DNA from: Candidatus Altimarinota bacterium
GTDB taxonomy: Bacteria; Patescibacteriota; Gracilibacteria; BD1-5; UBA6164
NCBI GenBank assembly: GCA_028698305.1
Contig: JAQVDN010000001.1
Coordinates: forward strand, 248,001 to 312,000
DNA: 64,000 nt
Direction: 5' to 3'
Shown here: positions 1 through 64,000 of the stretch, one piece after another
How positions within the stretch are numbered: position 1 is the first letter of the stretch
Layout of the letters: each line of letters starts with the position of its first letter
Notes under the pieces: model-generated
Told to the model about the DNA's origin: nothing
Databases searched by the model: none
Seen by the model: the letters and a program-made list of their open reading frames with translations, nothing else
Program-made: the position numbers and the translations under genes

Positions 1-708
1 CATACTTAAGTGATATGCATGTATGTCTCAATTTCAATTATATCACTTTTCTAATCATATTCTTTTAATTATATCATCTTGAAATTGATTTGTTCTAATT
101 ACTTCTTCTTGAGATAAGAAAACATCAGCTGATGTAGAGTCTAAACCAAAAAGACTTGCTACTTTTCATGCAGTATTTCATGTTTTATATTCTCATAGTT
201 TTTTTCTATCTTCATTTGAAATAGTTAATAATTTTTTTAACTCTGTTTCTGAAAATTTTTCTTTTTTAAAGTATTTTGTGATTAATTCTTTTTTCTCAGA
301 TAATTTTATTGCTTCAGCTTTCACTTTATCAGTATCTGTTCATTTAATTCTATCTCAAGCCTTACTCCAAAAATTTTTACTTTCTTTAATTCATGATTTC
401 TCTGCTAGTGATACTATATCTGACAATTCAAACATTATCTTAGCTTTTTCATCTTCTGTTATTTTTTTATCATTGTTTATAGCATTTATTATACTTTTTT
501 CTAAATCTTTATATTCTTTAACAAATGATTTTAACATATTATCCAATTCTTGATATCTTTTAGGATTGTTTTTACTTTTATCTCTTTCTTCTTTTACACT
601 TTTTGTTAACTCATAAGCTTCTTTTAAAGCACTTTGAATTTCATTATGTTTTTCAATTTTTAAAGATAGTTTAGCATATTCATATTTAGATATTTCTTGA
701 GGATCCAT
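1..708 (-). CDS. Hypothetical coiled-coil-rich protein (3' end outside window)
   Basis: I do not recognise this protein. Reading TGA as Gly gives one open frame from the ATG at 708 to the window edge, about 236 residues with no stop. The first ~110 residues are Lys/Glu-rich and look helical or coiled-coil. The rest is polar, with no signal peptide or membrane segment. It is divergent from alaS. Smaller frames inside it are fragments created by reading TGA as stop. The frame itself is solid; the function is unknown. Confidence 0.7.
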
Positions 709-789
709 AGTTTTATATAAATTATATAATTTTATTTATTTTATTTTACTATATTTTGCTTTTTAATTCAAAAAATTAGAGCTTTTTAT

Positions 790-817
790 TTGATAAAAAT
801 AGCTTTTTATTTAAAAT
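790..817 (+). promoter_or_regulatory. Candidate sigma-70-type promoter of alaS
   Basis: TTGATA at 790-795 and TAAAAT at 812-817 are separated by 16 bases and lie 30 bases before the alaS ATG. The same 16-base spacing is seen before dnaK, rplA, rpsT and rpmG in this window, which supports the call. Confidence 0.45.
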
Positions 818-847
818 AAAACAAACTTTAAAATTAATTATTAATTT

Positions 848-2665
848 ATGCAATATTTAAGCTCAGATATAAGACAAAAATACTTAGATTTTTTTAAGAG
901 TAAATGACATGCAATAATTCCAAGTGCACCAGTAGTTCCAGAAAATGACCCAACAGTTTTATTTAATACTGCTGGTATGCAACCACTTGTTCCATATTTA
1001 CTTTGAGAAACTCATCCACTTGGGAAAAGATTAGCTGATAGTCAAAAATGTATAAGAACTTGAGATATAGAAGAAGTAGGTGATAATAGTCATCTTACAT
1101 TTTTTGAAATGCTTTGAAATTGGTCACTTTGAGATTATTTTAAAAAAGAAAGTATAGCTTATTCTTGGGAATTTTTAACAAGTAAAGATTGGCTTGCTCT
1201 TGATCCGAGAAAGATAGCAGTTACAGTTTTTGAGTGAGATTCTGATGCTCCAAGAGATGAAGAATCAGCTAGTATTTGGGCTAGTGTTGGTATGCCAAAG
1301 GATAGAATATCTTATCTTCCAAAAAAAGACAATTGGTGGGCAGCTGGTGATACTTGACCTTGCGGACCAGATACAGAAATATTTTATTGGGTATGAAATA
1401 GTGAATTTCCACCAGTTTGAAGTAATGTTTGAAATGACGAAAAAAATTGGATGGAAATCTGGAATAATGTATTTATGGAATACAATAAATTACCAGATGG
1501 TAGTTTAGTTAAACTTCCGGCTCAAAATGTAGATACTGGTATGTGACTTGAAAGAATTACAGCTACACTAAATTGAGAAAAAACAGTATATAATACAGAT
1601 ATTTTTAGTGAAATAATATCTTCAATTTCAAAAGAAATAGGAGTTGCTTACAATGATGAAACTATGAGATCTATTAGAATAATAGCTGATCATTCTAGAA
1701 CAGCAACAGTTATGATAAGTGACTGAGTAATTCCAGCTAACGTAGATCAAGGTTATGTACTTAGAAGACTTATAAGAATTGCTATAAGACAAGCATATAA
1801 ATTATGATTTAAATGAGAATTTTTAAGTAAGGTTTCTCTTACAGTTATAGAAAAATTGTGAGTTGCTTATCCTCATATGATAGAAAAAAAAGAAGAAATA
1901 GTTAGCGAAATACTTAGAGAAGAAAAACAATTTTGAGAAACTCTTGAAAAATGATTAAAAGAATTTGAAAAGCTTGTTTCATGATTTCAAATTGCTTTTG
2001 AAAGAACTTGAAAAAAGGTAGAAATTATATCATGAGAAAAAGCATTTAAACTTTATGATACTTATGGTTTTCCTCTTGAAATGACAGCTGAATTAGCAAG
2101 TGAAGCTTGATTAAGTGTTGATGCTGAATGATTTAAAAAAGCATATTCTGAACATCAAGAAAAATCAAGAACAGCAAGTGCTTGAAAATTTAAATGATGA
2201 TTAGCTGATAGTTGAGAAGAAACAATTGCTCTACATAGTGCAACACATTTACTTCTTGCTGGTCTTAGAAAATATCTTTGAGATCATGTTCATCAAAAAT
2301 GAAGTAATATAACACCTGAAAGACTTAGATTTGATTTTTCTAATGATGAGAAAGTTGAAAAAGAAGTTCTTGATAAGGTTGAAGCTTATGTAAATAATGC
2401 TATAGAGTCAGGATTTGAGACTATTATGACAAATATGGATAAGGAAGAAGCAAAAGCAAGCTGAGTTTCGTGAAGTTTTTGGGAAAAATATCCTGAAATA
2501 GTAAAAGTATATTCTATGGTTTGAGTTGATTGAACTGTCTATTCAAAAGAATTATGTTGAGGTCCTCATGTAGAAAATTCTAAAAATATGTGAAGATTCA
2601 AGATTCAAAAAGAAGAAGCAAGTAGTAGATGAGTTAGAAGAATAAAAGCTGTTTTAATAAAATAA
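848..2665 (+). CDS. alaS: Alanine--tRNA ligase, form lacking the C-Ala domain
   Basis: Charges tRNA-Ala with alanine in the cytosol. The frame gives 605 residues. The N-terminal class II catalytic core is clear ([12 protein letters not shown] near residue 40, TGPCGPDTE near 175). The editing domain follows, with HSATH near residue 460 and CGGPH near 570 as the zinc-binding residues. Bacterial AlaRS is usually about 870 residues; this one stops right after the editing domain, so the C-terminal C-Ala (DHHA1-like) domain is missing. Many invariant glycines are TGA, including one of CGGPH. The start is the first ATG, behind an A/T-rich leader with no Shine-Dalgarno sequence. Confidence 0.96.
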
Positions 2666-2675
2666 TTTTAATTCT

Positions 2676-3020
2676 ATGGTTGATTTAAAAATAATTTTTA
2701 TATTATTATTTTTACATTTTTTAGCAGATTTTCCTTTGCAATCATCTTGGATGTCAAATAATAAAAGTAAGAAATTTTTGCCACTTTTTTCTCATGTTTG
2801 AGTTCATTTTTTACTTTTGAGTTTAATATGAATTTATTTTGCTATTTTAAACGCTTTCTTACATTTTATCATAGATTTTATTACTAGTAGAGTTTCTTCA
2901 TATTTCTGGAAAACTTGAAAAGAAAATTTATTTTGGATAGTGATTTGATTTGATCAATTATTACATTATGTTTGTTTATTTTGAACCTATGTGGTTTTAA
3001 ATAGTTATGGTTTTATTTAG
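2676..3020 (+). CDS. DUF3307-family small membrane protein
   Basis: A 114-residue integral membrane protein that resembles the DUF3307 family. It has about four hydrophobic segments and the family's polar residues inside helices: HFLADFPLQ near residue 14, a central His followed by IIDF, and a Gln-His pair near residue 90. The family role is unknown; some members sit beside phage or restriction genes. It begins 10 bases after the alaS stop and probably shares its transcript, which ends at the following hairpin. Confidence 0.7.
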
Positions 3021-3043
3021 GATTTAATTATATTAAATAAATT

Positions 3044-3080
3044 AAAACAAAGAAAAACTAGATTTTCTTTGTTTTTTTTG
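3044..3080 (+). terminator. Rho-independent terminator after the alaS-DUF3307 unit
   Basis: An A-rich arm at 3044-3056 pairs with a T-rich arm at 3063-3076 around a CTAGA-type loop and runs into an uninterrupted T tract. Confidence 0.7.
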
Positions 3081-3114
3081 TATAATATTTTGAGTTTAAA
3101 AATATCTTATATTT

Positions 3115-4095
3115 ATGGGAAAAAATGGTAAAATAAATGTTGCAGTTATATGAGGTTGAAAATGAAGTTATTGATTATTATCTAGCATAAGAGATGATGA
3201 TGATTATAACATATCTGCTATTATTTCTATGAGTGATAGTTGAGGTTCTACTGGTATTCTTAGAGAAGAATTCAATATGTTGCCACCTGGTGATGTGAGA
3301 AGAGCAATTATGGCATTATCGAGAGAACATGAAGTAGTTAAGCAATTGTTTGATTATAGATATGAAAAAAATTGTAGTGTATGATGACATAATCTATGAA
3401 ATCTTATAATTACTGCGATGTCTCAAATAACTTGAAATTTTGATAAGTGATTAAAACAAGTAGCAAAATTATTTAAGGTAAGAGGTAGAGTTATTCCCGT
3501 TACTTTAGAATTATCACACTTAAATGCTAAACTTGAAGATGGTACTATGATTTATTGAGAAGATAATATTGATGTACCAAAACATGATACTGATTTAAAA
3601 ATAGTTAAAGCTTTTCTTGAACCTCAAGTAAATGCAAATAAAAAAGCAATAGTAGCGATTAATAAAGCAGATGTTATTATATTATCATTTTGAGATTTAT
3701 ATACTTCAGTTATTCCAAATTTGCTTGTAAAAGGTATCAAAGAAGCAATTTCAAAGAATAAAAAAGCAAAGGTTATATATTTTTGTAATCTTATGACAAA
3801 ACCAGGAGAAACAACTGATTTTGAAGCTATTGATTTTATAGATACTATTGAACTTTATCTATGAAAAAATATTATAGATTATTTTGTTGTAAATAATTGA
3901 TATATTTCAGAGAAATTAGCAGAGAAATATAAAAGTTTAGAAAAGAAAAAACCGGTAAAAGTGAAAAATCAAGAAGCCTTTAAAGGGAAATCATATAAGC
4001 TTATAGAAGCTGATTTACTTCATGAAAATACTTTTGTTAGACACTCTTACGATAAGATTGCAAAAGTCATAAAAGACATAATAAAAAAGAGTTAG
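3115..4095 (+). CDS. yvcK: YvcK/CofD-like gluconeogenesis factor
   Basis: A 326-residue protein of the CofD/YvcK fold, which binds UDP-sugar nucleotides and affects cell-wall precursor supply and growth on gluconeogenic carbon. The N-terminal strand-loop reads VAVIGGGKGSYGLL (several Gly as TGA), followed by SMSDSGGSTGILR and PPGDVRRAIMAL, both typical of the family. NKADVIILSFGDLYTSVIPNLL lies mid-protein. Length is normal. It has its own start after a terminator and ends inside a palindrome shared with the convergent 61-aa gene. Confidence 0.9.
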
Positions 4096-4123
4096 ACAAT
4101 TTATAAATTGTCTAACTCTTTTT
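4087..4123. terminator. Bidirectional terminator between yvcK and the 61-aa gene
   Basis: A near-perfect palindrome centred on TTTATAAA with arms reading AGAGTTAGACAA and TTGTCTAACTCT. It contains the stop codons of both convergent genes and is flanked by A and T runs, so it can terminate in both directions. Confidence 0.8.
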
Positions 4124-4286
4124 CTAGTGTTTCTATTTCTTGATCTTCATCAAATTCTCATGATTTTTTAGCTTTTTCAAGTCTTTCTTGAGCTTTTTTT
4201 CTAGCCTCTTCCATATCACGAATATATTTTCTAACTTGTGCTTTTGTCATTTTTGGATTTGATCAAGCTGGTGCAAATTCAGACAT
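4101..4286 (-). CDS. Small charged helical protein (61 aa)
   Basis: A 61-residue Lys/Glu/Arg-rich protein predicted to be helical. The centre reads VRKYIRDMEEARKKAQERL. The string KYIRD followed by M or L, E and a charged run also occurs in the 41-aa protein at 43651, so the two may be related. It is convergent with yvcK and upstream of recR on the same strand, with its own candidate promoter (TTGACT around 4378). The function is unknown. The clean frame, ATG and shared stop-terminator palindrome argue that it is real. Confidence 0.65.
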
Positions 4287-4423
4287 AAGATTTTTTAATT
4301 AGATGATAATTTTATACTGATACTTATTAGAAAACTAAATTATTTCATAATTTAGATCTAATATAGTCCAGTATAAGCAAAGTCAACAATTAAATTTTTT
4401 CAAAATTATAATTGCGTCTTAGC

Positions 4424-5032
4424 TTAAATTTCTTTTCTTTCTTTTAAAGCATTAACAAGAGTAATATTATCTGCATATTCTATATATCAACTAGATAATC
4501 ATCTAGAAAGTCTTGTTATCTTTGTTTTGTATTTTAGTTTTCTTTTCTCTATTTCTTCTATTATATAATTGCTTGTAGCTTCTCATTCTATATTTGGATT
4601 TGTTGCCAAAATTATTTCTACATAATCATCACTTTCAATTATTCTTTTAAATAATTGTTCAAATTTTAGATCTCAGATAAATACTCAATTTATAGGAGAA
4701 ATAGCTCAACCAAGTACATGATATACTCAACTAAATCCTCATGTTTCTTCTATTGTAATTAAATCAAGATATTCTTCTACTATTGCTATAGTATTTTTAT
4801 TTCTTGTTTTTGATTCACATATCTTGCATAGATCATTTCATTTATCACATAGAGAATTACAATTTTTACAAAAACTTACTTTTTCTTTTATATTTTTTAT
4901 ATTTTCACTCAGATTTTCTATATAGTTTTTATTTGCATTTAATAAGAAAAAAGCCAATTTAGTTGCAGTTTTTTCTCATATACCAGGAAGGTATCATATA
5001 GAATTTATCAGTTGTTTTAAACTTTCAGGCAT
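4424..5032 (-). CDS. recR: Recombination mediator RecR
   Basis: A 202-residue protein, the usual RecR length. It helps load RecA in RecF-pathway gap repair. Visible parts: an N-terminal helix-hairpin-helix (GYLPGIGEKTATKLAF), a four-cysteine zinc finger (CKNCNSLC then CKIC, residues ~56-75), and a Toprim domain starting IAIVEEYLDL. The conserved NPNIEGEATSNYI motif follows near residue 150. The start is the ATG at 5032. It follows the FtsL-like gene after a terminator, so it is probably transcribed separately. Confidence 0.95.
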
Positions 5033-5071
5033 CTTCTAATTTATTATTAAATTTATTTTTATTAGATTACT

Positions 5072-5100
5072 AAAAAAAGAGTCTTTTGCAAGACTCTTTT
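5072..5100 (-). terminator. Terminator after the FtsL-like gene
   Basis: The stem AAAAGAGTCTT / AAGACTCTTTT has a four-base loop and a T run in the minus direction. It starts at the stop codon of the gene ending at 5099. Confidence 0.75.
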
Positions 5101-5464
5101 AATAATTATATACATATTGTACATTATTTTTTATAACTAAGTAATCTGGATCTTCTATTTTCTCCATATTTTCCATATCACTTTCACTCATTATGTTAGA
5201 CAAACTTTCAAGTTCAGCTATTTTTACATCTAGTTTTTCTTTTTCCATTAACAAATTTTTCTTTTCTATCTCTAATTGTCTTATATTATATCATTTTGTA
5301 GCATTTACATTTAGCATCCAAACATAGTATAAAAGTAACAATGAAATTATAGACAATAATGCTATATATGTCGAATTTACTCAGAAAGTAAATTTTTCTT
5401 TTTCTTTTTTTCTTTTAGAAAAATAATTTTGACTAAAATCTCTAGTTACTATTTTTGAGTTCAC
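5099..5464 (-). CDS. FtsL-like single-pass division protein (GTG start)
   Basis: A 121-residue protein with a basic cytoplasmic N-terminus (KRKKEKEK), one membrane segment (IALLSIISLLLLYYVWML) and a Lys/Glu-rich coiled coil outside. This is the architecture of FtsL/FtsB, which link the divisome to septal peptidoglycan synthesis. Its place directly after rsmH is where ftsL sits in most bacterial dcw clusters. Sequence identity is too low to prove it; position and topology carry the call. No ATG is available in frame, so GTG at 5464 is chosen, 26 bases after the rsmH stop. Confidence 0.55.
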
Positions 5465-5490
5465 TTTTTTATACTTTACGAAATAATGTT

Positions 5491-6432
5491 TTATATTATT
5501 TTTTTTGCAAGTCTAGCTTTTGCACTGCGACTTCTCGAGTTTTGTTTTATCTCTTCTTCACTTGGAAGAATTGGTTTTTTGCTTAGTATTTTTAAACTTT
5601 TCTTGTGTCAACAACTACAAATTATGTCATCACATATACAATCTCTTGCTTCATCTCTAAATATATTTTTTGTTATCCTATCTTCAAGAGAATGAAAACT
5701 TATTACAAATATATTTCAATCTTTTTTTAGTATTTTAATTGCATCAATTAGGGATTTTTCTAGTACATCTAGCTCTCTATTAACTTCTATCCTTATAGCT
5801 TGAAATATCCTAGATTTTACTTTTATTGGTCAAGGTATTATCTTTGCCAACTCTAGGGTAGTTTCAAATCTCTTTTTTCTTCTATTTTCAACTATCAATT
5901 TAGATATCTTGTTTGCACCTGGTTCTTCTCAGTATTTTAAAAATATCTTTCTTAATTCACTATCTTTGTAAGAATTTACTATATCTGCTGCTGTTTTTCA
6001 TTTAGTTTTATCAAGTCTCATATCAAGTGGACCATCATTCATAAAACTAAATCATCTTTCTGCTTCATCAAGGTGAAGAGAAGATAATCATAGATCATAA
6101 TATATTCAAGTTATCTCTTTAATTCATATTTTTTCTAATTCATCTTTTAAGTTTCAAAAGTTTGAATTAATTAAGTGTATTTCTACTTTTTTATTTTTAT
6201 TTACTTCATCTAGTCTAATCCTAGCTAATTCTAGATTTTTTATATCTGCATCAAATCATACAAATATATCACCAGAATTCATTTTTTCTATCATCTTGCT
6301 TGCATGTCATCACATACCTAGAGTACAATCAACAATTATATTTTTTTCATCTTTTTTTATATCAATAGAATCAACTAATTCATTTAAAAGAACTGAAATA
6401 TGTTTTTTTTCTATGTCTTTAATAGTTTCCAT
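5491..6432 (-). CDS. rsmH: 16S rRNA (cytosine1402-N4)-methyltransferase RsmH
   Basis: A 313-residue SAM-dependent methyltransferase acting on C1402 of 16S rRNA. It shows [13 protein letters not shown] at the N-terminus, the SAM motif [36 protein letters not shown] in the middle, and [15 protein letters not shown] near the C-terminus. These are all RsmH signatures. A Cys cluster ([10 protein letters not shown]) near the end is unusual but lies in the variable tail. It heads a short minus-strand unit with the FtsL-like gene. Confidence 0.95.
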
Positions 6433-6620
6433 TGACTTAAAATGTTAAAAAAATGTTAATTTATTAAAAAATAGCTCTATTTATAAGCAAAACTTAATAT
6501 AGTTTTATTCTTTTTTTCTCACTTGTCAAAATATGTATAAATAAATAACTAGACAAAGTGTCTAAAATAAGTTATTGACTAATAAGCTATAAAAAGCTAG
6601 TTTTTAACAATTTATTTACA

Positions 6621-6648
6621 TTGTCTATATTAAAACAAAGTATATAAT
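6621..6648 (+). promoter_or_regulatory. Candidate promoter of the suf operon
   Basis: TTGTCT at 6621-6626, a 16-base spacer, then TATAAT at 6643-6648. The start would fall near 6655, leaving a ~70-base leader before sufC. A second TATAAT at 6705-6710 directly follows the palindrome at 6684-6700, so two start sites are possible. Confidence 0.45.
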
Positions 6649-6683
6649 TAGAGTATAATAAAAAAGTTTGCATTTTTTAAAAT

Positions 6684-6700
6684 ATTACTAAAATAGTAAT
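6684..6700. promoter_or_regulatory. Candidate operator palindrome before sufC
   Basis: A perfect inverted repeat ATTACTA-AAA-TAGTAAT. It lies between the two candidate -10 elements and would overlap the -35 region of the proximal one. The last gene of the operon is an Rrf2-family regulator with three cysteines, so autoregulation through this site is a reasonable inference. It is AT-rich and could be chance. Confidence 0.35.
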
Positions 6701-6723
6701 GTTTTATAATTAAATTTTATTAG

Positions 6724-7458
6724 ATGCTTAAGATTGATAATTTAAAAGTCTGAATTTGAGATAAAGAAATATTGAAATGAATAACTATAAATTTTGAAAT
6801 TTGAAAAAATTATTGTCTACTTTGAAGAAATTGAAGTTGAAAATCAACTTTATCATCTTTTTTGATGTGAAATCCTGAATATAGTTTGATGTGATGAAGT
6901 ATAGAAATAGATTGAAATGATTTACTTTCTATGTCCATAGAAGAGAGAAGTAAATCTTGACTTTTTTTATCATTTCAAAATGTACCAGAAATACCTTGAA
7001 TTAAACTATGAGAATATCTAAGAATTATTTATAACATAAGTTTAAAAAATATAAATAAGGATCAAGCAGATATTTCACCATTTATTTTTAAAAGACATAT
7101 AAAAAAATATCTAGAAGAGTTAAATATAAATGAAGCTTTTTTAGACAGAGATTTAAATGTTTGATTTAGTTGATGAGAAAAAAGAAAGATTGAAATCCTT
7201 CAAATGAAACTTATATGACCAAAATATATCATACTTGATGAAATAGATAGTTGACTTGATTTAGATGCTTTTAGAGCAGTTGCTAGTATGTTAAAAAATC
7301 TAAGTAGTGAAAATAATTCTTTGATAATAATAACACATTATTTTAAGATCTTGGAATATATAGATGTAGATAAGGTCTATGTTATGAAAAACTGACTGAT
7401 TGAAAGAGAATGATGAAAAGAACTTGTTAATGAAATAATGGAAAAAGGTTTTGAGTAA
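6724..7458 (+). CDS. sufC: Fe-S assembly ATPase SufC
   Basis: A 244-residue ABC-type ATPase of the SufBCD scaffold, cytosolic. Walker A is GRNGSGKST (residues ~36-44), with all three glycines encoded by TGA. The Q-loop follows, then the signature FSGGEKRK and Walker B YIILDEIDSGLD. The EIDSGLD ending is typical of SufC rather than transporters. It is the first gene of the operon, followed 20 bases later by sufB. Confidence 0.95.
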
Positions 7459-7478
7459 AACTTAATTATAATAAAAAA

Positions 7479-8882
7479 ATGACGAACAATGATTTAAAAA
7501 ATATGAGTATTTCAGATTCTTGGGGTTTCCAAGATGAGGTTTTATATTCAAATGAAATATTAAAATGAATAAATGAAGAAGTTGTTAGACAGATTTCAGC
7601 TTGAAACAATGAGCCAGAATGGATGCTAGAATTTAGAATTAAAGCATTAAAGATATTTTTAGAGAAAGATATGCCAAAATGGTGACCAGATTTGTCTAAA
7701 CTAAATTTAGATGATATTTATTATTATGCTAAACCAGAGTGAGCTTGAGCAAAAAAAACTTGGGATGAAGTACCTGAAAATATTAAAAATACTTTTGATA
7801 GATTGGGGATACCAGAAGCTGAAAAAAAATCTCTTGCTTGAGTTTGAGCACAATATGATAGCGAAGTTGTCTATCATTCTTTAAAACAAGAATTAGTTGA
7901 TGCTTGAGTTATATTTGATGATACATCTGTTGCTGTAAACAAATATCCAGATTTAGTTAAAAAATATTTTTCAAAAGCTATTCCAATAAGTGATCATAAA
8001 TTTGCATCTTTGCATTATGCCGTTTGGTCAGGATGAACTTTTATGTACATTCCAGCTTGAGTTAAGTTAAAAGAACCACTTCAATCTTATTTTAGGATGA
8101 ACAAAAAAAGTGGATGACAATTTGAACACACTATAATTATAGTAGAAGATGAAGCAGAAGCCCATTATATAGAATGATGTTCTGCACCAAAATATGATGA
8201 AAATAGTTTGCATGCTGGTTGAGTTGAAATCTTTGTCTGAAAAAACGCAAAAATGAGATATAGTTCAGTTGAAAATTGGAGTGTTGATACTTACAATTTA
8301 AATACAAAAAGAGCTATAGTTCAGGAAAATGCTTATATGGAATGGGTGGGTTGAAATATGTGAAGTTGAGTAACTATGCTTTATCCATGTAGTGTATTAG
8401 TTTGAGATAATTCTAAAACTGATATGTTAGGTCTTGCTTTTGCAAACAAAGGTCAAAATCAAGATGTTTGAGCAAAAGTTATTCATATCTGAAAAAATAC
8501 AACTTCAAATATAGTTTCAAAATCACTAAGCAAATGAGGTTGAATAAGTACTTATAGATGACTTGTAGATATAAAACCAAGTGCAACTTGATCAGTTTCA
8601 AAGATAGATTGTGATGCTCTACTTTTAGATAATTTGTCTGTTTCAGATACTATTCCAAATATAATAGTTTGAAATAGTAGTTCAACTGTTTGACATGAAG
8701 CAAGTGCTTGAAAGATAAATGATGATTATTTATTTTACCTAAGAAGTAGGTGAATAAGTGAAGATGAAGCAAAGGCTATGATCGTAAATGGGTTTATTTC
8801 TGGAGTAGTAAAAGAATTACCACTTGAATATGCTAGTGAAATGAATGTTTTGATTTCAATGGAATTTGAAGGAGCTTTTTAG
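7479..8882 (+). CDS. sufB: Fe-S scaffold protein SufB
   Basis: A 467-residue SufB, the scaffold on which clusters are built with SufC and SufD. It has the family's N-terminal helical part, then the beta-helix core: WSGGTFMYIPAGV, AHYIEGCSAP (near residue 230) and the C-terminal [25 protein letters not shown] and YLRSRGISEDEA. Length matches the family. Many glycines are TGA. The normal order is broken after this gene by a small minus-strand cassette before the carrier gene. Confidence 0.96.
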
Positions 8883-8892
8883 GTAAAGAGAA

Positions 8893-8912
8893 AGCCGGGC
8901 TTCAGCCCGGCT
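8893..8912 (-). terminator. GC-rich terminator of the foreign-looking cassette
   Basis: A perfect GC-rich hairpin, AGCCGGGC-TTCA-GCCCGGCT. The T-rich stretch TTTCTCTTT follows it in the minus direction, so it terminates the minus-strand gene that ends at 8916. Native terminators here are A/T stems with A/T loops; this composition stands out. Confidence 0.7.
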
Positions 8913-8915
8913 GGT

Positions 8916-9083
8916 TCATGAATTCCACCATTTTCTTATAAGAAGAAAAAAACCTATCATATGGAATTGGGAGATAAAAAGTAGTACTAACTGAAGTAAT
9001 ATCCCGGTTCCAGGAATCATAGTTATTTCAAGTGTCTTTAATGACACAATAAGCAAACTAGTTGCAAAAAATAAATTAAGCAT
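8916..9083 (-). CDS. Small two-TM protein in a cassette with a TGA stop
   Basis: A 55-residue hydrophobic protein with two likely membrane spans (LNLFFATSLLIVSL and LLQLVLLFISQF) and a basic Trp-rich end (IRKWWNS). The ATG at 9083 is chosen because AAGGA sits 5-6 bases upstream; an upstream ATG at 9116 lacks this. The frame has no internal TGA, and its only sensible stop is TGA at 8916-8918, four bases before a GC-rich terminator. Under code 25 that TGA would be read as Gly, adding about 33 residues antisense to sufB. I do not know the family. It looks imported from a UGA=stop organism. Confidence 0.5.
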   Translation of the reverse strand: MLNLFFATSLLIVSLKTLEITMIPGTGILLQLVLLFISQFHMIGFFLLIRKWWNS

Positions 9084-9187
9084 GGTTATTCCTTTTCTCA
9101 CAACTTCCCACAACAATTAATCAAGAATTGACTAACCGGGGGAAATTTAAAGTAATAAATTTGTACATAAATAATCTAAAAAGTCAA

Positions 9188-9583
9188 ATGAAATTAGATA
9201 AAAATACAGTACTTGATTTAATAAATAGAAAAGTTGAAAAAATACTTGTTTATTTTTATGATGCTTGATGTTCTGGTACAAAAGTAGATATTAAAGAAGA
9301 TTTTATTGTAGATGATAGTTTAGAAAAACTTGAATTGAGTAGTAGTCCTTTTTTTGTTTATGTAGAGAAAAAAGATAAGAATAAATTTAAAAATTCTATT
9401 ATAACAAAAACAATTACTGCTGACCATACTTGAAAAGAAAAGATTCGTTATATATTTAATAATGAACAAATAAAGGATAGATGTGGTTGTGGAAGTAGTT
9501 TTAGTTTTGATAAAAAAACACCAAAATTTGATTTAAGTAAACTTAAAGATTTTAAAAATAATTTAAAAAATAATGATAATTAA
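9188..9583 (+). CDS. A-type iron-sulfur carrier (HesB/IscA/SufA-like)
   Basis: A 131-residue A-type carrier that receives Fe-S clusters from SufBCD and passes them to apoproteins. The three ligand cysteines are present: one in DAGCSGTKV near residue 28 and two in RCGCGSSFSF near residue 100. The C-terminal tail of ~25 charged residues is longer than usual. Its end overlaps the start of the next gene by 11 bases, indicating translational coupling. Confidence 0.88.
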
Positions 9584-10262
9584 AGAGAATTGATTTTATG
9601 ATTTATCTAATAATCTCGATATAGAAATAATAATAGATGAATGAATTATAGCTGCTATCTATGATTCTTGAAATATTTCAAGAAAGATATTTTTGAAGCA
9701 AAATTCATTTTTACAATTTTTTTCTTTTTTAACACATGAAAAAAATCATAAGATTGAGTTTTTTCAAAAAGAAGATAATTCAAAATTAGAAGTTAGATGT
9801 TTACTTTTTTCAAAAGATGAATTTGCTTTGAAAACAAAAATATATTCAAAAATAGAAAGTTCTTTTTCTAAAAGTGATGTAAAAATATTTAGTATTATTT
9901 GAGAAAAAGGTTTTATTGATTTAGATTGAGTTATAGAAATAGCTCCAAGTATAGAAAAAGTTAGTTGACACTTAGTTGAGGAAAATCTTTTTTTATGAAA
10001 TACTTGAAAAATGAAATGAATTCCTACTTTACTTGTTAGAAGTGATGATGTTGAAGCAAGTCATGCTTGTCGTATAGAAAAAATAAGTGAAAAAAATCTT
10101 TTTTACCTAAAAAGTAGAGGAATAGAAGAAAAAACTGCTTATTATTTACTTTTAGAAGCAAATATAAAATCTCTTTTTTCTTGTTTGTCTATGATTGATA
10201 ATTCTTTTTATGAATTATTATTAAAAGAAACTATATCAAAGATTACTTGAAATTTAGAGTAA
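9573..10262 (+). CDS. sufD: SufD-like scaffold subunit, short form
   Basis: A 229-residue protein matching the C-terminal part of the SufB/SufD family. It carries RSDDVEASHACRIEKI and LFYLKSRGIEEKTAYYLL near the C-terminus, the usual dimer-interface region. Typical SufD is about 400 residues, so much of the beta-helix is shortened. With SufB and SufC in the same operon it most likely forms the SufBC2D complex. The ATG at 9573 overlaps the previous gene. Confidence 0.8.
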
Positions 10263-10326
10263 AAATTATTGATTTATACTAAAAACTATATAATATATAC
10301 TCAATTTATTACTAAGATTAAAAATA

Positions 10327-10875
10327 ATGAAAAAATTTAAAAAAATATTATCATTTGTTATAATTTGAATACTATCTTTTGGTATTTCTTATGCTGAATT
10401 AGAAGTTATTAATATATCAATTTCAGATAATACATCTACTTGAATTATAATTTCTAACAATGAGGTGATAGATACTTCTACATGATCTACACAAGATACT
10501 AGTTACATATATTATTATGGTCAATGATGTAGTCATTGTGCCAATCTCGATAAATATCTTACAAAAGTATGATGATACGATAAATTGGATATAGTTAAAA
10601 AGGAAGTATATTTCAATGATGAAAATAGAGAAGAAATGATTAGTGAAGGTAAAAGATTAGGCTTATCCGAATCAGATATATGAGTTCCATTTTTTATAAT
10701 AAATGCTTCTTGAAAAGAAACTCCATTGATATGAGACTGACAAATAATAGAAAATTTAAAGCCAATATTGTGAGAAATTCCAGAAAATAATAAGAAACCA
10801 ATTGTTTTCACTATTTTAGTTATTCTTGCTATCATTGTTCCAGTATTTTTAATTAAATTATCAAACAAATCTTAA
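10327..10875 (+). CDS. Secreted, membrane-anchored thioredoxin-like protein
   Basis: 182 residues with an N-terminal signal peptide (KKILSFVIIGILSFGISYA), a thioredoxin-type active site GCSHC (Cys68 and Cys71), a cis-Pro loop in GVPFFI, and a C-terminal membrane anchor (FTILVILAIIVPVFLI). It likely acts outside the membrane as a thiol oxidoreductase. The adjacent CcdA-like gene, one base away, probably supplies electrons to it. Its location inside a suf operon suggests redox support for Fe-S biogenesis, which is an inference. Confidence 0.8.
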
Positions 10876-10876
10876 C

Positions 10877-11659
10877 ATGAAAAAAATCTTTTATTTTATT
10901 ATATTATCTTTTATTTTAACATCAGTTTCTTTTGCTTCATGAGATACTGATGTTATTTCTTTAACTGATAGGATTAAATTTTTTACTATCCTTATTCCTG
11001 CTGCAATTTGAGATAGTATAAATCCTTGTGCATTTGCTGTTATGTTTATATTGTTATCTTCTATTTTAAGAGAGCAATGAAATAAAAAAACAGTTATATT
11101 AGCTTGAGCTTTATTTACACTTTCAGTATTTATTAGTTATATGGCAATGTGATTGTGATTATATAAAGCACTTGCTTCAACAAGTAGTGTTTTTTATTTA
11201 AAGCTAGTTGTATGAACATTGTGAGTTTTTATATGACTTGCTAATTTAAAAGATTATTTTTGGTATGGTAAATTTTTTAAAATGGAGGTTCCAGATAGTT
11301 GGAGGCCAAAAATGAAGACTTTATTAAAAAAAGTTGTTTCACCAATGTGAGCATTTTTTGTTTGATTTTTAATATCATTATTTTTACTTCCTTGTACTTC
11401 ATGACCATATCTAGTAGTTCTTTGATATTTAGCATCTGAATCAGCTTCAATTAATACTTGGGGATATATTTATATACTTATATATAATCTTATATTTATT
11501 ATTCCAATGATAATAATTACACTTTTAATATGACTTTGATATAAATGAGTATGAGAGCTAAGGGAATATAAGGAGTTAAATGTTGAAAAACTTCATTTGA
11601 TAACTTGAGTAATCATGCTTTTACTTTGAGTTTATATTTTATTTGATATACTAGTTTAA
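10877..11659 (+). CDS. CcdA/DsbD-like transmembrane thiol-electron carrier
   Basis: A 260-residue membrane protein with a signal-like N-terminus and about six further spans. Two conserved cysteines lie in membrane-edge motifs, DSINPCAFAVMF (near residue 50) and FLLPCTSGPYLV (near residue 175), as in CcdA/DsbD, which carry reducing power from cytosolic thioredoxin across the membrane. It starts one base after the thioredoxin-like gene and should be its reductant. Confidence 0.85.
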
Positions 11660-11663
11660 TTTT

Positions 11664-12062
11664 ATGTACAATGATACAATAACATTTTATAGTAAGACTC
11701 CACCTAATAAATGAGTTTTAACAGATTATACTATAAAACATGCTGAAGATAATAATATCTGTTGAGACGAATTAGAAGTTTATTTAAAAATAGAGGATAA
11801 TAAATTAGTAAATTTCTCATTTTCTTGAGAAACTGCAATTATAACAACGGCTTGTGTTTCAATATTTTGAGAGTCTATTATTTGAATGGATTTGAAAGAT
11901 ATATTAGAAAAAAGATATGATTATATAGAAGAACTTATTTGAATGCCGGTTTCACCAAGAAGAAAGCAAGCTTCAGTTTTATGAATGCTAACTACAATAA
12001 ATGCTATTTATAAATATTTATGAGATAGTAAGAGTTTAGATTTTGATGATTTAATAGATTAA
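11664..12062 (+). CDS. SufU/IscU-like protein with incomplete cysteines
   Basis: A 132-residue NifU_N-type protein. NNICGDELEVYLKI (Cys33) matches the first ligand motif of IscU/SufU. The second ligand position reads SGETAIITTAC (Glu in place of Cys, though Cys64 is nearby). The third reads SPRRKQASVL, where SufU has Cys. So two of the three canonical cysteines are absent or shifted. It may serve as a sulfur acceptor or regulator rather than a full scaffold; that is an inference. It sits 4 bases after ccdA. Confidence 0.75.
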
Positions 12063-12064
12063 TT

Positions 12065-12469
12065 ATGATAAAATTATCAACAAAATGAGATTATGCTATA
12101 AAATCAATTATTTATTTATTAAATAATTGAGATTGTTTAGTAAAAATTTCTGAAATTTCTACAAACTTAAAATTATCAGAATCTCTTCTTAGAAGAGTAA
12201 TAGCTGATTTAGAAAGAAACTCTATTATAATTACTATAAAAGGAAGGAATTGATGAATTAAGATATGAAGAGAACTTGATAAGATATCTGTTTATGATAT
12301 ATTATCATCAGTTTGAGAAGAATTATGAATAACTGACTGTACAAAATGAGTTTTTTGTACTAATCATGAAAACTGTCAAACTACAAATTTATATTCTTTG
12401 ATTCAAAAATCTTTATTTTGAGTTTTAAAATTATATACATTGGATAAATTATCAAAAAAAGAAAGCTAA
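12065..12469 (+). CDS. Rrf2-family Fe-S-sensing transcription regulator
   Basis: A 134-residue Rrf2 protein. A winged helix occupies residues 1-80 (STKGDYAIKSIIYLL at the start, LSESLLRRVIADL as recognition helix). Three cysteines follow at 92, 98 and 104 (DCTKGVFCTNHENC), the pattern that ligates a cluster in IscR/NsrR-type regulators. It closes the suf operon, 2 bases after sufU, and probably controls it according to Fe-S status. Confidence 0.88.
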
Positions 12470-12490
12470 AATTTTTAGCTTTCTTTTTTA
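12454..12490. terminator. Bidirectional terminator between rrf2 and rplA
   Basis: The stem AAAGAAAGCTAAAA / TTTTAGCTTTCTTT includes the rrf2 stop codon on one arm and lies next to the rplA stop, with A and T runs on both sides. Confidence 0.75.
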
Positions 12491-13171
12491 TTATGCAATA
12501 TCTAATTTTATAGAAGGTCCCATAGCATTACAAACATAAATAGTATTTATATATTTACCTTTTGAACCAGTTGGTTTAACTTCATTTATAACTTTTAAGA
12601 AATGATTTAAGTTTTCTTCTAATTTGTCAGCTCCAAATGATAATTTACCAAAAATAGAGTGAACATTACCTTGTTTATCAGTTTTGAATTCAAATTTACC
12701 TGCAGCAATTTCTTTTATTGTAGCAACTAAATCAGGAGATACTGTACCAGCTTTTGGATTAGGCATTAATCATTTTGGTCCTAAAACTCTAGCTATTTTT
12801 CATAGATTTCTCATCATTGCTGGAGTAGCAACACAAACATCAAAATCTAAAGCAATACTACCTTTTTCGATTTCAGCAATCAATTCTTCACCACCAGCAA
12901 CAGCAGCACCAGCTTTTTTAAGTTCAGCAGCATCACCTTCTGTAAAAGCACAGATTTTTGATACTTTACCAGAACCATTAGGTAAAGTTATAGTAGTTCT
13001 AATCATTTGATCAGCATATTTTGGGTCTAATTCTAAGTTGAAATGAACTTCAACAGTAGGGTCAAATTTAACTGTATTTGTTTTTTCAAGTAATTCAACA
13101 GCTTCTTTAACTGAGTAAGCTTCTGAAGTTATTAATTCAACAGCTTTATTATATTTTTTTCCTCTTGCCAT
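12491..13171 (-). CDS. rplA: Ribosomal protein L1
   Basis: 226 residues, normal for L1. It starts MARGKKYNKAVELI and contains the L1 signature PKGLMPNPKAGTVSPD, where the Gly of PKG and the Gly after MRNL are TGA. With the standard code the gene falls into two pieces (12491-12766 and 12800-13171); with code 25 it is a single intact frame. L1 forms the ribosomal stalk and in many bacteria represses its own mRNA; a structured leader precedes it here. Confidence 0.97.
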
Positions 13172-13246
13172 TTGTATAGTTTTAAAAAATAAAGGTAATA
13201 GCGCCCTTCGTAGCTTAAGCTATGATTAGGCTTCCTTGTAAGGCTC
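13172..13246 (-). ncRNA. Structured 5' leader of rplA (possible L1 autoregulatory RNA)
   Basis: The transcript from the promoter just upstream would begin GCGAGCC. The leader contains two small hairpins, CCUU-AC-AAGG and UAGC-UUAA-GCUA, enclosed by complementary GC-rich ends (GCGAGCC / AGGGCGC). It is much richer in G+C than its surroundings. L1 autoregulation through such leaders is established in other bacteria; whether this RNA is bound by L1 is an inference. Confidence 0.4.
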
Positions 13247-13250
13247 GCAA

Positions 13251-13278
13251 ATTATATATAAAAAAATAAAAAAGTAAA
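13251..13278 (-). promoter_or_regulatory. Promoter of rplA
   Basis: On the minus strand: TTTACT (13278-13273), a 16-base A/T spacer, then TATAAT (13256-13251). Confidence 0.6.
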
Positions 13279-13286
13279 ATTATTTT

Positions 13287-13529
13287 TTACTTTTTGTCCA
13301 CTGGATCATATCATCATTTATTCCATGGCATACATCTAAGAATTCTTCAAGTTCATTTTATAACTCATAAAAATGCTCATTTTTTTTCTACTGATTCAAT
13401 CATATATTGACTACATGTTGGTATATGTTTGCAATATGGCGGATTATTTCTTGCTTTAGCTATAATACTATGGTCAGGAGACAAGTATTTCTGATATAAT
13501 TTAACAGTATCAATAATTATTTTTTTCAT
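13287..13529 (-). CDS. yidD: Membrane protein insertion efficiency factor YidD
   Basis: An 80-residue YidD protein, which helps YidC insert membrane proteins. The signature cysteines and context are visible: YQKYLSPDH near the N-terminus, PPYCKHIPTCSQYMIESVEK in the centre, and RILRCMPWNKGGYDPV at the end. Length is typical. It starts 1 base after the upstream Nudix gene stop, so the two are cotranscribed. Confidence 0.93.
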
Positions 13530-13530
13530 T

Positions 13531-14073
13531 TTATATTGTTAAATAATAATATGCTTTTAATATCAAGACACAACTTGGTCAATGAGTAATTTTTCAGGAA
13601 ATTACCATATTATAAACTTCTTGTAATGGTAATTTTGTAAGTTTAATGGTTTCAGTTCAATCATTTTTTGATTTTGTAAAAGAAATATCTTGTGCTAAAT
13701 ATAAATAAGCTTTAGATTTTATAACCGAAGTAAAAGGATTTACAACTCATAAATAAGTTATATTTTCTGCAATAATTCAAAGCTCTTCTTTTAATTCTCT
13801 TTTAGCACAATCAAGATGATTTTCATTTTCATCAATTCATCAGCTTACGACTTCAAAACTTTCTTCTCAAAGTCAATATTTAAATTCTCTTGTTATATAA
13901 ACATTTCAATTATTATCAATAGGTAAAATTGATATTCCATCTAACATTTTGACAGTTCAAAATATTCAATCTTTTCAATCTGGTCTTATAACTTTATCTT
14001 CTTGAACTTCAATCCAGGGATTTTTGTATTTTATTTCACTTGAAATAATTTTCCAAGGTCAGTTGTTTTTCAT
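13531..14073 (-). CDS. Nudix hydrolase, ADP-ribose pyrophosphatase-like
   Basis: A 180-residue Nudix protein. The Nudix box is complete: GGIDENE, seven residues, then RELKEELGI (residues ~88-110), giving the metal-binding glutamates. The N-terminal PWKIISSEIKYKNPWIEV is typical of ADP-ribose/nucleotide-sugar pyrophosphatases. Substrate is not certain. It lies between a second Nudix gene and yidD, with 1-3 base gaps. Confidence 0.85.
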
Positions 14074-14076
14074 ATT

Positions 14077-14490
14077 TTAGTTATTAATTTTATCTTTTAA
14101 ATTTTTAATATTATCTAAAAAATCTTTTAATATTGGAAATAAATTATAATTATTTAATTCTTCAAAATCAATCCATTTCCACTCAGAATATTCATCATAA
14201 ATACTTATATCAATTTTTCATGATTTGTATTCAGATTTCATAAATATAGTTACATAATGTTTATTTTCTGTAATAAAATTTGTTATTCATAAAAATTCCA
14301 CATTTTTTATTTCAATATTAAATTCTTCTTTTGTTTCCCTTTTTACACATTCTTCAAAAGATTCTCAAAATTCTAAATGTCATCAAGCAATACACCGAGT
14401 TTCATTTCATAAAGATGATTTTCTTTTTCAAATTAATATTTTTTTATCTTTTAAGACAAAAACTCATGTTCAAACTTTTGGACTATACAT
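14077..14490 (-). CDS. Nudix hydrolase (MutT/NUDT15-like)
   Basis: A 137-residue Nudix protein. The box reads GGHLEFGESFEECVKRETKEEF (residues ~36-57). GHLEFGES and a later WKWIDFEEL resemble nucleotide-triphosphate-cleaning enzymes such as NUDT15/MutT. It begins the Nudix-Nudix-yidD unit. It is clearly different in sequence from the adjacent Nudix protein, so not a recent duplicate. Confidence 0.83.
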
Positions 14491-14552
14491 ATTTCAAAAT
14501 TAATTTCTAATTTTTTTTTATTATAACTTTTTTACCTTTTTTACAAAAAATA

Positions 14553-14573
14553 AAACTAGATTTCACTAGTTTA
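14553..14573 (-). terminator. Weak hairpin at the end of the hydrolase gene
   Basis: AAACTAG / CTAGTTT arms around a short loop, containing the TAG stop of the gene ending at 14566, followed by T-rich sequence on the minus strand. Confidence 0.45.
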
Positions 14574-15114
14574 TTTCATCAGAAGCTTTTATATTAGCAA
14601 TCTTTGCTAATATCTTTAACTCATTCTCATGGTCTTCATAATTTAAAGAACCACATAAATCACTCAAAATATTCACTTTATAATCTCTATCATGAGCTTC
14701 ACGAGCAAAACTAGAAACAGCTAAATCTGTTGCAATTCATCAGACAAATATTTCCGAAATATTATTTTGTTTTAAAATTTTATCTAAATCAGTATTATAA
14801 AAAGGATTTACTCTTGATTTTGTTATAATAATATCTGAAGTTAAAATGTCATTTTTATTATAAAATTCTGTTCATTCGCTTCAAATTTTAAATAATCAAA
14901 ATTCGTGTGCTTTTCAAAAAAGTGGTGAGCTTTTTGGTTGATTTTCATAATTATCTAAAAATCAAAGTTTTACATGAATTATCAAAAGTCATTTATTTTT
15001 TGCATTTTTGATTGTTTTTGAAAGATTTTCAAAAAAATCTTTATCTAGTTTTTCTAAATATCATCTTTTAATAAGTAAGTCATTTATCAAATCTATTAAA
15101 ATAAGAGCTTTCAT
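14566..15114 (-). CDS. Isochorismatase/nicotinamidase-like hydrolase lacking the catalytic Cys
   Basis: A 182-residue protein of the cysteine-hydrolase (isochorismatase-like) fold. The Asp of the triad is in LILIDLINDLL and the Lys in ITKSRVNPFYNTDL. The motif that normally ends ATDxCV reads GGIATDLAVSSFA here, so Ala replaces the nucleophilic Cys. Nicotinamidase activity would therefore not be expected. True isochorismatases such as PhzD also lack this Cys, so another reaction is possible. No menaquinone or phenazine genes are nearby. Confidence 0.75.
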
Positions 15115-15200
15115 AAATTATTTATAAAATTATAAAACATATGTATTAAAATATAGTTTGACCAGTATATATTTTTAGTTTTTAAAAAATCTTTTATAAT

Positions 15201-15233
15201 AAAAAAGTTCTATTATTATAATAGAACTTTTTT
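15201..15233 (-). terminator. Terminator of the rpsT-infC-rpmI-rplT operon
   Basis: The stem AAAAAAGTTCTATTAT / ATAATAGAACTTTTTT runs into T residues on the minus strand just after the rplT stop. Confidence 0.8.
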
Positions 15234-15234
15234 A

Positions 15235-15579
15235 TTATTTTACAAATTTAACTATTCCTGCAAAAACTTGTGGATTAGATATAGCTAAGTTTGATAAAGC
15301 TTTTCTATCTAATTTTACTTGTTTTTTGTATAATGCATTTATAAGTTTAGAATAACTTAAACCGCTTTCTCTAGAAGCAATGTTAATTCTAGTATTCCAT
15401 AGTTGTCTAAAATCTCTTTTCTTTCTTCTTCTACCAATGTAAGCATTAGTACCAGCTTTCATCCAAGCCAATTTAGCATTTACAAAAGATCTAGATCTTA
15501 ATTGTCTATATCATTTATTTGCTTTTAAGATTTTACTATGTCTTTTTTTAGTCATCAGACCTCTTTTAACTCTAACCAT
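15235..15579 (-). CDS. rplT: Ribosomal protein L20
   Basis: 114 residues, standard for L20. It starts MVRVKRGLMTKKRHSKIL and has KGYRQLRSRSFVNAKLA and RRRKKRDFRQLWNTRIN. The upstream part is lost if TGA (in NKGYR) is read as stop. It is the last gene of the infC-rpmI-rplT group and binds 23S rRNA; in many bacteria it also represses this operon. Confidence 0.97.
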
Positions 15580-15614
15580 CTTAATTTTTAATTATAAATT
15601 TAATATTTCTCATC

Positions 15615-15809
15615 TTATATATGAGGCATTTGTTGTTTGATTTTTTTAGCTTCAGTTCCTGAAACGATTAACCCGTATTTATTTCTACCTTTAGCTTTTT
15701 TAGTTTTATCAGATAGTAAATGTCTTTTACAAGATTTTCCAAGTTTAAATTTACCACTTCCAGTAACTTTAAGTCTTTTTTTAACTCAGCTTCTAGTTTT
15801 TAAAGTCAT
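15615..15809 (-). CDS. rpmI: Ribosomal protein L35
   Basis: 64 residues, basic, starting MTLKTRSGVKKRLKVTGSGK with the typical KRHLLSDKTKKAKGR in the middle. The Gly of RSGVKK is TGA. It lies between infC and rplT, the conserved order. Confidence 0.96.
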
Positions 15810-15835
15810 ACCTTTTTTATTACTATTATAAAAAT

Positions 15836-16348
15836 TTATTTAATTGGCTTTAACATTGCCAAAAATGTATTTCATGCTTTTTTAATAGGTCAATCAAGTT
15901 TGTAAAATTCTGCTAAGCTATTTACGAAAGCATTTATTTTTTCGCTAGCTATATTTTCATATTGATTTTCTCTTCATTTTAGCATTAAGCTAATTTTTAG
16001 AGGATGTCATCATTTAGCAAATCATTCAGCTTGATTTCTTCTAACTTCTAAGTCATGTTCTCAAATTTTAAAAGTTATCCTTATATTTTTTATATCAGGA
16101 GCTTTTCATTTTTGTTTATTTTTTTGTTCTTGTTTTTTTTGTCTATACAAAAATTTCCCGTAATCAAGAATTTTTATTATAGTTAAATCTCATTTAGCTC
16201 CCATTTCCATTAAGTCTAATTCAAGTGATTTAGCTTTTTCTCTAGCTTCATCCATAGACATTTCTCATAGGTTTTCTCATTCATCATTAATTAGTTGAAT
16301 TTTGTTAGCCTTGATTTCATCATTTAATAGTCTTCTTTTTTCTTTCAA
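15836..16348 (-). CDS. infC: Translation initiation factor IF-3 (non-ATG start)
   Basis: 170 residues. The N-terminal domain has LLNDEIKANKIQLIND and the linker LGEMSMDEAREKAKSL. The C-terminal domain starts DLTIIKILDYGKFLYRQKK and includes KNIRITFKIGEHDL. IF-3 keeps subunits apart and checks the start codon. No ATG is in frame before the conserved start: only ATA, ATC and TTG lie between the upstream stop and LLNDE. TTG at 16348 is chosen, giving normal length. Rare starts in infC are known for autoregulation in E. coli (AUU). Confidence 0.93.
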
Positions 16349-16367
16349 GATTCTTATTTATTAGAAA

Positions 16368-16667
16368 TTAAGATATAGATTTTAACATTTTAACAAATTT
16401 TGCTTTTTTTCTTGAACCATTGTTTGTGTGAATAATATTTTTCTTCACTAATTTATCAATGATTGATTGTAAGCCAGATTTTGTATTTTTCCCATCTTTA
16501 TCTTTTTGGTTTGAGTAGATAGTTTTTGCAGCTTCTACATCTTTATTTTTAATAGCTTTTTCAAAAGCTACTCTTGCTTCTCTATAAAGTGATCTATAAT
16601 GGTCATTTCTAGATTTTCTTTTTTGATTTTGTCTTAATTGTTTTTTTGCAGACTCTAATATTGGCAT
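16368..16667 (-). CDS. rpsT: Ribosomal protein S20
   Basis: 99 residues, helical and basic, starting MPILESAKKQLRQNQKRK, typical of S20, with HTNNGSRKKAKFVKML near the end. It is the first gene of the operon with infC, rpmI and rplT, which is not the E. coli arrangement; infC starts 19 bases downstream. Confidence 0.9.
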   Translation of the reverse strand: MPILESAKKQLRQNQKRKSRNDHYRSLYREARVAFEKAIKNKDVEAAKTIYSNQKDKDGKNTKSGLQSIIDKLVKKNIIHTNNGSRKKAKFVKMLKSIS

Positions 16668-16766
16668 AAAAAAATTATTTAAATATAAAAACTATTATTA
16701 TTTTATTTTGACTAAATAACCATATTTGAGGATTGGGTTATTTAAATCGGTCTCTTTTGTGCGGCA

Positions 16767-16794
16767 ATTATATAAGAAACTATAAAAAAGTCAA
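16767..16794 (-). promoter_or_regulatory. Consensus promoter of the rpsT-infC-rpmI-rplT operon
   Basis: Minus strand: TTGACT (16794-16789), 16 bases, TATAAT (16772-16767). The transcript would begin close to TGCCGCAC, and a ~90-base leader follows. The leader contains the hairpin AAATAACC / GGGTTATTT (within 16711-16744), possibly regulatory. Confidence 0.65.
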
Positions 16795-16806
16795 AAGATT
16801 TTTACA

Positions 16807-16839
16807 CAAAAAAACTAGGATTAATATCCTAGTTTTTTT
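16807..16839 (-). terminator. Terminator of pheT
   Basis: The arms AAAAAACTAGGAT / ATCCTAGTTTTTT form a strong hairpin that includes the pheT TAA, with T-rich sequence following on the minus strand. Confidence 0.8.
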
Positions 16840-19207
16840 ATCTTAGTTCTCATCAAACTTTAGCTACATTTTTTATTATTTCATTTATCAAATTTGCTTT
16901 ATCTTTATCATCTAGTGTTCTTTCTAGTGATTGTATATATATAGTAAATAATAAACTTCTTTTTCCAGGTAGTTTTTCTTCATTTTCATATATATCTATC
17001 AAATCAACTTTATTTATGATTTTTGAGTCACTTTTTTCAATAGCTTGTTTTATTTTTGAAGTAGAATTTTCTTTATCTATAACAAAATTTAAATCAAAAT
17101 TATTTTCTTGAAATGAAGAAATATCTTTTGCTTTAATTGTTTGATAAGCTACTTTTTCTAGTAATTCTACATCTATTTCAAAGAATCAAATCCTTGAATC
17201 TATAGAAAAATTATTTGCTACTTTTGGATGTATTTCTCAAATAATTCATATGTTTTGTCATCTAACTTTTATACTTGCAGTTCTTCATTTGTGAGTATAG
17301 CTTGGAGTATCTTCTATATTTTCAAAAGAGTAGTTATATATTCATATAAATCTAAAGAAGTTTTTTATTGTATTTTGTATATCATAATATGCTATATCTT
17401 TTTCTACAAGCATAACTCAAGATAGATTATAATTTTCTACTATTTTATTTCATTTTAAGTTAAAAACTTTTTCTAATTCAAATAATTTTAGAGATTTATA
17501 TTCGTTTATATTTTTTTCTAAAGATAGCATCAAGTTTGGAATAAGACTTCATCTTAAGTGAGTCAATTCTTCGCTTAGAGCATTCTTCATAGGTATAAGA
17601 TTATTAACATTACTTAAACATTTAGCCATCAATTCTTGATTTACAAATGAATAAGTGTACATATCAAAAAATCATACACTAGAAAAATAATTTCTAGAAT
17701 CAAGTTTTATCTTATAAGTATTTGTTTGAGAAACTGCTCACATATTTATTTCAGGAATAGTTGAAACTATGTTATTGTAACCAGTAATTCTAGCTATTTC
17801 TTCAGCAATATCTGCTTTGAAGTTTAAATCTTTTCTCCAAAAAGGGATAAGTAGTTTATTGTCTATTTTTTTCAGTCAAAGATTTTCTAATATCTTTAGT
17901 GCTTCTTTTTCACTATAATTTGTACCTACAATCTTATTTATAAATTCTAAATCAAAATCTATAAATACTTCTTTTTGTTTATTTGGGTAGATGTCACTAA
18001 AAGAAACTAACTTTATATCTTTTAGATTCTTTTGAAGTTCGCTAACTATCAATGATAATCAAGCTTGTTGCATACCATTAACTATGTCTTTTTCAAAAAC
18101 ATTTAAACTATCAGTTCTTACTCATAATCTTTTTCAAGTTTTTCTAATTGTTGCTTGATCAAAATTTGCAGATTCTATAATTATATTTTTTGTAGTATCA
18201 GAAACAGCAGAGCTTTTTCATCAAATAACTCAACCTAAAGCTAAAACTTTTTTATCGTCAGCTATTACTATATCTTCACTTGATAATTCGTATTCACTAT
18301 CATTTAATGCAACAAATTTTTCTCATGCTTTTGCATATCTAATAATTATATTTCAATCTATTTTATCTGCATCAAAACAATGAGTTGGTTGTCAGTAAAA
18401 GTATAGAGAATAGTTTGATAAATCAATAAGTAGTCATTTAGATGCAATAGATGCACTAAATAATACTTGTTTTATATATTCTGGACTTTCAATATTTGAA
18501 ACATTTTCTACTCTTAGTCACATATATCTAGAAACAACATTAGTTATTTCATTTTTTATTTTCAAGTCTCATAAATTTGAAAAATCTATATTTTGATATT
18601 CAAAATCAAATTTTTCTCATGAAATAGCATATATTTCTCTTATTATTCAAATATGTGAAAATAAATCAGGTCTATGATTTATAGCTTTATTATCTATTTC
18701 TAATATAGAGTCATCTTTTCACACAACTTCATCTATTCAAGTTCAAGTTTTAGCATCAATAAAAGATAAATCGAGAATCTCTTTTTCATCTTTTGCTGGA
18801 AATTCAGTTTTTAATCATATTTCTTCACTTGCACAAATCATACCATAACTATCTACTCATCTTATAGCTGTTTTTTTCATTATAACTGGTTCTCATTGTC
18901 CATGCCATAAAACACTTGCTCCTATTTTTGCAACTGCAACTCCTTGTCATATTTCTAAGTTTGATCAACCACAAACTATTTGAATATCTTCTTTTTCTCA
19001 AACATCTACCATACAGACTTTTAAACTATCTGCATTTTCATGATTTTCTACTTGTTTTATTTTTCCATAAACTATGTTTTCAAAGCTAGATTTTTCTTCT
19101 ATGATTTCTTCAACTTCAGCTGTATGCATAACTAAATCTTTTGCAGTATCTTCTGCTGATTTAATATTTTTAATATATTTTTGTAAAACTTTATAAGAAA
19201 TTTTCAT
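16838..19207 (-). CDS. pheT: Phenylalanine--tRNA ligase beta subunit
   Basis: 789 residues, normal for bacterial PheT. It shows the N-terminal tRNA-binding domain (NADSLKVCMVDV, QIVCGGSNLEIGQGVAVAKIG), the core (AINHRPDLFSHIGI), the B5 region with IAEEIARITGYNNI, and the C-terminal anticodon-binding fold. Only the first 69 residues are open under the standard code. pheS is not in this window. The gene lies alone; the 51-bp repeat 29 bases upstream of its ATG contains a candidate promoter. Confidence 0.96.
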
Positions 19208-19236
19208 TTTTATTCTATTATTAAACTTAATGAATG

Positions 19237-19287
19237 AAATATATGCAAAAAGAGCTAAAAAGCAAGAATTACTATATATTTTATTTT
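19237..19287. repeat. 51-bp direct repeat, copy 1 (upstream of pheT)
   Basis: It matches 22057-22107 at 50 of 51 positions (A at 19261 versus G at 22081). It begins 29 bases before the pheT start codon, exactly the distance seen at the other copy. On the minus strand it contains TTGCTT, 16 bases, TATATT, a plausible promoter. The two copies bound a 2.8-kb ORFan block. Confidence 0.85.
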
Positions 19288-19397
19288 ACATATTAAAAAA
19301 TATAGATTTTTTTATTTGTATTCTATAAATTATTAATTATAAATTATTAATTATGTTAAAATAGTTTATATAATTTTATAATTTAATAAGAAAAATT

Positions 19398-19883
19398 ATG
19401 GATAAGATGTTGGATAATTTAGAAGCATATATTAAAAGTTTAGAAGACGAAAATTACTCTAAAATATTTTTTAAAATTTCTATAATATATATACCTTTGC
19501 TAATAATTATTATTTTATGATTTTATTATGGAAATAATGAACTTTTACAAGAAATGGCTATTTTTTCATTTTATGGAATTATAATTATTACATTTTTAAT
19601 GATAATAACTTTCTGAAAAATAGAATGAGATAATGAAAATAAAAATGCAAAAGAAAAATTAAAAATATTAATTGAAAAAGAAAAATTGAAAGAAATTATC
19701 TTGAAAGATATTCAAGATAAATTTGAGAATGATTTTAAAGATTACAAAGATCCAAGAACTAAAATTAGAAAAACTTTACAAAAATTGACTACAGAAGATT
19801 GATTTTTATCAAGAATAGAAAATTGAAGATATAAATTAAACCCAGATTATAAAGAACTTACAGATTCTAAAGTTAAAAAATAA
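19398..19883 (+). CDS. Hypothetical two-TM protein (ORFan block)
   Basis: 161 residues, unrecognised. Two membrane spans lie near residues 25-45 (IIYIPLLIIIILGFYYG) and 55-70 (FYGIIIITFLMIITFG). A Lys/Glu-rich coiled-coil-like region follows, ending in a small globular tail (KLTTEDGFLSRIENGRYKLN) that could be a winged-helix-like domain. It is the first gene inside the repeat-bounded block, 30 bases before the next. Confidence 0.7.
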
Positions 19884-19912
19884 ACTTATTTTTATAAAAT
19901 AGCTTATATATT

Positions 19913-20542
19913 ATGAAAGATATAAAATGGAAAGAAAAATATAATAAAGATTTGAAAAATATTTTTTGAGAAGAATTGGATGATAAAAAACTAGAATATC
20001 TAGAAGATGCTTTTAATTGTATAGAAAAACTTTGGTGGAGAAACTTTGATAAAATTAAAAAACCAATTAAATATATAATGATTTCAGAAGCTCCATTGTA
20101 TTGAGAAAAATTTCAATATTTTTATAATACAAAAACTATATTTAAATCTTTTTTTAGATTTACTGATATAGTAGATGTATTTGATAAGAAAGAAAAGAAA
20201 GGTGATAATATTATAAAAGATAAAGAATTTGTAATAGAAACATTGAATGAAAATTGATTTGTTATTTTAGACTTGTTTCCATTTGCTTTTAATAAAAATG
20301 ATACTTGAGAAATAAATTATAATAAAATATCAAAAATAAATATAAAGAAATTATTTGAACTAAGTTATGAAATTGTTTTGAAAGAGAAATTAGAAACTAT
20401 TTTAGAAAATTGAAATAAACCTATTTTTTTCTTTAGATACAAAAGATTGAAAGATAAATTAGGATTAGAATTATTAGAAAAATTAAAAATACAATTGTCA
20501 GATATAAAAGAAGATGATATAAAATGTGTTTCTTTTAGATAA
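19913..20542 (+). CDS. Hypothetical cytosolic protein (ORFan block)
   Basis: 209 residues, soluble, unrecognised. A hydrophobic strand followed by a loop reads YIMISEAPLYGEKFQYFY near residue 54, and GFVILDLFPFAFN lies near residue 115. The SEAP loop and the FVILDLFP strand recall the uracil-DNA glycosylase fold, but key motifs are not certain, so no function is assigned. It is cotranscribed with the preceding gene and ended by a strong hairpin. Confidence 0.65.
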
Positions 20543-20559
20543 AAATAAATTAAAAGAGA

Positions 20560-20595
20560 TAATAAAAGATAATTCTTAGGAATTATCTTTTATTA
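20560..20595. terminator. Bidirectional terminator in the ORFan block
   Basis: The arms TAATAAAAGATAATTC / GAATTATCTTTTATTA are a perfect 16-bp match around TTAG. The hairpin lies between two convergent genes. Confidence 0.8.
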
Positions 20596-20599
20596 TGGT

Positions 20600-22027
20600 T
20601 TATCTACTATAGAAAAATTCAAACACATACCATCACACTACTAATGTTGATTCCTTTCATAAATTATCATATCATTGTGCTCAAGCGCTAGATAATGGAT
20701 ATTTAATATTTGATTTAGATTCTCAATCATGTGCTGAAATGTTTTGTCTTTTATTTCAATCTTGTGATATCCAAGTAATTCAAAGGTTTCAATCATGTGA
20801 AAAATATCATAAATAATCTTTTCAATCAAGTAAAGGTTTTGTAATTTCATTATATTTATTTGAAAAATAATTTTTACTTTCTTTTGCAGTATTAAACTTA
20901 ATTCATTTTGCTTTTATTTCATTTATAATTTGATCATTCACTTTATTTTCATCAATTAATACAAATCATTCTTTTACAACAGCTTCTTTTAACCAATCAA
21001 TTTTTTCTCTTTCAGTTAATTTTTTTTCATAATCCATTCAAGGTATTTTTTCCAATTGTGCTCAACCTCAAGATCAATTCCGAAATCTCCATTCACTTTC
21101 AGAAGAAAATAAAACTCTTTTTAAGTCATTATATTTTATAGTTCAATTTTTTATTGTTCAAATTTTATTAGCATTAAATTCTTGTTCAATTATATACTTC
21201 TCATAATCTTTTTCAGTTTTTGTTGGATCATTAAATAAATTTTTAGAATACTTTTGTCATTGTATTTCTATAATATCATCATTTAATTCTATTCAATCCT
21301 TTATTATAAAATCTACAACATTTGTTGATGTTGCAGATATTGAAGCAGTTCTTCAAGTCTTTTCTTTATAACTTTCTTGTAATTTTTCTTTCATATTTAG
21401 AACCTTAAAAGAAAATGCTGTAATTTCTCATCTTGTAATATTACTACTTACTCAAAAACTTCAAGCTAATGGTCATTCAGAATATCATTGAGTAATTCAA
21501 TTTTCATAAGCAAAAGCAATATAAGGAGCAAATCTATCTCAAAATTCAACATCTTTAAAATTATGTTCAAATTTTGAATAATCATTTCTTCTAAATTCAA
21601 TTCATATATGTCTTAACATTAAATAAATTGCGAAATCTCTATGAATTAAATCATCATTTGTATAAAATCTATAACCAGTTTTATCTTGAGAATTATATAA
21701 AGCTTTATATTTATCTGACCAGTGCTTTTCATTTATATCTTCAAATTTCAAAACCTCATCTTTTTTATCAAGAGTATTTGTTATTATAGCTAAAGATTCA
21801 ATAAAACTAACTCAATTATCAGGTTTGAATTTTTTTTCTGATTCATATCATTTTATTACCCCTTTATTATAAGCATTTAAGATTACTTCTTCAAAAGTAG
21901 TTCATCTTACATCAGTCATTAAATTATTTAATACACATTCTTTATCTGAATTTTCACATAATCAAAATACATTTTTTGGAAAAAGAAATACAAGAAGTAT
22001 TAATAATATTATAAATTTATTTTTCAT
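20600..22027 (-). CDS. Secreted protein with an SLH-like segment (ORFan block)
   Basis: 475 residues with a signal peptide (KFIILLILLVFLFPKNVFG). Residues ~40-75 read like an S-layer-homology repeat: TTFEEVILNAYNKGVIKGY, then KFKPDNGVSFIESLAII. The rest is rich in Asn, Lys and Gly, with no enzyme motif that I recognise. SLH segments anchor proteins to the cell surface, so a surface role is inferred. About 30 glycines are TGA, so it is native to a code-25 genome. Its promoter region is the second 51-bp repeat. Confidence 0.7.
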
Positions 22028-22056
22028 ATAAAAATTTGTTAGTTGCTATTTATAAA

Positions 22057-22107
22057 AAATATATGCAAAAAGAGCTAAAAGGCAAGAATTACTATATATT
22101 TTATTTT
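22057..22107. repeat. 51-bp direct repeat, copy 2
   Basis: It is identical to 19237-19287 except for one base. It begins 29 bases upstream of the SLH-like gene's start codon. Minus-strand elements: TTGCCT, 16 bases, TATATT. Confidence 0.85.
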
Positions 22108-22153
22108 TATAATTAATTGTGTTATAATATTTTTATATTAATTTTATGTAAAG

Positions 22154-22879
22154 ATGAACAAAGAATTTGTTATAAAAAATAGACAGATTGGAATACTTAA
22201 AAATATAATATTATCTTCATGACTTATTGATGAAGATATTTTAAATGATGCAAGTAAATTATATTATGATAATCCATATCATAATTTTTTGCATGTATTA
22301 AGGGTTACAAGTTATGTATTATTATTAAATAAAAATGATTTTTCACCTTTGGAAATTCGTTCTCTTATGATTGCTTGATTATTTCATGATGCAGGTCATA
22401 CTTGAACTGCTATGGAATTGGATGAATTTATATCTCTAGATCATTTTAGAAGAACTATGGATAAGTATCCAGATTTTGTAGTTGATGATAGTATTTGTAG
22501 ACATTGAATAATTTGAACAGTTTTTAAAAATAGATCAAAAAATAAAAATAAATATTCTAAAATTATGTCTGATTTAGATGTCTGAGATATATGAGCTTGA
22601 ATTGTTGATTTTATATATTATTGATCACTTTTTGCATTGGAATTATGAGTTTCTGCAGAACATTATTATACAGAAGTTGAAAAAGGATATTTTAAATATT
22701 TGATGAGTATTGATAAATTTATTATGATTTCAAGTGAGGCAAGAGAAGTATTACCAAATTCACTAAAAACTATAAGAGAATTTTATAATATACCTCTTGA
22801 AAAAAAATTGAGTATGTTTGAAACACTAAAAAATGAAGATATAACTCTTGATGAATTTAGAGAAAAATATTTTAATTAA
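22154..22879 (+). CDS. HD-domain phosphohydrolase, cyclic-nucleotide phosphodiesterase-like
   Basis: 241 residues. PYHNFLHVLRV near residue 45 and LFHDAGHTG near residue 77 are the paired metal-binding motifs of class I cyclic nucleotide phosphodiesterases (HNxxH, HDxxH). A later Asp in MSDLDVGDI completes the site. It probably cleaves a cyclic nucleotide or related phosphodiester; the substrate is unknown. It stands alone beyond the 51-bp repeat and ends at a clear terminator shared with recA. Confidence 0.75.
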
Positions 22880-22904
22880 AAAAAATCGCATATGCGATTT
22901 TTTT
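22880..22904. terminator. Bidirectional terminator between the HD gene and recA
   Basis: AAAAAATCGCA / TGCGATTTTTT hairpin between two convergent stop codons. Confidence 0.8.
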
Positions 22905-23889
22905 ATATACTATTTTTAATTACTTGTTCTATTTCAACAGCTAAAGCTGGATTTTCTTTTAAGAAATTCTTAGAGTTTTCTCTACCTTGTCCAAGTTTAG
23001 TTTCTCAGTAAGAATAAAATGCTCAAGCTTTTTTAATAACTCAAATTTCAGCTCAAATATCAAGGATTTCTCATAATTTTGAAATTCATTCATTGAACAT
23101 TACATCAAAAGTTGCTTCTTTAAATGGAGGAGCTATTTTGTTTTTAATTACTTTCACAGTAGTTTCACTACCCATAACTTCTTTTTCCATTCAAGCTCAA
23201 GACTCGATTTTACCTTTTCTTCTTATATCTAATCTTTGAGATGCATAAAATTTTAATGCATTACCTCAAGTTGTAGTTTCAGGACTACCAAACATAACTC
23301 AAATTTTCATTCTTATTTGATTGATAAAAATAACAGTACAATTAGTTTTATTTATTGATCATGTTATTTTTCTAAGTGCTTGACTCATAAGTCTAGCTTG
23401 TAATCACATATGAGAATCTCACATTTCTCATTCTATTTCTGCTTTTGGTGTAAGTGCAGCAACTGAATCAACTATTATTAAATCAACAGCTCATGAATTA
23501 ACCAATTTTTCAGTTATTTCAAGTGCTTGTTCACCATAATCAGGTTGAGATATAATTAAATTATCAGTATCTACTCAAATCTTTCTAGCATATTCTGGAT
23601 CAAGAGCATGTTCTGCATCTATAAAAGCTGCTACTCAACCTGCTTTTTGTACTTCGGCAATAGCATGAAGAGTAAGAGTTGTTTTACCTGATGATTCTGG
23701 TCAATATATTTCTACAATTCTTCATTTTGCATATCAACCACCTAATGCTAAATCAAGTGAAAGAGAACCAGAACTGAATGTTTCAACTTTTTGTTTCATT
23801 CATTCATCTCATAATTTCATAATTGATCATTTCCCAAATTGTTTTTCTATCATTGCTAATGCATTGTTTAAAGCTTCTTGTTTGTTCAT
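22903..23889 (-). CDS. recA: Recombinase RecA
   Basis: 328 residues. Walker A is GPESSGKT (residues ~63-70), Walker B LIIVDSV (~140), followed by [18 protein letters not shown] and the L2/ATP-sensing region [20 protein letters not shown]. It forms the strand-exchange filament; RecR, its mediator, is also in this window. The C-terminal tail is short compared with the acidic tail of E. coli RecA. Glycines mix TGA and GGN. Confidence 0.97.
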
Positions 23890-23933
23890 AATAATAGAGT
23901 TAAAAATAATGTATACTTAATTAGTATATAATG

Positions 23934-23962
23934 AGTATATATATCTTATATACTTTTGTCAA
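23934..23962 (-). promoter_or_regulatory. Promoter of recA
   Basis: Minus strand: TTGACA (23962-23957), 17 bases, TATACT (23939-23934). No LexA-type operator was recognised. Confidence 0.5.
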
Positions 23963-23977
23963 AACTTTTTTATAAAA

Positions 23978-24202
23978 TTATTTTATTTTATAATTGCTTT
24001 TCAATCATTCTTCTGTTCAAATAGCTATATTACTACCATTACATATTTCACATATAAAAGTGTATCAATTTATATCTGGTCTTTGAGTATTAACTATTTT
24101 TTTACAATCTTTACAATAAAATGATACTTCTCATCTTTCATTTTTAAAAGTATCTCTTTTATCAAATTCTTCTATATTTACTAAGTCTGAAAAACTAGAC
24201 AT
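23978..24202 (-). CDS. Small zinc-ribbon protein (74 aa)
   Basis: 74 residues with two CxxC knuckles, FYCKDCKK near residue 30 and FICEICNG near residue 51, forming a zinc ribbon. No catalytic domain. It follows the DnaQ-like exonuclease by 13 bases and precedes recA, suggesting a nucle­ic-acid-related role, which is a guess from context. I do not recognise a named family. Confidence 0.7.
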
Positions 24203-24215
24203 ATTTTTTTTCTTA

Positions 24216-24824
24216 TTAAAATAAACTAAGTACTTCTTCTTTTTTTTCTTCCATTTTTATTATTCACAATTTTGTTAATTCTATAAAACATCTAAGAGTT
24301 GCTTCCACATCGGTCATAGCATCATGTGCTCAAATAAAATATTCTCAAAAAAGTTTTTTATGTAATTCTCAAAGTTTTGGATACTTAAATCTCTCTCAAT
24401 TTCATTGTATACTACAAAAATCAACAGTAGTTTTCATAGTACATATAACTTGTTTTGGGTTATATTTATATTCTATTTCAAGTCTTTTTAATTCTATTTT
24501 TAATACATCCTCATCATATTCTATGTTGTGTCAAACTATTATATCAGGTGTAGTAATATGTTCTAAAATATCATTTATTACTTCTTCTATAGTAGGTGCA
24601 TTTTTTACATCTATATCATATATATGGTGAACTTGGCTAGATCAATAGGGAATTGGCATTTTTGGATTTATAAGTATATTTATCCTTTTTTCTTCAGTAA
24701 ATTTTCAGTTTTCCAAATTTCATAATATTCATGCAAATTGTACAATTCTTGGTTGTAAATTTAAATCATTTTCTTTTTTATTTATAAATCAAGTTGTTTC
24801 AGTATCAAATACAAATATTTTCAT
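24216..24824 (-). CDS. DnaQ-like 3'-5' exonuclease
   Basis: 202 residues with the DEDDh exonuclease motifs: FVFDTETTG at residue 4 (Exo I), GHNIEYDEDVL near 98 (Exo II) and GAHDAMTDVEATL near 165 (Exo III). This matches the epsilon proofreading subunit or a related RNase T/exonuclease. Metal-dependent removal of 3' nucleotides is expected. Whether it is the replicative proofreader cannot be judged here. Confidence 0.87.
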
Positions 24825-24879
24825 TTTTTTTATTTAATTTTATTTTTCTTATATTATAAAATACTCTGATTTTGTAAAG

Positions 24880-24930
24880 AAAAAATAAAAAAGTCCTCAC
24901 TTCACTTTTGTGAGAGACTTTTTATTTTTT
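24880..24930 (-). terminator. Terminator of the sigma-4/HARE gene
   Basis: Long interrupted stem (AAATAAAAAAGTC with CTCAC / GTGAG with GACTTTTTATTT) overlapping the stop at 24922, with T-rich sequence on the minus strand. Confidence 0.6.
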
Positions 24931-25971
24931 TAATTGATAGTAATTTCTACCTACTCTTTCTATGACTTTTTTATTTTGTAAGTTCATATAAATTGTAGTT
25001 TGTTTTACATTTCTTATTTTTAATACTTCTTTTGTTATTTCTTCAGTACTCATAGGTTCTCAGTTTTTTTCAAGGATTGAAGTTATCACATCTAGTACTG
25101 TACCTGGATTAAATCACCATTCTTTTAAAGCATATATTCATCTACCGATCAGAACGAATTCACTATTTCTTATAAGTTCATTATGAATAGTATTTACTTT
25201 TACTTTTTCTTCTAGCATTTGAGTTATCTTGTTTGAAATATCAACAAAATGCATAGGAGTTTTTTCTTTTTTCATTACATAAATAGCTTTATCCTTTAGC
25301 GTTTTTGGATTAAGAATCTTCCATTTAGTAAGTCATACTAGATTTTCTTCTCAATATACTATATCTTCAAATAATTCTAAACAAGAATTAATAAAAGTTA
25401 TAGATATATCTTTTTTTAAACTAGAAACAATATTTTCAAATAAATAATTTTTATTTACAACATCTTTTTTCTTTTTTAAAATCTTTACAGCTTCTTTATA
25501 AACTGTATCAATATCTGTTTTTGAAATATTAGGTAAATAAAAATATATTTGACAACCTAATTTTTGTTTTGATTTTTTAATTTCAAAATCACTTTGAATA
25601 ATCATTTCTAAAATAGAGTGATTTACATCAGAGTCTATATTTAATTCTTTGATTATATTATTTATAAGTTTGTCTTTTGACATAACTCATCAATTCAATT
25701 TTAAAAATTCAATAGATACACTTTGAATCTTAGTTAAAAGAGAGGCTTTTATAATCCTACCTATTTTCTTTATTCAAGAGTCTTCTATTTGTCTAACTCT
25801 TTCTCTAGTAATAGCTGGCGAAAAAGAATTTCAAATGTTTTGAAGTGTTTCTTTTTCTCAATTTAATCAAACCCTTCTTTCAATAACATTTTTCTCTTTT
25901 TCTGAAAGAGATTTAAGTATATCTTCAAAAGATTTTACTATTACCTTATTATTTAAAACTTCATTACTCAT
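24922..25971 (-). CDS. Sigma-70 region 4 / HARE-HTH fusion protein
   Basis: 349 residues. Residues ~15-70 resemble sigma-70 region 4 with a -35-recognition helix (LSEKEKNVIERRVG, then RERVRQIEDSGIKKI). The rest contains at least two winged-helix segments; the one near residues 245-295 (EKTPMHFVDISNKITQML) matches the HARE-HTH domain of RNA polymerase delta. It lacks sigma region 2, so it cannot be a full sigma factor. It probably binds RNA polymerase or promoter DNA. Confidence 0.72.
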
Positions 25972-26045
25972 CTAAATAATTTTTAATGTTAATTTCATAC
26001 TAATATATAATTGCTTTTATTAAAAAGTCAAACTTTTTTATTATT

Positions 26046-26618
26046 TTAAAATGGTAATTCCATATTATTTTTTTCTTTTATTTTTTCTCTATTCTGATTT
26101 AATTGCTCTAAAATGATTTCACTTGATGTCTTTTTAAATTCTTTTCTTAAGAATAATCAACAGATAAAAACAAGTATTCAAGCAGTCATTGATAAAATTG
26201 GTCAATTTCCATATATTATTTCTTGTCAAAGAGTAGATAATCAAATTGCAAAACTAAGAGAGATTATACTAAAACTTATGGCAATTAATCAAGAATTTAA
26301 AATAACATAGTGATTTTTAAAATTGAAATCTGTATAAAGTTTGATTTTTTCTTTATAAGAGCTTGATAATGTTATAAAAATAGGAATTATAAAAATAATT
26401 ACTAAAATATAACCTATATTTCATGAAATTGAATTAAATGCATTCCAAGTTATATTATTTTGTTTGTCTATAATCCATGGTAGAAATAAACTTAAGATTC
26501 AAATAAAGCTGGAAAATATAGTTATTTGATTATTTAAAGATAAATTTAGATATTTAAATTTTCATTTTTTTATTATATCCAATATTAAAGTTTTTATATT
26601 TTTATTTTTTCTATTCAT
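26046..26618 (-). CDS. Hypothetical four-TM membrane protein
   Basis: 190 residues, unrecognised. Four hydrophobic spans are visible: ITIFSSFIGILSLFLPWII, IGYILVIIFIIPIFITL, LIAISFSIISLSFAIG and ILSMTAGILVFICGLFL, with a charged C-terminal tail (EQLNQNREKIKEKNN). An internal plus-strand frame (26113-26310) is its antisense shadow. It is transcribed away from the pilin-like genes. Confidence 0.68.
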
Positions 26619-26716
26619 AAATATCATTAATTAAAATAATATAAAAACTTTAATAATATTTGATATTTTTGCAAATACTTTATAATATTTTTAGTTAATA
26701 ATTTATTTTTTATTTG

Positions 26717-26962
26717 ATGAATAATAAAATTGAAATTAAAAATTCATTTTTTGAACTTATTTTTTTTATAATAAGTTTAATTTTATCTTTTTTTAGGTCT
26801 ATATATCTTTTTTTTACTTTAAAAAGAATAAAACAAAATATATTTTTCTTATTTTTAGATTTTATTTTTAAAAAATGGCCTAAATATTTTTGGGAAAAAC
26901 CAAGTTTTTATAAGGCTACTTCTTTTGTAGCAAATATATTTAATTATTTATTTAAAAAATAA
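26717..26962 (+). CDS. Small membrane protein preceding the pilin genes
   Basis: 81 residues with one long hydrophobic stretch (FFELIFFIISLILSFFRSIYLFF) and a basic, aromatic-rich tail (KWPKYFWEKPSFYK). It has no TGA codon. The stop is 2 bases before the pilin-like gene, so they are cotranscribed. A role in pilus assembly is possible from context only. Confidence 0.6.
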   Translation: MNNKIEIKNSFFELIFFIISLILSFFRSIYLFFTLKRIKQNIFFLFLDFIFKKWPKYFWEKPSFYKATSFVANIFNYLFKK

Positions 26963-26964
26963 TC

Positions 26965-28095
26965 ATGAATATTGGAAAAAAAGCATTTACACTTATTGAA
27001 ATAATGATTTGAATACTTATAGTAACAATTATTATATTATCTTGATTTGAAGCATATGTAAGAGTATGAATTTGAAAGATTAATTTAATTGAAAAAACAA
27101 ATATACAAAAAGATAGTTTTTATTTTACTGAAAAAATATTTCAATTGATAAAAGAGTGATGAACTATTGATTATGAAGAATATTTTAATAGAAAAGTTTT
27201 ATGAACAAATTTTTTTTGATGACATTATTCTAATCCTAGTTGATTTTGAAATTTTTGATCTAACTATACAGCATTAAACCCATATTGAAATGGATATTAT
27301 TATTGTAGAAGTTGAATTTGATTAATTAATAAATTATGAAATACTTGATGTTATTCTAATAGTTTAAATACAAATTGAGTTTCTATGATTTGAAGTCAAC
27401 AAAGATATTGACAATATAGTTTTCAATTCATAGATTACAATAGTGATTTTAATAATGATTTTTGAGATGAAGATTGAGATTGAAATATAATTTGAGATGA
27501 TGATGATGAAAATTTATGAGTTTGACCGCTTCCTTTTATTTCTTGATCGGATGTAAAAGAACTTTATTTAATTAGTTGAGATAAAAAAACAAGAACATTT
27601 TTAAGATGGAATGTAATAACAGATCCAGATAAGATATCAACTGCAACTTGTGCAATAAGTTCTACAAATGTTATAACTTGAGATTGATGTAGATGAACTA
27701 TTGAATTTTTAAAATTAAAATGAGTAGATCGGTGAATGGATCATATTTCTTGAAATAGTGATATTACTGAAAATGATTGAGTTATAGATACTTGGTTAAT
27801 TGATCCACAATTTACTTGATGAATAGACGAAGTTGCAACAACAACTTCTACTAATTATTGGAAACCATTATTACCAACAAGTATAAATGTTGTAGATTTT
27901 AAAGTTTATCCTTTCCCAAATATAGAAAATAAATATTATTGGAAGATCTCTAGTTTATCAAATAATATATCCCCATATGTTGTAATCAATATGAGCATTA
28001 AACCATCTTGGGAAATTAGAAAAAAGTTAAAAAATAATCCTTCAGTTATAAATTTTAATATGACTGTTAATTTAACAGATATATTTAGTAAATAA
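26965..28095 (+). CDS. Type IV pilin-like protein, large, Asp-rich
   Basis: 376 residues with a classic prepilin leader: MNIGKKAFTLIEIMIGILIV, cleavage after the short basic leader and Glu at +5 of the mature form. The hydrophobic helix is followed by a large domain, much bigger than common pilins. An acidic loop near residues 170-185 (DFGDEDGDGNIIGDDDDE) looks like a calcium-binding site. It is probably a minor pilin or adhesin tip of a type IV pilus-like system. Many of its glycines are TGA. Confidence 0.82.
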
Positions 28096-28100
28096 AAAAT

Positions 28101-28931
28101 ATGAATAAAAGTAAAAAAGCATTTAGTATATTATTGGCTATGGGGCTTGTTTTAATTTCAAGTTTACTTGCTTATATTATACTTGAATATATGGTACCTT
28201 TTTGAAAAAATATAAGTGGGATTGAAAATTCTACAAAAGCATATTATCAAGCAAATAATTGAATAGAATTGTGATTATATTTTTTTTCTCATAGATCTAA
28301 TCTAATATCTGAAAATTCTAAAAATTATACTTCAAGTCCTATTGATTATAAATTTTCTACTATTTCTTCTTGACCAATTATTCCAAGATCTTGATTTTGA
28401 ACTAGTGATTATAATAAAGATTGGGATATTATATCGTTATCAAATCCTATTCAATTATCAATTTGAAATAATTATATAAATTCATTTTTGATAGATTTTA
28501 GGAGTCCAACTGTCTGAACAATTTCAACTTTATCAGGTGTTATTAATTGGCAATTATCAGGTTTTAATGATACATTGAATTCTTGAAATTCTTATATTAC
28601 AGCTAGTAATATTAATTGATGAAATATAAATTTATGGACTAAGGAATGAAAAAAATTGGATTGAAGTAGTGAATATTTTTCTAATTTTTATGCAACTAAT
28701 TGTAGGTGAAGTAATAAATGTATTTTAAAATTTTCAGTAATTAATGATTTAAAAAATAATTTTTGATCTATTTTACCATATTTAGAACGGAAAGTAACAA
28801 CAAATAATATACCACTTCGTTATTCTATAATACAAGCAAGTTGAAAATCTAATGGTTTTACAAATTATTTACAAATAAAAGTTCCACAAGAAACAGTTTC
28901 AGAAGCTTTTGATTTTACTATATTTCAATAA
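28101..28931 (+). CDS. PilX-like minor pilin component
   Basis: 276 residues starting MNKSKKAFSILLAMGLVLISSLLAYIILEY. The leader resembles PilX/PilV-type pilus assembly proteins (short basic leader, hydrophobic helix) but Ser-Ile replaces the usual FTLIE. The remainder is Ser/Asn-rich with two Cys near residue 213-218 (CRGSNKC). It lies 5 bases after the pilin-like gene. Confidence 0.68.
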
Positions 28932-29074
28932 AAGAACAAAAATATCTTCATAATTTTCACTTAAAAATATAAAATTCATTCATTGTATTATTTATACAGC
29001 TCATTATAATTTTATATTTTTTCATAAAAATTATTTTGATATTTTTGTTTCTCTTAATTATAAAAAATAAAAAA

Positions 29075-30097
29075 ATGAAAATATTTACAATAGAAGAAAA
29101 TGATGCAAATGGTAGACTTGATAAATTTTTAAAAAAATTATTTCCAAGTGCTAGCATAAGTTTGATTTATAAACTTAATAGAAAAGATAAGATTAAAATA
29201 AAATTTGAATGAAGTGAGGGGAAATTTAAGAGAAGAGATAATGAATACAAACTTCAAATTTGAGATGAGGTTAAGATATTTTTAAGTGATAGTGAGTATG
29301 ATTTATTAACAAAAAGTACAAAAACTTCAGAAGAAAAACCTTTGTGAAAAAGTGATAAATTATCTAAAGAAGATATAGTTTTTGAAGATGCTGATTTACT
29401 TGTTTTAAACAAACCATCTTGAATAAATGTGCATCCTTGAGATCATAAAACAAAAGAAACAAATATAATTGCACAAGTACAAGATTACTTATGAGACAAA
29501 CTTAATAGTCTTACATTTAAACCAAGCTTAGTTCATAGAATTGATAGAGATACAAGTGGTATCTTACTTATTGCAAAGAAAAAAGATATACTTGTAAAAC
29601 TTGTTTGAGATTTCAAAGACCATAAGAAAGTTAAAAAAACATATTTTGCCTTGGTTTTAGGTAGATTATCAAGAAAAGAGTGAATAATTACTAAAAAACT
29701 TGAAAGAATTGAAGATGCTCAAAATGAAAATAAAGTAAGAGTTAGTGAAAATGGTTTAACAGCAGTTAGTCATTTTAAATTAATAGAAGAATACAATTTA
29801 AATACTCCAGAATGAAATTTGATAATTTCAGCTGTAGAAGTAAAAATTGAAACATGAAGAATGCATCAAATAAGGGTACATATGGATAGTATCTGAAATC
29901 CAATTTTATGAGATAAAGCATATTGAGATAAAAAAATAAATTCTTATTTAAGTAAAAATTATTCTTTAAATAGACAGATGCTTCATGCATGGAAAATATG
30001 ATTTTTTCATTATGCAAGAAATAAAGAAGTTACTTTAGAAGCTAGATTAAAAAAAGATATGATAGAATTTATCGAAAGAATAAAAAGAGCAAAATAG
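29075..30097 (+). CDS. RluC/RluD-family 23S rRNA pseudouridine synthase
   Basis: 340 residues. An N-terminal S4-type RNA-binding domain (NGRLDKFLKKLFP) precedes the catalytic domain. The active-site motif is VHRIDRDTSGILLIAKK, with the catalytic Asp in HRIDRDTSG. TGRMHQIRVHMDSIGNPILGD is the other conserved motif. It converts specific uridines to pseudouridine in 23S rRNA. RluC versus RluD cannot be decided. It ends at a hairpin that includes the TAG. Confidence 0.92.
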
Positions 30098-30107
30098 CTC
30101 TTTTTTT
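30082..30107 (+). terminator. Terminator of the pseudouridine synthase gene
   Basis: AAAGAGC / GCTCTTT hairpin spanning the stop codon, followed by a T run. Confidence 0.7.
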
Positions 30108-30164
30108 GTTGATAAAAAGCAAAATACTTGTATTATTAATAAAATATTTTTTAAAAATCTTTAT

Positions 30165-31307
30165 ATGATTTGATTTATTTTAAAATTGATGCTTACTAGA
30201 GGATTATCTATGAAAAGATGGAATAATTTCCCCAGAATAGAGGATGTAAGTCATATGGATAATGTTTGATATGTTATTCATATAGCATTATTTTTATCAT
30301 ATTTAGAAGAAAAAAATGGTAAGATAGTAGATAGAGAATTTCTTATAAAAAGAATTATTTTCAACTCTTTTTCATATCTTTTAATTTCTGATATCAATTC
30401 TTGAACTAGAGAATATATAAAACAAATTGATGAGGATATTTTTTCACAAATAGAAAAAATAGGTTATGACTTTATATTATCTATGGATGCTCCAGAAAGT
30501 ATAAAAAATGACATTAAAGAAACTCTTTATAATGATAGTGATAAAGATTTAGAATTACTTATAATCAGTGTAGCAAAAAAATATGCTTGATTAAATGAAT
30601 GTCTTGTAAATCATAAAATTTATAGTGATATTTATGAAGTTCCTCTTGATCAAATAAATAGTTTTTTGTATACAAAAAGAAGCGAATTAAAAAGTCTAGA
30701 TTTACTTTTATCAAGTGAAAATTATAAGAGATATTTATCACATATTAGAAGATTAAATCATTCTATGAGATGGAGTGGTCAAACAAGGATTTTTCCAATT
30801 TCTGTTATGTCTCACTTAGTTGTGATTACTTTTATTTCATATATTCTTTGAAAAATAGAAAATGAAAATGGTTCAAATCTTGATTTAAAAGAACTTATGT
30901 TAAAATCAATTTATCACGATATACCAGAAGCGATAACTTGAGATATAATAACTCCAACTAAAAAATCTGTTGCTTGATTTGAACATGTTTTGGAAAAAGT
31001 AGAAATTAAAATGATGGATGATTATATATTTTCTTATGTTGATATTGATTACAAAGAAAAGGTTTCACAATATATGCTTAAACCTTTTGAGTGAGAATTA
31101 TGAAAAATAGCAAAATATGCTGATACATTTTCAGCACTTTTAGAGGCAAAAGTAGAGAGAAATTATGGTTGAAAAAATTACTCTGAAATTTATAGAAATA
31201 TCAAAAAAAGAGTAAATAAAATAGAATTAAAAAGTATGGATTATATGCTTAAAAATGTAATCGATAGTTTTGATGAAAAAATAGATGATGTACATTTAAC
31301 TAAATAA
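30165..31307 (+). CDS. YfbR-like HD-domain nucleotidase
   Basis: 380 residues. The C-terminal half has the YfbR/HDDC2 pattern: LNHSMRWSGQ, VMSHLVVITFISYIL, then KSIYHDIPEAITGDIITPTK (metal-binding HD plus the E and D of EAITGD). These enzymes remove phosphate from deoxynucleoside monophosphates. The N-terminal ~190 residues are extra and helical. In-frame ATGs at 30165 and 30189 are both possible starts. It sits 5 bases before the methyltransferase gene. Confidence 0.78.
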
Positions 31308-31312
31308 AAAAT

Positions 31313-32122
31313 ATGAAAACATACGATAAATTTCTTGATTATTATGAAGAAGTTGTTAGATGAATAAATAGTCCACTAGAAGATGAAGTAGAATTTTTAA
31401 AAGAAGATTGTATAAGGGAGTATAATAGTGAAGCCAAAACTATTTTAGAAGTTGCTTGTGGAACTTGAAGTGTAGCAAAAGAATTTATAAAAGCAGGTTA
31501 TGAAGTAACAGGTTTAGATATAAATGAAAATATGCTAAAAAAAGCAGAAGCTCTTCTTAACCCACCCCTAACCCCTCCCTCAAATCATGGAGGGGGAAAA
31601 AAAGTAGAACTCATATTGTGAGATATGACAAATTTTGATTTATGAAAAACTTTTGATGTTGTACTTTGTAATTATAATTCTATTTGTCATTTACTTACTT
31701 GGCAAGAGTGGCAAGATTTCTTTGCTATGGCTCATAAACATTTAAATAAAAATGGTATTTTAATTTTTGACATAAATACACTTTTTGAATTTGAAAGTAT
31801 AACTCGTGATTTTGCACAATTTTATACTTTTGGAGATGATGTAGTTTGTCTTGAAATGTTCAAAAAACCATCTCATTTTGAATGGCTTATAAAGATATTT
31901 AGTCATAAAAAAGTCCCTCACCCTAACCCTCTCCCAGAGGGCGAGGGGAATAATTTATATGAACTTATAACAGAAGTAGTAAAAGAAAATTCTTTTCCTA
32001 TTTCAAAGATAGAAAAAGAATTAAAAGCTACTTGATTTAAATTACTTGAAAAAGTAGATTATCATTATGGGCAAGTTAGTGCTGAGAGTGAAAGAGTGTA
32101 TTTTATATCAAAAAAATCTTAG
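31313..32122 (+). CDS. SAM-dependent methyltransferase with two palindromic-element inserts
   Basis: 269 residues. Class I methyltransferase core: motif I ILEVACGTGSVAKEF (residue ~44), acidic end of strand 2 VTGLDINENML, motif around DVVLCNYNSICHLL. Two segments have foreign composition. One encodes NPPLTPPSNHGGGK between the helix after LDINENMLKKAEAL and the strand VELILGDM. The other encodes VPHPNPLPEGEGNN in the C-terminal half. Both are Pro/Gly-rich and in frame, so the gene stays open. The substrate is unknown. Confidence 0.85.
31559..31600. repeat. GC-rich palindromic insert 1 within the methyltransferase
   Basis: C-rich left half with CCCCTAACCCCTCC and G-rich right half GGAGGGGG form a hairpin. 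It has very high G+C in a gene that is otherwise about 30%. It adds ~14 in-frame codons at a surface loop of the fold. Confidence 0.75.
31913..31951. repeat. GC-rich palindromic insert 2 within the methyltransferase
   Basis: CCCTCACCCTAACCCTCTCCC followed after AGA by GGGCGAGGGG. It shares the CACCC(C)TAACCC core with insert 1. Translated in frame it gives PHPNPLPEGEG. Confidence 0.78.
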
Positions 32123-32141
32123 GAATTTCCTAAGATTTTTT
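32112..32141. terminator. Bidirectional terminator between the methyltransferase and sixA-like gene
   Basis: AAAAATCTTAGG / CCTAAGATTTTT around AATT. Each arm contains the TAG stop of one of the two convergent genes; both proteins end in Lys-Ser. Confidence 0.8.
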
Positions 32142-32636
32142 ATTTGGATTTATAAAAAAACTCAATTCTCATCTCATTTCTTCTACATCTGCCCAAGATT
32201 TTGTATCAAAATCTATGATTGCAGTAGATAGAGTATCCATACCTATATTTTCATTTTTTGTAAAATATCTAATTAGTCTAGTCATAAAAGGGTTGTGTCA
32301 TACTATGATGGCAACATTTTTTTTATTATCTATTTTTGTAAATAAATTTAAGTAATAATTTAGATTTTCATCCATATGATGTTCATAAATTCACTTATCA
32401 TAGATTATTTTTTCATTTTCACAATCAAGTTGTTCCCAAAGACCTTCTAGAGTTTCTCTTGTTCTTTTTGCATCACTACAAAAGATAATATCTGATTTTA
32501 GTTTTAGTTTTTTAAGTATTTTTTGCATAAAAATAACTTCATTGTTTCACTCTTCACTAAGAGGTCTATCAAAATCTATCATATCAGTATTTTTGAAACC
32601 AGATTTTGCATGACGAACTAGGATTATAGTTTTCAT
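32130..32636 (-). CDS. SixA-like histidine phosphatase
   Basis: 168 residues of the histidine phosphatase superfamily. The N-terminal ILVRHAKSGF carries the phosphate-accepting His, followed by DFDRPLSEEG; the second active-site His is in IIVGHNPFM near residue 115. RHAKS and short length match SixA, a phosphohistidine phosphatase. It is convergent with the methyltransferase. Confidence 0.85.
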
Positions 32637-32743
32637 ATATTATAATTAAGATTTAATTATTTTTTATAATATTTATTTATTATTATATTGCAATTCGCAG
32701 CAAAAAATTATAATTAAATTAAAGTATTTTTAACTTAAAAAAT

Positions 32744-33253
32744 ATGATGTACGAAAACATAAAAAAAATTCTAAAAGAAAGGGAAATTATTTTTGATGAG
32801 ATAGAACATTGTGAATCTCAAAGTTGCGATGACTCAAAGAGATTTAGGGCTGAAGCATGACTTGATTGAATAGGTAGTAAAAATATAGTTTTTCATGCTA
32901 AGTGACAATATTATCTTGTTACTACAATTTGAGATAAGGAAATAAAAGCTAGAAGATTTAAAAAAGAGTTTGGTACAAAAGACATCAGATTTGCATACCA
33001 GGAAGAGATTACAAGCTTACTTTGAGCAACTATTTGAAGTATTCCACCATTTGGATTTGAAAACAAAACTATAAAAATATTTGTTGATAAAGAAATTTTT
33101 ACACATGAATATTTTATGTTTAATCCTGGAGTTTCTACAAAAACAATTAGAATTAAAACATCTGATTTAAAAGAAATTTATATATCTCTACAAAATCAAA
33201 TTAAAATTTTTGAATTTTTGGAAGAGGAAACTATATTTGAAGAATTAGCTTAA
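32744..33253 (+). CDS. YbaK/ProX-type aminoacyl-tRNA deacylase-like protein
   Basis: 169 residues. The layout fits the YbaK/EbsC/ProX editing domain: SKRFRAEAGLDGIGSKNIVF (substrate loop), a Lys-containing strand, and the C-terminal GSIPPFGF that lines the active site. These proteins hydrolyse mischarged tRNAs. A second ATG lies one codon downstream. The following membrane-protein gene starts 17 bases later. Confidence 0.8.
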
Positions 33254-33270
33254 TATTTAAATAAAAAAAT

Positions 33271-34629
33271 ATGAATGTAGATATTATATTACAATTACTA
33301 CTTGCTATGTGACTTGGTGCTCTTGTTTGAATGGAAAGATGAATAAATGAAAAAACTAAACTACTTAGTAAATCATCTATTTCATTTTGAGACATAAGAA
33401 CATTTTCACTTTTGTCTTTACTTTGAGCTATGAGTATTTGGTTAACTATGGATTCAAGTAATATTTTCTTTATAGCTTGAACTCTTTTTATAATATGACT
33501 TTTTATAGTAGTTTATTATTCTTATAGTATTTATAAAGAAAAACAATTTGGTTTAACTACAGAACTTGCTTCAATTGTTACATTTTTTCTTTGAGTTTTT
33601 GTCATGCTTGGTTATGTTCAAATAGCTATAATTATGTCTATTGTTTTGACATTTTTACTTTCGTCTAAAGGTTTAATTGATAGGATACTTGAAAAAGTAA
33701 GCAGAGAAGAGCTTAACAATACTATAAAATTTGCAGTTATATCAATAGTTGTATTACCACTTTTACCAAATGAAAAATTTTCTATTAGTGATATTTTAAC
33801 TTATATTTGATATACAAATCCATTAAATAACTCTATTTTAAATTTAGATTTTTTAAATTTTTATTGAATCTGGTTTTTCGTAGTTCTGATGTCAGCAATA
33901 TCATATGCTTGATATATAATGAGTAGAGTTATAGGAGAAAAATGAAGTATTTTGGCAAGTTGAGCAATTGGATGACTTGTTTCAAGTACAGCAGTTACCG
34001 CAAGTATGTCAGAATCAAGTAAAAAAGATTTAAAAAATACTTCTATGTATGTAGTTTCAACTCTTCTTGCTTCAACAATAATGTTTGTAAGAGTGATAAT
34101 AATAGTTTTATTTTTTAATATAAATATGCTTTCTTCAATTATTTACCCAAGTTTATTTATGCTTTTAGGTATGATTTTATATATGGTTTATTTCTATTTT
34201 AGTTCAAAAGATAGAGATTTACATATAGAAAATCTAAATTTTGAAGAAAAAAAATATAGTAGCCCATTTAGTATAGTTCCAGCATTAAAATTTGCATCAT
34301 TTGTTGTGTTTATTAAATTTGTAGCTTGAGTTTGAGCACTTTATAAAGATGTTTGGTGAGATTATTTTTTCTATATATTATGAATTATATCTTGACTTGC
34401 TGATGTTGATGCTATAAGTCAAACAATGGCAGTTGATTCAATTGATTGAAAAGTAGGTTTAGAAATAGCTGCAATGACTATAATAATAGCTGTTATTTCA
34501 AATAATTTAGTTAAATGATCTATTGCTATGAAATTTTGAGAAAAGAAATTTGGTTTTGCAGTTATGATGTGATTTGTAGTTTCAATGATTATGTGAATTG
34601 TTGGTATGGTATTTTTAAAAATTACATAA
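33271..34629 (+). CDS. MgtC/DUF4010-family membrane protein
   Basis: 452 residues with about twelve membrane spans. The N-terminal part is MgtC-like (LLLAMGLGALVGMERGINEK, and DIRTFSLLSLLGAMS). The C-terminal part matches DUF4010 (GAIGGLVSSTAVTASMSES, SGLADVDAISQTMA). Members are thought to be transporters or regulators of metal homeostasis; direct function is unproven. Many of its membrane glycines are TGA. Confidence 0.85.
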
Positions 34630-34662
34630 AAAAAAGTTCTAGATTTTCTAGAACTTTTTTTT
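34629..34662 (+). terminator. Terminator of the MgtC/DUF4010 gene
   Basis: AAAAAGTTCTAG / CTAGAACTTTTT with an ATTTT-type loop and a long T run. Confidence 0.8.
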
Positions 34663-34699
34663 ATTTTTGTAAAATATTTTATGTACTTTTGTGAAAAAT

Positions 34700-35054
34700 C
34701 TTCCTACTTTTGTAAATATATGTGTACTTTTGTGACCAAAAAGTACCAAAAGTGCTTAAGAGTTCGAACTTTCGCAGATAATTGATTTAAGTTTTACCTC
34801 TCGTATTACGGCGAAATCTCACCCTTAAGAATCCCATTGATACATATCGAAAAATTATTTTTTTATATAATTATATTGCAATATTTTATTTTAATGTTTT
34901 CAAAAAATAAATAATATAAAACAAAAAACTTCTAGAAATATCCAGGGGTCTTAGGGGTTGAGATAGTGATTACTTGCCGTAAGTGATAAAATTTAGCAAG
35001 CTAGTTCGAAAACCCCTAAAACTTTTGCTACCTTTTGGTTACAAAAGTAGGAAG
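34700..35054. mobile_element. MITE-like noncoding element with 16-bp terminal inverted repeats
   Basis: This 485-base gene-free stretch (34665-35149) holds no credible ORF. CTTCCTACTTTTGTAA (34700-34715) and its exact reverse complement (35039-35054) bound about 355 bp. Related shorter motifs (ACTTTTGTGACCAAAA, TTGGTTACAAAA) lie just inside and outside the ends. An inner pair TTAGGGGTT / AACCCCTAA adds further symmetry. Nothing encodes a transposase, so movement would need help in trans. Confidence 0.5.
34752..34860. repeat. Dispersed noncoding repeat, copy 1
   Basis: It shares blocks with 39237-39395: TTAAGAG, AACTTTCGCA, TAAGTTTTA-CTCTCGT, GCGAAAT and a terminal AATCCCATTGATACATATC. Composition is richer in G+C than the surroundings. 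No ORF is conserved between copies. Confidence 0.7.
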
Positions 35055-35149
35055 ACTTTTTTGGTTACAAAAATAGGAGTGGTTTTTCTTTTGCCTTTAA
35101 TCATATTTAAACTATAATCAATCAAAATTAATTTTTAAATAAAAAATAA

Positions 35150-36256
35150 ATGAAATTTGTATTATCAACAATTGCTTGAGTAGAAAGTATAGCAAAAAAA
35201 GAAATAGAAAAACAATGAGGAGTTATAGAAGAAACTATAGATAGACTTATAACTTTTTCTTGATGAATTGAACTTATTCCTAGAATAAATCTATGGTCTA
35301 GAGTATGAAATAAAATGTATATTTTACTTGCTGAAAAAGACAATGTTAGAGATTTTGATAGTTTATTTGATTTGATAAAAAATATATCTTGGAAAAATTA
35401 TTTTAAAAAAGATTTTCCAATTGTAGTTAAGTCAAATTCTACTAGAAGTGAACTTTTTGCTGAAAGAACTATTCAAAGTCTTGCAAAAAAAGCTATTATT
35501 AAATCTAGAGTTTGAGAAAATTGAGTTGTAAATGAAGATACTTCTTTAGAAAAAATGGAAATATTAGTTTTACTTATAGACAACAAAGCTCGTATCTTAT
35601 TAAATACTTCTTGAAATGCTCTTCACATGAGATGATATAGAGAAAAGTCTTGAGATGCACCAATTAAAGAATCACTTGCAGCAGCTTTGGTATTGTTATC
35701 TGGTTGGAAATTTAAAGAGCCATTTTATGATGTATTTTGTGGTTCAGGAACTATAGCAATTGAAGCACTTATGATTGCTAAAAATATTGCTCCAGGTTTA
35801 AAAAGAAAATTTGCATTTGAAAAACTATGACTTGTAAATAGTGAAATCACAGAAAATGAAAGAGCTTTGGCTCGTAAAAAAGAATTTGCTTGAGAGTATA
35901 TTATCAAAGCAAGTGATATAGATCCAGAAATGATATCTTTAGCTCAAAATAATGCTAGGATAGCTTGATTATGATGAGAAATAAATTTTGAAGTTAGAGA
36001 TTTTAGAGAATACTTAGATAAAAAAATAAATTGAACACTTGTTTCAAATCCACCATATTGAGAAAGACTTAAAGATGAAAATCTTAAATCTGTTTACAAT
36101 GACGTAGATAAATTATTTAGATTAAATCCAGACTTAAATGGTTGAATTATTTCAAGTTTTATGGAATTTGATAATTTGATTAAAAAAGATACATATAAAA
36201 AAAGAAAACTTTATAATTGAGGTGAAATGTGTTATTTTTGGAAGAAAAATATATAA
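35150..36256 (+). CDS. RlmL/TrmN-like THUMP-domain RNA methyltransferase
   Basis: 368 residues. A THUMP RNA-binding domain (residues ~1-165) precedes a class I methyltransferase domain. The target loop reads [20 protein letters not shown], the SAM motif is [19 protein letters not shown], and the catalytic motif is VSNPPYGERL. This arrangement matches N2-guanine methyltransferases of 23S rRNA (RlmL N-terminal half). The rhodanese-like gene follows after 15 bases. Confidence 0.9.
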
Positions 36257-36271
36257 TTTTATTTTAAAAAA

Positions 36272-36607
36272 ATGGCAGAAATAGGTAGACTTTTTCCTAA
36301 GGATTTTGATGAAAAATTAAAAACATGAGAATATATTTTGGTAGATTTTAGAACAATAGAAGAAAAAGAGTATTATTGATATATTGAGTGAACACATTTT
36401 TTATTTGATGTATATAGACCTGAAATAGTTTCTCAAATTGCTTCACTTGATAAAACAAAAAAATATCTCATTTATTGTTTTCATTGAAATAGAACTCAAA
36501 GTGTTTTAGCTTATATGAGCGAAAATAATTTTACTCATGTTTATGACCTCATTTGATGAATAGAATACTGGGAAAATTATGGATATAAATTAATAAAAGA
36601 TAAGTAA
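36272..36607 (+). CDS. Single-domain rhodanese-like protein
   Basis: 111 residues. The rhodanese loop reads YCFHGNRTQSVLAYM near residue 75 with the catalytic Cys present; YILVDFRTIEEKEYYGYI is the N-terminal signature. It may move sulfur or act as a thiol carrier. No Fe-S or tRNA thiolation gene is adjacent. Confidence 0.85.
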
Positions 36608-36680
36608 TATATTCTTAAATATTTCTTAATTATTCTTTTTATTATAAGTGAATTAATCTTATCTTCTAATTTCTAAAATT

Positions 36681-37256
36681 ATGATAATTAAATATTTAAA
36701 ATATATTAAATATGTTATTTTATCAATAAGTTTATTTAGTTTATTTGTTTTTTTTGATCCTAGAAGTTATAAAGAACTTTGATCTTTTTCATGGTTTTTA
36801 CTTCTAGTTGTTTTGTTTATTCGTCCTTTTAGAGACATTTTTCCTAAGTTTAAGATATTTAATACTATAATGATTTTCAGAAGGGAATTATGAATTTTGG
36901 CATGAATATTTTGAATTATGCATTGAGTTTGATATTTTTTAGAAAAAGAATGATTTACACTTATATTTTCTCAAGAAACTTGGACATTATCATCATATAT
37001 CTGATGGTGAATGATTGCTTGAATTGTATCTTTACCGCTTTTGTTTACATCTAATAATTTTTCTTTAAAAAAAATATGATTTAAAAATTGGAAATTGATT
37101 CAAAGATTATCATATCTTATGTTTTTCTTTGCTGCAATTCATATAGGTATGATTCATAATTGAGAAAATCTTTTTGCTATGATTTTTATAATAATCATAT
37201 ATATAATTGTTTATGTTTTAGCAGAAAAAACTAAAAAAAATAAAACATCTGTTTAG
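36681..37256 (+). CDS. Ferric-reductase/MsrQ-like heme membrane protein
   Basis: 191 residues, about six spans. RRELGILAGIFGIMHGVGYF and RLSYLMFFFAAIHIGMIH carry the paired histidines expected of the ferric-reductase-like transmembrane domain (as in MsrQ), which binds heme and passes electrons across the membrane. No MsrP partner is adjacent. Its stop lies in a terminator hairpin. Confidence 0.72.
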
Positions 37257-37270
37257 ATGTTTTATTTTTT
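37241..37270 (+). terminator. Terminator of the ferric-reductase-like gene
   Basis: TAAAACATCT / AGATGTTTTA hairpin around GTTT, followed by a T run; it contains the TAG stop. Confidence 0.75.
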
Positions 37271-37332
37271 TGACATTCAATAATATTTATTTATATTATA
37301 TAAAATATGTTAATATATATAATATTTATGAT

Positions 37333-37833
37333 ATGGAAAATCAAGCAGAATTTTATTCTTGAAATAATACTGAAATAAATGAATTTTTATTATTTGTAAT
37401 AAATGATATTTTGATTTTATCAAAGGAAATAGAATGGTTATCGGATTGAATAAAAAAAGATGATACGAAAGTTATTTCAATAACAGTGAAATGAAAATCA
37501 TATTCATTTTGTGAATTATCAAATTATTTTTATGAAAGAGATTTTTTAGATATTCCATATGATTATGTTAATAAATTGTATAAATTACTTTTAGAATTAA
37601 GGGTATTATGAAAAAAAATAGAGTCTTTAAGTGATAAAGACAAAATCTCTATTCTAGATTTTGTTTTAGAAATGATTGCATCTCGTGAAAAAAAAATTGG
37701 AGAAGATTTTTCTTTCCCACAAAATTATAAGGATATGATTATGATAGAACTTTGACTTGATATCGTTGATAAAGTTTGAGATGCTACAAATGAAACATTG
37801 GCATTATTAGAAGTTATTATGATGAAAAGATAG
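37333..37833 (+). CDS. Hypothetical cytosolic protein (166 aa)
   Basis: 166 residues, unrecognised. No signal peptide or membrane segment; predicted mostly helical and acidic. It has its own terminator and no obvious partner gene. Confidence 0.65.
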
Positions 37834-37856
37834 AAAAATTATTTTTCTATCTTTTT
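37825..37856 (+). terminator. Terminator of the 166-aa gene
   Basis: AAAAGATAGAAAAA / TTTTCTATCTTTTT hairpin containing the stop codon. Confidence 0.75.
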
Positions 37857-37935
37857 ATTTAAAACATAATATAAAAATTTGTAAAGTGTAAAGATATATG
37901 TTAAAATTATGTAAATATATCAATTATTTTAAATT

Positions 37936-38538
37936 ATGTTTGAAAGAGTAAATATCTTTTGGGAAATTATATGACTTATAGCATTATTTTTCAATGTGGT
38001 TTCTTATACTGAAAAAAATGATAGGATGCTTTTTATTATGCTTGCTATATGTTCATTTTTTTATGGATTACATTTTCTATGACTTGGATTATTAACTGCA
38101 TCTGTCATAAATTTTTTTGATGTTTTTAAAAATTTAATAGTTATAAAATACAAAAAAAATTTATATTTATTTATAAGTTTTGTAATAGTTTATCTGATTA
38201 TATGATATAAAACTGCAAATGGGGAAGTATTGTCATATTTACTAACTTTTTGATCTATTTTATCACTTTATGCAGCATTTTATTTTACTTGAATTTCTCT
38301 TAGAATTGTATATTTAATTGCTACTTTTATATATTTGATATATAGTATAGTATGAAATTCTATTTCTGGGATACTTACTTCCATTATTTTTATATTTGTA
38401 TTATCAAGTTCAATTTATATCTTGTACAAAAGAAGATGATTTTGGTGAAAAGTTAGGTATTATAAATATTTGTTACACAAAAAGTGGATAAGATTATTTT
38501 CTTCTAAGTATAGAAGGCTTAAATTTTTAAGATATTAA
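37936..38538 (+). CDS. YgjV-like inner membrane protein
   Basis: 200 residues with about seven spans. The start, IIGLIALFFNVVSYTEKN followed by FFYGLHFLGLGLLTAS, matches the YgjV family, found widely in bacteria and of unknown function. The C-terminal tail is very basic (KVRYYKYLLHKKWIRLF). Confidence 0.72.
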
Positions 38539-38569
38539 AAAAACAAGAATTTTAAATTCTTGTTTTTTT
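38535..38569. terminator. Bidirectional terminator between ygjV-like and relE-like genes
   Basis: AAAAAACAAGAATTT / AAATTCTTGTTTTTT between two convergent stops. Confidence 0.8.
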
Positions 38570-38570
38570 G

Positions 38571-38828
38571 TTATTTATAAATATCTCATCTACTATCTGC
38601 ATCATAAAAATATATCAAGATTTGATTTTCAATAACTTCATATAAAAATCTATATTTTCAGATTCTTAATCTAAAATGATTTTTCATTCATTTTATAGGT
38701 TTTATATCAAGATTATTTTCAAAAGGAGATTCTTTTATTATTTCTAAGCTTAATATAAATTTTTTAGCAATATCTAGGTGTTTTTCTAAAAATTTATCAA
38801 CTATTTTTCATGTTTTTATTTCGTACAT
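38571..38828 (-). CDS. RelE/ParE-type toxin
   Basis: 85 residues: small, basic, starting MYEIKTGKIVDKFLEKH and ending with KNHFRLRIGKYRFLYEVI and IYFYDADSRGDIYK, the usual RelE/ParE C-terminal strands. RelE toxins cut ribosome-bound mRNA, ParE toxins inhibit gyrase; motifs do not separate them. It lies 2 bases after its antitoxin gene. Confidence 0.82.
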
Positions 38829-38830
38829 AA

Positions 38831-39049
38831 TTACATATATTTAGATTTTAATTCATCTAAAGATAGGGCATTTCATGCTTCTAAGTCTTTTCTAGACTGC
38901 ATATAAGCTTTTTTGTTTTTTGTAGAAAAATTATTCCAATTATCTTCTTTTTCAAGCTTAATTCTTAATTTTCAATTTGTATTTACTTTTTTATAAATAA
39001 GTGACATTTTTTGTCAAAAATTTTCTTTAGTGATAGTTATAGTATTCAT
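38831..39049 (-). CDS. Antitoxin of the RelE-like module
   Basis: 72 residues, charged, upstream of the toxin with a 2-base gap, the standard antitoxin-first order. The N-terminus (MNTITITKENFGQK) resembles Phd/StbD-type beginnings, but a clear DNA-binding fold cannot be assigned. The call rests mainly on position and size. Confidence 0.68.
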
Positions 39050-39186
39050 ATTTTTAAAATTAGATTTTAAATTACTTAAATTATATTTTTTTATTCAAAA
39101 TAATCAAAGCAGAAAAGAAAAAAACTTAAATTCTTATTTTTTTATTTATTTTTACTTTTTTGACTAAAATATACCACACTAAAGTA

Positions 39187-39235
39187 TAAGAAAAATCTAT
39201 AAAAATTTTCAATTTTTATAGATTTTTCTAAAAAG
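39187..39235. repeat. AT-rich hairpin next to dispersed repeat copy 2
   Basis: AAAAATCTATAAAAATT / AATTTTTATAGATTTTT around TTC, a 17-bp perfect stem in the 411-base gene-free stretch 39050-39460. It follows no plus-strand gene and lies upstream of the antitoxin gene. Confidence 0.6.
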
Positions 39236-39236
39236 T

Positions 39237-39395
39237 CTTTAAGAGGAATAACTTTCGCATACAATCTACTAAGTTTTATCTCTCGTTTCACCGCGAAATA
39301 TTCCCCTTACCCTAAAGGATAAGTTCGTTCTACAAATCGTTATCACTCTTTAGAACTCACTTAAAAATCCCATTGATACATATCAAAAAATATTA
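39237..39395. repeat. Dispersed noncoding repeat, copy 2
   Basis: Matches 34752-34860 in blocks and carries about 50 extra bases in the middle. The rest of the 39050-39460 stretch is AT-rich and holds no credible gene. Confidence 0.7.
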
Positions 39396-39460
39396 AATTG
39401 ATTTTAATAATTTTTAAAATAAAATAAATTTATTAGTATTTATTTTATAATTTTTATTTT

Positions 39461-40324
39461 ATGAAAAAAATTATTGTATTTTTTTTATTATTTTCAATTT
39501 TTTCTACTACATTCTCTTATAATCCAACTTATAAAGATGAAAAATCTTTAAAAACTTTATATAAACAAATAGACTTTATATATCAAAATAATCCAAATAA
39601 AATTTTAATTATTAAAAGTAATTTAAATAATATTTTACCTACTTTAAAAAAAGATAATAAAAATAAATATTTTTTATCACAATTAAGTATTTATATAAAT
39701 AGTTTTAATCAGAATAATTTATATGAAGTATTAGATGTTATAGATTGAGATACAATAAAAATTATCTATAATTGAAAAGAGCAAAATATTAGGATGATTT
39801 GAATTGATTCTCCTGAAAATACTACAACTAGATATTGATATACAGAACTTTATTGAAATGAAGCAAAAGAAAAATTAAAAGATTTAATTTGAAATAGTAA
39901 AATAGAAATAGAATTAGATGAAACTCAATGAACTTATGATAAATATGATAGATTATTAGCTTATGTTTTTGTTTCGTGAATAAATTTAAATAAAGAAATG
40001 ATAGAATTATGATATTGAAAAGAATATACATATAATAAAGCATATAAATATCAAAAAGATTTTCAAGCTGCTCAAGAAAATGCTAAAAATGATAAATTAT
40101 GAATATGGTGAGAATTTGATTATTCTGAAAATAGATTAACTGAAACAAAAAATTACAAATTTTATACATCTAGTTATTATACTTCTCATTTATATTATTG
40201 TGAAACAGATAGTTCTTGGGAATGATTATCTAAAAATTATTTAAAAGAATATAATAGTGAACAAGAATTATTAAATGATTTTATTAATAGTTGAAAAGTT
40301 TTAAATAAACCTTGTGAAGAATAA
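39461..40324 (+). CDS. Secreted thermonuclease (SNase-like)
   Basis: 287 residues with a signal peptide (KKIIVFFLLFSIFSTTFS). The nuclease domain spans ~95-215: DVIDGDTIKIIYNG, IRMIGIDSPENTTTRYG, ELDETQGTYDKYDRLLAYVF. The catalytic Arg of IRMIGIDSPE and the Glu/Asp ligands are present. It probably degrades external DNA/RNA for nutrient uptake. Only the first 95 residues are open under the standard code. Confidence 0.9.
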
Positions 40325-40358
40325 AAAAACTTAGAATTTTTAAATTCTAAGTTTTTTT
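40323..40358. terminator. Bidirectional terminator after the nuclease gene
   Basis: AAAAAAACTTAGAATTT / AAATTCTAAGTTTTTTT; each arm holds or touches the stop of a convergent gene. Confidence 0.8.
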
Positions 40359-41517
40359 ATTCTTTGTCTTTAATTTTTGCTACTGTTATTTCTTTTACTA
40401 AATCAATTATTTTATCTATTGGTAAATTTCATTGATTTTTTTCTTCGTAAATAGATTTAAAAACTACATTTGCTATGTTATTATAAAACCTTCACTTTTC
40501 AACTCAATCTCATTTTTCAGCTCTTAATGCCTGAAATCAGTGTATCATAGCAATTTTATTTTGATTTTCAATTCTAAGTTTTTTAGTATTAGAATATTGA
40601 ACTATAGAGAAATAAAGGAAAGAAAAGATAACTATTGATATTGATATTATAATATAATAAGGATTTTCTACTTTTATAATAGAACTTTGATTTTCTCATA
40701 TATTTCATAAATAATATAAGTAATATAGATATCATATTCCATATATCAAAAGTATAGTATTAATTATAGTATTTTTTATATCTTCAAAATTAGGTATAGA
40801 TAAAAATTTTATTTTATTTTTATTTATTTTAAAATTATTATTCTTACTAATCGCATATAATATGTTTAATATTATAAATATAAATGATCAAAAAAACATA
40901 TACATGAATTTTTTTGTTAATTCAGGAAATATTATATCGATAAAAATTATAATATAAAATCATAAAAGAATGAAAAAAACTACTATTGAAATAGTTAACC
41001 ATTTTCTTTCTTCTAGAAAATAATCATTTTTTAAATCCTCAAATCATTCAAGTAACTTGTTTGTTTGAGTTTTAGATGTATTGTTTAATTCTATTTTTAA
41101 ACTTTTATTTTCTTCTTCTAATTTTATTTTTTCTATATATTTATTATAATCTTCGTTTGTTAATATTATGTAATTCTCTAATTGTTCTTTACTAAATTTA
41201 GAATCTCAACTATTATGTGTGCATCATCTAAAATCAGTTCAATATAAATTAGCTCAAGTAAAATCTAATATTGTTATATTTGAATTTTTAAAATCTGCAC
41301 CAGATAAATCTTTGTATCTAAATATATCTTTTAATTTATAGTAATTATTGTATTCTCAATTTATATCTTCAAAATAATCCATAATTGAGAAATCTAAATT
41401 TGAAAAGTCATTACTTCATTCTTTTCAATTTGATCTTTTCCAAATTTGAAAATCTTTTAATTTTTCAAGAACTTCAGTTTCAGTTATAATTTTCAATTCT
41501 TTTTTATTTATTTCCAT
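40357..41517 (-). CDS. Membrane protein with a short pentapeptide-repeat segment
   Basis: 386 residues. The N-terminal part includes pentapeptide-like repeats (DLSGADFKNSN, LDFTGANLYGTDFRG; residues ~70-97), then a coiled coil, then about five spans. The C-terminal cytosolic part reads RAEKGDGVEKGRFYNNIANV. I do not recognise the full architecture. Pentapeptide repeats form a right-handed helix used in protein contacts. Confidence 0.65.
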
Positions 41518-41540
41518 TATTTAAATTTAATTACTAAATA

Positions 41541-41562
41541 AAACCCCTAAAATAAGGGGTTT
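41541..41562 (-). terminator. Terminator of dnaK
   Basis: AAACCCCT / AGGGGTTT with an AAAATA-type loop, just after the dnaK stop. Confidence 0.7.
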
Positions 41563-41567
41563 ATTTC

Positions 41568-43460
41568 CTATACTCTCGTAGTATTTCCATCAGTTTCAAC
41601 TTCTCAGTCTACAACTCAATCGTCAGCTTTTGTTCATGCTTCAGCATTATTTGCTCCTGGTTGTGCATAAAGTTTTTGTCCTACTTTCATCATTTCATCA
41701 CTAAGTTCTTTTGTAGATGCTTCAAGTTCTTCTTTACTTGCATCATTTTTTGCAAGAACTTCTTTTGTTTTACTTATTTTTTCTTCTATAGATTTTTTGT
41801 CAGCTTCATCTATTTTATCAGCATTGTCTCTAATCATCTTATCAGCTTGAGCTATTGCACTATCTGCATGATTTCTAGCTTCTACAGCTTCTTTTCTTTT
41901 TTTATCTTCTTCTCTTTTTGCTTCAGCTTCTTTTACTAGTTTATCAACTTCATTTGAATCCATACCAGTTGATCCTTGTATAGTTATGTGTTGTTCTTTT
42001 CCTGTACCTTTATCTTTTGCTTTTACTTTTAATACTCAGTTTGCATCTATATCAAAACTTACTTCAATTTGAGGAACTCATCTTGGAGCAGGAGCTATAC
42101 CATCAAGTATAAATCTACCTAGAGATTTGTTATCAGCTGCCATATCTCTTTCTCATTGTAAAATATGTATTTCTACACTTGGTTGATTATCAACAGCAGT
42201 AGAAAAAGTTTCAGTTTTATTTGCTGGGATTGTAGTATTTCTAGTAATCATTGGAGTTCTTATTCCTCACATTGTTTCTATACCTAGAGTTAGAGGAGTT
42301 ACATCAAGTAATAATACATCAGTTACATCTCAACCAATAATACCTCATTGGATTGCAGCTCATAGAGCAACAGCTTCATCTGGATTTATTCAAGCATTTG
42401 GTTTTTTACCGAAAAATGCTTCTACTTTTGATACAACAAGTGGTATTCTAGTTGAACCTCAAACAAGTAATACTTGATCTAAATCACTTGCTTTTAATCC
42501 AGCATCATCAAGAACTTTTTTACAAGGGATAAGAGATTTTTCAACTAAATCACCAATCAATTCTTCAAATTTTGTTCTAGTAATAGTCATCATCAAGTTT
42601 TTTGGACCACTAGAATCAACAGTTATATATGGTAAATTTATATCATAACTAGTAGTACTAGATAATTCTTTTTTTGCTTTTTCAGCTTCATCTCTTACTC
42701 TTTGTAAAGCCATTGGGTCATTTCTTAAATCGATTGCTTGATCTTTTTTAAACTCATCAATAATATAATCAGTTATTTTTTTATCAAAATCATCTCAACC
42801 TAGGTGAGTATCTCAATTTGTAGACAATACTTCAAAAGTACCTTCTTCACTTAATTCAAGAATTGATATATCAAAAGTACCACCTCATAGATCATAAACT
42901 GCTATTTTTTCATTTTTACCTTTTCAAGCACCATATGATAGAGCGGCAGCAGTAGGTTCATTTACTATTCTTTTTACTTCTAGTCCAGCAATTTTTCAAG
43001 CATTTATCGTTGCTTGTCTTTGATCATCGTTAAAATATGCAGGAACAGTAATAACTGCTTCAGTTACTTTTTGTCCTAAAAATTTTTCTGCATCTTCTTT
43101 TATTTTCATCAAAACATGAGCTCAGATTTCTTCTGGTCTTACTTCTTTACCATCAAATTTAATCAATGCTTCACCAGATTTTCATTTTACTACTTCAAAA
43201 GGTACAGAAGCTATCTCATCTTTTACTTCATCATATTTTCTACCTATAAATCTTTTTGCAGAATATATAGTATTTGCAGGATTAGTTATAGCTTGTCTTT
43301 TTGCAGGAGTACCAACTATAGTATTTCAATCTTTACTTGCAACTATACTTGGAGTTGTTCTATTTCATTCAGCATTTGGTATAACTTTTGCTTCTCATGC
43401 TTCCATAAAAGCAACACAAGAGTTAGTAGTTCATAAGTCTATTCAAATAATTTTTCCCAT
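41568..43460 (-). CDS. dnaK: Chaperone protein DnaK (Hsp70)
   Basis: 630 residues, normal for DnaK. ATPase-domain signatures: [17 protein letters not shown] at the start, [15 protein letters not shown], and [13 protein letters not shown]. The substrate domain includes [11 protein letters not shown] and a helical lid. Glycines of VYDLGGGTFD and other motifs mix TGA and GGN. The 3' part of its partner dnaJ lies at the far end of the window, not adjacent. It is controlled by the upstream CIRCE element. Confidence 0.98.
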
Positions 43461-43519
43461 ATTCAAAAAAATTAAGTTTTAAAATATTTTTATTTTGTCA
43501 TTTTTTATGACTTAACAAT

Positions 43520-43547
43520 ATTTTATCAAATTATTTTTTAAAGTCAA
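43520..43547 (-). promoter_or_regulatory. Promoter of dnaK
   Basis: Minus strand: TTGACT (43547-43542), 16 bases, TAAAAT (43525-43520), about 60 bases before the ATG. Confidence 0.6.
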
Positions 43548-43554
43548 AAGATTT

Positions 43555-43581
43555 TTAGCACTTTTTTAAATTAGGTGCTAA
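43555..43581. promoter_or_regulatory. CIRCE operator (HrcA-binding site)
   Basis: TTAGCACTT, 9 bases, AGGTGCTAA. The CIRCE consensus is TTAGCACTC-N9-GAGTGCTAA, so arm length and spacing match exactly, with 15 of 18 arm bases identical. It lies between the dnaK promoter and that of the divergent 41-aa gene, so HrcA could repress both. hrcA itself is not in the window. Confidence 0.82.
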
Positions 43582-43592
43582 TTGCTAAATTT

Positions 43593-43621
43593 TTGTATTT
43601 TAAAATATACTATGATATAAT
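43593..43621 (+). promoter_or_regulatory. Candidate promoter of the 41-aa gene
   Basis: TTGTAT (43593-43598), 17 bases, TATAAT (43616-43621), 29 bases before the ATG at 43651. Confidence 0.45.
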
Positions 43622-43650
43622 TTATTTAACTTAATATTTTATATGAAATT

Positions 43651-43776
43651 ATGGATGAATTAAATGTAAAAAATGAATGAACTTCTCTTCAAGATATGGG
43701 TTTTTCAAATGAATTTGATAAATATATTCGTGATTTGGAAGATAGAAGAAATAGAATAGCTGATTTATTAAATTAA
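43651..43776 (+). CDS. Small charged protein (41 aa) divergent from dnaK
   Basis: 41 residues. The C-terminal half reads FDKYIRDLEDRRNRIADLLN, helical and charged. KYIRD-L-E plus a charged run matches KYIRD-M-E in the 61-aa protein at 4101-4286. It lies downstream of a CIRCE site and ends at a strong GC-rich hairpin. It uses TGA for Gly once (NEGTSL), so it is native. The function is unknown; a stress-linked role is inferred from the operator. Confidence 0.6.
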
Positions 43777-43783
43777 AAAAGTT

Positions 43784-43812
43784 AAAACCACGCCCTTGGG
43801 CGTGGTTTTTTT
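43784..43812. terminator. GC-rich hairpin terminator between the 41-aa gene and the second cassette
   Basis: AAAACCACGCCC-TT-GGGCGTGGTTTT followed by a T run. The GC-rich stem is unlike native terminators here and resembles that of the cassette at 8893. It can act in both directions. Confidence 0.75.
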
Positions 43813-43829
43813 GTTCAGAAGAAATAGAC

Positions 43830-44123
43830 TTATGCAGGAAAAATACCTGCCAATTTCGCATTAGCTATTTCTTCTTGAATTCTTCTTTCTGTTTCCTTTC
43901 TTTCTTTCATTGCAGCGATTTTTTGCTGCAAGATTGCAATGATTTGTTTTTTCCTTTCTTGTTGTTCAAAAGTCAAACTTCTTGTTTTACAGAGTTCTGT
44001 ATATTCTGTGTAGAGACATGAAGCTTCATGATTCTCTTTACACAGAGTTTCGAGATTGCCACCTGGTAAGGGAAGTGGAAGTCCCCAACCAAAAATTTCA
44101 AGTCTTGCTTGTTTTTCGGACAT
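43830..44123 (-). CDS. Helical protein (97 aa) in a second foreign-looking cassette
   Basis: 97 residues, unrecognised: an N-terminal FGWGLPLPLPGGN, a three-Cys central part (TLCKENHEASCLYTEYTELC), then a long charged coiled-coil helix ending GIFPA and a TAA stop. No TGA codon occurs; glycines use GGT, GGA and GGC. AGAGGA lies ~6 bases before the ATG, a Shine-Dalgarno sequence that native genes lack. G+C is clearly higher than the neighbours. It is probably horizontally acquired. Confidence 0.72.
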   Translation of the reverse strand: MSEKQARLEIFGWGLPLPLPGGNLETLCKENHEASCLYTEYTELCKTRSLTFEQQERKKQIIAILQQKIAAMKERKETERRIQEEIANAKLAGIFPA

Positions 44124-44265
44124 GGTTTTTCCTCTAGAATGGTTAGAAAAAAGTATACTTTTTATATATTAAAAATATAAAAAGTCAACTATAAATTTTA
44201 TAATAATTTATTATTTTTATAATTTCAGTAAAATATAATTGATTATTAATTTTTATAAATAAAAA

Positions 44266-44718
44266 ATGATTAGAATAGTTTCATTTGTAGATAGTTTTAA
44301 ACATTATGAGGAACCTATAAAAGAGTTTCAAAAGAGGTTATGAAAAACTATAGATTTTGTAAAATTAAAACCAAGCAAGAGGACTTCTATTCAAGAGATA
44401 TTGTTTGAAGAAACTATTGAACTAAAAAGATATTTAGAAAAAACAAAATGATATAAAGTTCTACTTTATATAGATAGTAAAACTATGGATACAATAGAAT
44501 TTTCTAAATTTGTTTTAGATGTTCAAATGAAGTATACAGATATAATTTTTGTTATTGGTTGAGCTTACGGAGTTGATTTTGAAAAGATAAAAGATCTTAT
44601 AGATTTTAGGATATCATTTTCTCCTATGACATTTCCTCATGCACAAGCAATTATGATGCTTTATGAACAATTGTATAGAGTTTCTTGTATAAAATCTGGT
44701 GTAAAATATCACCATTAA
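44266..44718 (+). CDS. rlmH: 23S rRNA (pseudouridine1915-N3)-methyltransferase RlmH
   Basis: 150 residues of the SPOUT fold, close to the usual ~155. The knotted C-terminal part reads IIFVIGGAYGVD (SAM loop) then ISFSPMTFPHAQAIMMLYEQLYR and ends KSGVKYHH, the typical H-x-H-like terminus. It methylates pseudouridine 1915 in helix 69. Confidence 0.94.
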
Positions 44719-44726
44719 AATTTAAT

Positions 44727-44756
44727 TTGTCACCTTTTTATTTTTTTTCGTTATAT
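44727..44756 (+). promoter_or_regulatory. Candidate ECF-sigma promoter before the ECF sigma gene
   Basis: TTGTCAC (44727-44733), 15 bases, CGTTATAT (44749-44756). The same two blocks recur at 46305-46335. The start would fall at or next to the ATG at 44762, implying a leaderless mRNA. Confidence 0.55.
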
Positions 44757-44761
44757 GAGTT

Positions 44762-45313
44762 ATGGACGATTTAAAAATTATGCAAAAATGTTTAGATTGA
44801 GACCTAAATTATTTTTGAAATATATATGATAAATATATAGATAAGATTTACAATTTTGTTTATTTAAAAACAACAAATAGAGAAGTTGCTGAAGATATAG
44901 TAAGTGATGTTTTTCTTAGTGCCATAAACAATATTTCATCATTTAAAATAGAATCTAGCTCTAGTGTACAAGCTTGGCTCTACAAGATAGCTTACAATAA
45001 AGTGATAGATTTTTATAGGATAAATAAAGATTTTGAAGATGTTTGAGATTGTTTAGAGTTGTCTTGTCAAACTGATTTTTGCCAAGATATAGACAATAGA
45101 GATAAATTAAAACAAGTATTTAAATATATTGAAAATATAAAAAAGGAGCATAGGGAGATACTTATTTATAGGATTTGGGATGATTTATCTTACAAAGAAA
45201 TATCTGAGATAACATGAAAGAGTGTAGATAATTGTAAAAAAATTGTTTCTAGAACTCTAAAAGAAATAAGTGCAAATTTTTTAATTTTAATTTTGATTTT
45301 AATTTTTTTATAG
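44762..45313 (+). CDS. ECF-type RNA polymerase sigma factor
   Basis: 183 residues. Region 2 reads NREVAEDIVSDVFLSAINNI and VQAWLYKIAYNKVIDFYR; region 4 reads IWDDLSYKEISEITGKSVDNCKKI. It ends with an unusual hydrophobic tail (ANFLILILILIFL), so it may be held near the membrane. The downstream gene, 2 bases away, encodes a membrane protein in the usual place of an anti-sigma factor. Autoregulation is suggested by the shared promoter motif. Confidence 0.88.
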
Positions 45314-45315
45314 AT

Positions 45316-46236
45316 ATGAAAAAAATTTTAAAAGAATTGATAGACAATTTTCCTGAGCTTGAAAAAAATAAGGAAGATATAGAAAAAGCAGTTTATTATC
45401 TAAAAGATAATAAACCTGTTTTTAGTGCTTCAAAAGAATTCAAAATAAATCTAAAAAATAAATTAAAAAATATATCTTCTATAAAGTCTCAAAAAAAATC
45501 ATCATTTTTAGTTTTTTCAGTACCAGTTTTTAGTTTCTTATTTATAGTTGTTTGATTTACTTATTATTTTAAACAAATAAATTTTCTAAATGATGTTGAT
45601 AATATAAGCAAGTGATTATATGATATAGAGTCATTAGAAAAGGAATGACTTATTTTAGAAAAAAATATTAAATCACTTGATGAAAATATTTCTAATAATG
45701 ACTTAGATTCAAATTCTGTTAGTATTAAAATAGTTCAATCTCAAAAAGCAAATACTATTTTGTGAAATGATAAAAATATATCAGTTGAAAAAGATAATCT
45801 TAGAGAATTAACTAAAATAAATGATATCTTACCTGAAGATTCTCCTATAATAAGTGAAGATACTATTATGGATACTATTATGGATAATAGTAATGATATT
45901 AAAAATGATTCATATGAAAATGATGATATAAGTTCATTGCTTTGAGCAGTTTGAGAAATGTATCCTGAATCTGGAGCTTGATATGAAAATCAAGAAACTA
46001 TGCCTTATGTTTGAGAAGCTAGATGATGATTTGAAAGTAGTGATTCTATGATGATGAAAACTACATCTTTTTATATGGTTTACGAAGAAGAATATATGAC
46101 TTTTGAAGATTATTGTTTATCAAATTCAGGTTCTATATTGCAAAACGAAAAAGCTAAATTATGTAGAGTAAAACAAAAGTATTGTTTATCAAGTGATTAT
46201 ATAAATTGAGTTTGTGAATTTAAAGAAATAAAATAA
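45316..46236 (+). CDS. Single-pass membrane protein, probable anti-sigma factor
   Basis: 306 residues. A charged N-terminal ~60 residues are followed by one membrane span (SSFLVFSVPVFSFLFIVVG) and a polar outer domain. That domain includes a short repeat (DTIMDTIMDN) and a C-terminal Cys pair region (DYCLSNSG, KLCRVKQKYCL, GVCEF). The N-terminus has no standard zinc anti-sigma HxxxCxxC motif. Position after the ECF gene and topology suggest an anti-sigma role; sequence alone does not prove it. Confidence 0.62.
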
Positions 46237-46304
46237 AATTTATTTGTTCTATATTAATTGATAATATTAACTTTATGTAATAATTTTAATATTATTATAA
46301 AATT

Positions 46305-46335
46305 TTGTCACTTTTTAATATCTTATTCGTTATAT
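46305..46335 (+). promoter_or_regulatory. Candidate ECF-sigma promoter before the beta-propeller gene
   Basis: TTGTCAC (46305-46311), 16 bases, CGTTATAT (46328-46335). It shares both blocks with the site before the ECF gene, with one base difference in spacing. Confidence 0.55.
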
Positions 46336-46369
46336 TATTTGAAGTATTTTAATTTTTAATATAAAAAAT

Positions 46370-48652
46370 ATGAAAAAAAGTATTTTATTATTATGTGTTT
46401 GAGCATTGTCTTTTGCTCCAACTTATGCTTCGGTTGTTGATAACTCTATTGAGGATGAGTTAAATAAAACTGCAAAAACTTTAACTACTGATTTTAAGTT
46501 AAAGTCGTTTAGTAGTTGTAATGATATGGAAAAAGTTATGTGAGATTATATAAAAGAATATTGGAAAAATAACAAATCTAGATTTCAATATCCTGTTTAT
46601 TTTGGTAGAGGTTGAGATATGCTGGAAATGGCAGTAGAAGATAGTATGGTTTCATCTAGTATGGATAAATCTGTTTCAAATGCTTGATTGGCAAGCGATG
46701 ATTTTTCTCAAACAAATACTCAAGTTGCTTGAGTAGATGAGTCTGATATAGTAAAAACAGATGGTAAATATATTTACTATTTTAATGATAGTGATAGTTT
46801 TATCTATGTTGTTTGACTAAATGATAAAAAAATAGTTAAAAAAATAAAGGTTCCATACAATTTTTATAATCCTGTATTATATTTATGAGATGGTAAACTT
46901 TCTATAGTTTCAAATGGTTATAGTGATTATGATTATTCATCAAAAGGTTATTATATAGATAGAAATAACAAAACTTATGTTATAGTTTATGATGTTTCTA
47001 ATATTGAAAACTTAAAATTAGAAAAACTTTATATTACTGATTGAGATGTTACTCAAACTAGAAAGATATGAGATTATTTATATGTAATTTCAAACAATTA
47101 TTTTAATATACCTTATTATACTTTTAAAAGTGAAGATGATATAAAATTTTCTTTATGAAAAGTTATGCCTCAAAAAATAGATATATCTAAAACAAGTGTT
47201 AAATCTGATCAAAACTTAAAAATAAAATGAGCAACAGCACCATACAATATAACTACTTGAAATGTTGCAGATTGTTCTAATATAAGTTATGTTTTACCAG
47301 ATGCTGAAACAATTAAACAATATGATTTTAGTCCTAGTTATAATGTTTTATCAGTTATAAATACAAAAGATACATCTAAAAAAGTAGAAACAACTGTTAT
47401 TGCTTGAAGTAATTCGGAGATATATATGAGTTTAGATAATTTATATTTGACTTCATATATGTATACAAGTTATGATTTTTCTTGTCCTGCTAATGCTAGA
47501 TGTTTTGCTCCTTGGTTTTCTAGAGGTTCAAATACACTTTTACATAAATTAAATATAACAGGTTCTACACTAAAATACCAAGATTCTACAATAATTCCTT
47601 GAACTCCACTTACTCAATATAGTATGGATGAGTACAAATCAGATTTTAGAATACTTACTCAAACTAATAATTGGACTTGAAGAACAAATGAGAGTTATAC
47701 AGATTTATATATAATTGATAAAGACTTAAAGCTTAAATCTAGCTTAAAAAAATTGTGAGAATGAGAACAATTTAAATCAAGTAGATATATATGAGACAAA
47801 TTATTCTTAGTTACATTTGAACAAACAGATCCACTTTTTGTAATAGATGTTGCTGATAGTTCAAATCCAAAAATATTATGAGAATTAAAGATACCAGGTT
47901 ATAGTACTTATCTTCATCCATATGATGATAAACATCTTATCGGTATAGGTTATGATACAGTTGAAAATAATTGGTGAGGTATAACAAATTCTTGAATAAA
48001 GGTTGATTTATATGAAATAAATTATGATAAAAAATGTGGGGATTCAAATTTAACTAGTGATGAAAAAACAAAATGTGATAATGGTGAATATAAATGAATC
48101 ATAGTAAAACAAAAATATACAAAAACATTTGGTTGAAATGGAAGTTCTAGTGAAGCACTATATAATCCAAGAATGTTTATGTGGAAAGCAAATGATAAAA
48201 AATTATTCTTGCCTTCTACTATATATGAAAATGATAAAAATGATATGTATAGATATACTGATTTCTTTAATTGAGTATTAACTATATCTATAGATAAAGA
48301 TACTTGAATAAAAGAAGATTATAGAGTTACTCATATAGATACTTCATGACTTGAAGCAGAAAGAGTAAAAGAATGTAGTGTTTATACTAAACAATCAACT
48401 CAAAATTCTTGTGTTAAACTTATAAATTGAGAAGAGTATTGTGAAGAAAAGGTTTATAGTTATGTTCCAAAATATTGTTATGCTGATTCTACTATAGGAG
48501 AATATTTAGCTTCTAGAAGCTGGGATTATTATAATAGTTTTATTAAAAGAGCAGTTTGGGTTTGAGAAAATTCTTATAATCTATCAAATTCATATGTTTC
48601 TTGAAACAATATAAAAACTTGAAAAGAAATTTTTAAATTAGATTTAAAATAA
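46370..48652 (+). CDS. Secreted beta-propeller domain protein
   Basis: 760 residues with a signal peptide (KKSILLLCVGALSFAPTYA). NTQVAGVDESDIVKTDGKY near residue 122 is the signature that opens the large secreted beta-propeller family (Beta_propel, DUF2028-like). Repeated blades follow, for example YIGDKLFLVTFEQTDPLFVI. Function of the family is unknown; surface location is likely. It appears to be a target of the ECF system just upstream. Confidence 0.85.
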
Positions 48653-48690
48653 AAAAATACTTTCTGTATATATACAGAAAGTATTTTTTT
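48651..48690. terminator. Bidirectional terminator between the propeller gene and rpmG
   Basis: AAAAATACTTTCTGTA / TACAGAAAGTATTTTT around TATA. Confidence 0.8.
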
Positions 48691-48702
48691 ATTTTAAAAT
48701 TA

Positions 48703-48885
48703 TTACCCTTTTTTAATTTCTTTCATTTTTAATTCTTCGTGTTTTCTTGTTACTTTGTTATATTTTCTTAAATCAGGACCTTTTTTTCCAGCTTCAAAAT
48801 TCTTTTTTTGAATATTTGTAACATGAACAAGGTTTCCAGTTTCAGTTGAATAGTAACCTACATAAGTTCTTTTACCTTTAGCCAT
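48703..48885 (-). CDS. rpmG: Ribosomal protein L33 (zinc-free form)
   Basis: 60 residues, basic, reading MAKGKRTYVGYYSTETGN and later LRKYNKVTRKHEELK, matching L33. The CxxC pairs of the zinc-binding form are absent. Confidence 0.88.
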   Translation of the reverse strand: MAKGKRTYVGYYSTETGNLVHVTNIQKKNFEAGKKGPDLRKYNKVTRKHEELKMKEIKKG

Positions 48886-48938
48886 TTTTAGCTTAAATTA
48901 TTATATAAATTAAATCTCCTTTTAAGAGTTACCGCAAG

Positions 48939-48966
48939 ATTATATAAAAAATAATATATAAATCAA
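48939..48966 (-). promoter_or_regulatory. Promoter of rpmG
   Basis: Minus strand: TTGATT (48966-48961), 16 bases, TATAAT (48944-48939). The leader contains AAAAGGAG but it lies about 20 bases before the ATG, too far for a normal ribosome site. Confidence 0.6.
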
Positions 48967-48970
48967 GTTT

Positions 48971-49519
48971 TTATTTTATTTTCATTATATCTGCTTCTTT
49001 ATGTTTAAAATGTTCTTCTATTTTTTTATTAGCATCATCTATTAGCTTTTGTAAATCATTTTCTTGTTGTTTTTTAATATCTTCACTTATTTCTTTATTA
49101 TCTTCTGCTTTTTTAATATCTTTTAATGATTCTTGTCTTGCATTTCTAACAGAAATTTTAGCTTCTTCTGCTAAATTTTTTGCAATTTTTGAAACTTCTT
49201 TTCTTCTTTCTTCAGTTAATGCAGGCATCTTTATCATTACAGAATCAGCCATAGTTTGTGGATTTAATCATAGTCAGCTTTCAGTTATTGCTTTTGCAAT
49301 AGGATGAATAGCATTTTTATCCCATGGTTTTATAGTAAGTGTTTGAGCATCTAAGTTTGATACAGTTGCCATATTTTGTATTGGTTGCATCATACCATAT
49401 TGGTCTACAAGTATAGATTCTACCATAGCTGGATTTGCTCTTCATAATTGTAATTTAGAATATTCTAAATCTAGGTGTTTTAATGCTTTGTCAATTCAAT
49501 CTTTTGCTTTTATTAACAT
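48971..49519 (-). CDS. frr: Ribosome recycling factor
   Basis: 182 residues, normal for RRF. It has LGRANPAMVESILVDQYG near residue 30, ITESGLGLNPQT in the middle and PALTEERRKEVSKIAKNLAE, followed by the charged long helix. Several glycines are TGA, which splits the gene under the standard code. Confidence 0.95.
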
Positions 49520-49648
49520 AATTTTTATTTTATAAATTATAATTATTTTTCATTATATAAATCTAACATAAAAAAGTCAAATTTAAGCTTTACATAAGTG
49601 TTAATTTCTATAAAATGTTCTTAGTTTTTTATAATTTAATATGGATTA

Positions 49649-50365
49649 ATGAAAATTTTAGAAGTAAAAAAAATAAATAAAACTTTAGCAAAGAAACAAG
49701 TATTATTTGATGTAAATTTTAGTGTAGAAAAGGGGGAAATATATTGATTTTTATGACCAAATTGAGCTTGAAAAACGACCACAATGAAATCTATTTTGTG
49801 ATTAATTGAGCCAGAAAATTGAGAAATACTTATTTTTTGAGAAAGATGACTTACATTGGAAACAAGGAAAAAAATATGATTTATGCCAGAAAATACTTAT
49901 CTTTATAAACATTTAACTGGTAGAGAGTTTTTAGAATTTAATTGAAAATTTTTTTGACTAAAATGACAAAAACTTGATAAAAAGGTTGATGAATTGTTAA
50001 AAAGAGTTGGTTTAGAAAAAGCATGAGATAAGTATCTAAAAGATTATTCTAAATGAATGTTACAAAGAGTTTGACTTGCTCAATCAATAATTAACTCTCC
50101 AAAACTTTTGTTTTTAGATGAACCCATGAGTGGACTTGATCCTATTTGAAGAAAGATGGTTAAAGACCTGATAGTTTCTCTTAGAAAGGAAGGAACTACA
50201 ATATTTTTTAATACTCATATTTTAGCAGATGTAGAAGAAATTTGTGATAAGATTAGTATTATAAATTATTGAAAAATAATAGTTGAGAATAAAAAGGTTT
50301 CAGATATAGATGGTAGATTAGAGGATTTTTTTATAGAAAAAGTAACTGTTACAGAAATGAATTAA
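49649..50365 (+). CDS. ABC transporter ATP-binding protein (orphan)
   Basis: 238 residues. Walker A is GFLGPNGAGKTT (the Gly residues are TGA), followed by [18 protein letters not shown], signature YSKGMLQRVGLAQ, Walker [17 protein letters not shown] and the H-loop NTHIL. This is the CcmA/NatA type of exporter ATPase. No permease gene is adjacent on either side, so its partner lies elsewhere. Confidence 0.9.
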
Positions 50366-50399
50366 AAAGCTCCCAAAGGGAGCTTTTTAATTCATTTCT
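50353..50399. terminator. Perfect 22-bp palindromic terminator inside two gene ends
   Basis: Two 22-base arms are exact reverse complements around AAA (core AGCTCCC-AAA-GGGAGCT). Each arm encodes the last three residues, Glu-Met-Asn, and the TAA stop of one of the two convergent genes. Confidence 0.85.
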
Positions 50400-51592
50400 T
50401 CTATTATTTCTTTTAAAGTTCTTTCTATTTTACTTTTATCTTTTTTTATAAGATCAAGAGCAGTTTTTATCATAGCATAAATATTTATATTTGATTTAAC
50501 AGAGTCTATCCAAAGAGGATTTTCAGTTATTTTATCATCTATAAAATCAATCTTTGGTGAAATGAAATTGATATTCTTAACTAATTTAAGATTATAATTA
50601 TTAAAATTAGTTTCTTGTAAAAAATCTTTTATAAATTTATTTGCTCCTCATCAAACCATAAAAAAATTATTTGGACATATTTCTCATTTTAATATGTCTT
50701 CTAAACTAATAGCAACTATATCTTTAAATATTTCTAAAAATTCAGTTTTTTCTTTTAAATAACTATCACTATCAATTGTATTTATTATATCAATCCTAGT
50801 TAATCTATAGTTTTGTCTTATTTTTTTTATTAGGTCATTTATTCAAAAAGATAATTTTTTAGCTCATAAAACAAAATTATCTTTTTTTATTATGATAGAA
50901 GTATGATTATTTCATAGGTCTATTATAACTACATTTTTTTTATCATTAAATAGAGAAATTAATGCAAATTCACTTGGTATTATATGTGAAATATTTTTTT
51001 TGATATATTTTCAAACTTGTTCTTTAAATTCAAATTTATTTTGAGTTATAAATATATTTAGTATCTTTAATCCAATGTTTTTTGGATTTGTTCAAACTAT
51101 ATTTTTATTATTTAAATCACTATCAAGAGATATACTAATTATATCACTGATTATCAATTTTAGATCACTCTTATTATATCAAGTAGAATTTTTGATTCTT
51201 TTATAATGATTTCTAAAAGCTTGAGATTCTAAACTTTTTAATATTTCATATGCTTCTTTTTTATCTATAGGATTTGTATTTTCTCTTGAATAATTTATAT
51301 TACTTGATTCAAAAAATAGGTTAGGAGAAATTACATTTATCATAAAATCTTTTACTTTAATTTTTGCATCTATTTCTGCTTTTTCTATTGCTTGATTTAT
51401 ATTTTCACAAACATTTTCTAAATTTCTTACTTCTAGTAAATCTATATCATTTATATCTTGTCTTTTTTCTCAATATCAAACTAACTCAACATTTCTGTTG
51501 AGCATCTTACATATTCAAACTCTTATCTTATAAGTTCAAATATCTATTATTCAGATATATTTTGCTTCTATTTCCTTTTTTTCAAAATTCAC
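50387..51592 (-). CDS. FtsA/PilM-like actin-fold protein (GTG start)
   Basis: 401 residues. Phosphate-1 motif YIGIIDIGTYKIRVGIC at the start, phosphate-2 NVVIIDLGNNHTSIII near residue 220, and adenosine motif FFMVGGGANKFIKDF near 325. This is the FtsA-type actin fold, which anchors FtsZ at the membrane; PilM is the alternative. No ATG is in frame at the N-terminus, so GTG at 51592 is chosen, 12 bases after the TPR gene's stop. It follows dnaN and a TPR gene. Confidence 0.7.
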
Positions 51593-51604
51593 TTTTAATG
51601 AGAC

Positions 51605-52123
51605 TTATGATATATTTTTTTTTCATATTTTTTTAAGAAGTCAATTTCATTCTGAAACTTCTCAAATTCAGATTAGAGCCATAGCTAAATCTTCTGTTAT
51701 TAATTCATCATTTGGAGCTATAACTAGAGCTCTTTTTAATATAGATATTCATTTATCTGTTTCTCAAAGCATAGTATATGCCCATCATAAATTTCTCAAA
51801 ACTTCTGAATTATTTCACATCAAACTATTAGATTTTTCTAAAAATTCTATAGATTCTCTTATCTTATCTTTTGATAACAAAATAAATCATTTTAGATAGT
51901 TTCCTGTAGCCGATAGAGGATTTAATTCAAGTCAAAAATTTACTGACTTTAAAGCTTTATCAAGTTCTCATTTGTATAGATAAATATCTGCTAATTCTTC
52001 GTATAATCTATAATCTCAACTATAATTAACTAGATTTTTTTCCACTATTTCTATAGCTTTTGTAAATTTTTGTTCAAGTTTAAGTTTTTCTATTTCTAAG
52101 ATTATTTCTTTAACTTTATCCAT
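51605..52123 (-). CDS. Tetratricopeptide-repeat protein
   Basis: 172 residues made of about four TPR units, for example LYEELADIYLYKGELDKALK and LRNLGWAYTMLGETDKGISI. TPRs mediate protein contacts. It lies between dnaN (9-base gap) and the ftsA-like gene (12-base gap), so it may link replication and division proteins; that is an inference. Confidence 0.83.
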
Positions 52124-52132
52124 TTTTCTTTT

Positions 52133-53257
52133 TTATATTTTTAAAGGCATTATTATATGTTTGAAGCTGTCTTTTACTTCTTTTTCTGGGTCTGCAATAG
52201 GAGATATTAGTATAGGAGATAAAGGAGATTCAAAACTTATACTAACATGAGTAGTTTCTATTACACTTAAAACTTCTAAAAAATAAGTTGAATTTATTCA
52301 AACAACATTATTTTCTCATTCTACAACTCAAACTAAAGTTACATCTCATTCTCAAATTTGAGTTTGAGAAGTTTCTAATTCTATTCATCTTTCATTACTT
52401 AGACTCATTTTAATAGAATAATTATTTTCTCTACTTACTAGATTTATTTTTCTTAGAGCTCAAATTAAATCTACTCTATTTATTTCTGCTTTTGTCGAAT
52501 AAGTTGTTGGAAAAAATCAAATATAATCAGGAAATTTACCATTTAATAATCTAGAATATATTTTGATGTTTCAAGTTATAAATGCAACTTGGTTATCTCA
52601 AGAAACAATTTTAACTTCATCTTCATCATCAAGTATTGATTTTAGTTGATTACAAGTTTTACTTGGTATTATTTGTGAAAAATCATTTTGTGCTGCATTA
52701 GATAAAAAAGTTTTATATTCTGATAATCTAAAACTATCTGTTGAAGCAAAAATAACAGCATTATTTTTAATATTTACATATAATCAAGCAAGTGTTGGTC
52801 TTATATTTCATTCTGCACTTGAAAAAAGAGTTTTATCGATAGCTTTTTTGATTATTTTTCATGAAATATTTAAACTAACTTCTTCTCTGATTGAAGGAAT
52901 TAGAGGAAATTCATTACTTTCAATTCATTTTATTTTTAGTTTAGAACTTCAAGTAGATATTTTTATACTTTCATCATTTAATAATTCTATTTTAACTTCA
53001 TCATCATTTACTAAGTTTATATAATTTGTAAAAAGTTTACTAGGTATACAAAAAGCTCATTCAGTTTCTATATTTAAGTTTTCATTTATTACATATTCTA
53101 TAGCCATTTCTAGATTATTTGAAGTCAAAACAATATTTTTGTAGTTAACTTTTAATAAAATATTTTCTAAAATAGGAGTTGTTGATATAGAAGCAGTTGC
53201 ATGATTTACAACTTCAAGTCATTTCTTTAATATTTGAGTAGATATGCTAAATTTCAT
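52133..53257 (-). CDS. dnaN: DNA polymerase III beta subunit (sliding clamp)
   Basis: 374 residues, the usual clamp length, with three similar domains. The N-terminus reads MKFSISTQILKKGLEVVNHA, the middle has LAGLYVNIKNN and STDSFRLSEYK, and the C-terminal end is HIIMPLKI where E. coli has the typical MPMRL-type terminus. dnaA, normally adjacent, is not nearby. Confidence 0.93.
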
Positions 53258-53375
53258 ATTTTTTTATTATTAAATAAATTTATTCTATTATTCCTTAATT
53301 ATTAAAAAAATGCTTAAAAAATCAAGATTAAAAATTATTTTTTGTTAAAAACTTTTATACAGGTTTATTGCTTAT

Positions 53376-54359
53376 TTATTCAAATATAACTATTAAGTTG
53401 CTATCTTTAAAAATATTATTTTTAATTATGTTTAAAAAATGTCTTATATTATTTCATTTTATAAGTATCTTATAATAATATTGGTTATATTTTTTTGTAT
53501 AACTTGGATTCAATATAATTATAAAATCATTATTTTTATTATTTTCATCTAAAGTTTCCTTTATTTTTTCAATGTATTTTAGACCCTTATCTACATCTTT
53601 ACTTCTATATTCTAAGGTTGCAAATTCGCAAAAAGGAGGGTAATTGAAAAGCTGTCTTTCTTTTAGAGTTTTTATAAAAAACTCTTTATAATTATCATAA
53701 ACTATATCTTTTATTAGTTCATTATCACTAATAAAGCTTTGTATTATAAACTCTGTTTTTTCTCAATTTCTAGATCATCTTCATAAAAGTTGTTTTATAT
53801 TTGAATAAACTTTTTCACTTGTGTTGTATTTTGATATTTGTAATTCTTGCTCCAAAAGTATTACTCAAATTAGTCATATATTCTTGAAATCAAATCATGT
53901 TGTAATCATCTTAGTTCAAATAATAATTTGGGCATTTTTTATATTTTCAAGAGCATTTTGTTTTTCGGTTTTGTTTTTTACTATATCTGTATCAAGTCTA
54001 AATACATTTATATTAGGATATAAATCTTTTATAGAATTTTCTATTTGTAGAGTTCAAACTCATACTTTTTGTAGATTTTCGCTAGAGCATATTTCACATT
54101 TTTTTTCTATTTTTTGAGTATAATTACATATATGACAAATCATATTTTCTCAGTGAATACTCATAGAATTATCACAATATTTACACTTGTATAGATGATT
54201 ACATTTTTCACAAATAAGAGAACTATATTCTCATCTTTTATTTAGATATAATATAATTTTTTTATCATTTTTTAAACAAATATCTATGTTTGTAAGTAGT
54301 GTATTTGATAGATATTTATTTATTTTAGATTTATCTAGATTTAGGTTTACTAGTAGCAT
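53376..54359 (-). CDS. priA: PriA-like primosomal protein, C-terminal part only
   Basis: 327 residues matching the C-terminal half of PriA (~730 residues). KRGEYSSLICEKCNHLYKC and the following CxxC pairs are the zinc-binding region. QIIIGTKMITTGFDF and QLLGRGSRNG are helicase motifs of the second RecA-like lobe. The first lobe with Walker A/DEAD and the N-terminal DNA-binding domain are missing, and the upstream sequence does not encode them. It cannot be a normal helicase; it may load DnaB only or be degenerate. Confidence 0.82.
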
Positions 54360-54440
54360 TTTTGATTTATTGAATTTATAATTTTTATTATTTTACAAGA
54401 TTTTTATTATTTCTCAATATTTATTTTTGTTTACTAAAAT

Positions 54441-54469
54441 TTGCAAAAATTACAATTATATATTATTAT
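54441..54469 (+). promoter_or_regulatory. Candidate promoter of the anti-SD-loop RNA
   Basis: TTGCAA (54441-54446), 17 bases, TATTAT (54464-54469), ending 6 bases before the hairpin. Confidence 0.35.
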
Positions 54470-54471
54470 GT

Positions 54472-54538
54472 ATATGAGTCATAGCAACGGTGTAAAGTTT
54501 CCTCCTTTAACTTTCCACTGTTATATGTCTCTTTTTTT
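54472..54538 (+). ncRNA. Candidate small RNA with an anti-Shine-Dalgarno loop
   Basis: An interrupted ~20-bp stem: GAG-CAUA-AACGGUG-AAAGUU pairs with AACUUU-CACUGUU-UAUG-CUC. The loop reads UCCUCCUUU, and a run of seven T follows at 54532. The hairpin follows no plus-strand gene; the gene to its left (priA) runs away from it. The loop equals the conserved CCUCCUUU end of bacterial 16S rRNA. It could be a stand-alone RNA or a leader/attenuator for the gene at 54601. The other 170 bases of this gap are plain AT-rich sequence. Confidence 0.5.
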
Positions 54539-54600
54539 GTGTTTAAAATTTAATAATGTTATAATTATTATTAATTAATTAATTAATAATCTTTTACTTT

Positions 54601-55365
54601 GTGAACTTAGAAGAAGAAAATAAAGAGTTAAAGAAAAAACTTCTCATAGCACAATCTTGGATGGAAAGGGAAGTAAAAACTCAAATAAATCTGATTTCAA
54701 AAGAAAAAATATCAAATCTATCATCATGAAATATTGAGGATTTTTTTCATGAAAATGTAGAAGAAATAATCACAACTTGAGTTTATAATTTCTTTTGAGA
54801 ACTTATGATTTTAAATACTCCAAAAGTAGTTTTAGAAAATATAATCTGAGCTGAAATTTTGTTTTATAATCAAAGACAAAATAAGTTTGCTGATTGATTA
54901 TGAATAATTAGTTCATATCATAAATCAATAGATTATATAATAGAAAGTACCATAACTAAGCCATTTAGAAAATTTGCAAAAAAGCATAATCAAACATTTC
55001 TTAGAAGAAATGATCCACTAGAAAAAACTCTTAATTTGGTTGTAAATAGTTGATATATATTGTGAATTGCTAAACTTTTTCATGCACTTAGTCTGATTAA
55101 AAAATGATGAAATTTATGAGATTTTACAAAATGTTTCAGTGATTTTTTAGATAATCATCTTTATATAAAAAACATACTTTTAGAGGAAAATTTCTATAGA
55201 TTATTAAAAATACTTGTTGATAGTGAAGTTTTTTGAAAAAAAAGACATGAATGAAAGATAACTTATGAAGAAACAAAAAAAACTAGAACTATACTTATTT
55301 GAGATTTAAAAGAACAAAATTGTGTTATTTATAAGCTCATAAAAATGTGACAAGTTGATATTTAA
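54601..55365 (+). CDS. Hypothetical helical protein (254 aa, GTG start)
   Basis: 254 residues, unrecognised. A Glu/Lys-rich N-terminal coiled coil (LEEENKELKKKLLIAQ) is followed by a helical domain with no membrane segment. The start is GTG at 54601. The candidate RNA ends about 60 bases upstream and might control it. It ends in a clear terminator. Confidence 0.65.
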
Positions 55366-55399
55366 AAAAGCACTTAAAATTAATTTTAAGTGCTTTTTT
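55364..55399 (+). terminator. Terminator of the 254-aa gene
   Basis: AAAAAAGCACTTAAAATT / AATTTTAAGTGCTTTTTT, a perfect palindrome starting at the stop codon. Confidence 0.8.
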
Positions 55400-55463
55400 A
55401 TTATTATTGCATTTTACTTTTTTATTTGTAAAATACATCTAAATATTTCCTAAATTAATTATT

Positions 55464-56141
55464 TTGTTATATATCGTTGCAACACCTATTTGAAATTTAG
55501 ATGATATCACATATAGAGCAGTAAAAACTCTACAAAGTGTGGATTCTATTGCCTGTGAAGATACTAGAACTAGTTCTACACTTTTAAATCATTATGAAAT
55601 CAAAAAACCACTTATTTCTTTTCATAGTCATTCTTGAGTAACAAAGGTTGATAAAATCATTTCTCAACTAAAAGAAGGGCATAATATGGCTTTAATTAGT
55701 GATGCTGGAACTCCATGATTTTCTGATCCTGGTTATGTGCTTATAAAAGAAGCAATAATTGCTTGAGTTGAAGTTGTTCCTGTTCCATGAGTTACAGCTT
55801 TTTCTACTGCTTTAATGTGAAGTTGATTTCCTATGAATCATTTTTTATATCTTTGATTTTTACCAGTAAAAAAGGGAAGACAAACTCTTTTTAATTCTCT
55901 AGTTGAAAGAAAAAATAGTAAAGCCTGACTTGAAACTGTAGTTATATATGAATCTGTTCATAGAATAGTTAGAACTATAGAAGAAATTTGAACTTATTTT
56001 TGAATGGAACACAACATAGTAATAGGTCGTGAATTAACAAAAAAATTTGAAGAATTTAATAGATGAACAGTTAGAGAAGTACTTGATTATTACACTCAAA
56101 ACAGTTCAAAAGTTAAATGAGAATTTGTAGTAATTTTTTAG
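55464..56141 (+). CDS. rsmI: 16S rRNA (cytidine1402-2'-O)-methyltransferase RsmI (TTG start)
   Basis: 225 residues. It starts with [18 protein letters not shown], then [28 protein letters not shown] and [14 protein letters not shown], the tetrapyrrole-methylase-fold signatures of RsmI. It acts on the same nucleotide as RsmH, also in this window. No ATG is in frame; TTG at 55464 is used. Length is slightly short at the C-terminus (often ~280), so the C-terminal extra domain is absent. Confidence 0.93.
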
Positions 56142-56144
56142 ATT

Positions 56145-56420
56145 ATGAAATTATTTTTAAATGAGAAAAAGACTGAACTTTTTATAAAAACTTCTCTATG
56201 GAATAGTATAATAGAGGTTTTTTTGAAGGGAAAAAATATAGATATGTCATCATATCTAGTTTCTATACAAATAAAAAATCAAACACTTTTAATTAAGACA
56301 AATAATCCATTAATAAATTCAGAATTACATTTATTTTATGATAAAATTAATTCTAGTTTTCAAGATAAAATTAAAAATATAGATTTAAAAGATTATGATT
56401 TTGAAATTAAATTTATATAA
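56145..56420 (+). CDS. Small protein resembling DUF721/DciA
   Basis: 91 residues. The pattern SIQIKNQTLLIKTNNPLINSELHLFYD looks like the core of DUF721 proteins (DciA-type helicase loaders). The match is by eye and weak. It starts 3 bases after rsmI and is cotranscribed. No TGA codon occurs in it. Confidence 0.5.
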   Translation: MKLFLNEKKTELFIKTSLWNSIIEVFLKGKNIDMSSYLVSIQIKNQTLLIKTNNPLINSELHLFYDKINSSFQDKIKNIDLKDYDFEIKFI

Positions 56421-56448
56421 AAACACATCATTTATGATGTGTTTTTTA
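56419..56448. terminator. Bidirectional terminator between the 91-aa gene and the minus-strand cluster
   Basis: AAAAACACATCA / TGATGTGTTTTT around TTTA. Confidence 0.8.
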
Positions 56449-56667
56449 GTCTATTAATTGATATGTTTTACCATTTATTATTATGACTTCATTTGTTGTT
56501 CTTGTTTCTAGGATATTTGCTTTTACATATAACTCACTTTTATTTCATGCATTTGTTACATTTCAAATTGAGCTTATTAAAAATGCTATTATTAGTACTA
56601 TAATAGTTCCATTTTGTAATTTTTCATCAAATAATTTGTAGTAATTTTTTATAAAATTTCTAAGCAT
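56446..56667 (-). CDS. Small single-pass membrane protein (73 aa)
   Basis: 73 residues with a basic N-terminus, one membrane span (TIIVLIIAFLISSIGNV) and a short polar outer tail. Unrecognised. It follows the oxidoreductase genes by 81 bases. Confidence 0.55.
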
Positions 56668-56748
56668 CTTCTTATAATATAATTTAATATTATTATTAAA
56701 TCATAATTTAATTTTAAATGCAAAAAAACATTTGGATTTTTAAATCTT

Positions 56749-57351
56749 TTACCATCTTTTAAAACTAGGACAAGCTTGGTGAATATTTACAAGTGAAAAA
56801 CCAGGATGAAGTATCGCTTGCTTTATTATATCTTTCATTTCAAGAAATTTTATACTATCAGCTGTTTTTGCAAAAGTGCATCCAGCATCAAGAGCCAATT
56901 TTATAGGATCAAAAGGTTGTTTTGTATTTCCTAGTGGAGTAGTTTTTGTTTTTGCTCAAATTGGAGTTGTAGGACTTGCTTGACCAGTTGTAAGAGCATA
57001 GTTTTCATTGTCCATAACTATATAAGTTATATCTAAATTTCTCTTACAAGCATGAATAAAGTGTCACATACCAATTCAGTATCAATCTCCATCTCAACCA
57101 GTAGCAAGTACTGCAAGTTCTGGATTTACCATTTTTATACCTGTAGCAAAAGGTAGAGTTCTACCATGAAGAGTTTCAGCTGCATATCAGTCAATATATT
57201 GACTTGCTTTACCAGAACAACCTACTCAAGAAACAACTACTCTTTGGTGAGAAGCAATTCCTAGTTCTTCAAATGCTTTTTTTATAGCTCAGATTATAAG
57301 TGTGTCTCAACAACCTGGACACCATTGTATATTATTTAATCAAGATCTCAT
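56749..57351 (-). CDS. 2-oxoacid:ferredoxin oxidoreductase, beta subunit (TPP-binding), short
   Basis: 200 residues. QWCPGCGDTLIIGAIKKAF opens the protein, GVGCSGKASQYIDGY follows, and TGGDGDGYGIGMGHF is the thiamine-diphosphate motif, then DNENYALTTGQASPTTP. This is the beta subunit of pyruvate/2-oxoglutarate:ferredoxin oxidoreductase. The usual length is 280 or more; the C-terminal part is reduced. It pairs with the alpha subunit at 57723, with a cupin gene between. Confidence 0.9.
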
Positions 57352-57369
57352 TTTTTATTTTTTTAATTT

Positions 57370-57714
57370 TTAATTTCTTCAATATTTATCAGATATTCTA
57401 TATGTATCTTTTGAGTCAAATATATCAAAACATATTTCCATAACTATTAATTCATCTGTTAATGCTTTTACTGAGTGAGGAGTAAGCTTTTCTAAATATA
57501 TTAAATCTCAAGAACTTATATTTTTTGATTTATCATTTATTATAGCAATTCATTCTCATGATATTATATACCAATAATCATTTCTAATTTTATGATAATG
57601 TAGTGATAATTCTTCTCATTTTTTAATTTTTAATACTTGTATAGTAGATTTTTTTTCATGAGTAATTTGTTCAATTATTCACCATGGTTTATCTTCTCTA
57701 ATTATTTTTAACAT
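57370..57714 (-). CDS. Cupin-domain protein (mannose-6-phosphate isomerase-like)
   Basis: 114 residues. The cupin motif 1 reads GEELSLHYHKIRNDYWYIISGEG (metal ligands HxH and E-type position) and motif 2 has LTPHSVKAL. KPWGIIEQI near the N-terminus is typical of mannose-6-phosphate isomerase/guanylyltransferase C-terminal cupins. It is inserted between oxidoreductase subunit genes. Confidence 0.8.
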
Positions 57715-57722
57715 AACTATTT

Positions 57723-59384
57723 TTAAATTAGACTATTAAAATCCTCAATATAGAAAGGGAATAGGTCATATTTTCTTAAATTTGATATTTTTAAATTTGG
57801 TATGTATTTCAATCCAAATTCTTTTGATATGTAATTTTCTAATTGACCAGAGTAATTACTTTCTATAAAAATAATTTCTTCTTTTCATTCTATTTCTTTT
57901 CTTAATCTAGCATCAAGTGGTTTTAAAAATTTGATTATTATAAGACCAAACTCGCTATTATTTTTTACAAATTCTCTTGCAGTATAGCTTGTAAAACTTG
58001 TAACTATAAGCATTTTTTTAGCATTAGGATTAATTACTTCATATCAACTATATCATTCTTTTTCAAAGAAATTTTCTAGTTTTTTCCATCTTTTTTCTGT
58101 AAATGCTTTTTTTACAAGTGGATCTTCACTTGTAGCTCAATATTCATCATGCTCATAACTAGTTGCTATAAAATCTCAGTTTATAGTACCTACTTTTACT
58201 CTTGGAGAAATTCAAGTTTCGTTAAGTTCATATCTTTTATAATCAAGAGGAGGATTTTCAAGAATTACTCATCTATCTATTTCTGGTACACTTAATTCTC
58301 AAATTGTTCCAACCATTTCACTTGATTGTTTATCCATCAAAACTAAAACTATACTTTGATATTTATCAGCTATATTTAGAGCTAAACCTCAAAAATTATA
58401 TGCTTCTTCTAAAGAACTAGGATACATTACAACATGATCAAAATCACCAAAAGTAGGATTTAAAGCGAAGTTTATATCTCATGCTTCATGATAAGTAGGT
58501 GTTCAAGTACTTGGACCAGCTCTTTGAGAAAGTACAACTGTTATTGGGAATTCAGCTTGCACAGCAAAACTTAAAGCTTCACTCATAAGTGCAAATCATC
58601 CACCAGAACTACCACTCATAGCTCTTGCTCAAGTAAAACTAGCTCATAATGCAGAGTTTATAACTGCAATTTCATCTTCTGCTTGAAAATATTTTACTCT
58701 ACCATCATTTATAACTTCACTAAGTATAGTAGAAGCTGGAGTCATAGGATAAGCACTATAAAATTCAAGTCCTCATTCTATAGATCATTTTGTTAGAGAT
58801 TTATTTCAATAAATAGTTTCTTTTGATTCTCAAACTCTCTCTAATACTATATCACTTTTATTTTTAATTTCATAAGTGTCAAAAATATTTTTAACTATAT
58901 TTTTGTTTAATTCTACAGTATCAGTTCACTTTTTAGCAAATACTTTTTCTATTTTTTCAAGCAATATATTTATATCTAGATTCAAATATTTAGCATATAT
59001 TCAAAGTAGGTAAGTATTGTCATATTTATCTGTTATTTCAAGTTCTAATACATTGAATTTATCAAAAATTAAACCTTTTTCTTTTAGTTTATTTATCCAT
59101 TTACTATTTATGATTATTGTTGCATTTTCTTTTAAGCTACTTATTTGTTTTTCAAGACTTTCAGCATTAAAAGCAAGTACTATATCTACATATTTTGTAA
59201 GGAATTTTTCTTTTTTATCAGAAATATTTACATCAAAAAAATTTACTCATCATTTTATTCTTGATTCGTATTCTATATCAGTTATCAAATCATAACCTAG
59301 TTCTGCATAAAGGTCAGATATAATATCAACTGTTGAGTTAACTCATGCTCAAGCGGGTCATGTTATTCTAGTATTTAAATTCAT
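57723..59384 (-). CDS. 2-oxoacid:ferredoxin oxidoreductase, fused gamma-alpha subunit
   Basis: 553 residues. The N-terminal ~170 residues form the gamma domain (TRITGPAGAGVNSTVDI start). The alpha domain follows: EGGLEFYSAYPMTPASTIL, QAEDEIAVINSALGASFTGA, and SGGGFALMSEALSFA. The gamma-alpha fusion is the KorA-type architecture. With the beta subunit it oxidises a 2-oxoacid to an acyl-CoA and reduces ferredoxin. Substrate (pyruvate or other) cannot be fixed from sequence. Confidence 0.92.
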
Positions 59385-59387
59385 CAA

Positions 59388-59618
59388 TTAATTGTTAATT
59401 TCTATTATATTTCATGTTCAAGATATTTCTCAAGTTGAAGTTATACTTCAGCTTTGAGAATTAATTAATTCTTGAATTTGTTCTATTTGTTCTGGAGTTA
59501 ATTGAGTTTCTTTATTTGTTCATCCTTGAAGAATTACCATTACTCAAGTTCAAATTATTGATCAAGTTATTGCAATTAATGCTAATATTGCCATAATTTT
59601 TGCTCATTTTTGTTTCAT
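59388..59618 (-). CDS. Small secreted or anchored protein (76 aa)
   Basis: 76 residues: one N-terminal hydrophobic segment (IMAILALIAITGSIIGTGVMVIL) followed by a Gln/Ser/Thr-rich tail (QLTPEQIEQIQELINSQ). Unrecognised. It lies between the large ORFan (2-base gap) and the oxidoreductase gene (3-base gap), apparently in one transcript. Confidence 0.62.
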
Positions 59619-59620
59619 TT

Positions 59621-62404
59621 TTATTTTGTTAATTTTAAAATATTTTCTAGTTCATATATATTTATTCATGATTTTAATAATTCTTTTCAATTATATATGA
59701 TTGAATCTACATAATTTCATAAGGTTGTTATCTCTAAATTATTATTTTTAATTATAAATTTATCTATAGACATATCATAATAAATTGTTATTGAATTATC
59801 TCTTATGATATCTAAAATTAATTGTAGATAATTTAAATTATCAAACAATATATATAGGTCATCTTTAATACTTTCAACATTTAAATCTCAAACAATTTTT
59901 ACCATATTTCAATATAATAATTTAGTTCAAGTGTCGTTATATACAGTTATTTCAGATTGTATAAAACTATGATTTGGTATAAAATTGTATTTTGAATTAA
60001 AATATCAAGAATATTCTATTCATCATTTTACTGCATATTTAAATTTAGCATTATTTATTTGAATATCATAATCATTTCAATCTTCTTTAACAATTAAATC
60101 TTCATATTTTATATCAATAAATCATTCAATATTTTTAAAGTCTCAATTTTCTCATAATAATTTATTTCTTTTAAATATCTTTATTATTAAACTTTCATCA
60201 TTTGTTGTATTATTATTTGTTGTATTATTATTTGTTGTATTATTATTTGTTGTATTATTTTCAATTGGGGGATTGAAAACATATAGAAAAAAATTTTCAA
60301 ATTTATATTTTTCAGAATTTTCTTCTGAGCCATTATTTTCTAAGTTTTCGTCCCATACAATTTTTTCATTATTTAATTTATAAGATCATTTATTTATATT
60401 TTTATCTCAATTAATTGAAAAATTAAAAATGTTGTTTCATTCATTTGGAACTAAGATCATATCTAATTCAACATTACTTCAAATTATAATTTTTTCAATT
60501 TTATAACAATATGGTTCATTATATTCGTCAATATCATTTTTTTCAATTGGATTATTACAATAATTATATCATCTTAGACTTATTTTTGAATAAGTTGTTT
60601 CAATATAGTTGAATTGATTTAAAAAATCTAAAGCATTTTCAACAGAAATAACCTTGTATTTATCTGACTCAATATCATTGTTTTTATTTACAGTTTCTCA
60701 AAATAACAATTTTTTATTTTCTTCACTATAATTTGCTATATATGAATCATAATTTTTTATTGCTAAAATATATTCATCAAATATTTTTTTTGATTCAGAG
60801 AATTCTTTTTTTATTAATTCATCTTTGGATCTATCTAATAAATATTTATTATTTTTATAAAAATAATTAAAAATTGTTTTTATATTATTTTCAAAAATTA
60901 TTAATTTTTCTTTACTTAAATTATTTGATTTATTAAGTACTAATAATCATTTGTTATCTCTTTCTTTTTCAAAATAAACTTCATTAATTTTTCCCTTTAA
61001 TTTTTTTAACATCTGGTTATATTCTTCTATTCATGTTCTAATCCTTATACTATCTTCTTTATCATAATATGTAATACTTATGTTAGTATAATAATTAAAT
61101 ATATTTAAAATATCATCTAATTTTAAATCATTATTCTCATTTAGTTGATCAAATCAATATAAAATTATTTTATTCATAAAAAATATGAGATAACTTTTTT
61201 GAGTTTCAGTTAATTCTTTATCTATTATTTCTTTATTTATATTAGCTAGATTATTATAAAATGATGAATCATTATTAAAATCATATTTAAAATAAATGTT
61301 ATTTAATTTTAATAAATATTCATCATTAAAATTATTATTATTATTTTCTAATACATTTTTTATTTTTGAAAAATTAATTTTTGGTTCTATTTCTTCTTTT
61401 TCACCATCAATAACTAGATTTGAATAAAAATAGAAAATATTTTTCATTTCATTATAATCAACTTCACTTAGATTTTTAAGTTCATCAAATAATTTAATTA
61501 AAAAATCACTTTTAGAATTATTTTCTCATTTTGAATTTATCAAATCTCAAATAGTTCTAATTATAAGATTTTTATAGTAGATTATTTGTTTACTCTCATT
61601 TAGGAATAATTTATTATATTTTATTATAAGTTTCTCTCATAATAGGGTTCAAAACTTTTTTGATTCAAAATTTTTTAATAAGTTATTTTCATATTTATTA
61701 TTTAAATATAAAAATAAAAACATATTTTTAATTTCTTGATTTTCTTCTTCAGTTTTATTTCAAATTACTTTTTTTATAAGATTTTCATTAATTTTTCAAT
61801 CTATTAAAATACTTTCTCAAAAATAATCTAGAGGAAATCTTTGAGTTAATTTTAATAAATCAGCATTTTCTACATTTTTATTTTGATTAGGAATAAATCT
61901 AATATATTTGTGAGGATATAGATATAATGTATTTATTATCTTATTGTTTTCAATATTTATTAAATTTAATTCTACCTTAGAATTTAGTGAAAAGATATTT
62001 GTTCTTACTCATGAATTGTCTATAAATATAGTTTGAGGTCAATTAGTTTTTATATTAAATCATTCTCAATTTATATTATAAGAATTGTCTAGCTCTGAAA
62101 TATTAAATAAATAAATTCATTTTTCTATATTTATTTCACCATTGTTTATTATAGAATTTCATTTGTATTCTATTATCTTATCAAATGAATTAATATAATT
62201 TATTTTTAGTTTTCAATCAATACTTCAAGAATTAAAAAAAACTTGATCTTCTTTAAATTCTAATGAATAAATTCATTTCTCATTATCTTTATAATAAACT
62301 TCTTCAAAACTATTATAATTTTTATTTAAAAATGTTGTAAATATCAACCATAGAAAAATGATAAATGTAAATATTGCTAAAAAAATTTTATTTAATGAAA
62401 TCAC
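59621..62404 (-). CDS. Large surface-protein ORFan (927 aa, GTG start)
   Basis: 927 residues with a single N-terminal membrane segment (FLAIFTFIIFLWLIFTTFL) and a huge Asn/Lys/Ile-rich outside region. It starts with a beta-rich part (residues ~40-200), followed by a helical part. A low-complexity stretch of NNTTN repeats lies near residue 720. No enzyme motif is recognised. GTG at 62404 is chosen because the membrane segment follows and no ATG is present. It looks like a large anchored surface protein. Confidence 0.65.
60199..60260. repeat. Tandem 15-bp repeats inside the large ORFan
   Basis: Four copies of ATTATTTGTTGTATT in a row; in the minus frame they encode (NNTTN)n. A multiple-of-three unit keeps the frame when copy number changes. 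Confidence 0.85.
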
Positions 62405-62467
62405 TTTTTTTACATTAAAATATATTAATTTTATTATATATATTTTAGCTTTTTGTAAAGCTTTTTC

Positions 62468-63514
62468 TTATTTAAAATCGGTTTTAAATCTATCTAAAAA
62501 ATCTATAATTATTTGTTTATCATTTGTCAATATTCATAATTCTCTATTTTTATCAAGTGAATAATTAGAAAAGTTTACACTTCATATAAATATTGTTTCA
62601 TTATCAATCAATATTGCCTTAGAATGCATTTTATATTTAGGTAATTTTTTTATTTCTATTCATTTATTTTGTAAATTTTTAGTTGTTTCATTATTTATAG
62701 CTGTTTCATCAATAATTATTTGTATTTTTAAATTATCTTTTTCTTTTAATTTTAATAATTTTTGATTCATTTCTTCATCATTAAGATATTGCATATATAT
62801 CTTTATTTCATTTTTTGCATTTTCAAATAATTTTTCTATTTTAATTCTTGAATTGTTTGGTGATATTACTATGTTTTCATTTTCTACATAATTTTTTATT
62901 CAATTAAAATCATAATCAAAGATTTTTAAAAAATCAAGAAGTATTTTTTTATCTTTAATAAATACAAAAAAATCTCTATTTTGTGTAAAAGTAGAATATG
63001 TTAGATTTCAAGTTGATAATATAATTTCATCATCAATTATAATCATCTTACTATGATTTAATGAATAATTTTTCGTATTTGACCACACAACTTCTATAGT
63101 ATTTTTTTTGAGTTCATTATATGTTTTATCATTTATACTGTAAGCCATATAAGGATCTTTTTCTAGTATAACTTTTACATCTATTCATCTTTTTTTTGCT
63201 TTTATTAAAGCTGTTTTTATCCTATTTTCTGTAAACATATAAACTTCTATATATATTTTTTCTTTAGAATTTTCTATTTTTTTAACTATTTCATCTAGTA
63301 AATCTTTGTTTGGAGTATGTCTTAGGCTTATATTTTTTATTTCTTTAATATTTTTTATATCAAAGTTTTTAAGTATATTTTTATTATTTTCATAATTTTT
63401 TGTATTTTCTATTTTTTGTTTATGAAAATCATAATATTCTCAAAAATTAAATACTGAAAATATTATAAAAAATATAATTATTATAATAGAACTTATAATT
63501 TTTTCTTTTTTCAT
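62468..63514 (-). CDS. Phospholipase D-like protein with two HKD motifs, membrane-anchored
   Basis: 348 residues. An N-terminal hydrophobic segment (IISSIIIIIFFIIFSVFNFG) precedes two PLD domains. The HKD motifs are NHSKMIIIDDEIILSTGN (residue ~155) and MHSKAILIDNETIFIGSVNF (residue ~310), both complete. Such proteins include nucleases (Nuc-type) and phospholipases. It is likely outside the membrane and could degrade nucleic acid or lipid. It precedes the large ORFan by 63 bases. Confidence 0.87.
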
Positions 63515-63539
63515 TTTTTAAAATGTTATTTTTAAAATT

Positions 63540-63573
63540 AAAACTCCTAAAAATCATTTTAGGAGTTTTTTTA
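63540..63573 (-). terminator. Terminator of dnaJ
   Basis: AAAACTCCTAAAA / TTTTAGGAGTTTT around ATCA, just after the dnaJ stop, with flanking T residues. Confidence 0.75.
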
Positions 63574-63574
63574 T

Positions 63575-64000
63575 TTAACCAAATATTTTTTCAAATACTC
63601 ATCATTTATTTACATCTACTTTTCTTTCTTTTGCTATTTCTTCAAATAATTCTCTTTCTTTTTTACTTAATTTTTTAGGAGTTTTTACAAATATATTTAT
63701 GTATAAATCTCATTTTCTATCATTATCTATATATTTAACTCAATCTCAAGAAATCTTTATTATATTTCCACTTTCATTTCCAGCTTTTATATCAATTTTT
63801 CTTTTTCAAATAATGGGTATATTAATTTCTTTTGTGGCTCATAAAACTGCTTCTACTATATCTATTTCTAAATCATAATTTAAATCAACTCATTCTCTTT
63901 TTAATCATTTTTCTTCTTGTGAAACCCTAAATTTTATATACAAATCCCCAGATTTATTTGTTCAAACTCAATGATTTCATTCACCAGTCATTTTTATAAT
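63575..64000 (-). CDS. dnaJ: Chaperone protein DnaJ, C-terminal part (5' end outside window)
   Basis: The last 141 residues of DnaJ: MTGEGNHGVGTNKSGDLYI and the C-terminal substrate-binding domain II (EIDIVEAVLGATKEINIP, GDLYINIFVKTPKKLSKKE). The J-domain and zinc fingers lie beyond the window end. It is about 20 kb from dnaK rather than adjacent. Confidence 0.9.

Follow-up and report, generated by a model that had tools for sequence, protein, structure and literature searches.

A standard-code expression unit in the genome of a code-25 symbiont and units of like design that may be read by the host

A short gene that ends in TGA lies between sufB and a gene for an A-type carrier in the window, the stretch of 64,000 nucleotides analysed here, while the surrounding genome reads UGA as glycine. 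This raises the question of the code in which the gene is written, and of the ribosomes by which it may be read.

A complete expression unit between sufB and the A-type carrier gene

The carrier of the unit is a code-25 symbiont of the Gracilibacteria/Absconditabacteria type. Its SufB has 28 in-frame TGA codons, TGA makes up about 72% of the glycine codons on the contigs examined, and no RF2 was found above the family cut-off in 25 genomes, which agrees with the initial annotation of UGA as glycine. Across 566 pairs of native orthologues the TGA share of glycine had a median of 0.75. Pairs with zero TGA, besides the units described below, were only ribosomal proteins, an RRM protein and a TrpR-like protein (TGA-free examples are S18, L17, S20 and the RRM protein). 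The TrpR-like gene was rejected as a standard-code unit; it is the terminal part of a native one.

The minus-strand ORF annotated in the gap, with a Shine-Dalgarno (SD) sequence and no internal TGA, was confirmed at 9083-8916. It runs from ATG through 55 codons to a TGA at 8918-8916, is inverted relative to both plus-strand neighbours, and has three glycine codons, all GGN. A GC-rich terminator does follow the TGA, yet the measured spacing was 3 bases instead of the 4 given at first; the terminator-like hairpin, AGCCGGGC-TTCA-GCCCGGCT at 8893-8912, has a free energy of -16.7 kcal/mol. Similarly, the cassette is present, but its annotated span of 8893-9120 has to be extended to about 9187 to 8883, promoter through terminator, once the promoter is added. 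The 55-aa element is monocistronic and forms a complete expression unit in the standard code, with the sigma-70 promoter, SD, all-GGN ORF, stop and GC-rich terminator that mark the unit class. With a TGA stop before a terminator, no TGA among three glycine codons and an SD it is not an ordinary code-25 gene of this genome.

None of 2000 dinucleotide shuffles gave an ORF of 55 codons or more together with SD and terminator. The G+C content of the element is raised, as annotated (0.36 versus 0.23 in the window), and equally GC-rich 230-bp windows amount to 1.4%. The contig is 379 kb long and native genes flank the element on both sides; all genomes used, this one included, are MAGs. Judged from its sequence, the product is probably a hydrophobic small protein with one or two membrane segments.

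The 5' leader contains an imperfect inverted repeat (Table 1). Leader hairpins of the CTTYC..GAAAG type resemble one another in three units at the sufB site, those of the window (9098-9146), G034 and G027, and are possibly a transfer or regulatory signal. By eye the leader hairpin is suggestive of attC; no R-box match was seen.

Searches of relatives, 84,980 species genomes, phages, plasmids and viral contigs, which are sensitive only to fairly close relatives and weak for short membrane proteins, turned up neither a donor nor a homologue of the 55-aa unit. A weak match of 33% identity to the protein in G017 sits among long overlapping frames and was dismissed as chance, as were all DNA matches to the element in relatives. 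The element has no further DNA copy in the genome that carries it, and searches of the window for RNA families, tRNA and tmRNA were negative. Pfam, PHROGs and NCBIfam returned nothing credible for the 55-aa protein and the other sufB-site proteins.

Table 1. Positions of the units and of the genes that border the sufB spot; coordinates are those of the window.
Feature	Position	Strand	Identified by
Native sufB, code 25, 28 in-frame TGA; one hot-spot border	7479..8882	plus	code-25 reading
GC-rich intrinsic terminator AGCCGGGC-TGAA-GCCCGGCT (minus strand), then TTTCTCTTT	8883..8912	minus	hairpin search
ORF of 55 codons, MLNLFFATSLLIVSLKTLEITMIPGTGILLQLVLLFISQFHMIGFFLLIRKWWNS, stop TGA	8916..9083	minus	ORF reading and Gly codon count
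SD AAGGA, 6 bases before ATG	9090..9094	minus	sequence
Imperfect inverted repeat in 5' leader (CCCC..CAATT..AATTG..GGGG)	9098..9146	minus	by eye, no statistics
Sigma-70-like promoter TTGACT-16 bp-TACAAA	9160..9187	minus	promoter search of units
Native A-type carrier (sufA/iscA-like), code 25; other hot-spot border	9188..9583	plus	code-25 reading
GC-rich terminator of 97-aa gene, AAAACCACGCCCAAGGGCGTGGTTTT	43784..43809	minus	hairpin search
97-aa gene, 5 GGN / 0 TGA, stop TAA	43830..44123	minus	scan and orthologue comparison
Promoter of 97-aa gene, TTGACTTTTTATATTTTTAATATATAAAAA	44159..44188	minus	promoter search
81-aa unit of G012	sufB spot	minus	positional search
67-aa unit of G016	sufB spot	minus	positional search
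60-aa unit of G014, stop TGA	sufB spot	minus	positional search
77-aa unit of G033	sufB spot	minus	positional search
111-aa unit of G034	sufB spot	minus	positional search
101-aa unit of G027, stop TGA	sufB spot	minus	positional search
102-aa unit of G024	sufB spot	minus	positional search

Units at the sufB spot and their signals

In four genomes of the same genus (G001, G002, G003 and G005) the sufB stop and the ATG of the A-type carrier are 12-48 bp apart with no unit in between. The unit occupies one of five same-genus sufB loci and, because the sister species are without it, is a lineage-specific insertion as had been suspected. Seven other genomes of the family, from six other genera, carry unrelated minus-strand units of like design at the same spot. 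These units were found by position and not by SD, and an SD was present in all eight. The complete set of eight unrelated units from eight genomes and seven genera has 40 GGN and 0 TGA codons inside the ORFs (log10 P about -15.6, with the TGA share in SufB of those genomes as the null), and TGA is the stop in three of them (the window gene, G014 and G027). In the remaining genomes the spot is empty or holds native inserts. Downstream of sufB in G007, GC-rich CCCCTCCTAGCCTCCCCCTAGTAAGGGGAGGG repeats form a long array that surrounds a code-25 ORF resembling, by eye, a DUF559-type endonuclease; in G021 the same spot is taken by a plus-strand code-25 pair that looks by eye like a HicB/HicA toxin-antitoxin.

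The signals of native genes are of another kind. Any SD 4-mer occurs in 3 of 513, and their leaders are A/T-rich. The 3' end of the 16S rRNA (contig C17, position 195378) reads ..GGACUAUCUCCUUA, with UCUCCUU in place of ACCUCCUU, i.e. a changed anti-SD. The changed anti-SD and the scarcity of native SDs are in line with the listing of SR1 among SD-scarce organisms without CCUCC (PMC10783764). Since AGGAG can still pair with the changed anti-SD, expression of the units in the symbiont is also possible, which counts against the explanation favoured below. A promoter of the form TTGAC-N16/18-TA was present in 23 of 24 units with 2.0 expected; its occurrence in some native genes (49 of 256) counts against that explanation, too.

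Standard-code families conserved in the genus

A scan for SD, code-11 ORF and terminator was conducted over about 1.1 Mb of the own genome (G000) and 1.15 Mb of G005. On the contig of the window it yielded the 55-aa gene and genes of 97, 56 (stop TGA), 89 and 45 aa (stop TGA). Matches elsewhere were a 120-aa gene, a 248-aa CDP-alcohol phosphatidyltransferase (PF01066, E 1e-20) and others; G005 has a glucosaminidase with an N-terminal hydrophobic signal (PF01832, E 1.5e-17). A 108-aa match on contig C13 of G000 was left out of the count as a repeat-derived frame. Because the scan outside sufB required an SD, independent evidence for the SD comes only from the sufB set and from orthologues found by protein; both carry it.

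Four contigs of the bin (C1, C2, C5 and C9) have a G+C content of 0.55-0.65 versus 0.23 and are likely foreign to it. Two others, C16 and C7, have a G+C of about 0.30 and large genes without TGA, and a TraC-like ATPase has 49 GGN and 0 TGA codons. These contigs of the bin are in the standard code, and one bears a conjugation-type gene; they may stem from the host or a plasmid.

Four families, of 97, 89, 120 and 248 aa, are conserved in the genus. Their orthologues have 67-93% identity, common flanks where compared and pN/pS values of 0.11-0.43; synonymous swaps occurred among GGN codons and none led to TGA. The flanks of the 97-aa gene agree among genus members, its orthologues in four sister genomes have a common promoter, and the terminator stem shows compensating changes. 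All glycines of this family are GGN in five genomes, and the stop codons, at a single position in five species, are TAA in the window and TAA, TGA, TGA and TAG in the sisters. The 120-aa family (92-93% identity) has TAA three times and TGA once at one position. In the 248-aa family the stop is TGA in G001, G003, G008 and G019 and TAA in G000, G002, G005 and G026; the stops fall within three codons in close relatives, and TGA and TAA differ even between G026 and G008 of the same genus. Relatives of this CDP-alcohol phosphatidyltransferase across the family use almost exclusively GGN, with one TGA in G023 and three in the distant match from G011. The 89-aa family keeps GGN and has only TAA stops. 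In sum, TGA is the stop in 5 of 17 members of the conserved families versus TGA at the stop position of the partner in 1 of 806 native comparisons, and an aligned GGN faces TGA in the orthologue in 36-43% of native cases versus 0 of 23 in the units. Homologues that keep the extension past the TGA, which had been named initially as a refutation, were not seen.

In the alignments of the conserved members UGA is shown to be equivalent to UAA and UAG at the stop, glycine is never UGA, and the signals are unlike those of native genes. The restriction of glycine to GGN, the frequency of TGA stops, the missing RF2 and the presence of SDs in units but not in native genes together indicate that UGA is a stop for the unit genes. 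The earlier view that the TGA was intended as a stop and the DNA is in the standard code is thus supported, both by the features of the unit and by the conserved families. On the sequence evidence it is selection, not recent arrival, that holds the conserved units in the standard code. The 55-aa gene has no orthologue, and the evidence for selection comes from the conserved families.

Origin of the units and the ribosomes that read them

The initial annotation proposed a recent uptake from an organism where UGA is a stop. A transfer of this kind from a standard-code bacterium, not yet recoded, would make the TGA a fossil stop and the gene maybe useless or read through. The higher G+C, the standard-code signals and the absence from the sister species fit it, and for the 55-aa gene alone it is possible and would be sufficient. 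As a general explanation it is unlikely, and the initial interpretation as a whole is supported only in part. No donor emerged from the searches, the conserved units with like features and the repeated occurrence of unrelated units of one design at one spot would remain unexplained, and recent arrival fails for the conserved units because their orthologues are old residents that still have 0 TGA for glycine and TGA among their stops. If the units were mobile or phage-moron-like genes that shuttle often between the symbiont and bacteria or phages with the standard code, this could also keep them in that code. Gene turnover at the sufB hot spot, the moron-like monocistronic design with own promoter and terminator, and the existence of code-11-compatible phages targeted by spacers of code-25 CPR bacteria (PMC10746230) would suit such traffic. 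However, the conserved flanks of the 97-aa gene do not, the tested units had no match among plasmids and viral contigs and only PHROGs hits with E > 0.02, and the prophages of these hosts reportedly use code 25 (PMC10746230), so that we consider shuttling rather improbable.

That the units are ordinary, strongly expressed symbiont genes which avoid UGA for translational reasons is already disfavoured. TGA-free genes are indeed found among highly expressed native genes, which also speaks against our own explanation; some ribosomal protein pairs are without TGA, and EF-Tu and S-layer genes have few. Yet even EF-Tu retains 11 TGA among 41 glycine codons, and TGA stops and SDs, both nearly absent from native genes, would not be accounted for, which makes UGA avoidance very unlikely. 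We give next to no credence to a translation of UGA as glycine in the symbiont. Code 25 and the missing RF2 speak for it, and the read-through of about 33 residues antisense to sufB noted initially was reproduced (33 residues, 88 aa in all, to 8817). But the tail would cross the unit's own terminator hairpin and sufB, and in the conserved families, where sisters have TAA or TAG at the homologous position, such a tail is not part of the protein.

On balance we favor the view that the units form a class which selection, where they are conserved, keeps in the standard code, and that ribosomes using this code, most likely the host's own, mainly read them. If the sequence comparisons are read correctly, a non-symbiont ribosome must translate the unit genes at least part of the time. 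These ribosomes would be SD-using, and the DNA (or mRNA) of the units would first pass into the bacterial host, possibly via the type IV secretion apparatus of the symbiont. Coupling-protein-like genes are present in G000 and a VirB4-like gene in G005. The patescibacterial T4SS derives from conjugation machinery, and published examples are mostly without relaxases (PMC12102498). Absconditabacteria in culture live on other bacteria and prey on them, and a dependence on hosts is inferred for Gracilibacteria (PMC11452946, PMC13059738). From the 55-aa gene the host would make a small membrane protein.

Host expression after transfer appears to be the simplest reading. We tentatively suggest that the genome may be "bilingual": the recoded episymbiont would keep certain genes in the code and the expression grammar of its host and pass them on to it, and only there would their UGA stops and SDs function the way they are written. 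This gene set would comprise small membrane proteins, the CDP-alcohol phosphatidyltransferase, the secreted glucosaminidase (in the sister species) and small basic proteins.

In Agrobacterium T-DNA, genes carried by one organism have the expression signals of another where they act. The units would likewise bear the signals of the recipient and not of the carrier, provided that the role of the host is as we infer; unlike in T-DNA, these signals consist of code, SD and terminator, and a bacterium is the presumed recipient. Phage morons are single genes with own promoter, terminator and differing G+C between unrelated genes, as is the 55-aa unit, which differs in its location outside a prophage, in the sufB/A-type carrier gap, in its conserved class members and in its standard code within a recoded genome. 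Integron gene cassettes and CALINs consist of small unrelated single genes that sit at one spot in one orientation and mostly match no family, and so do the sufB-site units; an integron gene cassette, however, is promoterless, whereas the 55-aa unit has its own promoter and terminator. Liu et al. 2023 (PMC10746230) described code-11-compatible phages of code-25 CPR bacteria and read them as keeping a wider host range. Like the units these are standard-code genes without in-frame TGA tied to code-25 bacteria, but they are phages and not chromosomal genes, and all prophages there were alternatively coded.

Gene calling in code 25 extends or misses genes of this kind. If host expression is wrong, a selected standard-code gene set in an RF2-less genome still needs explaining. 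If it is right, code-25 symbionts would have a built-in reporter of the reading site, since UGA is glycine in the symbiont and a stop in the host, and genes that hold the host meaning over long evolution would be a sign of nucleic acids passing from the symbiont into its host bacterium. The units would then also make up a list of candidates for factors that act on the host, in a phylum where such action is little understood.

Follow-up and report, generated by a model that had tools for sequence, protein, structure and literature searches.

Results

A hairpin with an anti-Shine-Dalgarno loop lies between divergent genes

The window, by which we mean the whole 64,000-nt stretch of DNA that was analyzed, contains a hairpin at 54472–54538, flanked on one side by a minus-strand priA-like gene and on the other by a plus-strand gene. 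As these genes diverge, the hairpin terminates no annotated gene. The features of the locus are the following.

53376–54359, minus strand: gene for a short PriA-like protein (327 aa; PriA_C match above the Pfam cut-off)
54441–54446, plus strand: predicted −35 box of the RNA gene, TTGCAA (TTGCAA, TTGCAT or TTGCTT equally spaced from the hairpin in most family members)
54464–54469, plus strand: predicted −10 box, TATTAT; separated by 17 nt from the −35 box, with its end 3 nt ahead of where the modelled RNA begins
54473–54538, plus strand: modelled small RNA (covariance model positions 1–65; G000:C17:302473-302538, 85.8 bits; fold z of −7.4; covariation)
about 54476–54538, plus strand: predicted transcript, about 63 nt
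54476–54497, plus strand: 5′ arm of the stem (folding and covariation)
54498–54508, plus strand: anti-Shine-Dalgarno (anti-SD) loop, TTTCCTCCTTT (CTCCTT core constant in 32 of 32 distinct relatives)
54509–54531, plus strand: 3′ arm of the stem (folding and covariation)
54532–54538, plus strand: T run, with the hairpin a predicted intrinsic terminator of the RNA itself (from the sequence and from T runs in relatives)
54537–54565, plus strand: promoter-like TTGTGT-N17-TATAAT with extended −10 (TGTTATAAT) belonging to the gene at 54601; overlaps the T run of the RNA
54601–55365, plus strand: gene for a 254-aa protein of unknown family (genetic code 25; no Pfam match)

On the plus strand, 54472–54538 folds with an energy of −19.4 kcal/mol, compared with a mean of −5.8 for shuffled sequences (z = −7.41; none of 200 shuffles equaled it), and the fold of the minus strand is weaker (−15.7). 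The stem has 20 pairs interrupted by small internal loops, the loop at 54498–54508 reads UUUCCUCCUUU, and seven Ts follow. The hairpin is real, and chance is excluded. The fold and the flanking genes thus confirm the earlier note, which had described a stem of about 20 pairs with a loop and a T run, set in a divergent gap and ending no gene. Of the 14 occurrences of TCCTCCTTT in the 1.29-Mb genome, this is the only one that forms the open loop of such a hairpin.

The PriA-like protein lacks the N-terminal helicase half, and its Helicase_C and PriA Zn-ribbon matches fall below the Pfam cut-offs. Orthologues of similar length adjoin the RNA in about ten relatives.

The loop is conserved while the stem covaries in two families

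In a DNA search of 147 relatives, the hairpin turned up in the genus of the window and in several further genera of its family. When a covariance model built from an 18-sequence alignment was searched against 353 genomes of the class, it matched 25 genomes, all of one family, with E < 1e-5. A 26th genome, G018, was matched more weakly (first model, 26 bits; second model, E about 0.002); its locus combines the loop ACCUCCUUU with a matching stem. Since two sites in G033 lie at contig ends and were counted as one locus (assembly overlap), the RNA occupies a single locus per genome, in 26 of the 47 genomes of the window's family. Many SD-less relatives, for example all of genus g13, have no detectable copy. 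Weak model matches in g13, g2, g7 and others were inspected and rejected as plain terminators or a loop-less repeat. One such weak match is a 62-nt palindromic repeat without the loop, found as eight equal-scoring copies, mostly at contig ends, in G041 (contigs C5, C14, C17, C19, C20, C30, C34 and C48).

In the 25 matches, standard pairs fill 92% of pair cells, and two-sided changes occur at 13 of 21 pairs, a number reached by none of 500 shuffles. Sliding the strands by 1–3 columns abolishes the pairing signal. The alignment used for these counts was fitted to the structure; the initial alignment, made from sequence only, shows the same picture. Two pairs are mostly G·U in a single orientation (15/22 and 20/22), as fits a plus-strand RNA and not a DNA palindrome.

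Laxer filters yielded two matches in a sister family, with the same loop on an unrelated stem. A model made from these two found 10 genomes (E from 5e-18 to 1e-10), in all of which the loop, UUUCCUCCUUUAC, is identical; here 98.6% of pair cells are paired and two-sided changes occur at 7 of 14 pairs. CUCCUU is constant in every distinct sequence across both families, and loop identity (0.87 in the window's family and 1.00 in the sister family) stands against stem identities of 0.68 and 0.75. Since the loop core is constant while the stems vary, the loop is likely to carry the function, with the stem as scaffold. The question raised in the earlier note, whether in Gracilibacteria the loop is kept while the stem covaries, is therefore answered positively in two families, which strongly supports its proposal of an RNA that presents an anti-SD loop. 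That this small RNA is conserved and its anti-SD loop functional seems to us nearly certain. The two family forms may have had a common ancestor or may have arisen twice.

A phylum-wide search of 380 genomes returned the window's genome as the sole match. In a public genome collection, 51 stretches fit the pattern, and clear model matches occurred only in 15 that are labelled Candidatus Gracilibacteria or Patescibacteria; the pattern matches in Bacillus, Sphingobacterium and others gave no clear model match and were dismissed as chance. A viral origin was also considered and rejected: a pattern scan of viral contigs gave two matches, neither of which fits the covariance model, and the sister-family pattern had no match in viral contigs. 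In another family of the class, G134 contains a short terminator-like hairpin, GAAATAAA-UUUCCUCCUUU-UAUUUC followed by T7 (L327 1501–1539, minus strand), which may be a distant analogue of the RNA.

Most family members have the makings of a stand-alone RNA gene

In most genera of the window's family, a TTGCAA-type −35 stands 31–33 nt ahead of the modelled start and a TATAAT-like −10 stands 2–4 nt ahead of it. The sister family has promoter-like boxes in the corresponding place, with the −10 at 1–4 nt before the model start. Because these regions are AT-rich, a single promoter match means little, and the evidence lies in the fixed position across diverged genomes. T runs are strong in g1, g4, g6, g18, g5, g12, g8 and the sister family, and weak or absent in g10 and g20. 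Because promoter-like sequence abuts the hairpin and a T run follows it in most members, we expect a transcript of about 63 nt that comprises nothing but the hairpin, with its start at the first bases of the stem and its end in the T run. Judged by sequence, most members thus have what a stand-alone RNA gene would require: a predicted promoter at a fixed distance and a T run. In g10, g14 and g20, where the T run is weak or absent, only 25–60 nt separate the end of the hairpin from dnaJ. G019 has a further terminator about 20–30 nt past the hairpin, ahead of the next gene. For g10, g20 and G019, we consider it possible that the RNA is longer, is shared with dnaJ or undergoes processing.

The neighboring genes vary

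Except for priA, which was named from Pfam, neighboring genes were named by reading translated sequences. In the window's family, priA is often on the left of the RNA. Downstream lies the gene for the unknown protein in g1, g4, g6, g15 and g18 and dnaJ in nine genomes; elsewhere it is rlmN or a gene for a DUF808 protein or a pilin, and in some genomes a minus-strand gene or none. Upstream of the sister-family RNA lies ksgA or a gene for a membrane protein. Of 147 related genomes, 61 have an orthologue of the protein encoded at 54601, and in many of these the RNA does not adjoin it; the sequence TTGTGTTT after the T run, with a −10-like box 17 nt on, is kept in g1, g4, g6 and g18. An attenuator or thermosensor of dnaJ was considered and rejected, since dnaJ is without such a hairpin both in the window's genome, where it lies 9 kb away, and in relatives whose RNA has other neighbors. 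The varied neighbors, the promoter-like sequence of the gene at 54601 and the hairpin-less dnaJ together make a cis role unlikely as a general function. The suggestion in the earlier note that the hairpin could be an attenuator of the gene at 54601 fails on the first two of these points.

The host hardly uses Shine-Dalgarno sequences and has a variant 16S tail

The genome's own 16S rRNA ends in ...GGACUAUCUCCUUAUA and not in GGAUCACCUCCUUA, giving a tail of UAUCUCCUUA compared with the canonical CACCUCCUU. This 3′ tail, GGACUAUCUCCUUA, is a variant anti-SD and is uniform in the window's family and one sister-family genome (L167 1501–2977 for the own 16S; L168–L183). Because the tail differs from the canonical one, the RNA loop shares only CUCCUU with its own 16S. 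The match of the loop to the conserved 3′ end of 16S rRNA, as the earlier note put it, is therefore true of the canonical bacterial end but shrinks to CUCCUU for the host. We also considered whether the loop tracks the 16S tail of each genome and rejected this, as tails are uniform and loops vary.

In the 842 kb covered by our gene statistics (of a genome of about 1290 kb), AGGAG precedes 1 of 683 predicted genes and GGAG precedes 2 of 683, whereas a Bacillus/Enterococcus control run through the same script has AGGAG ahead of 29% of its genes. The absence of SD sequences from native genes is thus even more pronounced than had been claimed. The accompanying claim that foreign cassettes have them was not borne out in the window, where the sole SD-like start candidate, at 33952, looks protein-internal. 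SD scarcity is mostly similar among relatives, whether or not they have the RNA. In one RNA-bearing relative, G022, purM (L257 12065, plus strand) and a handful of further genes are preceded by an SD-like AAGGAGA, which sets this relative apart from the rest of the clade; the AAGGAGA-led genes were perhaps horizontally acquired. Since the Absconditabacteria, which also recode TGA as glycine, are already listed as SD-scarce and without CCUCC (PMC10783764), SD-lessness in this region of the tree is not itself new.

The start regions of the 683 genes have no excess of complementarity to the loop (mean duplex energy −3.6, compared with −3.6 to −4.4 for shuffled loops), so that targets, if they are mRNAs, should be few. 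No Hfq was found above the Pfam cut-off in the 11 genomes tested.

Other structured elements in these genomes

Structured repeats of approximately 110 nt lie beside tRNA genes (G000:C17 near 158450, 180053, 193030, 193269 and 199117; G000:C4 near 34602 and, on the minus strand, 34332; L180). Most are located just after a tRNA, and those examined by eye repeat, at their end, the 3′ half of the upstream tRNA, as in ACGAATCCCTGTTTCTCCGCCA after tRNA-Ser. Their closing stem changes together with the tRNA, and most contain AAAGGAGG. These repeats are absent from Rfam and have so far been seen only in the window's genus. A separate intergenic element with two hairpins (G000:C12:73680-73900, G000:C13:62500-62700 and L301 1400–1572) is also present in a g10 relative. 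Its loops, AAAAAGGAGGAAATTAAC and GTTAATTTCCTCCTTTTT, are complementary over about 18 nt, and it is possible that the element is a kissing-loop switch or the end of a mobile element.

Discussion

If the anti-SD loop is functional, with what does it pair? As the constant core complements AAGGAG, it most directly suggests base-pairing with tracts of the SD type. The comparative evidence supports a stand-alone gene for an RNA of about 63 nt, its entire product being one hairpin that displays the anti-SD loop. Our tentative proposal, which we hold with some reserve, is that this loop binds AAGGAG(G) tracts close to the starts of mRNAs, blocking or marking the mRNAs that carry them. Pairing would occur without Hfq, which a rigid hairpin with an open loop does not need in principle. 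Anti-SD-loop RNAs of Alphaproteobacteria have been reported or predicted to act through pairing (PMC10746234, PMC12559287). Since native genes hardly carry AAGGAG tracts, the RNA should spare native messages and would act on a few SD-bearing ones, chiefly recently acquired or foreign. The idea in the earlier note that such an RNA could favor native mRNAs or block foreign ones would agree with the SD-less genome. The AAGGAGA ahead of purM in the RNA-bearing G022 is an SD-like tract that is still present.

A regulator almost without native targets would be odd, unless foreign mRNAs matter. It is conceivable, if rather doubtful, that the RNA serves as a translation filter, with an SD-less clade that has altered its 16S tail keeping a canonical anti-SD RNA to capture SD-led messages. 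These messages could come from incoming elements or, if the RNA is delivered, from the bacterial host of such possible epibionts. As for the target, foreign messages are one candidate, and a protein or the ribosome are others.

The main rival to mRNA pairing, and a serious one even though we consider it unlikely, is that the RNA mimics the 16S 3′ tail, its CUCCUU loop titrating a tail-binding protein such as the Era KH domain, an enzyme of 16S-end maturation or decay, or a platform protein. The constant core corresponds exactly to the part that the RNA and its own 16S tail have in common, the loop of genus g10, UUAUCUCCUUU, copies nine nt of its own 16S tail, the tail itself is kept though SDs go unused, and an Era-like gene is present. 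However, most loops contain the canonical CCUCC and not the UCUCC of the host, and Era, which reads GAUCA and then CCUCC (PMC10582724), needs a GAUCA part that the loop lacks. A rigid hairpin is also unlike a single-stranded tail, and a check of 842 kb revealed no bS21. If the ribosome were the partner, the RNA could instead pair with AGGAGGAA inside 16S rRNA, a stretch that we take to be about positions 1176–1184 in E. coli. The 16S genes examined in family f1 contain UAGGAGGAAGG or AAGGAGGAAGG, which is complementary to UUCCUCCU. This seems improbable, as the loop variants of g10, g8 and g5 weaken the pairing while the 16S site is constant where readable, the sister-family site reads CGGGAGGAAGG and so gives a shorter match, and genomes without the RNA also have the site.

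A cis-acting 5′ leader, whether attenuator or thermosensor, would explain why the next gene in most genomes of the window's family is on the same strand and why g10, g14 and g20 combine a weak or absent T run with a close dnaJ. That the RNA generally acts in this way is nevertheless hard to credit when the downstream genes differ and are in some genomes on the minus strand or missing, the gene at 54601 carries its own promoter-like sequence, G019 has a second terminator between RNA and gene, the sister-family RNA comes after ksgA or a membrane-protein gene, and the window genome's dnaJ has no such hairpin. Least probable of all is an ordinary terminator, a chance palindrome, or a hairpin that acts in DNA, as an operator or in replication. 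Although a hairpin and T run in a divergent gap, forming an inverted repeat on the DNA, could be read in this way, a terminator is not expected to have a constant loop, the T run is missing in some members, one is followed by a separate terminator, the departures from a perfect palindrome are one-directional G·U pairs, and the element is single-copy with covarying stems. We regard these readings as largely refuted.

The conserved RNA family poses the question of why a free-standing anti-SD occurs across an order whose 16S tail and genes ignore the SD rule. The answer would bear on how translation initiates without SD sequences, on the retention of CUCCUU in 16S rRNA and on whether SD-lessness can act as a barrier to foreign genes. 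The rules for loop and stem described here make the RNA directly testable in a laboratory strain.

How does this RNA compare with known systems? A search of the literature found nothing on RNA regulation in this uncultured group, and Rfam gave no match at the gathering threshold anywhere in the window. The best, weak, resemblance of the hairpin is to the alpha-R8 family (suhB/mmgR, RF00519), for which it scores 13.5 bits compared with a gathering threshold of 41 (E = 3); the sister-family form matched only a microRNA family, at chance level. The alpha-R8 RNAs, which include MmgR and SisA-D of Caulobacter, pair through an anti-SD 10-mer (PMC12559287), but MmgR is Hfq-associated and active in hosts that use SDs. 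The alpha-r14 or "cuckoo" RNAs of Alphaproteobacteria, NfeR1 and its relatives, act in trans and have an ultraconserved, unpaired anti-SD motif on stems that differ (PMC10746234). The RNA described here likewise keeps its anti-SD motif constant in an unpaired loop while its stems diverge. However, alpha-r14 RNAs have three hairpins, each with CCUCCUCCC, whereas this RNA has one hairpin with UUUCCUCCUUU, and it belongs to a different phylum and to hosts whose genes are SD-less; no Hfq was found in the genomes tested, and no sequence relation was detected. As in an intrinsic terminator, the hairpin is followed by seven Ts and probably ends the RNA itself, but there is no gene to end, the stem is long, the loop is constant and several members lack the T run. 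Bacteroidia also retain the anti-SD of 16S rRNA without using SDs, as this lineage does; there, the anti-SD is sequestered by bS21, bS18 and bS6 (PMC9976891), and the agent is thus protein, with no free anti-SD RNA. The RNA, which would not be expected in such a setting, probably works like the anti-SD-loop RNAs but lacks the defining features of the named families tested, and is a member of an undescribed small-RNA family that is absent from Rfam.
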